This document shows, in pieces, positions 1 to 39,223 of a stretch of DNA of 39,223 bases. The notes below the pieces were generated by a model. The model was not told where the DNA came from, did not search any database, and worked only from the letters and a program-made list of their open reading frames with translations. Source of the DNA: Microbacteriaceae bacterium (GTDB taxonomy: Bacteria; Actinomycetota; Actinomycetes; Actinomycetales; Microbacteriaceae); the NCBI GenBank assembly GCA_030841285.1, contig JAVECW010000123.1, positions 1 through 39,223 of the forward strand, given 5' to 3'. Each line of letters starts with the position of its first letter. Positions within the stretch are counted from its first letter, which is position 1. The position numbers and the translations under genes are program-made.

Positions 1-513
1 CCCGAATGCAGAGCCGACCTGCGTGAAGCTCCCGAAGAAACCACGGAGCCTGCGCGGAGCGTGTTCAACCGAGAGGAGGGCCGAGCCACCCCACTCAGCG
101 CCGACCGAGAGGCCCTGCACGATGCGCAGCAGGACGAGCCCGACGACGGCCACCCAACCGATGCTCGCGTAGTTAGGCAGGAGCCCGATCGCAGCGGATG
201 CCACGCCCATGATGAACAGCGAAGCGACGAGAAGCGCCTTGCGGCCGATCCGGTCACCCAGATGGCCGGCGATGATTCCACCCAGCGGACGCGCGAAGAA
301 GCCCACCGCGAACGTGGCAAAGGAAGCGAGAATCGCACCCAAGGCAGATGTGCCGGGGAAGAACTGCTTGTTGAAGATGAGCGCGGCCGCAGTGCCGTAG
401 AGGTAGAAGTCGTACCACTCGATCGTCGTGCCGACGAAGGCAGAGGCGAGGATGCGACGCTTATCGCGGATGCGAACGGGCTGCTGCGGTTGAGCTGTGG
501 TGGTCGTTGACAC
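1..513 (-). CDS. MFS transporter, metabolite:H+ symporter (MHS/shikimate-proline type), C-terminus outside window
   Basis: This is the N-terminal 171 residues of a major facilitator; the rest lies beyond base 1. After about 20 hydrophilic residues comes the motif GTTIEWYDFYLYG, a hallmark of the metabolite:H+ symporter subfamily (ShiA, ProP, KgtP, CitA relatives). It is followed by hydrophobic helices and the loop-2-3 signature GHLGDRIGRK near residues 80-90. A later segment, LRIVQGLSVGAEWGGSALL, is also typical of this subfamily, which imports organic acids, betaines or aromatic acids with protons. The start is taken as GTG at 513, preceded by AAAGG with 8 nt spacing; no in-frame ATG fits better. 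Family assignment is firm; the substrate cannot be told. Confidence 0.88.
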   Translation of the reverse strand, partial: MSTTTTAQPQQPVRIRDKRRILASAFVGTTIEWYDFYLYGTAAALIFNKQFFPGTSALGAILASFATFAVGFFARPLGGIIAGHLGDRIGRKALLVASLFIMGVASAAIGLLPNYASIGWVAVVGLVLLRIVQGLSVGAEWGGSALLSVEHAPRRLRGFFGSFTQVGSAFG

Positions 514-596
514 GGTGGGGCCTTTGCACAATCGGGGCGCCTGGAAGCGCCATTGCCGTGAAACTCGTGATTCTTTTAGGAGGCTATAAGTATGCT

Positions 597-609
597 TTGA
601 GCTGCTCAA
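597..609. promoter_or_regulatory. 13-bp perfect palindrome upstream of the MFS gene
   Basis: TTGAGC-T-GCTCAA is perfectly symmetrical and lies about 85-95 bp upstream of the leftward MFS gene, next to an AT-rich patch (570-600) that could hold its promoter. Short palindromes occur by chance, so this is only a candidate operator. The rest of 514-733 holds no gene that I can support. Confidence 0.3.
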
Positions 610-683
610 GCTCCGGCGTCATACAGCGCAACACACGGCGCCGGCGCCGCCTCGATCTGCAAAGCCAGCAGGCCGGCGAAAGC

Positions 684-719
684 AAAGTGGAGCGCCACCC
701 GAAGGTGACGCTCCACTTT
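684..719 (-). terminator. Rho-independent-type terminator after amt
   Basis: A 16-bp stem with one mismatch (AAAGTGGAGCGCCACC against its complement, loop CGAA) begins 15 nt past the amt stop. On the minus strand it is followed by a T-containing tail, CACTTTGCTTTCG. The stem is strong enough to stop transcription in either direction, but only amt runs into it. Confidence 0.75.
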
Positions 720-733
720 GACAGTTCTCTCCG

Positions 734-1990
734 CTACACGGTCTCGAGCGAGTAGCCTTCCTCGCCGTGGACGACCGTGTCGACTCCAGCGACTTCATCT
801 TCGTTCTTGATCCGGAAGCCGATCGTCTTCTGGATCGCCATGCCGAGGAGCCAGGCGATCACGAAGGAGTAGATCATCACTCCGAATGCGGCGATCGCCT
901 GCACACCGAGCTGACGGAACGAGCCGGTGTCGATGAGGCCGATGCCGGTACCGAAGATACCGATGTAGAGAGTTCCGATGAGACCACCGACGAGGTGGAT
1001 CCCGACAACGTCGAGCGAGTCATCGAAGCCGAGCTTGAACTTGAGGTCGATCGCGAGAGCGCACACAGCACCCGCGAGGAGACCAAGGACAATCGCCCAA
1101 CCCGGTGTCAGGATGTTACAGGCCGGGGTGATCGCGACGAGGCCGGCAACGGCGCCCGATGCAGCACCGATCGATGTCGGTTTGCCATCCTTGATCTTCT
1201 CAACGATCAGCCAGCCGAGCGTTGCGGCAGCCGGGGCCGCCAGCGTGTTGATCCAGGCGAGAGCGGCGATGCCGTCGACGGCGGCCTCTGAACCCGAGTT
1301 GAACCCGAACCAACCGAACCACAGCAAGGCGGCGCCGAGCAGCGTCAGCGGAACGTTGTGCGGCTTGCCCATGCCTTTCTGGAAGCCGACGCGCTTTCCG
1401 AGCACGAGTGCGAGGGCGAGACCGGCAGCACCCGCGTTGATGTGAACCGCGGTGCCACCAGCGAAGTCGTTGACCTTGAGGAGCGAAGGCGCCCAGCCAT
1501 CGGTGAGGTTGAAGACCCAGTACGCGACCGGGAAGTAAACGATCGTCACCCAGAGACCGGCGAAGATCATCCATGAACCGAACTTCGCGCGGTCAGCAAT
1601 CGCGCCGGAGATCAGCGCAACGGTGATGATCGCGAAGGTCGCCTGGAAGCCAGCGAACGCGAGGCCGCCGAGGTTGGGGCCGCCCGAGCCCGTTGCGAGT
1701 GCCGTCAACCCGAGCTGCGAGAACGGGTTACCCAACCAGTGCGGGATGAGCGGCGTTCCAAAAGCGAGGCCATAGCCGTAGAGCACCCAAAGCACGCCGA
1801 CCAGGGCCATCGCACCGAAGCTCATCATCATCATGCTGATGACGCTCTTGGCCCGAACCATGCCGCCGTAGAAGAACGCGACGCCTGGGGTCATCAATAG
1901 GACGAGCGCCGCCGCGACGAGAAGCCACAGCGAATCAACGCTGCCCTTCGCGTCATAGGTCGCTGCTGCCGCTGCTGTGTGTAGCAACAT
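734..1990 (-). CDS. amt: Ammonium transporter (Amt family)
   Basis: The 418-residue polytopic membrane protein conducts NH4+/NH3 across the cytoplasmic membrane. It shows about eleven hydrophobic segments after a short N-terminal stretch. The pore twin histidines fall at His183 (in GGTAVHINAG, with the preceding conserved Asp in NDFAGG) and His332 (in DVVGIHLVGG). The early motif TPGVAFFYGGMVR is a strong family signature. The ATG at 1990 has GAGAGG about 12 nt upstream, a little far but the best candidate. The gene stands alone: no glnK or glnD follows, unlike the usual amt-glnK-glnD order in actinobacteria, so PII control, if any, must come from elsewhere. Upstream GlnR-like boxes suggest induction under nitrogen limitation. 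Confidence 0.96.
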   Translation of the reverse strand: MLLHTAAAAATYDAKGSVDSLWLLVAAALVLLMTPGVAFFYGGMVRAKSVISMMMMSFGAMALVGVLWVLYGYGLAFGTPLIPHWLGNPFSQLGLTALATGSGGPNLGGLAFAGFQATFAIITVALISGAIADRAKFGSWMIFAGLWVTIVYFPVAYWVFNLTDGWAPSLLKVNDFAGGTAVHINAGAAGLALALVLGKRVGFQKGMGKPHNVPLTLLGAALLWFGWFGFNSGSEAAVDGIAALAWINTLAAPAAATLGWLIVEKIKDGKPTSIGAASGAVAGLVAITPACNILTPGWAIVLGLLAGAVCALAIDLKFKLGFDDSLDVVGIHLVGGLIGTLYIGIFGTGIGLIDTGSFRQLGVQAIAAFGVMIYSFVIAWLLGMAIQKTIGFRIKNEDEVAGVDTVVHGEEGYSLETV

Positions 1991-2112
1991 TCGAATGGTC
2001 TACCTCTCTGTGTGTACACAAGGTGTCCGCAAGCTGTCGCATCGGATTGCGACCTCCGTGCTGCGGGCACCGCAAGTCTCTTATTGAGAGGTTTCAGTGG
2101 ATGCGTCAGCGT

Positions 2113-2128
2113 GTTTCGAGCATGTTAC
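2113..2128 (-). promoter_or_regulatory. Candidate GlnR box upstream of amt (proximal)
   Basis: Read on the amt strand the site is GTAAC-ATGCTC-GAAAC. It matches exactly the actinobacterial GlnR a-site/b-site pattern gTnAC-n6-GaAAc. It lies about 123 bp upstream of the amt start. amt genes are classic GlnR targets, which supports the call. No binding evidence is available here. Confidence 0.6.
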
Positions 2129-2143
2129 GGCTGGGGGCCAACT

Positions 2144-2159
2144 GTAAACATCCTGTTAC
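2144..2159 (-). promoter_or_regulatory. Candidate GlnR box upstream of amt (distal, degenerate)
   Basis: On the amt strand it reads GTAAC-AGGATG-TTTAC. The a-half is perfect and the b-half matches only partly (TTTAC for GAAAC). It starts 31 bp from the proximal box, about three helical turns, which would place both boxes on one face of the DNA. The wider gap 1991-2208 holds no gene. Confidence 0.45.
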
Positions 2160-2208
2160 CGAATGCGCCCAAAACACCGCGAACAGGCGCATGACCCATG
2201 ACGCCGTC

Positions 2209-3267
2209 CTAGAGCTCGCCGTCGTGCGGGGGCAGCTCACCCGTCGTCAACGCGATCATGCGCGATGTGGCCCGCAGGTACTTCTTGCGATAGCCGCCTC
2301 CCAGCATGTCGTCGTCGAAGACCGCGTTGAGCGGTGTGCCCGTCTCAAGGATGGGGATCTCGGCGTCGTAGACGCGGTCGATGAACGCGACGAGCCTCAG
2401 CGCCTCCATCTGGTCGTCGAGCACGTGCACGTCTCTCAGCCCGATCACCTGCACTCCGGCGATGAGCTTGATGTATTTTGACGGGTGCACGGTCGCCAGG
2501 TGGCTCATGAGGTCGTCGAAGCTGTCACTCGTGACGCTCGTCCCCCTTTCGCTCAACGCAGCGATCGTTCGCTCGTATTCATCTGGCTCGAGCGTCACCG
2601 CGCGCCCCTCGGTGTCACGGCGACGGTAGTCGAGCCCGTCGATCCTGATCGTCTCGAAGTGCGCCGAGAGCGCCTGGATCTCGCGCAGGAAGTCGCTGGC
2701 GGCGAAGCGGCCCTCACCCAGCGAGTTCGGTGGAGTGTTGGATGTCGCGGCAATACGTGTCCCCGTCGCGACGAGTTCGGAGAGCATCCGGGTCATCATC
2801 ATCGTGTCACCGGGATCGTCGAGCTCGAACTCGTCGATGCAGATGAGTTCGGACCCACGCAGCAGTTTGACGGCACCCGCATAGCCCAGGGCGCCGACGA
2901 GTGCCGTGTACTCGATAAACGTGCCGAAATACTTGCGACCGGGCGCCGCGTACCAGAGCGCGGCCAGGAGATGGGTCTTGCCGACGCCGAATCCGCCATC
3001 CAGGTAGACGCCGGGCAGCGGCTCGACGCGCTTCCTGGCCCAGCCGAACAGCCCACCGGGACGCGAAGGCTCCCACGCGGAGGCGAACCGCTTGAGACTC
3101 TCGACCGCACCCGCCTGCGACGGGTAGCCGTGGTCCGGACGGTATGAATCGAACGAGGCGTGCTCGAACTGCGGCGGTGGCACCAGGTCAGCCGCGATCT
3201 CCGCACCCGTGATGCTCGGCGTCCGGTCGGAGAGACGCAGCACGGCCCCGGTTTGTTCGATGGTCAT
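2209..3267 (-). CDS. zapE: AFG1/ZapE-family cell division ATPase
   Basis: This 352-residue AFG1-like AAA+ ATPase is related to ZapE, which in E. coli associates with the Z-ring, and to mitochondrial Afg1. It has a Walker A GGFGVGKTHLLAALW (Lys97), a Walker B LICIDEFELDD (Asp145, Glu146) and a sensor-1-like IAATSNTPP. The ATG at 3267 is preferred because AAAGGTG lies 8 nt upstream. A longer reading in the same frame, up to 3600, would run through the divergent sulfurtransferase promoter and gene start and has no family-like sequence. The gene is divergent from the sulfurtransferase at 3416 across a roughly 150-bp gap. The family call is secure; a role at the actinobacterial septum is inferred from homologues. 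Confidence 0.9.
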   Translation of the reverse strand: MTIEQTGAVLRLSDRTPSITGAEIAADLVPPPQFEHASFDSYRPDHGYPSQAGAVESLKRFASAWEPSRPGGLFGWARKRVEPLPGVYLDGGFGVGKTHLLAALWYAAPGRKYFGTFIEYTALVGALGYAGAVKLLRGSELICIDEFELDDPGDTMMMTRMLSELVATGTRIAATSNTPPNSLGEGRFAASDFLREIQALSAHFETIRIDGLDYRRRDTEGRAVTLEPDEYERTIAALSERGTSVTSDSFDDLMSHLATVHPSKYIKLIAGVQVIGLRDVHVLDDQMEALRLVAFIDRVYDAEIPILETGTPLNAVFDDDMLGGGYRKKYLRATSRMIALTTGELPPHDGEL

Positions 3268-3415
3268 GAGGTGGGCACCTTTGTGTCGAAGTCTTACAGG
3301 ACCCGTGTGCGCCGCGTAGCCTTGTCGTAAGTTCGCAGTGGATCCAGGCGTCAAGCCTAATCGGAGCCCACACGAGATATCGCGCGTCCCCAGGACGCTA
3401 TCTGGAGGTAACACC

Positions 3416-4315
3416 ATGGCCGTCGACGTCGACCCGTCTCCCACGTTCGCAGGATACGCGCACCCGGAACGCCTGGTCAGCGCGGAGTGGCTGCTCGAAC
3501 ACCAGGGCGAACCAGGGCTCGTCGTGGTCGAATCCGACGAAGACGTCCTGTTGTACGAAACCGGCCACATTCCGGGCGCCGTCAAGATCGACTGGCACAC
3601 CGACCTTAACGACCCCGTGCAGCGCGACTACGTGGATGGTGAGGCTTTCGCCCGACTGCTCGGTTCCAAGGGGATCGCGCGCGACAGCACCGTCGTCGTC
3701 TACGGCGACAAGAACAACTGGTGGGCGGCGTACGCCCTCTGGGTCTTCAGGCTCTTCGGCCACGAAGACGTCCGCCTGCTCGACGGCGGCCGCGACAAGT
3801 GGATCGCCGATGGGCGGGAACTGACAACCGACGTACCGACGCCGGCTCAGGTCGAGTATCCAGTCGTCGAACGGGACGACTCCGTCATTCGCGCATTCAA
3901 GGACGACGTCCTCGCACACTTCGGCAAGCCCCTGATCGATGTGCGGTCGCCTGAAGAGTACAGCGGAGAGCGCACCGAGATCCCTGGTTACCCGACCGAG
4001 AGCGCGTTGCGCGCGGGTCACATCCCGTCCGCGGCATCCGTTCCGTGGGCTCGCGCTGCTGCCCCGGATGCGACGTTCAAGAACCGCGCGGAGCTCGAGG
4101 CGATCTACAAGGGCGACGCCGGCCTCAAGGAAGGCGACGACGTGATCGCGTACTGCCGCATCGGTGAGCGGTCGAGCCACACCTGGTTCGTCCTCACGTA
4201 CCTGCTCGGTTTCGAGAACGTGCGCAACTACGACGGATCCTGGACCGAGTGGGGCAGCGCCGTTCGCGTCCCCATTGCGCAGGGCACCGAGCCCGGCGAG
4301 GTTCCGGTGCGATAA
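3416..4315 (+). CDS. sseA: Thiosulfate/3-mercaptopyruvate sulfurtransferase (rhodanese tandem)
   Basis: The 299-residue protein has two rhodanese domains and transfers sulfane sulfur to a thiophilic acceptor. The N-terminal, inactive domain carries [11 protein letters not shown] near residue 50. The C-terminal, catalytic domain has [22 protein letters not shown] and the active loop [12 protein letters not shown] with Cys247 as the persulfide-forming nucleophile. This loop closely resembles mycobacterial CysA2/CysA3. The start has GGAGGT 7 nt upstream. A sufE-like gene follows after only 10 bp, so the two are probably co-transcribed, which suggests persulfide transfer toward Fe-S cluster or thiolation chemistry. 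Choice between thiosulfate and mercaptopyruvate as donor cannot be made from sequence; the symbol is tentative. Confidence 0.92.
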
Positions 4316-4325
4316 TTGATACAGG

Positions 4326-4772
4326 ATGAGTGAAACACAGCTTGCACCAGCCCTGGCGGAGATCCGGGATGACTTCCTCGCGCTTGAACAGAGGGAGCGG
4401 TTGCAGCTGCTGCTCGAATTCTCCAACGAGCTCCCCGAGTTGCCCGAGCGCTACCAGGACCACCCCGACCTGTTCGAGCGGGTCGTCGAATGCCAGTCGC
4501 CGGTGTACATCTTCGTCGAGGTCGATGATGCCAACATCGTGCATCTCTATGCGACCGCGCCGAAGGAATCCCCCACCACTCGTGGGTTCGCATCGATCCT
4601 CAGTCAGGGTCTCGCCGGCCTGACCACTGATGAAGTGCTCGCTGTCCCCGATGACTTCCCGCAGACACTGGGGCTCACGCAGGCCGTCTCGCCGCTGCGC
4701 ATCCGCGGGATGACCGCACTGCTCGGACGCACCAAGCGCCAGGTTCGCGAGCGGCTGGCCACCCAGGCTTAG
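4326..4772 (+). CDS. sufE: SufE-like cysteine desulfuration protein
   Basis: The 148-residue SufE-family protein accepts sulfur on a conserved cysteine and passes it on for Fe-S cluster assembly. Cys56 in VVECQSPVYIF is the expected acceptor. The rest follows the family pattern, including FASILSQGLAGLTTDEVLAVP and a C-terminal RIRGMTALLGRTKRQV. It starts 10 bp after the sulfurtransferase stop with only a weak AGG upstream, so translation is probably coupled. No sufS lies nearby. The stop overlaps that of the convergent hydrolase by 4 bp. Confidence 0.92.
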   Translation: MSETQLAPALAEIRDDFLALEQRERLQLLLEFSNELPELPERYQDHPDLFERVVECQSPVYIFVEVDDANIVHLYATAPKESPTTRGFASILSQGLAGLTTDEVLAVPDDFPQTLGLTQAVSPLRIRGMTALLGRTKRQVRERLATQA

Positions 4773-5983
4773 AGGGTCGCCTGATCCTTCGGGACCAGCG
4801 CTCCGAGCCAGCTGGCGATCGAACCGTTCCAGCGCTCTTCGTCGTAGTTCCAGAGCTTCGTGTGCTTCGCTTCGCTGAATGGAACGAGCGTGACGATGTC
4901 GGGGCGCGCATCCGCAAGCGCACGTGAAGCCGTCGATGGCACGAAGCCATCGTCATCGCTGTGCAGGATCAGGATGGGCAGCGAAAGGTCTTTGGCGCGC
5001 GTCACGAAGTCCATGCTCGGAAAGTCGATGGCAGCCGACTGGCCCGTGACCGCCTTGCCCCACTCCGACCCGATGATGTGCATCGCACCGCGCGAGACCA
5101 CAGGCGGCAGGCGCAGTCCATCGGCCTGGTACTTGAGCGTGTCGATCCAGTCGATGACGGGCGACTCGAGCACGATGCCCGTCACTCGCTGGATCAACGG
5201 CGACCTCGTTGCCGTCTGCAGGACGATCGCGCCTCCCATCGACCAGCCCATGAGCACGATCTCCTTCGCTCCCCCCTCGAGCGCGAACCTGATGGCGGCC
5301 TCGACGTCGAGCCACTCCGTTCCGCCGAGCCCGTAGCGCCGGTCCTCGCTGTCTGGCGCATCGCCGTCATTGCGATAAGAGATGAGCAGGGACGAGTATC
5401 CCTGCGCACGAAAGGCCGGCACCGCGCGCAGTCCCTCGTGACGTTGTGCTCCCCGCCCGTGCACCTGGATGACCCACTTGTCTTCCGGACCGTCAGCGGG
5501 AATGTGCCATGCCGGGGACTGGCCAAGGGATGTCGCGATCGAGACGCTGTTGACGGGAAGGCCCAGTTCCTCGGGTTCGAGGTAGTACCAGCCGCTCAGG
5601 CGGGAGCGCCGAGCATCGTGGATGTCACCGAAGCGCACCTCGTCGAGGATCCGCGTGACAGTGCCACCTTCGCGCCGCGTGACGTCGCCGACGAGTGCGT
5701 ACCCCGTCTCCCGCGCGAACCACAGGCCGTAACGCCCGGCGACGCTCGCATCCGGCGTGTCCTTGAGAGTGATCGTTCCCTCGGCCTCATCAACCGCGAG
5801 GACGAGCTGGTCCTGGCGGCGCTTCCTCGGCGGAATGACGACAACGCGGGCGATGTACGTCGTCGCGTACGCCGTCGCGCCGAGAGTGACCAGCGCGAGG
5901 CCCGCGGCTATGCCGATGGCTACTCCCGCCGCTCCCCTGCCACTGCTCGCTCCGCCGTTTCGCTTTGAACTGGGTACAGGCAT
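4769..5983 (-). CDS. Membrane-anchored alpha/beta hydrolase
   Basis: The 404-residue protein has one N-terminal transmembrane anchor (about residues 15-45) and then an alpha/beta hydrolase domain. Its nucleophile elbow LMGWSMGGA gives Ser248. A C-terminal ILILHSDDDGFVP supplies the acid, and EAKHTKLWNY supplies the histidine. Before the catalytic domain there is a beta-rich stretch of about 120 residues (roughly 50-170). The oxyanion region reads WVIQVHGRG. The catalytic part probably faces outside, given the single N-terminal anchor. Start: ATG at 5983 has GGAG 5 nt upstream; a GTG two codons earlier is possible. Substrate is unknown; an esterase, peptidase or thioesterase would all fit. Confidence 0.85.
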   Translation of the reverse strand: MPVPSSKRNGGASSGRGAAGVAIGIAAGLALVTLGATAYATTYIARVVVIPPRKRRQDQLVLAVDEAEGTITLKDTPDASVAGRYGLWFARETGYALVGDVTRREGGTVTRILDEVRFGDIHDARRSRLSGWYYLEPEELGLPVNSVSIATSLGQSPAWHIPADGPEDKWVIQVHGRGAQRHEGLRAVPAFRAQGYSSLLISYRNDGDAPDSEDRRYGLGGTEWLDVEAAIRFALEGGAKEIVLMGWSMGGAIVLQTATRSPLIQRVTGIVLESPVIDWIDTLKYQADGLRLPPVVSRGAMHIIGSEWGKAVTGQSAAIDFPSMDFVTRAKDLSLPILILHSDDDGFVPSTASRALADARPDIVTLVPFSEAKHTKLWNYDEERWNGSIASWLGALVPKDQATL

Positions 5984-6083
5984 CTTCACTCCATCCGCAA
6001 GCCGTCGTCATGCAAATTCGCGGCGGCCGCTTGAGTCGCTCCGATCCAGCGGCGAGCCTTCCCTGTTCCCCGTACAAAAACTC

Positions 6084-6089
6084 TAGTCT
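6084..6089 (+). promoter_or_regulatory. -10 element for a leaderless DUF3000 transcript
   Basis: TAGTCT lies 6 nt before the GTG start of the DUF3000 gene, and there is no Shine-Dalgarno. Transcription from this hexamer would begin at about the start codon itself. Confidence 0.5.
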
Positions 6090-6095
6090 TCGTGT

Positions 6096-6692
6096 GTGGC
6101 GAATACACCTTCAGCGCCAGGGCTCCCGGCTGAATTCACGGCTGCGTTGGTAGCGATGCGGCAAGCGAAGTCGCGCGCAGAACTTGTCATCAACGAAATT
6201 CCCGCGCCAGGTCAGCTCGCGCCATACTCAGTCGCGCTCTCGGCCGACGTGCGTCCGTCCAGGCATGGAAGCGACTCGGAGCTTGGCACCGGTCGCTTCA
6301 TTCTCCTTTACGACCCCGAGGCACCGGAGTCGTGGGGCGGACGCTTCCGCGTCGTCTGCTTCGCGCAAGCCCCCCTGGAAACCGACATCGGGCTCGATCC
6401 TTTTCTCGCGGATGTCACGTGGTCGTGGCTCGTCGACGCGCTCGACACTCGCGGGGCGCAGTACACGGCTGCCTCCGGCACCGCGACCAAGATCATTTCG
6501 ACCGGTTTCGGCGAGCTGGCCAGGCAGGGCGACGGATCACAGATCGAGCTCCGCGCATCGTGGACTCCCCTCGATCACAATGTCGCCGCCCATGTCGAAG
6601 GTTGGGCCGAGCTCCTCTGCATGCTCGCCGGCCTGCCTCCGACAGGCGAGGGCGTGAGCCTCCTTTCCCAACGCCGAGCGAACCGTGCCTGA
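6096..6692 (+). CDS. DUF3000 family protein
   Basis: This 198-residue protein belongs to a family found in actinobacteria and has no known function. It is soluble, with no signal or membrane segment. A tryptophan-rich stretch, DVTWSWLVDAL, and a C-terminal HVEGWAELLCMLAGLPP are typical. The GTG at 6096 is the only start that keeps the family's N-terminus. Its 3' end overlaps the RNase D gene by 8 bp, and the DUF3000-rnd pairing is common in actinobacteria, so a shared role around RNA processing is possible but unproven. Confidence 0.88.
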   Translation: MANTPSAPGLPAEFTAALVAMRQAKSRAELVINEIPAPGQLAPYSVALSADVRPSRHGSDSELGTGRFILLYDPEAPESWGGRFRVVCFAQAPLETDIGLDPFLADVTWSWLVDALDTRGAQYTAASGTATKIISTGFGELARQGDGSQIELRASWTPLDHNVAAHVEGWAELLCMLAGLPPTGEGVSLLSQRRANRA

Positions 6693-7881
6693 ACACATCG
6701 TCATCGCAACGCGTGAAGAGTACCTCGCTGCAACGGAGATCATCGCGGCGGGCACGGGTCCCATCGCCGTCGACGCTGAACGCGCATCCGGCTTCCGCTA
6801 TTCGCAGCGCGCGTACCTGATCCAGATCTTCCGTCGTGACGCCGGCACATTCCTCTTCGATCCGCCTGCCGTCGGCCGCTTCGACGAACTGAACGCCGTG
6901 ATCGCGTCAGAGGAGTGGGTCCTGCACGCCGCGTCGCAGGACCTGACGTGCCTGCGCGAGGTTGGCCTCGACCCGCAGAAGATCTTCGACACCGAGCTCG
7001 CAGCGCGCCTTCTCGGCCTGCCTCGCGTAGGCCTCGGAACCGTCGTCGAAGACCTTCTCGGCATCCACCTCGCCAAGGAGCACTCCGCCTCGGACTGGTC
7101 GACGAGGCCATTGCCGCAGCCTTGGCTGACGTACGCGGCCCTCGACGTCGAACTCCTCGTGGACCTGCGCGACGCGATGGTCGCCATGCTCGAGGAAACT
7201 GACAAGACGGAGATCGCCGCGCAGGAGTTCCAGGAGGAGCTCGAGCGGGATTGCAAGCCGGTGCGCGCGGACCCGTGGCGCAGGCTGTCCGGCATCCACT
7301 CCATCAAGGGCCTGCGCAATCTCGCGGTCGCGAAGGAACTCTGGAACGCCCGCGACGAGCTTGCTCGCCATCTGGACGTCTCGCCCGGCCGCCTCGTGCC
7401 GGACGGCTCGCTGACCGCCGCCGCCAAGGCAATGCCGGAAAGCAAGAGAGATCTGGCCGCGCTCAAGGAATTCACCGGCCGGGCAAGTCGCTCGGAGATC
7501 GACCGCTGGTGGGCGGCAATCGAGGCGGGGCGCGCGACCACCAGTCTCCCCGTGCTTCGAGGCAACGGCGACACGATGCCACCTCCTCGCGCCTGGGTGG
7601 ATCGCAACCCAGAAGCGGATGCCCGGCTGAAGGCTGCCCGCGCCGCCATGCTCGAGATCTCAACGACCCGCCAGATCCCGGTCGAGAACCTGCTGACGCC
7701 CGAGACGCTTCGCCGCCTCGCCTGGTCGCCTCCCACCGACTTCACGGTCGAGGAGATCACAGCCGCGATGAAGGCAGCGGGAGCCAGAACCTGGCAAATC
7801 GAAGCGACCGCACAAGTGATTACCGACGCCTTTGTGGAAGCCAGCCAAAGGCAGACCGATGCCGCCGAGGCCGATTCGTAG
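6685..7881 (+). CDS. rnd: Ribonuclease D (DEDD exonuclease with HRDC domain)
   Basis: The 398-residue 3'-5' exoribonuclease acts in RNA maturation or turnover. Its exonuclease domain (about 1-180) holds DEDD motif I IAVDAERA, motif II HAASQDLTCLREV and motif III YAALDVELLVDL, giving the two-metal acidic residues. An HRDC-type helical domain follows (about 205-285), then a C-terminal helical region ending near 398. It starts with GTG inside the end of the DUF3000 gene, so the two are translationally coupled. The thiolase gene follows 72 bp later. Confidence 0.93.
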   Translation: MPEHIVIATREEYLAATEIIAAGTGPIAVDAERASGFRYSQRAYLIQIFRRDAGTFLFDPPAVGRFDELNAVIASEEWVLHAASQDLTCLREVGLDPQKIFDTELAARLLGLPRVGLGTVVEDLLGIHLAKEHSASDWSTRPLPQPWLTYAALDVELLVDLRDAMVAMLEETDKTEIAAQEFQEELERDCKPVRADPWRRLSGIHSIKGLRNLAVAKELWNARDELARHLDVSPGRLVPDGSLTAAAKAMPESKRDLAALKEFTGRASRSEIDRWWAAIEAGRATTSLPVLRGNGDTMPPPRAWVDRNPEADARLKAARAAMLEISTTRQIPVENLLTPETLRRLAWSPPTDFTVEEITAAMKAAGARTWQIEATAQVITDAFVEASQRQTDAAEADS

Positions 7882-7953
7882 GAAGAGGCAAACGATTCCT
7901 CGCGCCAGAGGGGCGACCATAGGATCAGAGATGGTTCGAAACCGGGAGGCATT

Positions 7954-9150
7954 GTGGCCGAGAGATCTGAAGTCGTCTTCGTCGATGGAGTCCGTACTCC
8001 GTTCGGGCGGGCGGGCGAAAAGGGCATGTACTGGAACACCCGTGCAGACGACCTGGTGGTCAAGGCAATCATCGGGCTTCTCGAGCGGAATCCGAGCGTG
8101 CCCAAGGATCGCATCGACGACGTCGCCATCGCCGCGACCACGCAACAGGGCGACCAGGGGCTGACCCTCGGCCGCACGGCCGCGTTGTTGGCCGGTCTCC
8201 CGAAGTCCGTGCCAGGGTTCGCAATCGACCGCATGTGTGCCGGGGCGATGACGAGCGTCACCACCCTCGGATCCGGGATCGGGTTCGGCGCATACGACCT
8301 CGCGATCGCGGGCGGCGTCGAGCACATGGGCCGGCATCCGATGGGATTCGGTGCTGACCCCAACCCCCGATTCCTCTCGGAGAAACTCGTGGGCGAGGAC
8401 GCACTCAACATGGGCATGACCGCAGAGCGCATCCACGACCGGTTCCCGCACCTGACGAAGGATCGGGCGGACCGGTTTGCCATGCTGAGCCAGCAGAAGG
8501 TCGCCGCCGCATATGCAGCCGGCAAGATCCAGGCCGACCTCGTGCCCGTCGCTCTCCGCAGCGAATCAGGCTGGGGCCTGGCGACCGAAGATGAGGGCAT
8601 GCGCCCGGCGACGAGCATGGAGGGTCTCGCAAGCCTGAAGACGCCATTTCGCGCGCACGGTCGCGTGACGGCAGGCAACTCGTCGCCTCTGACCGACGGT
8701 GCAACAGCGAGCCTGCTTGCGAGCGGTGAGGCCGCCAGGGAGCTCGGCCTGCCCCCCAAGATGCGCCTCGTGAGCTTCGGATTCGCCGGTGTCGAACCGG
8801 AGATCATGGGCATTGGTCCTGTGCCGTCAACGGAGAAGGCGCTGCGCAAGGCCGGCCTGTCGATCGACGACATCGGCCTGTTCGAGCTCAACGAGGCTTT
8901 CGCCGTCCAGGTGCTCTCGCTGCTCGACCACTTCGGCATCGACGACGAAGACCCGCGAGTGAACAAGTGGGGCGGTGCGATCGCGATCGGTCACCCGCTC
9001 GCGGCATCCGGCGTTCGCCTGATGATCCAACTCGCCCGCCAGTTCAGCGAGCATCCCGAGGTGCGATACGGCCTGACCGCAATGTGCATCGGGCTCGGCC
9101 AGGGCGGCAGCGTCATCTGGGAGAACCCCAACTGGAATGGAAAGGCGTAA
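7954..9150 (+). CDS. fadA: Acetyl-CoA C-acyltransferase (thiolase)
   Basis: The 398-residue thiolase cleaves 3-ketoacyl-CoA in beta-oxidation. All three catalytic residues are visible: Cys95 in DRMCAGAMTS, His347 in AIGHPLAASG and Cys378 in AMCIGLGQG. The start is GTG with GGGAGG 5 nt upstream. It ends with TAA directly against the GTG of the FadB-like gene, so the two form the alpha and beta parts of a bacterial trifunctional-type complex. A biosynthetic acetoacetyl-CoA thiolase is less likely because of this partner. Confidence 0.95.
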   Translation: MAERSEVVFVDGVRTPFGRAGEKGMYWNTRADDLVVKAIIGLLERNPSVPKDRIDDVAIAATTQQGDQGLTLGRTAALLAGLPKSVPGFAIDRMCAGAMTSVTTLGSGIGFGAYDLAIAGGVEHMGRHPMGFGADPNPRFLSEKLVGEDALNMGMTAERIHDRFPHLTKDRADRFAMLSQQKVAAAYAAGKIQADLVPVALRSESGWGLATEDEGMRPATSMEGLASLKTPFRAHGRVTAGNSSPLTDGATASLLASGEAARELGLPPKMRLVSFGFAGVEPEIMGIGPVPSTEKALRKAGLSIDDIGLFELNEAFAVQVLSLLDHFGIDDEDPRVNKWGGAIAIGHPLAASGVRLMIQLARQFSEHPEVRYGLTAMCIGLGQGGSVIWENPNWNGKA

Positions 9151-11292
9151 GTGTCAATGACCGACTACTCGACCATCGACTTCAGCCCACTACTCGCGCT
9201 TGCCGATGACGAGGTCGTGACACATTCCTTCGTTCGGGATGTCCCGCTCAGCGGTGGCAGGATTCTTGCGCTCATCACCCTCGACAACGGCAGAGACCAC
9301 ACGCGCCCGAACACCCTTGGGCCCATAACGCTCCTCGAGCTCGGCGAGACGCTCGACGCACTCAAGGAGCGGGCCGCACGCGGGGAGATCGCCGGTGTCG
9401 CGATCACCGGCAAGCCGTTCATCCTCGCCGCTGGCGCCGACCTGAGCAAGGTGAGCGACATCCCGAGCGCGGCGGTTGCGCGCCTGCTCCCCCAGCTCGG
9501 CCACTACGTGCTTGGCAAGCAGGCCGAACTCGGCGTGCCGTCGTTCTCCTTCATCAACGGGCTTGCGCTCGGAGGCGGCGTCGAGATCGGCTTGAACGCC
9601 GACTACCGCACGATCGACGCATCCGTTCCAGCGATCGCGCTGCCCGAGGTGTTCCTGGGCCTGATCCCCGGTTGGGGCGGCGCGTACCTGCTGCCGAACC
9701 TCATCGGAATCGAGAATGCGCTGAAGGTCGTGGTCGAGAACCCGCTCAAGATGAACCGCATGCTTGGTGGCCGGGAGGCCTTCGAGCTGGGCATGGCTGA
9801 CGCGATATTCGAGCCGGCGAACTTCCTGGAGGAGTCCATCCGCTGGGCGGACGGTGTCATCGCCGGATCGATCACGGTCAAGCGCCCGCACGCGCCAGGC
9901 AAGGTCGAGCGACTCGTCAAATGGGATGCCGCGATCGGCATCGCACGCAGGCTGGTCGAAAGCCGCATCGGCACCGTGCCGAAGTCGCCGTATGTCGCGC
10001 TGGACCTGCTCAAGGCGGCGAAGAACGGCACGAAGGCCGAGGGCTTCGAACGCGAGGATGACGCTCTTGGCGAGCTCATCGCCGGCGACCAGTTCCAGGC
10101 GAGCATCTACGCGTTCAACCTCGTGCAGAAGCGAGCCAAACGGCCTGCCGGCGCTCCGGACAAGGCGCTCGCCAAGCCCGTGACCAAGGTCGGCGTGATC
10201 GGCGCAGGCTACATGGCGAGCCAGTTCGCGCTTCTGTTCGTGCGCCGACTTCGGGTGCCCGTGGTGATCACCGATCTCGACCAGGCGCACGTCGACAAGG
10301 GCGTTGCATACATCCACGACGAGATCGGGAAGTTGCTCGAAAAGGGCCGCATCTCACCCGATGAAGCGAATCGGCTTCGCGCGCTCGTGACGGGAACAAC
10401 GGACAAGGCACAGTTCGCCGACGCCGACTGGGTGATCGAGGCCGTCTTCGAGGAGCTGGGAGTCAAGCAGGATGTCTTCGCGGAGATTGAGAAGTACGTC
10501 TCCCCTGATGCGATCCTGGCGACCAACACCTCATCGCTGTCGGTCGAGGAGATCGGCGCCAAGCTCAGCGACCGGGAGCGCCTCGTCGGCTTCCATTTCT
10601 TTACCCCGGTAGCCGTCATGCCGCTGATCGAGGTCGTCAACGCGCCATCCACAAGCGAGTCGACACTCTCGACGGCCATGGTGATCGCGGCCAAGCTGCG
10701 CAAGAACGCCGTGATCACGGCGGACACCCCCGGCTTCGTGGTGAACCGCGTGCTCGCCAAGCTGCTCGGCGAGGCCATGCGCGCTGTCGACAACGGCACG
10801 GCGTTCGAGGTCGTCGATGAAGCCATGGCGCCGCTCGGGCTCCCGATGGCGCCGTCCGCGCTGCTGGATCTCGTCGGCCTCAAGGTCGGTGCCCATGTGC
10901 TCGACACGCATCACGCGGCGTTCCCTGACCGCTTCTACCGGAGCGAGAACCTGCACAAACTCGCCGAGCACGGCACCCTCCTTGAGAAGGATGCGAAAGG
11001 CAAGGTCAAGGGGATCGACAAAGGTGCAGCCGCGATCGTCAAGGGCGGCACCAGCCCGTCGACGCCACAGGAGATCCTGCGCAGGCTCGAAGACGGCCTC
11101 GCCGACGAGATCCGTCGGATGCTCGATGACGAGGTCGTGCACGCGGCGGAGGACATCGACCTGTGCATGATCCTCGGCGGTGGCTGGCCGTTCCAGATGG
11201 GCGGCATCACGCCGTACCTCGACCGGGTCGGTGCGAGCGAGCGCGTATTCGGCGACACGTTCCACCACCCGCCCATCCGCGGGGTCAGCTAG
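9151..11292 (+). CDS. fadB: Fused enoyl-CoA hydratase / 3-hydroxyacyl-CoA dehydrogenase
   Basis: The 713-residue bifunctional beta-oxidation subunit begins with a crotonase domain (about 1-300). That domain has the oxyanion segment FILAAGADLSKV, GLALGGGVEIGLNADYR and ALPEVFLGLIPGWGG, with the two acidic residues expected of hydratases. The NAD-binding domain starts near 345 with KVGVIGAGYMASQFALL. There the usual third glycine of the loop is Ala. It continues with TNTSSLSVEEI and HFFTPVAVMPLIEVV, which holds the catalytic His region. C-terminal dehydrogenase domains include TPGFVVNRVL and a closing LGGGWPFQMGGITPYLD. GTG at 9151 abuts the thiolase stop; AAAGG lies 5 nt upstream. An in-frame ATG at 9157 is an alternative. 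Confidence 0.95.
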   Translation: MSMTDYSTIDFSPLLALADDEVVTHSFVRDVPLSGGRILALITLDNGRDHTRPNTLGPITLLELGETLDALKERAARGEIAGVAITGKPFILAAGADLSKVSDIPSAAVARLLPQLGHYVLGKQAELGVPSFSFINGLALGGGVEIGLNADYRTIDASVPAIALPEVFLGLIPGWGGAYLLPNLIGIENALKVVVENPLKMNRMLGGREAFELGMADAIFEPANFLEESIRWADGVIAGSITVKRPHAPGKVERLVKWDAAIGIARRLVESRIGTVPKSPYVALDLLKAAKNGTKAEGFEREDDALGELIAGDQFQASIYAFNLVQKRAKRPAGAPDKALAKPVTKVGVIGAGYMASQFALLFVRRLRVPVVITDLDQAHVDKGVAYIHDEIGKLLEKGRISPDEANRLRALVTGTTDKAQFADADWVIEAVFEELGVKQDVFAEIEKYVSPDAILATNTSSLSVEEIGAKLSDRERLVGFHFFTPVAVMPLIEVVNAPSTSESTLSTAMVIAAKLRKNAVITADTPGFVVNRVLAKLLGEAMRAVDNGTAFEVVDEAMAPLGLPMAPSALLDLVGLKVGAHVLDTHHAAFPDRFYRSENLHKLAEHGTLLEKDAKGKVKGIDKGAAAIVKGGTSPSTPQEILRRLEDGLADEIRRMLDDEVVHAAEDIDLCMILGGGWPFQMGGITPYLDRVGASERVFGDTFHHPPIRGVS

Positions 11293-11332
11293 CCGGCCCG
11301 GCTGGCTCTGGAGCGGGGGCGGCACGCGGCGG

Positions 11333-11360
11333 GGGTGGCACACAATGACGTGTGCCACCC
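11333..11360 (+). terminator. Hairpin terminator after fadB
   Basis: An 11-bp perfect stem, GGGTGGCACAC, with a 6-nt loop starts 41 nt after the fadB stop. No T-run follows, as is common in GC-rich actinobacteria. It also lies downstream of the convergent aldo/keto reductase and could serve both. Confidence 0.6.
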
Positions 11361-11368
11361 TCGCCAAC

Positions 11369-11410
11369 GTGTTCGACGAGCGGTTGTGTTCGACTAGCGG
11401 TCGTGTTCGA

Positions 11411-11419
<9 letters not shown>
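11369..11419. repeat. Three tandem 17-bp repeats at the 3' end of the aldo/keto reductase gene
   Basis: The unit GTGTTCGACTAGCGGTT occurs three times in exact 17-bp steps (starts 11369, 11386, 11403). The first copy differs at the central base (G for T) and the second at the last base. The third copy contains the reductase stop codon (11411-11413) and its last codons, so the non-coding copies look like duplications of the gene's own 3' end. Confidence 0.8.
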
Positions 11420-12384
<965 letters not shown>

Positions 12385-12388
<4 letters not shown>

Positions 12389-12765
12389 GCAGTGATCCTT
12401 TCCTGGTACGTGGCAATTTTGAAGTCAATGGCGGCGATGCTCTTGGTCATTTCTTCGAGCTGGGCGACCACGTTCATCCGGTGAATGAGGAGGAGTTCCA
12501 GGCGCGCAGCTGACGTGTCTTCGCCAGCCCTGGCGAGCTCGACGTAGTCCCGCACCCGTGCGATCGGCATCGCGGTCGAGCGCAATTTCGTCAGGAAGGT
12601 GACCCAGGTGACATCCGCCTCGCTGTATTGGCGCTGGCTCGTCGATGAACGATCGATCGGATGCAGCATGAGACCCGCGCGCTCGTAGTAGCGCAGCGTG
12701 TGCGTCGAGAGCCCCGTGAGCGCCGCGACATCCGAGATCGCGAGCGACTGGGCAGAAGTGGTCAT
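12385..12765 (-). CDS. MerR-family transcriptional regulator
   Basis: The 126-residue regulator has an N-terminal winged helix-turn-helix (about 8-75): [20 protein letters not shown] and then [19 protein letters not shown] coiled-coil dimerisation helix follows (about 80-126). There is no C-terminal ligand domain and no cysteine, so it is not a metal or redox sensor of the usual kind; it resembles the short MerR proteins that control aldo/keto reductases. The start at 12765 is chosen because a promoter -10 lies 6 nt upstream and implies a leaderless message. The alternative start nine codons upstream would lie upstream of the predicted transcription start and is rejected. It probably autoregulates the operon through the palindrome at 12779-12800. 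Confidence 0.93.
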
Positions 12766-12771
12766 GTGGCC

Positions 12772-12802
12772 ACGATAAGACTTCGAGCGCACTCTAAGTC
12801 AA
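12772..12802 (-). promoter_or_regulatory. MerR-type promoter with 19-bp spacer and operator
   Basis: On the minus strand TTGACT (12797-12802) and TATCGT (12772-12777) are separated by 19 bp, the over-long spacer characteristic of MerR-activated promoters. The spacer region carries a 22-bp palindrome (12779-12800, half-sites GACTTCGAGCG and GACTTAGAGTG, 9 of 11 matching). The -10 ends 6 nt before the regulator's ATG, which predicts a leaderless transcript. Confidence 0.8.
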
Positions 12803-12885
12803 ATCGCCCTGTGTAACCCCTGTGCCGGTTCGAATCGCGCGTGCTCTTGGTGCGGTTGAGTAGCCGCGAAAGTCAACCAACACGA

Positions 12886-14850
12886 TCAATTGTCAGTGGC
12901 GCGCCTGATGTGGTCGGCGTCCAGGCCACGGTCAGCGAGAACGTCGTCCGGCAGCGGCCGCGCGACCGGGATCTTGCTCCCGAGCACCTGCGCGACCAGG
13001 TCACGAGCGATGTGCTGCGGCGTCAGGCCTGCGTCACGCAGGATCTCCTCACGCGTCGCGTGTTCGAGGAACTCATCCGGCAAGCCAAGCTCGTTGACAG
13101 CCGTGTCGATGCCGGCTTCCCGCAGGTCCTGCCGGACGCGCGTTCCGATGCCACCGACCCTGATGCCATCCTCGATCGTGACCACGATGCGGTGATCCGC
13201 CGCAAGAGTTATGACAGTCTGTGGCACGGGCACGACCCAGCGCGGGTCGACGACGGTGGCGCCGATGCCTTGGGCCGCCAGGCGTTCCGCGACATCGAGG
13301 CCGAGGCGCGCCATCGGCCCGACCGTGACGATCAAGACATCCTTGTGGGCGGCCTCGCGCAGCACGTCGACGCCGTCCTCCGAGCGGCGCACGGCCGCGA
13401 TGTCGGCGCCCACGCTGCCCTTCGGGAAGCGCAGGACGGTGGGTGCGTCGTCCACCGCGACCGCCTCGGCGAGCTCCTCGCGGAATCGAGTGCCATCGCG
13501 CGGCGCGGCGAGACGGATGTTCGGGATGACCTGCAGGATCGCGAGATCCCAGATCCCGTGATGGCTCGGACCGTCTGGACCAGTGACGCCCGCGCGGTCG
13601 AGAACAAAGGTGACGCCCGCCTTGTGCAGCGCGACATCCATGAGTACCTGGTCGAACGCGCGGTTGATGAACGTCGCGTAGATCGCGACCACGGGATGAA
13701 GACCGCCGAAGGCAAGCCCCGCCGCACTCGCGGCCGCATGCTGCTCGGCGATCCCGACGTCATGCACCCGCCCAGGGAACCGCTCGGCGAGCAGGTGAAG
13801 GCCCGTTGGGCGCAGCATCGCGGCCGTGATGCCGACGATGCGTTCGTTTTTCTCGGCCAGGCGCACGATCTCGTCGGCGAAGACCGAGGTCCAGGATGGC
13901 CCGCTCGCGTTCGCGATCGGTTCACCCGTCTCAGGGTCGATCTGTCCGACGGCGTGGAACTGGTCTGCTGCGTCGCGCAAGGCCGGCTCATACCCGCGCC
14001 CCTTCTGCGTGATCGCGTGCACGATCACGGGCGCACCGTAGCCCTTGGCCTGGCGCAGCGCTTCTTCCATGGCCTCGATGTCGTGGCCCTGGACGGGACC
14101 GATGTACTTGATGTCGAGGTTCGAGTAGAGCGCCTCATTGTTCGAGAACCGGCTCAGGAAACCGTGCATGCCGCCGCGGACGCCGCGGTACAGCGCCTGC
14201 CCTGGCCTGCCCAGCTTGTCGAACGCTTTCTTGCTCGTGAGGTACAGGTTGCGGTAGCTGCGACGCGTTCGCACGGTGTTCAGGAAGCGGGCCATGCCGC
14301 CGATCGTCGGCGCGTACGAGCGTCCGTTGTCGTTGACGACGATAATCAGCCGACGCGTGTTGTCATCGCTGATGTTATTGAGCGCCTCCCAGGTCATACC
14401 GCCCGTGAGAGCCCCATCTCCCACCACAGCGATCACGTGGCGGTCATCCTGGCCGGTCATAGCGAAGGCGCGCGAGATGCCGTCAGCCCATGACAACGAG
14501 CTCGATGCGTGCGAACTCTCCACAATGTCGTGCACCGATTCCGAGCGCTGCGGATAACCAGCGAGGCCGCCCCGCTGGCGGAGCTGGCTGAAATCCTGGC
14601 GTCCGGTCAGGAGCTTGTGCACGTAGGACTGGTGGCCCGTGTCGAAGACGATGGCATCGCGTGGAGAGTCGAAGACCCGGTGGATCGCGATCGTCGTTTC
14701 CACGACGCCGAGGTTCGGTCCGAGGTGCCCGCCGGTCTTGGAAACGTTGGCGATGAGGAAGTCGCGGATCTCCGAGGCGAGCTGCTCCAGTTGCTCTTTC
14801 GTGAGAGCATCCAGGTCACGCGGCCCAGAGACAGACTCGAGGATACTCAT
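12886..14850 (-). CDS. dxs: 1-deoxy-D-xylulose-5-phosphate synthase
   Basis: The 654-residue enzyme joins pyruvate and glyceraldehyde 3-phosphate, using thiamine diphosphate, in the first step of the MEP isoprenoid pathway. N-terminal family signs are GGHLGPNLGVVE and DTGHQSYVHKLLTGR. The ThDP motif is VVGDGALTGGMTWEALNN. The pyrimidine-binding domain holds ERFPGRVHDVGIAEQHAA, with the conserved catalytic Glu in GIAEQH. The C-terminal transketolase domain ends near 640. Length is normal. The ATG at 14850 has no Shine-Dalgarno but has a -10 hexamer 7 nt upstream. It stands alone between the MerR operon and aconitase. Confidence 0.97.
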   Translation of the reverse strand: MSILESVSGPRDLDALTKEQLEQLASEIRDFLIANVSKTGGHLGPNLGVVETTIAIHRVFDSPRDAIVFDTGHQSYVHKLLTGRQDFSQLRQRGGLAGYPQRSESVHDIVESSHASSSLSWADGISRAFAMTGQDDRHVIAVVGDGALTGGMTWEALNNISDDNTRRLIIVVNDNGRSYAPTIGGMARFLNTVRTRRSYRNLYLTSKKAFDKLGRPGQALYRGVRGGMHGFLSRFSNNEALYSNLDIKYIGPVQGHDIEAMEEALRQAKGYGAPVIVHAITQKGRGYEPALRDAADQFHAVGQIDPETGEPIANASGPSWTSVFADEIVRLAEKNERIVGITAAMLRPTGLHLLAERFPGRVHDVGIAEQHAAASAAGLAFGGLHPVVAIYATFINRAFDQVLMDVALHKAGVTFVLDRAGVTGPDGPSHHGIWDLAILQVIPNIRLAAPRDGTRFREELAEAVAVDDAPTVLRFPKGSVGADIAAVRRSEDGVDVLREAAHKDVLIVTVGPMARLGLDVAERLAAQGIGATVVDPRWVVPVPQTVITLAADHRIVVTIEDGIRVGGIGTRVRQDLREAGIDTAVNELGLPDEFLEHATREEILRDAGLTPQHIARDLVAQVLGSKIPVARPLPDDVLADRGLDADHIRRATDN

Positions 14851-14857
14851 GCGTTCG

Positions 14858-14863
14858 AGTCTA
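14858..14863 (-). promoter_or_regulatory. -10 element for a leaderless dxs transcript
   Basis: TAGACT (minus strand) lies 7 nt upstream of the dxs ATG and no ribosome binding site is present, so transcription probably begins at or within a base of the start codon. Confidence 0.5.
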
Positions 14864-14893
14864 AACGGCTGGCTTCAAGAACACTTAGGGGCA

Positions 14894-14942
14894 ACAACGG
14901 ACGAGAACGACGATGCCGTCGCTCGCCGCCCTCGTCCGTTGT
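14894..14942 (-). terminator. Terminator after aconitase
   Basis: A 12-bp perfect stem (ACAACGGACGAG with its complement at 14931-14942) encloses a second small hairpin (CGACG-ATGC-CGTCG). It starts 16 nt after the acn stop and separates aconitase from dxs. Confidence 0.7.
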
Positions 14943-14958
14943 GCTGGAGCGCTCCGCG

Positions 14959-17790
14959 CTATGCGACAAGCGACCGCAGCACGTACTGCAGGATGCCGCC
15001 ATTGCGGTAGTAATCGGCCTCACCCGGCGTATCGATGCGGAGGACCGCATCGAACTCCACAGTCGACCTACCCGCGGCCGAGTGTTCGCTCGGCGAAGCA
15101 ACCACATGCAGCGTCTTCGGGGTGCGGCCCTCGTTGAGTTCCTCAACTCCGGTGATGTCCAGGATCTCGGTGCCGTCGAGGCCGAGCGACTCCCAGCTCT
15201 CCCCCGCCGGGAACTGCAGCGGAAGCACTCCCATCCCGATCAGGTTCGACCTGTGGATGCGCTCGAAGCTCTCCGCAATGACGGCCTTGACCCCGAGGAG
15301 GCTCGTGCCCTTCGCTGCCCAGTCGCGCGAGGAGCCTGAACCGTACTCCTTGCCGCCGAGGATGACGAGTGGCGTGCCGGCCGCCTGATAGTTCTGGCTG
15401 GCGTCGTAGATGAACGACTGGGGAGCATCCGGCTTCGTGAAGTCGCGCGTGTACCCGCCCTCGACACCGGCGCCGTTGTTCGCATCCTTGAGCAGCTGGT
15501 TCCTGAGGCGGATGTTCGCGAAGGTGCCGCGAATCATCACCTCGTGGTTGCCACGGCGGGATCCGTAAGAGTTGTAGTCCTTGCGCCCGACGCCGTGAGC
15601 ATCCAGGTACTGCCCGGCCGGACTGTCGGCCTTGATCGAACCGGCGGGGCTGATGTGGTCGGTCGTGACCGAGTCGCCCAGCGTCGCGAGCACGCGTGCA
15701 CCGGTGAAGCTCGTGACGGGCGTGGTCTCGATGGTCATGCCGTCGAAGTACGGTGGCTTGCGCACGTAGGTGGACTTCTCATCCCACTCGAAGGTCGCTC
15801 CCGTTGGCGTCGGCAGCGAACGCCAGCGGTCGTCACCGTCGAAGACGCTCGAGTACTCGTGCGTGAACATCTCGGTGTCGATCGAGCTGTCGATCGTGCT
15901 CTGCACCTCCGCCGCATCCGGCCAGATGTCCTTGAGGAACACGTCTTTGCCGTCGGTGTCCTGCCCGAGCGCATCGTTGTCGAAGTCGAAGTTCATCGAC
16001 CCGGCAAGCGCGTACGCGATGACGAGCGGGGGGCTGGCCAGGTAGTTCATCTTCACGTCGGGGTTGATGCGCCCCTCGAAGTTACGGTTGCCGGACAGTA
16101 CCGCAGTCACCGCGAGATCGTTCTCGTTGATCGCGGCCGAGATCTCCTCGGCGAGCGGGCCGGAGTTGCCGATGCAGGTCGTGCAGCCGTAGCCGACCGT
16201 GTAGAAGCCGAGCGCCTCGAGATCGTTGGTCAGCCCCGCCTTGGCGTAGTAGTCGGTGACGACCTTGGATCCGGGGGCGAGCGTGGTCTTGACCCACGGC
16301 TTCGACCTGAGGCCCTTCTTCGCAGCGTTGCGAGCGAGGAGGCCGGCCGCGAGCATCACGGATGGGTTCGAGGTGTTCGTGCACGACGTGATGGCCGCAA
16401 TCGTCACGGCGCCGTGGTCGAGCGTGAACACGGAACCGTCGCCGAGCTTCACATCCGTCGGCTTCGACGCGGTCAGAGGAGCGTGGCTCGCGTGGATGTG
16501 GTGGTGGTGGCTGTGCTCGTTCTCCGGGCTGTTTCCTGGCGGGTCGGATGCCGGGAAGGACTCGGAGGTCTCGAGGTCCACGAGGTCGTGGTCGACGGAG
16601 GCGTAATCGTTCAGGTCCTTCTCGAACTGCGCCTTGGCGGCCGTGAGCTCGATGCGGTCCTGCGGGCGCTTCGGACCGGCGATCGACGGGACGACGGTCG
16701 CGAGATCGAGCTCGAGATACTCGCTGAAACTCGGCTCGACGGATGCATCGTGCCAGAGGCCCTGAAGCTTCGAGTACGCCTCGACGAGCTCGACCTGCTC
16801 TTCGCTGCGACCGGTGAGGCGCAGGTAGTCGAGAGTCACGTCATCGATCGGGAACATGGCCGCCGTCGAACCGAACTCGGGGCTCATGTTTCCGATGGTC
16901 GCGCGGTTGGCGAGCGGTACCTCTGCGACGCCAGCGCCGTAGAACTCGACGAACTTGCCAACGACGCCGTGCTTGCGCAACATCTGCGTGATCGTGAGCA
17001 CGACATCCGTCGCGGTGACGCCGGTCGGGATGGCGCCGGAGAGCTTGAAGCCGACAACCTTGGGGATGAGCATCGACACGGGCTGGCCGAGCATGGCCGC
17101 CTCCGCCTCGATACCGCCGACGCCCCAGCCGAGCACGCCGAGGCCGTTGACCATCGTCGTGTGCGAGTCGGTGCCGACGAGTGTGTCTGGGTATGCCTGG
17201 AGCGCGCCGTTGACGGTGCGGGTGTAGGTCACGCGCGCCAAGTATTCGATGTTGACCTGGTGCACGATTCCGGTGCCGGGCGGCACGACCTTGAAGTCTT
17301 CGAACGCGGTCTGGCCCCACCGCAGGAACTGGTACCGCTCGCCATTGCGCTCGTATTCGATCTCGACGTTGCGCTCAAGAGCGTTCTCGGTGCCGAAGAG
17401 GTCGGCGATGACCGAGTGGTCGATGACCAGCTCGGCCGGCGCGAGCGGGTTGATCTTCGTCGGGTCGCCGCCGAGCGTCGCGACGGCCTCGCGCATGGTT
17501 GCGAGGTCGACGATGCACGGAACACCCGTGAAGTCCTGCATGACGACGCGCGCCGGCGTGAACTGGATCTCCGTGTCAGGCTCGGCCGTCGGAACCCATC
17601 CGCCGAGCGCGTCGATGTGGGCTGCCGTGATGTTGGCGCCATCCTCCGTGCGCAGGAGGTTCTCGAGCAAGACCTTGAGGCTGAACGGAAGCTTTTCGTG
17701 GCCGGGAACGGCATCGACCCGGAACACTTCGTAGTCGGTCGAGCCGACCCTCAGCGTGTCCTTTGCTCCAAAACTGTTTACCGCCGACAC
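14959..17790 (-). CDS. acnA: Aconitate hydratase
   Basis: The 943-residue AcnA-type aconitase isomerises citrate to isocitrate in the TCA cycle. The three [4Fe-4S] ligands are visible: one in [16 protein letters not shown] and two in [14 protein letters not shown]. Other family signs are [21 protein letters not shown], read here as two overlapping motifs, and the swivel-domain [18 protein letters not shown] His-rich insertion (residues about 427-434) is unusual. The start is GTG at 17790, with GGAGAGG 5 nt upstream, giving the usual actinobacterial N-terminus [16 protein letters not shown]; a TTG 13 codons earlier has no support. Expression is probably controlled by the palindrome at 17830-17851. 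Confidence 0.97.
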
Positions 17791-17829
17791 GTTGCCCTCT
17801 CCTTCGTTGGCGGGCCTGACAATGCCCAA

Positions 17830-17851
17830 TTTATCTTGACGTCGAGATAAA
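17830..17851. promoter_or_regulatory. 22-bp palindromic operator upstream of aconitase
   Basis: The half-sites TTTATCTTGAC and TTTATCTCGAC match at 10 of 11 positions in an abutting inverted repeat. It lies 40 bp before the acn start and directly downstream of a candidate -10, so a bound repressor would block initiation or elongation. It does not resemble the corynebacterial AcnR site (CAGnACnnncGTACTG). The regulator is unknown. Confidence 0.7.
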
Positions 17852-17861
17852 ATCTAGCACA
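17851..17861 (-). promoter_or_regulatory. Candidate extended -10 of the acn promoter
   Basis: On the minus strand TGTGCTAGATT contains TAGATT (17851-17856) preceded by TGC, an extended -10 pattern. The expected start of transcription falls inside the adjoining palindrome. Confidence 0.45.
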
Positions 17862-17871
17862 GCGGATGCGG

Positions 17872-17888
17872 CGATTCCTGAAGAATCG
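17872..17888 (-). terminator. Weak hairpin after the P-type ATPase gene
   Basis: CGATTC and GAATCG pair with a 5-nt loop 14 nt after the ATPase stop. The stem is short, so the call is tentative. Confidence 0.35.
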
Positions 17889-17901
17889 GGCGCGTTTCGA
17901 G

Positions 17902-20274
17902 TCACTCGCGGTCGAAGACGAGTCCGCGTCGCTTGGCCAACCGATAGAACAATTCGATGCCGCACGCGCCGACGGCGCCGACGAGGATGCCGTAGCCCAG
18001 GGCCGCGTTCACGAGAATGTGCATCGCGAAGAAGTCCCTTGTGAACGGGATGACGCAGACGAGCACAAGTGCGGTTGCGACGGCAGCCACGAGTGCGAAT
18101 CGCGGCCAGCTGAGCGGCCTGGCGAGCACGCAGAGGATCCAGAGCGAGACGCAGAACAGCGCGATCGTCGTGACGCTGCGCGCCTCATCGAGCGGGATCG
18201 TGCGGTACAGCGGCACATACGCAAGCACGACGGTCGCTGCCGCGATGATCCCCGATGGAATCGAGTATGCGAGGATCCGCCGCAGCACGCCCGGCACATA
18301 GATCTTGCGGTTGGGCGCGAGCGCGAGCATGAACGAAGGGATGCCGATCGCGAGGGTGGAGACGAGCGTGAGCTGGCGCGGCAGAAAAGGGAATGGCAGC
18401 AGGAATACCGCGCTGACGAGCGCGAGCAGGATGCCGTACACGGTCTTCGCCAGGAAGATGTTGGCCACGCGCTCGACGTTCGCGATCACGCGGCGTCCAA
18501 GGCTCAACACATTGGGCAGCCGGTCGAACCGATTGTCGAGCAGTACCAGGCGCGAGACGGCCTTGGTCGCGGCCGCAGCGTCGCCCATCGCGATGCCGAG
18601 GTTGGCATCTTTGATCGCCATGGCATCGTTGACGCCGTCGCCCGTCATGGCGACGGTCCGCCCCTGCCGCTGCAGGATACCGATGGCCGTGCGCTTCTGC
18701 GCCGGGCTCACCCGCCCGAAGATGCTGGACTCCCCGAGCGCGGCCTCGAGTTCATCATCCGTGTGGAGGACGGACGCATCGATGGCCTGCCCGGCGATCC
18801 CGATCGTGCTCGCGACAGCGGAGACCGTCATCGGGTTATCGCCCGAGAGTACGACGACACGAACCGACTGCTCGGCAAAGTACCGAAGGGTTTCGGGGGC
18901 CTCTGGACGGACCGACTCCCGGAAGGTGATGAGAGCGACCGGCGCGAGTTCGAGATCGCTCGGCGCCGTTCCGCTATCGGCGGGCAGCCCGGCCACGCTG
19001 CGAACCAGGGCAAGCGTCCTATGCCCGGCGGCCGCCGCGCGATTCGCCTCGGCGAGTTCGTTCGCGTGCGCCCCGAGGAGGCGCTCCGGCGCGCCGAGCA
19101 GCCACGCCGACGACTCTCCGTCGAACCGGAACGCGACACCGCTGAACTTGCCACCTGAGCTGAACGGGATCCGACGCTCGATCACCAGCCCATCCACGCG
19201 GAAATGCGCGGACAGGATGCCGGCGGTCGCGTTCGCCGCGTCATCCGAACCGAACGCCGCAAGCGCGCGTTCGGCGTCAGCAAGCGGATGCCCTCGGAGC
19301 TGGATGAGCCGGTCGAAGCCCAGCTCGCCTGTTGTCAGCGTGCCTGTCTTGTCGAGGCAGAGCACATCGACGCGCGCCAGGATCTCGACCGCGGCGAGTT
19401 CCTGAACGAGCACCTTGCGGCCGGCGAGCTGAATGGCCGCGACGCCGAACGCGAGGCTGATCAGCAGGACGAGCCCTTCGGGAATCATCCCGACCACGCT
19501 CGCAACCGCATCGAGGAGCGCGCGGCGCCAGAGTCCGTTGACGACGAGATTCGCCCATCCGCCGTAGGTGAGGACTCGGCCGATGAGGGTGATCAGGATC
19601 ACGGGACCGAGGATCCAGGAGAGGTAGACAAGGATGCGGTTGGTAGCGTCGCGGAGCTCGGAGTGCGCGAGCGAATGGCGGCGGATCTCGGCCGTGAGCT
19701 TGCTCGCGTACGAGTCCGCGCCCACCGCTGTGACGACGGCGTAGCCCGTTCCGCCCGCGACGTGCGAGCCGGAGAGCAGCCCCGCCCCGGCATCCTTGGG
19801 CACGGGCTCGGACTCTCCAGTGAGCAGGGACTCGTCGAGGCTCAGCTCGATGCTTTCGACCACGCGGGCATCGGCGGGAACCTGGTCGCCCGGTCGCAAC
19901 ACCAGGAGATCGTCGAGCACCACCTCGGTGATGGCGACGACCATCACTGCGCCGTCGCGCTTGACGGCGGCCTCCGGCGCCGCGAGGAGTGCCGCGCGGT
20001 CGAGCACGAGCTTCGCCCGCAGCTCCTGCACGATGCCAATGAGCGCGTTGACGACGACGATCCCGTAGAAGAAGCCGTCGCGCAGGTCACCAAGAATCAG
20101 TACGGCAATGAAGCAAACCGTCAGGATTCCATTGAAGAGGGTGAGGATGTTCTCGCGGAGAATATCCGAGACGGTGCGTGAGGTCGGTTGCTTGATCTCA
20201 TTGCCGCGTCCGGTCGCGTGACGTTCGGCGACCTCCGCGCTGGTCAGTCCCGCACTGCTCAGCGTGTCAGGCAT
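17902..20274 (-). CDS. ctpE: Cation-transporting P-type ATPase, CtpE-like
   Basis: The 790-residue membrane pump has an actuator-domain LTGESEPVPKD (near 145). The phosphorylation site is CLDKTGTLTTG with Asp308. The hinge is AMTGDGVNDAMAIKDANLGIA, read here as one family motif. The fourth membrane segment carries GMIPEGLVLL, the Pro-Glu-Gly-Leu form of P2-like pumps, not the CPC of copper/cadmium pumps. No N-terminal metal-binding domain exists. About ten membrane segments are visible. The nearest characterised relative in plan is mycobacterial CtpE, linked to calcium uptake; calcium here is inference. The ATG is 4 nt after the DUF3159 stop, so it is translated from the same run. Confidence 0.9.
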   Translation of the reverse strand: MPDTLSSAGLTSAEVAERHATGRGNEIKQPTSRTVSDILRENILTLFNGILTVCFIAVLILGDLRDGFFYGIVVVNALIGIVQELRAKLVLDRAALLAAPEAAVKRDGAVMVVAITEVVLDDLLVLRPGDQVPADARVVESIELSLDESLLTGESEPVPKDAGAGLLSGSHVAGGTGYAVVTAVGADSYASKLTAEIRRHSLAHSELRDATNRILVYLSWILGPVILITLIGRVLTYGGWANLVVNGLWRRALLDAVASVVGMIPEGLVLLISLAFGVAAIQLAGRKVLVQELAAVEILARVDVLCLDKTGTLTTGELGFDRLIQLRGHPLADAERALAAFGSDDAANATAGILSAHFRVDGLVIERRIPFSSGGKFSGVAFRFDGESSAWLLGAPERLLGAHANELAEANRAAAAGHRTLALVRSVAGLPADSGTAPSDLELAPVALITFRESVRPEAPETLRYFAEQSVRVVVLSGDNPMTVSAVASTIGIAGQAIDASVLHTDDELEAALGESSIFGRVSPAQKRTAIGILQRQGRTVAMTGDGVNDAMAIKDANLGIAMGDAAAATKAVSRLVLLDNRFDRLPNVLSLGRRVIANVERVANIFLAKTVYGILLALVSAVFLLPFPFLPRQLTLVSTLAIGIPSFMLALAPNRKIYVPGVLRRILAYSIPSGIIAAATVVLAYVPLYRTIPLDEARSVTTIALFCVSLWILCVLARPLSWPRFALVAAVATALVLVCVIPFTRDFFAMHILVNAALGYGILVGAVGACGIELFYRLAKRRGLVFDRE

Positions 20275-20278
20275 CCGG

Positions 20279-21049
20279 TCAGGTCCTGTCGTCCTTCTTC
20301 GCGTCGCCCAGATTGAAGACCGCGCGGACGATGAACCATGACACGAGCAGGAGCGGTGCGTACAACGGCACGCCCATCAGGAGTTTCGTGATCGCAAGCG
20401 CCTCGGTGGCCGACGGCGTGTGCGCCAGGTAGAGCGGGACTTGCACGACAAGTCGCGCGGCGAACAGCAGGAACCAGCCCAGGGTGAGCGCCTGCATCGC
20501 TCGGTACCTGCCCTTGTTCTTACGCCAGGCAAGTCCGTCGCCCGTCAGGTAGCCGACTGCGAGCCCGATGAGCGGCCAACCGACCAGGACCGAAATGAGG
20601 AGGGCACCGCCATACGCCGCGTTGGTCCAGATTCCGAGGAGAAAGTTGTCTTCTCCCCTGCCCGTGATGAGCGCGAGGACGGCCGAAGCGCCGACGCCGA
20701 TAAGGCCTGCCATGGCCTGGGTCACGGGAGTGCGACCGACGAGGCGGACGATGGTGAAGACGACCGCGACGGCGACCGACGCTCCGATCGCAAGCGGCAC
20801 GTTCACCGTGAAGGTATAGAGCACCAGGAAGACAAGGCCCGGAATGATCGTTTCGGCCAGGCCCCGGATACCACCCAGCGCGCCCAGGAGCGCGCGCCCG
20901 GTGGGCGCATCACGCTCCGCAAGCCGGCCGATGCCCGCCTTCTTCGCGGCGGCGGCGAGCGACTCACCGATCGCAGCGGGAACACCTGTCTGGCCTGTAT
21001 CGTCGTCAGACGGAGACCGCTCGTCCTTATTTCCAGGCATGACGGGCAC
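20279..21049 (-). CDS. DUF3159 family membrane protein
   Basis: The 256-residue protein has a hydrophilic N-terminus of about 55 residues and then about six hydrophobic segments, with a conserved LGGIRGLAETIIPGLVF at the first. The family is actinobacterial and of unknown function. It could be a small-molecule channel or an accessory membrane factor. The start is GTG at 21049, 7 nt after the DUF3710 stop; ATG at 21040 is an equally possible start. It sits between DUF3710 and the P-type ATPase, in a run headed by dut. Confidence 0.85.
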   Translation of the reverse strand: MPVMPGNKDERSPSDDDTGQTGVPAAIGESLAAAAKKAGIGRLAERDAPTGRALLGALGGIRGLAETIIPGLVFLVLYTFTVNVPLAIGASVAVAVVFTIVRLVGRTPVTQAMAGLIGVGASAVLALITGRGEDNFLLGIWTNAAYGGALLISVLVGWPLIGLAVGYLTGDGLAWRKNKGRYRAMQALTLGWFLLFAARLVVQVPLYLAHTPSATEALAITKLLMGVPLYAPLLLVSWFIVRAVFNLGDAKKDDRT

Positions 21050-21056
21050 GCGCTCG

Positions 21057-21683
21057 CTAGACCGCTGTCTGGTCCGACGGCGCCCCCGCCGGCGTCGCTG
21101 GCATGCGAAGCGGGATCAGGTCGCGCGGCGGCATGGGCGAGGACCCGCGGACGACCACGATGCTCCGGAACAGGTCCTCGACGAGCGCGGCAGCTTCCGG
21201 CTTCACGGCGGCGTCACCGGCAATCACGCCGCGAAGGAACCAGCGAGGTCCGTCCACTCCGATGAATCGCGCCAGACGCGTCTCCCCCGCTGCACCAGCC
21301 TCCGCGGCGACGGGGATCTCGGCGACGAGCTCTGGGCCGAATACGCCATCGCGCAGGGTCGTCCGGCCGCCCTGCCGGTTGACCTGTTCGGTGATCTGGT
21401 CGCGGATCTCGTGCCAGAGACCACTCGAGCGTGGTGCCGCGAACGGTTGTACCTGCAGTGTCGAGTTGGCGTAGTCGAGGCCGACGGCGACGACGCGCTG
21501 GGTCTCCTCCTCGACCTCGAGGCGCAGGTGAAGGCCCTCGCGAGGAAGGATCTTGACGCCGCCGAGGTCGACGTAAGGCCGAACCGGGTTGGCCTCGCTC
21601 TCGTCGAGCGGACCTTCCGTCTCGCGATCCTCGGGCGCCGACTTCTCCCAGCCGGTGGAATCGGTGCTGCTTGTGTCACTCAC
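21057..21683 (-). CDS. DUF3710 family protein
   Basis: The 208-residue soluble protein has an acidic N-terminus (about 1-32) followed by the family core: PYVDLGGVKILPREGLHLRL and then WHEIRDQITEQVNRQGG. ARFIGVDGPRWFLRGVIAG comes later. Function unknown. It overlaps dut by 4 bp (GTGA) and has AGGAGAG 5 nt before its GTG start. The dut-DUF3710-DUF3159 order is common in actinobacteria. Confidence 0.88.
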   Translation of the reverse strand: MSDTSSTDSTGWEKSAPEDRETEGPLDESEANPVRPYVDLGGVKILPREGLHLRLEVEEETQRVVAVGLDYANSTLQVQPFAAPRSSGLWHEIRDQITEQVNRQGGRTTLRDGVFGPELVAEIPVAAEAGAAGETRLARFIGVDGPRWFLRGVIAGDAAVKPEAAALVEDLFRSIVVVRGSSPMPPRDLIPLRMPATPAGAPSDQTAV

Positions 21684-22138
21684 GCGTGCTCTCCTGACTG
21701 CGAAACCGTGTATCCGGTCGATCCGAACCCCGAGTCTCCCCGCTGGCTTTCCGGAAGGCGGTCGACGGGCACGAACCGCGCGTGGCTCACGGGCATGACG
21801 ATGAGCTGGGCGATTCGGTCACCGACCGCGACAGCGTACGGCATGGACCTGTCCGTATTGAGGATCGTGACCCTGATCTCGCCACGGTACCCCGCATCCA
21901 CCGTTCCGGGTGAGTTCACGATCGTGATGCCATGCCGCGCGGCCAGGCCGCTGCGTGGCACGACGAATCCGACGTGGCCCTCAGGGAGGGCGATCGAAAC
22001 ACCCGTGCCGATGGTCGCGCGCTCTCCCGGCTCGAGGGTCAGCGCATCGGCAGCACACAGGTCTGCGCCCGCGTCCCCTGGGTGGGCGTACGACGGAACG
22101 ATGGGCGCGATGATCGGGACGTCAACGGTATCGGTCAC
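21680..22138 (-). CDS. dut: dUTP diphosphatase
   Basis: The 152-residue trimeric dUTPase hydrolyses dUTP to dUMP and PPi, keeping uracil out of DNA and feeding dTMP synthesis. All five motifs are visible: HPGDAGADL, PRSGLAARHG, GTVDAGYRGEIRV with the catalytic Asp and Tyr, GDRIAQLIV, and the flexible C-terminal RGDSGFGSTG. The GTG start at 22138 has no Shine-Dalgarno; a TACCCT hexamer 6 nt upstream suggests a leaderless message. First gene of the dut-DUF3710-DUF3159-ctpE run. Confidence 0.97.
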   Translation of the reverse strand: MTDTVDVPIIAPIVPSYAHPGDAGADLCAADALTLEPGERATIGTGVSIALPEGHVGFVVPRSGLAARHGITIVNSPGTVDAGYRGEIRVTILNTDRSMPYAVAVGDRIAQLIVMPVSHARFVPVDRLPESQRGDSGFGSTGYTVSQSGEHA

Positions 22139-22144
22139 GTGTCG

Positions 22145-22150
22145 AGGGTA
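22145..22150 (-). promoter_or_regulatory. -10 element for a leaderless dut transcript
   Basis: TACCCT on the minus strand is 6 nt from the dut GTG. The divergent DUF3093 start is only 38 bp away from dut, so the two promoters must overlap or lie back to back. Confidence 0.4.
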
Positions 22151-22176
22151 GTGCAGAAATCTGATCCAATAGAGCC

Positions 22177-22626
22177 ATGGATCTCTATCGCGAGCGGCTC
22201 TGGGCCGCCCCCTGGCTCTTTATCTCCACCGCGCTCGTGATTCCGGCCAGCCTTATCGTGTTCGCACCGATCAACTGGATCGCCGGCGTCATCACCGCGA
22301 TCGTTCTCTACGCCGGATGTGTGGGAATGCTCATTGCATCGTCACCGACCATCAGGGTGACCGAGTCGACGCTCCTGGCGGGCCGCGCACAAATTCCGCT
22401 CACGCTCGTTGGTGAGCCGACGGGCTATGAAGCGGATGACGCGATCCTCCAGCGCGGGCAGCGCCTGGATGCGCGGGCATGGCTCCTCATCCGCGGCTGG
22501 GTCAAGCCAGTCGTCAAGGTGCCTGTGCTCGACGCCGATGATCCGACGCCGTACTGGCTGCTCTCAACGAGAAGCCCGGACCGACTGGTCCGGGCTCTCA
22601 ATGATGGTCGTCTCGCGGCGAACTAA
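22177..22626 (+). CDS. DUF3093 family membrane protein
   Basis: The 149-residue protein has two transmembrane helices (about 12-32 and 35-55) and then a soluble C-terminal domain, probably cytoplasmic. WAAPWLFISTAL at the start and the later PYWLLSTRSPDRLVRAL are family signs. Function unknown. It is divergent from dut and convergent with DUF4193, sharing 4 bp at the stops. A hairpin near its 3' end (22573-22596) probably works for DUF4193. Confidence 0.86.
   Translation: MDLYRERLWAAPWLFISTALVIPASLIVFAPINWIAGVITAIVLYAGCVGMLIASSPTIRVTESTLLAGRAQIPLTLVGEPTGYEADDAILQRGQRLDARAWLLIRGWVKPVVKVPVLDADDPTPYWLLSTRSPDRLVRALNDGRLAAN
22573..22596 (-). terminator. Terminator for DUF4193 embedded in the DUF3093 coding region
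   Basis: A perfect 10-bp stem, AGCCCGGACC with loop GACT, lies 26 nt past the DUF4193 stop on the minus strand and is followed there by TCTCGTTG. It is inside the last 20 codons of DUF3093. On the plus strand no T-rich tail follows, so it should act mainly leftward. Confidence 0.6.
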
Positions 22627-22916
22627 GCCGCGCACTCCACGCAGATCGGGCCGAGCTTCGTCTCGTGGTCGATCTGTGCGCGGTGCTTCACCAGGAAGCA
22701 GTTCACACAGGTGAACTCGTCCGCCTGCGGCGGAAGGACCACGACATCCAGGTCGAGATCCGAAAGGTCAGCACCGGCGAGCTCAAACCCGCCGAGATTG
22801 TCCGAGTCGTCAACGTCGACAACGCCGGACATTTTGTCCGGTACCCGCTCCTTGAGCGCCTCGATTGACTCCGAGTCATCCTCGGTCTTTCGCGGTGCGT
22901 CGTAATCCGTTGCCAT
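22623..22916 (-). CDS. DUF4193 family protein (zinc-ribbon-like)
   Basis: The 97-residue protein has an acidic N-terminal two-thirds and a C-terminal four-cysteine set, CVNC and CVEC, separated by about 20 residues, that should bind zinc. It begins with the family's MATDYDAPRKT. ATG at 22916 is chosen for that N-terminus; ATG at 22922 is possible. Family is actinobacterial and of unknown function, often next to the sepH/dut region, as here. It resembles small RNA-polymerase- or ribosome-associated Zn proteins in general plan only. Confidence 0.88.
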   Translation of the reverse strand: MATDYDAPRKTEDDSESIEALKERVPDKMSGVVDVDDSDNLGGFELAGADLSDLDLDVVVLPPQADEFTCVNCFLVKHRAQIDHETKLGPICVECAA

Positions 22917-23119
22917 GCCCATCCACTTCTCGTATTACAGCCGATTGTTCGCATCGGCGGCCACAGTTTGCATCAATCCGCAGTGAATAGCAAACCACCT
23001 CGCGGTGACACTCAATCTGCTGTTGATTGAACTTGCGGCACGCCACGAGTATTCCCGAGGAAAGCGCCCCGTCCGTGACATCCTTGGCACGTACATGAAG
23101 AGCTGGAGAGGCATTCATC

Positions 23120-24193
23120 ATGCAGGATTTGAAGGTCATCGGAGTCGAGAATGGTGCTCTCCTCGCCGCGAGTGATGCTGGCGAGCGATACCGCATAGCG
23201 ATCGACGAGGTGCTCCAATCGCGCCTTCGGCAGGGCAGGACCGAGTCGAACACGAACGGCCCCAAGCTGTCGCCCCGCGAGGTGCAGGCGCACATTCGCG
23301 CCGGGATGTCGGCTGAGGATGTCGCGGCCGTGACGGGTGCGTCGATCGAGTACATCGAGCGATTCGAGGGCCCCATCCTCGCTGAGCGTGAGCACATGAT
23401 CGCCTCCGCATTGAGCGTTCCGGTGCACACGGCCGCCGAGGTGGACCCGCTCGAGGGTGCGACCTTCGGTTCGGTCATCCGCGATCGGCTCGCCTCACTC
23501 GGCGTGAGCGGCGAGCGGTGGGCGAGTTGGAAAGAGCAGGAGGGCGGCTGGATCGTCAAGCTCGCCTTCACGGCCGATTCGATCGACCACGACGCGCGCT
23601 GGAGCTACGACGCGCGCAAGCACGCACTCGCACCCCTCAACTCAGAGGCGACGACGCTCTCGCAGCAGGGCGAACTCCAGGGTGCCCTGATTCCGCGCCT
23701 GCGCGCGGTCACTCCCCACACGTCCGAGACGGACGAGTCGCGGTTCGACAGCGGTGCGTTCACGTTCAGGGACCTCTCCAACGACCTTGTCGGGCCAGAC
23801 ACCGTTCCGCACCTCGAGCCGGTTGCGTACGGCCGGTCAACCTCGGCGGCGAACAACTCGATCGCCGTGAGCGCCATCAAACGTTCGAACGACGACGATC
23901 CCAAGGATGTGCACCAGACAGCCGACCTGCTCGAGGCGTTGCGCCGCCGACGCGGAGAGCGTGAAGCTGCAAGCTACGACGACCAGGCGCAGCAGGCCGG
24001 CGAGGCCGACAACGGCGTTCGCGTGGTCGACGTTCCACTCGACGACTTCACGCAGCTCGATCAGCCGCCGCACGAGCCGGTAACGGCCGTCGCCGCCGCG
24101 CCACAGCAACGGCAGTCGAAGAAGGGCCGCGCGTCGATGCCGAGCTGGGACGAGATCGTCTTCGGCGCACGCAGCGACGACGACCTGGCCTAA
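23120..24193 (+). CDS. sepH: Septation protein SepH (DUF3071)
   Basis: The 357-residue SepH-family protein binds FtsZ and promotes its assembly in Streptomyces and mycobacteria. The N-terminal domain (about 1-175) has the conserved LSPREVQAHIRAGMSAEDVA, a helix-turn-helix-like stretch, and then WASWKEQEGGWIVKLAF. The central part is variable and acidic (about 190-330). The short conserved C-terminal motif MPSWDEIVFGAR is present. The start has AGAGG about 8 nt upstream. The gene is divergent from DUF4193 across a 203-bp gap in which I see no further gene. Confidence 0.93.
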   Translation: MQDLKVIGVENGALLAASDAGERYRIAIDEVLQSRLRQGRTESNTNGPKLSPREVQAHIRAGMSAEDVAAVTGASIEYIERFEGPILAEREHMIASALSVPVHTAAEVDPLEGATFGSVIRDRLASLGVSGERWASWKEQEGGWIVKLAFTADSIDHDARWSYDARKHALAPLNSEATTLSQQGELQGALIPRLRAVTPHTSETDESRFDSGAFTFRDLSNDLVGPDTVPHLEPVAYGRSTSAANNSIAVSAIKRSNDDDPKDVHQTADLLEALRRRRGEREAASYDDQAQQAGEADNGVRVVDVPLDDFTQLDQPPHEPVTAVAAAPQQRQSKKGRASMPSWDEIVFGARSDDDLA

Positions 24194-24211
24194 CCGCACC
24201 ACCGCGAGATA

Positions 24212-24269
24212 GTGCCTGTTCCGGCGGATCGTGCCCGGCGGAACGGAAACTATGCGCCGGAACGGGCAC
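24212..24269. repeat. Long inverted repeat between sepH and the phosphodiesterase gene
   Basis: GTGCCTGTTCCGGCG (24212-24226) pairs with 24255-24269 at 14 of 15 positions across a 28-nt loop. The loop contains another CGGCGGAAC that can pair with GTTCCG of the left arm, so alternative folds exist. Its place between two convergent stops suggests a bidirectional terminator; a REP-like dispersed element is the other option. Confidence 0.65.
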
Positions 24270-24303
24270 GTCGGGGTCGGATTGGTGAGGCCTCGATGGA
24301 AGG

Positions 24304-25455
24304 TCAGGCGCGGGCGAAATCCCCGAGCGGGATCAGGGGAACGCGGGTCTCCTCTGGCGTGAGCGAGCCGTGCTGGCCGATCATCGCCCTGCCGGAGGGG
24401 TTGTTGTCCCTGGAGTCGTAGTACGCGATGCGTCGACGAGCCGCGACGAGCACATCGCCGATCCGAGGGAGCACCTCGGGATCCACGTCGGCGCCGAACC
24501 AACCGGCTGCGCGTGCCTCGGTGCGCGTGCCGACCCACGCACGGTCGCCCTCGACGCCCCGCCAGGCCGCAGCGAGGGCATCCGCATCCGACGCGCTCGC
24601 GCCATCCTCGAGATACAACTGCAGGCAGCGCGGGTCTCCGCCCACGTGGCGAACGCCCGCGATGAGCTCCGGCACGGTATCGAACAGCACGTGCGAACTC
24701 TGAGGCACGTCGAGCACGCCGTGGTCAGCGGTGACGAATGCGCCCTCACCGCTGCGGAGGCGCACGGCAAGGCCCGAGATCTCGGCATCGAGCGTCTCGA
24801 GTTCGGCCAGCCAGGCGGGAGATTCCCAGCCCTTGGCATGGGCAGCGACATCCAGTTCGTGAACATAGAGATACACGAGACTCCGGCCGCCACGATCGAG
24901 GATCGCCTTCGCGGCGGCGAAGCGGTCAGCCAGTTGCTGGGCCGGCACGTACTGGGCTCCTCGCAGCACGGCCTGGGTGAAGCCAGAGTCGCGGTAGCGA
25001 AGCTGCCCGATCGCGTAGCTCGCTATGCCCTGCTGCCTCGCCAGCTCGAAGACCGTTGCCTGACGCTGCCAGGTCGCGGGATCCATCTGCGCATCCCACC
25101 CGCTCAGCTGGTTGACGATGCGGTCGTTGGCCACGTCGCGCACGCGGTAGCCGACGAGTCCGTGGCTGCCAGGCGTCACGCCGGTGCACAGCGTCGCGAT
25201 CGCGGATGCCGTCGTCGTCGGGAACCCGGCATCGATCGTCGTCCCCTTCGTCAGGCGGGGTGCCAGGAAGCGCGCGTGCCCTGCTCGCTCCCGAAGGGAC
25301 GACGCGCCGAGCCCATCGACGAGCACGATGACCGCGCGCTGGACCTCGCCGAGCCCGAGCGGATTCTCGACGCCGTGCAAAGCCGACAGCGAACTTGGCA
25401 GAACCTCGGCAAGGCTCAACCGTGTCGAATACGCGGCCGGTAGCATGGGGGGCAT
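24304..25455 (-). CDS. Alkaline phosphatase superfamily phosphodiesterase / nucleotide pyrophosphatase
   Basis: The 383-residue protein belongs to the type I phosphodiesterase/nucleotide pyrophosphatase family. The first metal site is [13 protein letters not shown]; the nucleophilic threonine lies in [16 protein letters not shown]. Further metal ligands are in [10 protein letters not shown] and [12 protein letters not shown]. There is no signal peptide, so it is probably cytoplasmic. Start: ATG at 25455 or the in-frame ATG at 25446; neither has a clear Shine-Dalgarno. The same frame stays open far upstream through the divergent topoisomerase gene, but that part has no family similarity. Substrate unknown. 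Confidence 0.88.
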
Positions 25456-25539
25456 CTGGCCCAGTTTGTCACAGGCAGGCGGGACCAGACCTACGTTTTC
25501 GGCCCGCGATACCCCCGCACCAAGCACAAGATTGCACGG

Positions 25540-28010
<2,471 letters not shown>

Positions 28011-28011
<1 letters not shown>

Positions 28012-28061
28012 ACGTCGCTCGCGGGATTCGTTGTTCGCGGGTTTTCGACGTCGCTCGCGGG
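28011..28061. repeat. Direct repeats in the parC-parE gap
   Basis: GACGTCGCTCGCGGG occurs at 28011-28025 and exactly again at 28047-28061, 36 bp apart. A degenerate third copy covers the last codons of parE (28066 on). The first copy starts within the parC stop codon. Confidence 0.75.
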
Positions 28062-28083
28062 CTCAGACGTCGATCCGCGAGCG
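28052..28083. terminator. Candidate bidirectional terminator between parC and parE
   Basis: CGCTCGCGG (28052-28060) pairs perfectly with CCGCGAGCG (28075-28083). The right arm lies in the end of parE, so parE transcripts would form the hairpin across the stop codon. No T-run is present, so confidence is modest. Confidence 0.4.
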
Positions 28084-30147
28084 CGACAGTTCGTTCGACC
28101 CGGCGATGATGAAGTCCTTGCGCGGGGCGACATCGTTGCCCATGAGCAGCTCGAACACCTTGGCGGCCTGCTCGGCATCCTGCACGCGGACACGACGCAG
28201 CGTGCGGTGCCGGCGATCCATGGTCGTCGTCGCGAGCTGGTCTGCGTCCATCTCGCCGAGACCCTTATAGCGCTGGATCGGCTCCTGGTAGCGCTTGTTG
28301 GTGCGCTTGAGCCCAGCCAGGATGCCCTGCAATTCGGCTTCCGAGTACGTATAGATGGTCTCGTTCGGCTTGGTGCCGGGGTTCATCACGATCACGCGGT
28401 GCAGCGGTGGAACGGCGGCGAACACCCTGCCCTCCTCGATCATCGGCCGCATGTATCGGAAGAGCAGCGTCAGCAGCAGGGTGCGGATGTGCGCGCCGTC
28501 GACATCCGCGTCGCTCATGATGATGATCTTGCCGTAGCGGGCTATCGAGATGTCGAAGCTGCGGCCGGAGCCGGCGCCGAGCACCTGGATGATCGACGCG
28601 CACTCACTGTTGGAGAGCATGTCGGAGACGGATGCCTTCTGCACGTTCAGGATCTTGCCGCGGATCGGCAGCAGCGCCTGATACTCGCTGTCCCGCGCCC
28701 GGCGCGCTGTGCCGAGGGCGGAGTCGCCCTCGACGATGAACAGTTCGCTGTTGGAGACATCGCTCGACCGGCAGTCGACGAGCTTGGCCGGGAGCGACGA
28801 GCTCTCCAGCGCGTTCTTGCGCCGCTGGGTCTCCTTGTGCGCACGAGCCGAGATTCGTGACTTCATCTCGGCGACGACCTTATCGAGCAACAGCGCGGAC
28901 TGCGCCTTGTCGTCGCGCTTGCTCGAGGAGAACCGCTCGCCCATCGCCTTTGCGACGACGTTCGCGACGATCGCGCGCACAGCCGGGGTACCGAGGACCT
29001 CCTTGGTCTGCCCCTCGAACTGCGGCTCTGGCAAGCGCACCGTCAGCACGGCCGTGAGACCCGCGAAGACGTCGTCCTTCTCCAGCTTGTCGTTGCCCAC
29101 CTTGAGCCTGCGCGCATTGACCTCGACCTGCTGGCGCAGGAACTTGAGCATGCCGGCATCGAAGCCGGCCTGGTGGCTGCCGCCCTTGGGCGTGGCGATG
29201 ATGTTGACGAAGCTCCGCATCACAGTGTCGTATCCCGTGCCCCAACGCAGCGCAATGTCGACGTGACACTCCCGCTTGAGCTCGGTCGGAACCATGGCAC
29301 CGGTCTCGGTGATCACGGGGACAGTCTCGGTGAAGTGGCCGGAGCCGTGCAGTCGCCAGGTTTCGGTCAACGGGCTGTCGGGAGCGAGGAAGTCCACGAA
29401 CTCCGAGATGCCGCCTTGGTACGTGAACGCGGTGTCGACCGTCTCGCCGCCACGCTGGTCTGCGATATTCAGGACGAGGCCGGGAACCAAGAAAGCGGTC
29501 TGGCGCGCGCGGCCGAGCAGCTCATCCGTCTGGAACTCCGCACCCGTCGTGAAGATCTGCCGGTCGGCCCAATAGCGGATGCGCGTTCCCGTCACGCCTT
29601 TGGCGACCTTGCCGACGACGCGCAGCTCGCTTCCGCTCTCGAACGGCGCGAACACGGCATCCGGGCTTGCCGGGCCACCCTTGTCGGCGAAAATGCCAGG
29701 CTCACCGCGGTGGAACGACATCGCCCAGGTCTTGCCGTCGCGGTCGACCTCGACGTCGAGTCGCTCGGAGAGAGCGTTGACGACGGATGCTCCGACACCG
29801 TGCAATCCGCCGGATGCAGCGTACGAGCCAGAACCGAACTTGCCGCCGGCGTGCAGCTTCGTGAAGACCACCTCGACGCCACTCAGACCCGTCTTGGGCT
29901 CGATGTCGACCGGAATTCCGCGCGCCTTGTCGCGCACTTCGACGCTGTCATCGGAGTGCAGGATCACGTCGATCGCGCCGCCATGGCCTGCGAGCGCTTC
30001 GTCAACGGAGTTGTCGATGATTTCCCAGAGGCAGTGCATGAGACCGCGGGAATCCGTCGAACCGATGTACATGCCCGGCCGCTTGCGAACGGCTTCAAGG
30101 CCCTCCAATACGGAGAGATGCCTGGCGGAATAGTCTGAGCTCGACAC
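28063..30147 (-). CDS. parE: Type II topoisomerase subunit B, ParE/topoisomerase IV type
   Basis: This is the 694-residue ATPase subunit. The GHKL domain has the Bergerat motifs EIIDNSVDEALAGH and GGLHGVGASVVNALSERL. The transducer follows to about 400. The TOPRIM domain has LFIVEGDSALGTARRA and IIMSDADVDGAHIRTLLL, with the Glu and Asp metal ligands. YKGLGEMDADQL lies near the C-terminus. The start is GTG at 30147, with AGGAG 5 nt upstream; a GTG five codons earlier has no such site. It is convergent with its partner subunit, not in an operon with it. Confidence 0.93.
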   Translation of the reverse strand: MSSSDYSARHLSVLEGLEAVRKRPGMYIGSTDSRGLMHCLWEIIDNSVDEALAGHGGAIDVILHSDDSVEVRDKARGIPVDIEPKTGLSGVEVVFTKLHAGGKFGSGSYAASGGLHGVGASVVNALSERLDVEVDRDGKTWAMSFHRGEPGIFADKGGPASPDAVFAPFESGSELRVVGKVAKGVTGTRIRYWADRQIFTTGAEFQTDELLGRARQTAFLVPGLVLNIADQRGGETVDTAFTYQGGISEFVDFLAPDSPLTETWRLHGSGHFTETVPVITETGAMVPTELKRECHVDIALRWGTGYDTVMRSFVNIIATPKGGSHQAGFDAGMLKFLRQQVEVNARRLKVGNDKLEKDDVFAGLTAVLTVRLPEPQFEGQTKEVLGTPAVRAIVANVVAKAMGERFSSSKRDDKAQSALLLDKVVAEMKSRISARAHKETQRRKNALESSSLPAKLVDCRSSDVSNSELFIVEGDSALGTARRARDSEYQALLPIRGKILNVQKASVSDMLSNSECASIIQVLGAGSGRSFDISIARYGKIIIMSDADVDGAHIRTLLLTLLFRYMRPMIEEGRVFAAVPPLHRVIVMNPGTKPNETIYTYSEAELQGILAGLKRTNKRYQEPIQRYKGLGEMDADQLATTTMDRRHRTLRRVRVQDAEQAAKVFELLMGNDVAPRKDFIIAGSNELSRSRIDV

Positions 30148-30368
30148 GAACGCTCCTTGCACAAATGACGGCGCTACTGAAAAGACCTGAACGCCCGATC
30201 CTCACCCAGCGTACTGAGCCTCGAGCCGCCGACCGTGCACGACACCCATTCGGGCTAAATGGCTACGCGTACAGCGAAATGCCAGCCAAACAGCACGTAC
30301 CTCGGAGCCGAACGTGCTTTCATTGATGTATCACGTTGATCGATTCACAAGCATTGGAGGCGGATCTT

Positions 30369-30605
30369 ATGTCAACGATAAGCACAAATACGGGTGCGGT
30401 TGACGAGCTCGCCTCCGAGCCGCAGCTCACGGCGGCCGACCGCTGCGATAGCTGCGGAGCCCAGGCGTACATCCGGGTGACCGTGAACAACGGTGAGCTG
30501 CTGTTCTGCGCGCACCACGGCAAGAAGCACCAGGAGAAGCTGTCGGCCATCGCTCACAGCTGGCACGACGAGACTGCCCGTCTCTTCGAGGAGCAGCGCG
30601 CCTAG
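30369..30605 (+). CDS. DUF7455 small putative zinc protein
   Basis: The 78-residue protein has the core DRCDSCGAQAYIRVTV and then ELLFCAHHGKKHQEKL. The Cys-x2-Cys and Cys-x-His-His set looks like a compact zinc site. The family is widespread in actinobacteria next to the principal sigma gene, and sigA is 4 kb away here. The start is set by GGAGG 8 nt upstream of ATG 30369. Function unknown. The 206-bp gap before it, shared with the divergent parE, holds no gene I can support. Confidence 0.85.
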   Translation: MSTISTNTGAVDELASEPQLTAADRCDSCGAQAYIRVTVNNGELLFCAHHGKKHQEKLSAIAHSWHDETARLFEEQRA

Positions 30606-30646
30606 CTGGCGACGAGTCAATACCCCACGCGAGAGGGATGCGATCG

Positions 30647-31369
30647 GTGGCTACGGGTGTGCGCAGGCGGGCCTCCATCGATCTCGACGCGATTATCGCG
30701 AATGCACGGATAAGCACATCTGACCTGTCGGAGAGCATGGCGGACCTTCGCGCGGATGCCTACGGCCACGGCTTTGCTCCCGTTCTGAGCGCACTCGGCG
30801 AGGCGGGCGTTCGCACATTTCTCGCCTCAAACCACGAGGATGCTGCGCTCGTGCGGTCGATCGACCCGCACATGCGTGTACACGTCGGCGGGAGCGAATC
30901 GGCTGCCAGGCCGTTGCCGTCGCAGGTCATCGGCCTTGGCCTCTACGGACTCGGCGTCGCGCCGGGCCTGCGCCCCACTCTTCGGCTCAGTGGCGAGGTC
31001 ATCGCCGTCAAGACCATTCCCGGTGGCAGCGGGGTCTCGTACGGCTACACCTACCGCACCTCCGCCCCGACCCGGCTCGCACTGGTCGCACTCGGCTTCG
31101 CCGACGGTGTCCCGCGCGTCGCATCGAACCGCGCACCCGTCCTCGTGAACGGTTTCCGAGCGCTCGTCGCCGGGAGGATCGCGATGGACCAGTTCGTCGT
31201 CGACCTGGGCGATCATCCGGCGAGTGTCGGCGATGAGGCCATTCTGCTGGGAGACGCCTCGCGGGATGAGCCGACGGTCGAGGACTGGGCCGAGGCCGCA
31301 CGCGTTCGACCGGAAGTCATCCTCTCCGGGCTGGGAAAGCGGATCGAACGAGCGTACTCACGCGCATGA
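30647..31369 (+). CDS. Truncated alanine-racemase-like protein (C-terminal domain, PLP lysine absent)
   Basis: The 240-residue protein is about two-thirds of normal alanine racemase length. The N-terminus still resembles the first barrel strands, but the PLP-lysine motif reads ADLRADAYGHG, with Arg35 for Lys. Most of the barrel is missing: the segments for Arg136, His166 and Ser204 (Geobacillus numbering) are deleted, and the Arg219 segment reads VIGLGLYGLG. The C-terminal domain is complete: SGVSYGYTYRTSAPTRLA with Tyr132, GFADGVPR, and GRIAMDQFVVDL with Met180-Asp181. GTG at 30647 is chosen because GAGAGG is 10 nt upstream; ATG at 30638 is too close to it. It overlaps the next gene by ATGA. 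It cannot bind PLP normally; a partner role is likely. Confidence 0.85.
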   Translation: MATGVRRRASIDLDAIIANARISTSDLSESMADLRADAYGHGFAPVLSALGEAGVRTFLASNHEDAALVRSIDPHMRVHVGGSESAARPLPSQVIGLGLYGLGVAPGLRPTLRLSGEVIAVKTIPGGSGVSYGYTYRTSAPTRLALVALGFADGVPRVASNRAPVLVNGFRALVAGRIAMDQFVVDLGDHPASVGDEAILLGDASRDEPTVEDWAEAARVRPEVILSGLGKRIERAYSRA

Positions 31370-32436
31370 GCCGTCCGACGCCGAACCCGCACGCCGAGGC
31401 CGTGATCAACCTGGTCGCTCTCGAGCACAACGTTCGAAGCATCGCCCAGCTCGTCGCGCCCGCCCAACTGATGTTCGCGGTCAAGGCCAATGCGTACGCG
31501 CACGGGCTCCTCCCCGTTGCCACGGCCGGGCTTGCGGCCGGAGCCTCCTCCCTTGCCGTGCTCGAGATCCCGGCCGGCCTGGCCTTGCGCACCGCGGGCG
31601 TGACGGCCCCGCTGCTCGCATGGCTACACGGAACCGAGACGGACTTTCGTGCGGGCATCGAGGCCGACATCGAACTCGGCATCTCTGCCGTCTGGCAGCT
31701 CGAGGCGATCGCGGCATCCGAAGCGAACCGTCCGGCCGTCGTCCACCTCAAGGTCGACTCCGGTCTCAGCCGCAACGGCGCGACGATCGAGGACTGGCCC
31801 GAACTTGTGCGGACCGCCCTTGCGGCGGAGCGCGCAGGGGTCCTCAGGATTCGCGCCGCGTGGTCGCATCTCGCCGACGCATCCGTCGCAGATGACGAAG
31901 CAGCACTCGCGGCATTCCTGAATGCCGTCGCCGTCGCGGAAGCACTCGGAGCTCGCTTCGAACTCCTGCACCTGGCCGCGAGCTCGGCCGGGATCAGGAT
32001 GCCGGAGGCGCGCTTCGGACTCGTACGCATCGGCATCGCGGCCTACGGCATCTCGCCATTCGACGACCGGACGGGTGCCGAGCTCGGCCTGGTCCCGGTC
32101 ATGTCGCTGCGCGCACCCGTCATCGAGACGAGCGTGGGCGGTTCGAGGCTCGCGCGGGTCGCGGCCGGCTTCGCGGACGGGGTCCCGACCATCGGGCTCG
32201 AGCAAGCCTCGATCCTCGTCAATGGCGTGCGCTGCCCGATCGCATCCGTCGAGGTCGACTCGCTGCTCGTCGACACGGACGGTGCGCGAGTGGAGGTCGG
32301 CGACGTCGCAATCATCTTCGGCGCGGGCGACGAGGGCGAACCCACCGCGGAAGAGTGGGCGGAATGGGCGGAGACGATCGGAGATGAGATCGTCACGAGC
32401 GTCGCTCCCCGCGTTCCGCGGGTGTACCTCCGCTAG
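31366..32436 (+). CDS. Alanine-racemase-like PLP protein lacking the catalytic Tyr loop
   Basis: The 356-residue protein has an alanine racemase PLP barrel with Lys40 in FAVKANAYAHG, Tyr44, Arg136 in LKVDSGLSRNG, His168 in WSHLADA, Ser207 in AASSAGI and Arg221 in LVRIGIAAYG. Tyr354 ends the protein in PRVPRVYLR. The C-terminal domain is degenerate: the loop with the catalytic Tyr (normally in SYGRTY) is missing, so the sequence runs ETSVGGSRLARVAAGFADG. The usual SMDQ reads VEVDS, with Met lost. It could bind PLP but by itself lacks the second base of racemisation. It is translationally coupled to the preceding gene, which keeps exactly the missing residues. A diamino-acid or alanine racemase as a heterodimer is inferred. 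Confidence 0.88.
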   Translation: MSRPTPNPHAEAVINLVALEHNVRSIAQLVAPAQLMFAVKANAYAHGLLPVATAGLAAGASSLAVLEIPAGLALRTAGVTAPLLAWLHGTETDFRAGIEADIELGISAVWQLEAIAASEANRPAVVHLKVDSGLSRNGATIEDWPELVRTALAAERAGVLRIRAAWSHLADASVADDEAALAAFLNAVAVAEALGARFELLHLAASSAGIRMPEARFGLVRIGIAAYGISPFDDRTGAELGLVPVMSLRAPVIETSVGGSRLARVAAGFADGVPTIGLEQASILVNGVRCPIASVEVDSLLVDTDGARVEVGDVAIIFGAGDEGEPTAEEWAEWAETIGDEIVTSVAPRVPRVYLR

Positions 32437-32471
32437 CTCGCAACCTTCGGGCTGCGGGAACGCCGGGTCCG

Positions 32472-33224
32472 CTAGAGCGAGACGCGTGCGCCGCAGCGAG
32501 CGATGATCGCCTCGCGGGAGCGTGCAGCAAACTCGTCGACGCGCGCGAGCTCCGGCGCAGCTGTCAGGACAGCCCCGGAATCCCGCCGCCGAAGCGCCGC
32601 GAGCAGCAGGCGGTCGGCCACGACCGGGTTCATCGGCAGGAGCGAGCCGTGCAGTTGCGTGCCGACGCTCTCACCCACCCGGATGCCCTCGAACCGCTCG
32701 CCCGCGACATCCGGAGTGTTTCCGCCGCCGCTGACGACCACGCCGAAGGGCAGAGCGCCCTCCTCGAGAACCGTCGCCGCTGAGTGGTTCTCGAAGCCGG
32801 TCACGATGCCATCCGATGTCTTCAGCACGACCTCGCCGACCGTGCGCGCGGCGCCGAGGATCGCTCGCGACGGGAAGACCCCCGCACCGGCGAGGCGGTC
32901 TCCCTGGGCGGTGACGAGCTCACGACCGAGCAACTGCCAGCCGCCGGCGATCGCGAGGAAGGGCACGCCGGATGCCGCCAGCGACACGAGTCGGCTCGCG
33001 ATCCGCGCGACATCCTCGTGAACAGCGTGCTGCGCGGAAAGCGGACCGCTGCCGATGTGCACCAGGTCCACGTGCTCGGGGATCGCTTCTCCGACCTGGT
33101 GCTCGTGAACGACCGCCGGAATCCCACGCCAGGCCGCACGCGCGACGAGCGTCGTGACATTGCCGACGTCCCCGTTGATGCCGAGCTCGCGCGGATACAG
33201 GTGCAGAATGCGCAGCGGTTCCAT
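32472..33224 (-). CDS. gatD: GatD-like class I glutamine amidotransferase with Cys-to-Ala nucleophile
   Basis: The 250-residue protein has the CobB/CobQ-type glutaminase fold of GatD, partner of MurT in amidating lipid II D-glutamate. Typical signs are LRILHLYPRELGINGDVGNV at the N-terminus and GFENHSAAT in the middle. GTQLHGSLLPMNPVVAD carries His192. At the nucleophile elbow, FLAIAGGWQLLG has Ala93 where GatD has Cys (Cys94 in S. aureus), so it should not release ammonia from glutamine. ATG at 33224 shares one base with the murT stop. A longer frame to 33359 lies within murT and lacks family sequence. The symbol marks homology, not activity. Confidence 0.88.
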   Translation of the reverse strand: MEPLRILHLYPRELGINGDVGNVTTLVARAAWRGIPAVVHEHQVGEAIPEHVDLVHIGSGPLSAQHAVHEDVARIASRLVSLAASGVPFLAIAGGWQLLGRELVTAQGDRLAGAGVFPSRAILGAARTVGEVVLKTSDGIVTGFENHSAATVLEEGALPFGVVVSGGGNTPDVAGERFEGIRVGESVGTQLHGSLLPMNPVVADRLLLAALRRRDSGAVLTAAPELARVDEFAARSREAIIARCGARVSL

Positions 33225-34495
33225 CACTCGCCGCCCTCCAGGTCGAGGAATCCCAGGTGCTTCCTGATGAGCATCATCTGCTCGTAGTTCACGATCATGG
33301 TCTTCATCCCGCGTGCCGGCCTTGGCAGCGACAGAAAGGCCTCGAGCGCCGCACGCCACTCCGGCACGACCTGGCCGACAGGGATACCCGAATAGCCAAA
33401 TCGCGTCGCGAACTGCCAGGCCTTGGTGCCGGTGACCACGTCGACGTGGTCGAGCGACGACAGGTCGATGTCGTAGATCCAGGATGGATCCGGCGTGCCC
33501 TCGTCGACCGCCACGTACACCTGCTCGGGCGCCGCGTCCAGGTAGTCGAGGTTCAGCTGAAGGCTGGGCGGGTTCTTCATCATGATGATCTCGATGTCCT
33601 CGCCACGCACGTTCAGCGTCTCGCCGCGTCCGTAGACCGTGCGCAGCGTGGTCATCGCACTCTGCGTCGCGGATGGCGAGAAGCGATCACCCAGCAACTC
33701 GAGTGCGGTCGAGACGGCGCCGGCGGCATCCACCGCGTAGTGGAGTCCGCGAGAGGGCAACGCGATGGGAACCGGTGTGCCATCGACGAGCAGGGTCGCC
33801 TCGCGCGCTCGAAGCTCGGAGACGGTCACACGTGCGGGAGCCAGGGGCGCTTCGCCCGCTCCCGCAAAGGCCTCGACATTCGCGAGGCCATTCGGCGACG
33901 CCTCGATGAGCGATGGAGCGACGTCGAATGACGCGATGGTCCGCGACCCGTCTGACAGAGCAGCAGCAACACCGCGAAGGCTGTCGTCGTTCGCGTTGAC
34001 GACCAGGAGCTTGTCGGCCGTCTGGCCGATCTTGCGCAGCATCTCGACAACGCGCGCCGGCTCGAAGAAGCGGTTCAACTGGTCGATCTGCACGTTCAGC
34101 AGCAGCACAGCCTGGGGTTTGAGGGCATGGGCCAGGGCGACTCCGTACGCCTCGTCGACCTCAATGACGCCGACGTCGGCGTGAACGTAGCCGTCGAGTG
34201 GAACGGACGCGAGCATGGCGGATGCGATACCCTGCGGCAGGTTCCCGCCGGACGGGTTCGTGAAGACATTCAACCCGTGCTCACGCAGAATGCCCGCGAG
34301 CATGTTCGTGGTTGTCGACTTGCCATTCGACCCCGAGACGAACACGAGGCCGAGTGGGAGCCGGCTGACGGCTCGCTCCAGGAAGCGTGGCGCAATGGCC
34401 AGGACGACGCGCCCGGGCACGGCGGATCCCCCACCTCGCAATCGCAGCACCCAACGGGCGAAGCGACCAGCGAGGACCGCCAGCCTGTAGCGCAC
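33224..34495 (-). CDS. murT: MurT-like Mur ligase without the Cys4 zinc ribbon
   Basis: The 423-residue protein has a Mur-ligase central domain with P-loop FVSGSNGKSTTTN (Lys59), NPSGGNLPQGIASAML and EVDEAYG. The conserved FRDQLDRYGE region is altered to VQIDQLNRFFE. The zinc-ribbon insertion expected near 200-230 is absent; the whole protein contains no cysteine. The C-terminal DUF1727-like domain has YGRGETLNV, MMKNPPSLQLNLDYL, DPSWIYDIDLSSL and VTGTKAWQFATRFGYSG. In canonical MurT the enzyme activates the D-Glu alpha-carboxyl of lipid II with ATP. Start: GTG, 5 nt after the sigA stop; it is probably co-transcribed with sigA. What nucleophile it uses without glutaminase-derived ammonia is open. 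Confidence 0.88.
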   Translation of the reverse strand: MRYRLAVLAGRFARWVLRLRGGGSAVPGRVVLAIAPRFLERAVSRLPLGLVFVSGSNGKSTTTNMLAGILREHGLNVFTNPSGGNLPQGIASAMLASVPLDGYVHADVGVIEVDEAYGVALAHALKPQAVLLLNVQIDQLNRFFEPARVVEMLRKIGQTADKLLVVNANDDSLRGVAAALSDGSRTIASFDVAPSLIEASPNGLANVEAFAGAGEAPLAPARVTVSELRAREATLLVDGTPVPIALPSRGLHYAVDAAGAVSTALELLGDRFSPSATQSAMTTLRTVYGRGETLNVRGEDIEIIMMKNPPSLQLNLDYLDAAPEQVYVAVDEGTPDPSWIYDIDLSSLDHVDVVTGTKAWQFATRFGYSGIPVGQVVPEWRAALEAFLSLPRPARGMKTMIVNYEQMMLIRKHLGFLDLEGGE

Positions 34496-34500
34496 CTGGG

Positions 34501-35922
<1,422 letters not shown>

Positions 35923-35995
35923 GTGAACACCTTTCGTACCAAGCGGAGGCGAGCTCGCGCTCCAAAAGCCTGGCTCAGGTTGCATTTGGACATTA

Positions 35996-36018
35996 CTAGG
36001 ACCCATGTCAAGTCCTAG
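35996..36018. promoter_or_regulatory. Palindrome with TTGACA upstream of sigA
   Basis: CTAGGAC and GTCCTAG flank a 9-bp centre, about 75-95 bp upstream of the sigA start. On the sigA strand the centre contains TTGACA, a perfect -35 hexamer, but no good -10 lies 17 bp on (CAAATG at best). It is a candidate operator or promoter. The remainder of 35923-36112 has an AT-rich patch near 36070-36085 and no gene. Confidence 0.4.
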
Positions 36019-36112
36019 GTCTCTGCGTGGCGATCAATGATTCACCACACCCTGGATATGAACGGGTCCGATTGTTAATTATTGCACGCTTTGCTCGCGC
36101 CCCCAGCCACGG

Positions 36113-37441
36113 CTACTGCACGCGCCGCTTCCATGCCTCGATGATTGAAACCCAGAGAGGGCCCACTTCTATTCCCTCATCCTCGGAAAGCTTGCGCCTC
36201 GTTCTCCTGCGCGCTCTCAGGAGGAACAGTACGCCGATCCCAATGATTATGTACTGCACGGCGAAAGCCCACCGGAACGAATCAAGCGCATAGAGATCGG
36301 ATGCCCCGCCCCCGGCAATCCGGATCGCGTTCTGGGCATCAAGCAGGATGCCGATGAGGAACATCATCACGAAGCTCGCGAAGAAACCGCCCACGTTCAC
36401 GATTCCATTCGCCGAACCGAGACTGTGCAGCGGATTGAACGTGCGTGCGTAATCGAAGCCGATGACCGACCCCGGTCCCCCGACACCCATCACAATAAGG
36501 AGCAGGACGATCAGCCACAGCGGCGGAACGCCCGGCCACAGCAGGACGATGGTCCAGGCAATGCCAATGGCCGCAACGACGCCGAGCACGATGTTGCTCC
36601 GGCGCAGCGGGAAACGAGCCGTGAGCAGCCCGAGCACCGGCCCGGACACGATTCCGGCAGCCACGATGACGCTCAGGAGGCCGGCGGCCAGCCCGGGGTT
36701 GAGCTTGAGGCCGTAGACCATGAACGGAAAGCCCCACATGAGGCTGAAGACCGTCCCGGACGACTGTGTCGTGTAGTGCGACCAGAAGCCGAGCTGCGTG
36801 CCAGGGCGCGTGAGGCTTTTCCGGAGCTGACGCAGAGAGTCGGCCAGGCTGGCCGGACGCGGCCCCTCCGTCGATCCGTGCGGTCGATCCGCAATCACAA
36901 GCACGATTCCGACGAAAGCCAGCACCGAGAGAGATGCCGCAGAGAGGAAGGCCACCGTCCAACCGGACTCGTGCAGGATGATCGCGAATGGCACGGCGGA
37001 CACCACCTGCCCGAGCTGGCCGATGTTGGCCACCCACTGCGAGAGCTGTGGAACGATCCGGCCCTGGAACCAGGAGCTGGTGAGCCGGATGAGCGAGGTA
37101 AAGATGGCCGCGTCGCCAGCGCCGACGAGGATGCGCCCGATCACCGCCACCCCGATGGTCGGCGCAAACGCCACGGTCACCTGGCCGACGATCATGAGCG
37201 CGGTTCCCGTAGCCATCAGCCATCGCGACCCGATCCGGTCGATGAGCACCCCGACGGGGACCTGCATGGCCGCGTAGACGGCGAGTTGCACGACGGCGAG
37301 CGTGGCCAGCGTGGAGGCCGTGCTGTGGAAGCGATCGGTGGCCGCGACACCGGCGACACCGATGGTCGAGCGCTGCGTGATGGCGACCAGGTAGGCGAAC
37401 ACCCCGACGCCGTAGATCAGCCAGGAGCGTCGCGAGTTCAC
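36113..37441 (-). CDS. MFS transporter, 12 membrane segments
   Basis: The 442-residue major facilitator starts RSWLIYGVGVFAYLVAITQR and shows twelve hydrophobic segments. The loop 2-3 motif is VGVLIDRIGSRWLM, and loop 8-9 carries LTARFPLRRSN. It belongs with nitrate/nitrite-porter-like and sugar-phosphate-like antiporters in general plan. Substrate unknown. The GTG at 37441 lacks a Shine-Dalgarno and has TAAGCT 7 nt upstream, so the message may be leaderless. The long C-terminal tail after helix 12 (about 45 residues, basic then acidic) is unusual. Confidence 0.9.
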   Translation of the reverse strand: MNSRRSWLIYGVGVFAYLVAITQRSTIGVAGVAATDRFHSTASTLATLAVVQLAVYAAMQVPVGVLIDRIGSRWLMATGTALMIVGQVTVAFAPTIGVAVIGRILVGAGDAAIFTSLIRLTSSWFQGRIVPQLSQWVANIGQLGQVVSAVPFAIILHESGWTVAFLSAASLSVLAFVGIVLVIADRPHGSTEGPRPASLADSLRQLRKSLTRPGTQLGFWSHYTTQSSGTVFSLMWGFPFMVYGLKLNPGLAAGLLSVIVAAGIVSGPVLGLLTARFPLRRSNIVLGVVAAIGIAWTIVLLWPGVPPLWLIVLLLIVMGVGGPGSVIGFDYARTFNPLHSLGSANGIVNVGGFFASFVMMFLIGILLDAQNAIRIAGGGASDLYALDSFRWAFAVQYIIIGIGVLFLLRARRRTRRKLSEDEGIEVGPLWVSIIEAWKRRVQ

Positions 37442-37448
37442 TCAAGCA

Positions 37449-37454
37449 AGCTTA
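37449..37454 (-). promoter_or_regulatory. -10 element for a leaderless MFS transcript
   Basis: TAAGCT (minus strand) is 7 nt upstream of the GTG start, with no ribosome binding site. Confidence 0.4.
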
Positions 37455-37488
37455 ATCTGATCGCGAAGCCGGTCGCCGCGTGGCCGGA

Positions 37489-38418
37489 TTACAGGCCAGG
37501 ACCGGGCTCGTCGTCGCCGTGACGACGAAAGGCGAGGAAATTCTCCAACTCGGCGGCGATTTCGTCTGCCGTCGGCAACTCGCCATCCTCGTCCGTCAAC
37601 GGCGAACGCAGCGGGGTGTCCTGCATGTAGCTGTCGTGCCGTTCCTCGAGCGCACCGACGAGGCGCCCCAACTCGGGGTTCGATGCGACCTGTTCGTCGA
37701 TGTTGGCGACGAACTCCCGATCCTCCTGGCGGAGACGATCGGTCGGGAAGATGAGGCCCGTCGCGGCGCTGACGCTCTCAAGCGCGGTGACGGCAGCGGC
37801 CGGGTACTCGGTGTCTGCCAGGTAGTGCGGGATCAGTAGCACGAACCCGGCGATCGGATATGCCAACTGCTGGAGCCGGTATTCGACGAGATGCAGCGCG
37901 TTGGCGGGAACCTGGGTGCGCGGCTTCCACACCGACATGGAGTCGATCAGTTCGCTCCGGTTGCCGCTCACGGTCACACCGATGGGGCGCGTGTGCGGAA
38001 CGGGCATCGGGATGGCGTGCACCCACGTGACGCCCTTGATCCGGAAGCGGTCGATGAGCTGCAGCACCGCCGCGGCGAAGCGTTCCCACTGGAAATCCGG
38101 TTCGAACCCGGTCAGGAGGAGGAAGGGCTGACGGAGCTCGTCATACGCGAGATAGAGCTTGAGCGTCGGCGGCTGGTAGTCGGCCAGGTGATCCTGATCG
38201 AAGAAGATCGTGGGGCGCCTCGCCCGATAGTCGAGAAGCACGTCAGCATCGAAGGTGGCGATGTCTTCGTGATCAAGCGTGCTCAGCAGGTAGGTGCCCA
38301 ATTGCGTGACGCCGGCGCCGGCATCCGCGAACCCGGTGAGTCCGGCGACAAGGTTCAACCCCTCCGGGACCTCACCGAGGTCCGGGTTGAACTCAAACAA
38401 CTCACCCGCTTCCTGCAT
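37489..38418 (-). CDS. PAC2 family protein
   Basis: The 309-residue protein is related to proteasome assembly chaperone 2 and the archaeal/actinobacterial PAC2 (DUF75) group. The N-terminus has NLVAGLTGFADAGAGVTQLG. Further on come KLYLAYDELRQPFLLLTGFEPDFQW and KGVTWVHAIPMPVPHTRPIGVTVSGNR, read as separate family motifs. The C-terminal 70 residues are acidic. Its function in bacteria is not settled. Start ATG 38418 has TAGAGT 6 nt upstream, a probable leaderless start. It is divergent from pepA across 89 bp. Confidence 0.9.
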   Translation of the reverse strand: MQEAGELFEFNPDLGEVPEGLNLVAGLTGFADAGAGVTQLGTYLLSTLDHEDIATFDADVLLDYRARRPTIFFDQDHLADYQPPTLKLYLAYDELRQPFLLLTGFEPDFQWERFAAAVLQLIDRFRIKGVTWVHAIPMPVPHTRPIGVTVSGNRSELIDSMSVWKPRTQVPANALHLVEYRLQQLAYPIAGFVLLIPHYLADTEYPAAAVTALESVSAATGLIFPTDRLRQEDREFVANIDEQVASNPELGRLVGALEERHDSYMQDTPLRSPLTDEDGELPTADEIAAELENFLAFRRHGDDEPGPGL

Positions 38419-38424
38419 AGTTCA

Positions 38425-38430
38425 ACTCTA
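38425..38430 (-). promoter_or_regulatory. -10 element for a leaderless PAC2 transcript
   Basis: TAGAGT (minus strand) ends 6 nt before the ATG of the PAC2 gene; no Shine-Dalgarno is present. Confidence 0.45.
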
Positions 38431-38494
38431 AGCGCCGTGCTTTGGCCTTGACCCGACAACCGGGCCGTGGGAGGGCATGCCCAGAGCGAACAGC

Positions 38495-38500
38495 TAGCAT
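38495..38500 (+). promoter_or_regulatory. -10 element upstream of pepA
   Basis: TAGCAT lies 7 nt before the pepA ATG. A GAGG also lies 1 nt before the ATG, too close to act as a Shine-Dalgarno, so the message is probably leaderless. Confidence 0.45.
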
Positions 38501-38507
38501 TCGAGGC

Positions 38508-39223
38508 ATGACTGTGCCAAGCATCGCCCTCTCCACCAACCCTGTAAACGACTCGAGCGCGGATGCCACGGTGGTCGCCGCGACCCTCCGCGATTCGACC
38601 ATCACGCTGTTCGCACAGGAGGGCTTCGAGGCTCTCGTCGAGCAGCTCGTTGCCATCGGATTCACAGGTGGAAAGGACGAACTCGTGCGCTTGCCCGGCA
38701 CGGGCGGTTCGGCAAGCGTCGCCGTCGTCGGGATCGGCGCCACACCAGACCTGGACGCGCTGCGCTACGCAGCGGGCTCCGCCACTCGCCAGCTGGCCGG
38801 CGTCGCCTCGATTGCATTCGCGCTGCCGCTCAAGACCGATGCAGAAGTCGAAGCCGTGCTCGAGGGCGCGACCCTGGGTGCGTACGCGTTCAACACCTAC
38901 CGCGTGTCCTCACTCGCGGCAGCGAAGCCTCCCGTCGGCAATATCACCGTGCACGCATCGGTCGCCGACCCGGATGCGCTCATCGCCCGTGTCGAGGCGG
39001 TCACGCAGGCGGTGTCCCTCGTCAAGGACCTCGTCAACACGCCGCCTTCCGACCTCTACCCGGAGACGCTCGCGGCCGCCGCGACCGAGCAGGGCGCTGG
39101 GCTCCCGGTGGACATCACGATCTGGGACGAGAAAGCGCTCGAAGCGGACGGCTTCGGCGGCATCCTCGGCGTGGGCCTTGGCTCGACCAGGGGTCCACGG
39201 CTCGTCAAGGTCAGCTATGCGCC
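38508..39223 (+). CDS. pepA: Leucyl aminopeptidase (M17), C-terminus outside window
   Basis: The first 238 residues are present. They form the N-terminal macro-like domain (about 1-165), with SVAVVGIGATPDLDALRYAA, and then the start of the catalytic domain, SLVKDLVNTPPSDLYPETLA, WDEKALEADGFGGILGVGLG and RLVKVSY. The two-zinc site of the M17 family lies further on and is outside the window. The enzyme removes N-terminal residues, leucine preferred, in the cytoplasm. The ATG start is clear and matches usual length. Confidence 0.95.
   Translation, partial: MTVPSIALSTNPVNDSSADATVVAATLRDSTITLFAQEGFEALVEQLVAIGFTGGKDELVRLPGTGGSASVAVVGIGATPDLDALRYAAGSATRQLAGVASIAFALPLKTDAEVEAVLEGATLGAYAFNTYRVSSLAAAKPPVGNITVHASVADPDALIARVEAVTQAVSLVKDLVNTPPSDLYPETLAAAATEQGAGLPVDITIWDEKALEADGFGGILGVGLGSTRGPRLVKVSYA

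Follow-up and report, generated by a model that had tools for sequence, protein, structure and literature searches.

D-cycloserine has as its target a classic enzyme of the cell wall, alanine racemase (Alr). Alr differs in fold type and reaction from serine palmitoyltransferase, another PLP enzyme that the locus described here resembles. The alanine racemases treated in the available part of PMC3245724 are homodimers with a composite active site, to which each chain contributes both halves. Eukaryotic serine palmitoyltransferase (LCB1/LCB2) is built of homologous PLP subunits, one with the lysine and the other adding residues, for which a single site is proposed (PMC3794620, available part), while the S-adenosylmethionine decarboxylase of Trypanosoma is an active paralogue that depends on a dead paralogue, the prozyme (PMC5201418, available part). 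In a literature search that was incomplete for subscription papers, we found no description of an alanine racemase that is heterodimeric, split or fused.

We compared these systems with two adjacent genes, A and B, on a contig (JAVECW010000123.1) of a Microbacteriaceae bacterium, where the window is the whole stretch of 39,223 nucleotides that was analyzed. An earlier note, made from the letters of the window, had read the two genes as complementary halves and a possible obligate heterodimer with one site; the comparison strongly supports this reading, in which the complex itself is a prediction. A and B have the two-domain fold and the catalytic residues of Alr (TIGR00492, e.g., 1vfh); however, whereas each chain of the Alr homodimer supplies both halves of the site, A and B have one half each, so that a single site can be completed. 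Judged by residue states, neither A nor B carries both active-site halves on its own chain, as every chain of a homodimer would. The pair resembles LCB1/LCB2 in consisting of two homologous subunits with the PLP lysine in only one of them, an analogy of mechanism and not of family, and differs in that both subunits have lost complementary halves, A most of a domain. The dead partner in Trypanosoma is described as relieving autoinhibition (PMC5201418), whereas the predicted role of A is to contribute catalytic residues itself.

Anatomy of the gene pair

The features of the pair are collected in Table 1. Sequence, Pfam and alignment agree with the earlier description of A as a protein with Tyr132 and Met180-Asp181 and without the PLP lysine (Arg35 in its place) and most of the barrel. 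Its match to Ala_racemase_N (PF01168) covers only positions 1–71 of 220, and that to Ala_racemase_C (PF00842) positions 2–127 of 127 (4e-36). Aligned with the Alr of Streptomyces lavendulae (1vfh), A reads LRADAYGHG at the lysine site and keeps GVSYGYTY and IAMDQF. An in-frame ATG at 30638 is a possible alternative start of the gene. For B, the sequence contains the residues listed in the earlier note (Lys40, Tyr44, Arg136, His168, Arg221 and the C-terminal Tyr, Tyr354), together with Lys129, and the absence of the Tyr loop and of the Met of the MDQ motif was also found as described, the place of Met312 being taken by Val297. Against 1vfh, B keeps the lysine motif, lacks the Tyr loop and has VEVDSL at the Met312 place; Ala_racemase_N is matched over 1–220 (3e-49) and Ala_racemase_C only over 32–127 of 127. 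The barrel domain PF01168 with the PLP lysine is thus found in B alone, and PF00842 with Tyr265 and Met312 in A alone. On the TIGR00492 equivalog, whose cut-off of 168 bits applies to a single protein, B scores above (193.8) and A below (135.4).

Table 1. Positions of the A–B pair and of its active-site residues in the window
Feature	Position	Strand	Basis or detail
Gene A, half alanine racemase, putative C-terminal-domain donor, truncated barrel	30647..31369	+	240 aa, GTG start
Gene B, half alanine racemase, putative barrel donor, degenerate C-terminal domain	31366..32436	+	356 aa
ATGA overlap, A stop/B start	31366..31369	+	sequence
Arg35 of A, codon CGC, in place of the PLP lysine (Lys39)	30749..30751	+	sequence, alignment
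Tyr132 of A, codon TAC, equivalent to catalytic Tyr265'	31040..31042	+	sequence, Tyr in 60/60 A rows
Met180-Asp181 of A, equivalent to Met312'-Asp313'	31184..31189	+	sequence, A rows
Lys40 of B, codon AAG, equivalent to the PLP lysine (Lys39)	31483..31485	+	62/62 B rows
Arg136 of B, codon CGC	31771..31773	+	62/62 B rows
His168 of B, codon CAT, equivalent to His166	31867..31869	+	62/62 B rows
Arg221 of B, codon CGC, equivalent to Arg219	32026..32028	+	62/62 B rows
Missing Tyr265 loop of B, approximate place	32125..32150	+	gap vs 1vfh; Tyr in 0/62 B rows
Val297 of B, codon GTC, at the place of Met312	32254..32256	+	Met in 1/62 B rows

AlphaFold was run on single chains of A and B only. The model of A has a pLDDT of 94.7 and a pTM of 0.90, with the barrel remnant, about 95 residues long, confidently modeled (pLDDT 94.7); its best Foldseek match is 1vfh (TMq 0.85, rmsd 5.9). 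The model of B (pLDDT 94.7, pTM 0.91) superimposes on 1vfh with a Z of 46.0 and an rmsd of 1.5 over 352 residues. On one side of the pair in the window lies a gyrB/parE-type gene and on the other are GatD-, MurT- and sigma-factor-type genes, all on the minus strand; the NCBIfam matches of the GatD- and MurT-type genes are below the curated cut-offs. The ATGA overlap pointed out in the earlier note was found in the window, and a start of B that overlaps the stop of A by 4 nt is available in 69 of 82 pairs from related genomes, suggesting translational coupling. The 82 pairs are the 83 overlap rows minus that of G010, whose alr (L303, 407–1867) changes between two frames between barrel and C-terminal domain; it was rejected as a pair and is probably a frameshift in a genome that is 86% complete.

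Because the active site of Alr is composite, the barrel of B and the C-terminal domain of A would rebuild exactly one site, with the barrel coming from B and the C-terminal part from A. The other site, composed of the barrel remnant of A and the C-terminal domain of B, would be dead and decayed. From this anatomy and the comparisons below, we consider it highly likely that A and B together form a PLP-dependent amino-acid racemase of the alanine racemase family, an obligate heterodimer in which each dimer has a single working site; the physical pairing, geometry and catalysis of A–B we infer.

Conservation of the reciprocal losses in relatives

To follow the pair among relatives, we took the regions around the best B matches among 299 genomes of the family and assigned their Alr-like frames to types in an alignment; more divergent members came from A-type and B-type profiles run against this sample and from Pfam searches in chosen genomes. 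The best-scoring places were fetched from this sample, so that weaker or unpaired members may exist elsewhere. A member of the pair was read in 91 genomes (61, 21 and 9 in successive sets) belonging to 30 genus codes by our own tally, and its partner was adjacent in all 91, in G001, G314 and G013 as a contig-edge fragment. The earlier note had proposed to test whether the reciprocal losses are fixed together, and they were found so in every genome read. In the first set, Lys39 is missing in 60/60 A rows (Arg 45, Ser 6, Ala 4, Gly 3, Pro 1, Thr 1), while Tyr265 and Met312 are kept in all 60; the Asp313 place is Asp in 52 and Asn in 8. Conversely, Lys39, Tyr43, Lys129, Arg136, His166 and Arg219 are all kept in 62/62 B rows of that set, in which Tyr265 occurs in none and Met312 in one (G163). 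At the position of the C-terminal Tyr354, a residue of the chain that also provides the barrel, 38 of the 62 have Tyr and 12 have Phe. The later loci repeat the reciprocal pattern, with B truncated by the contig end in G235, G271 and G171. The B of G016 (L309, 1904–3073), from a 0.9-Mb genome, reads VIKANANGHG, with Asn at the otherwise kept Tyr43. Where the region is available, most loci have a parE-type gene on one side of A–B, and the opposite side is usually occupied by GatD, MurT and sigA. An assembly artefact was rejected, as the same arrangement appears in many assemblies, single-contig ones among them.

The same rows could also be read with B alone as the enzyme, a homodimer whose altered chemistry has no need of Tyr265. 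A would then act as a chaperone or regulator, comparable to antizyme inhibitor or prozyme. In favor of this, the set of barrel residues is complete in B, the Alr tyrosine is not needed by other fold-type III PLP enzymes, and a conserved motif surrounds the lost lysine in A. However, A keeps Tyr265 and Met312 in 60/60 rows while B has lost Tyr265 in 62/62, which a regulator would not require, and fused or swapped-role forms are the only PF00842 proteins found in 19 genomes in which a racemase is expected (see below); we regard this reading as improbable. Some residues of the supposedly dead site do persist (Asp313 in 53/62 B rows, Tyr43 in 48/60 A rows and Arg at the lysine place in 45/60 A rows), a sign of some other role for the remnant of A and a point against the heterodimer reading. 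The ADAYGHG motif that follows the lost lysine is mostly kept in A rows, despite the predicted dead site.

A without most of a domain and B without a functional loop might instead be a decaying pair, two pseudogenes that lost different parts by chance. This is what the earlier note had judged unlikely, and the comparative data bring it close to negligible: the reciprocal pattern recurs in 30 genus codes, the neighborhood and the overlap are conserved, and dN is below half of dS in 39/39 within-genus comparisons for A and equally for B, which shows purifying selection. In our own calculation, dN/dS was 0.08–0.46 for A and 0.10–0.31 for B, some dS values being above 1.

In the four compared genomes with A, B and canonical Alr, the canonical protein is better conserved in the C-terminal domain than in the barrel, whereas in B this order is reversed; between G055 and the window's genome (G000), for instance, the identities of barrel and C-terminal domain are 0.64 and 0.74 for canonical Alr and 0.79 and 0.57 for B. 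The C-terminal domain of A is better conserved than that of B in 1343 of 1711 genome pairs. However, the argument from rates is weak, because the intact ALR2 proteins (the downstream genes of tandem pairs described below) also lean to the barrel (0.74, versus 0.70 for the C-terminal domain) and because identity in the C-terminal domain is lower for A (about 0.60–0.65) than for the canonical Alr of these genomes (0.69–0.78).

A wider scan of contigs returned mostly ordinary Alr, with at least nine A–B pairs among at least 80 loci and no fusion among the matches listed. With an A-type profile on 248 genomes of the order at a cut-off of 1e-50, at which weaker matches could be missed, matches spanning the N-terminal remnant of A occurred only in the same family. 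One genome (G283; L098, 4658–12512) has two different A–B pairs, separated by a few kb, whose A genes differ in length.

Fusions, a second complementary pair and their origins

Evidence beyond that of the earlier note comes from natural A–B fusions, from a second pair with swapped roles and from genomes in which the search yielded nothing but such pairs or fusions. A and B form one open frame in three genomes, G301 and G341 of one genus and G292 of another. Since other members of both genera have separate A and B genes, at least two fusion events probably took place. The fusions lend indirect support to a predicted physical complex with one active site, like the one proposed for LCB1/LCB2.

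Five genomes of g77 have a further complementary pair in addition to A–B; it lies at the ordinary alr locus, with the order of the halves reversed. Its upstream gene (B') keeps the barrel residues and has lost Tyr265 and Met312, and its shorter downstream gene (A') has lost Lys39 and kept Tyr265 and MDQ. The same B'–A' order is fused in one frame of more than 600 aa in g21 (6/6 genomes read) and in g73 (G292, G073, G246, G332 and G194). Across the aligned rows, the six barrel residues are kept and Tyr265 and Met312 are gone in 16/16 B', while Lys39 is gone and Tyr265, Met312 and Asp313 are kept in 16/16 A'. A further form occurs in g50 (read in G050 and G178), in which one barrel and a degenerate C-terminal domain are followed by another C-terminal domain, which has Tyr and MDQ, and by TsaE, with no second barrel; these parts may be one polypeptide. 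The chain runs in frame into TsaE (L310 of G178, 934–3195; L311 of G050, 64–2430, in which PF02367 was found).

Intact tandem pairs, alr1–alr2, were found at 15 loci in the first set and at 6 more in a later set, and look like the starting state from which the complementary forms may have come. On the barrel tree, B groups with ALR2, the downstream gene of these pairs (starred support of 100), the B' of g77 groups with 8 of 12 ALR1 rows (94), and the B' of g21 and G292 stands apart (starred, 99). On the C-terminal-domain tree, A' of g77 groups with ALR2 (starred, 99) and A does not. A single clade of B and B' barrels is rejected (p-AU 5e-62). A single B clade is compatible with the data (p-AU 0.253), although on the barrel tree ALR2, with its loop kept, falls inside B with unstarred support; B may accordingly have lost the loop once or more than once. 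Neither the swapped-role barrel donors as one clade (p-AU 0.521) nor A and A' as one clade (p-AU 0.139) are rejected; the count of at least two origins therefore rests on the barrel donors. These trees indicate that the complementary split arose at least twice, with the parental roles swapped at least in g77; A may derive from an ALR1-like gene. We also considered that ALR2 had regained its Tyr loop from the neighboring ALR1 and rejected this, as the C-terminal-domain tree does not place ALR2 with ALR1.

The forms can be arranged in a putative series that would lead from an intact tandem alr1–alr2 to split halves in overlapping genes, then to a fused chain and finally to one barrel with two C-terminal domains. 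It appears likely that, within this one family, alr gave rise on two or more occasions to an obligate pair with one site and with opposite roles, that the ordinary enzyme was apparently replaced in several lineages and that the window pair may have a new substrate. If true, the repeated change from homodimer to one-site heterodimer within one family would make the evolution of obligate heteromers testable via natural intermediates. Eight tandem pairs (L159, L161 and L163, from Curtobacterium, and L252, L253, L255, L256 and L261) have Lys39 and Tyr265 in both copies. In these same eight, Lys129 is lost in both copies and Asn replaces Asp313 in one copy, changes that are possible early steps of role-sharing.

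Racemase supply and candidate substrates

In 19 genomes (six g21, five g50, five g77, G194, G292 and G016), listed as 97–100% complete, we found no PF00842 outside the complementary proteins. The latter were read in 16 of the 19, and the one-frame state of G232, G281 and G323 follows from match positions; G073, G246 and G332 were left out, each having a third PF00842 gene. The PF00842 search was positive in 8 of 14 named control genomes. It was negative in Corynebacterium glutamicum, for whose alanine racemase there is a solved structure (2dy3), so this search can overlook an Alr. We also ran the barrel search, PF01168, which was positive in C. glutamicum, on the same 19 genomes and on that of the window. 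The 17 further PF01168 matches that were identified, which do not include every weak match, are all YggS, LysA or aldolase/dehydratase-like and without PF00842. A D-Ala-D-Ala ligase match was present in 19/19 genomes at 165–235 bits; since that search was positive in all 14 controls, archaea included, only strong scores were used. Since only complementary pairs or fusions were found in the 19 genomes, such pairs are very probably active racemases with one live site, although a transaminase might in principle supply D-alanine instead. Naming each half "alanine racemase" miscounts the enzymes in these genomes.

Canonical Alr subunits, which are homologous to both halves, raise the question of whether A and B enter mixed dimers with them, instead of or besides pairing with each other. 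The window's genome does contain a canonical Alr; however, none was found in the A–B-bearing G016, G292 and the five g77 genomes, three genomes have A fused to B, and the two genes usually overlap. Mixed dimers thus seem very unlikely.

In G016, a single-contig genome of 0.9 Mb, an unfused A–B pair of the window type comprises the only PF00842 and PF01168 genes found. Because the pair adjoins GatD/MurT-type genes and is the sole Alr-type set found in this small genome, the substrate is probably alanine or another cell-wall amino acid. Besides the pair, a single PF00842 protein was found in the window's genome, an intact Alr encoded on a different contig, and the window pair therefore need not be the genome's source of D-alanine. 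Because of this intact Alr, it is possible that the pair acts there on a different substrate, e.g., a diamino acid of B-type peptidoglycan. Such peptidoglycan is known in the family, e.g., in Rhodoluna lacicola (PMC4156110, available part), and the available parts of PMC4156110 and PMC8225329 name no racemase for it. Should the extra pair have a different amino acid as its substrate, this could be part of the explanation of how the D-amino acids of the unusual cell walls of these bacteria are made. The window's genome also encodes a barrel protein with a D-serine-dehydratase-type C-terminal domain (PF14031; G000:C37:3023-3697, L352), which is not an Alr.
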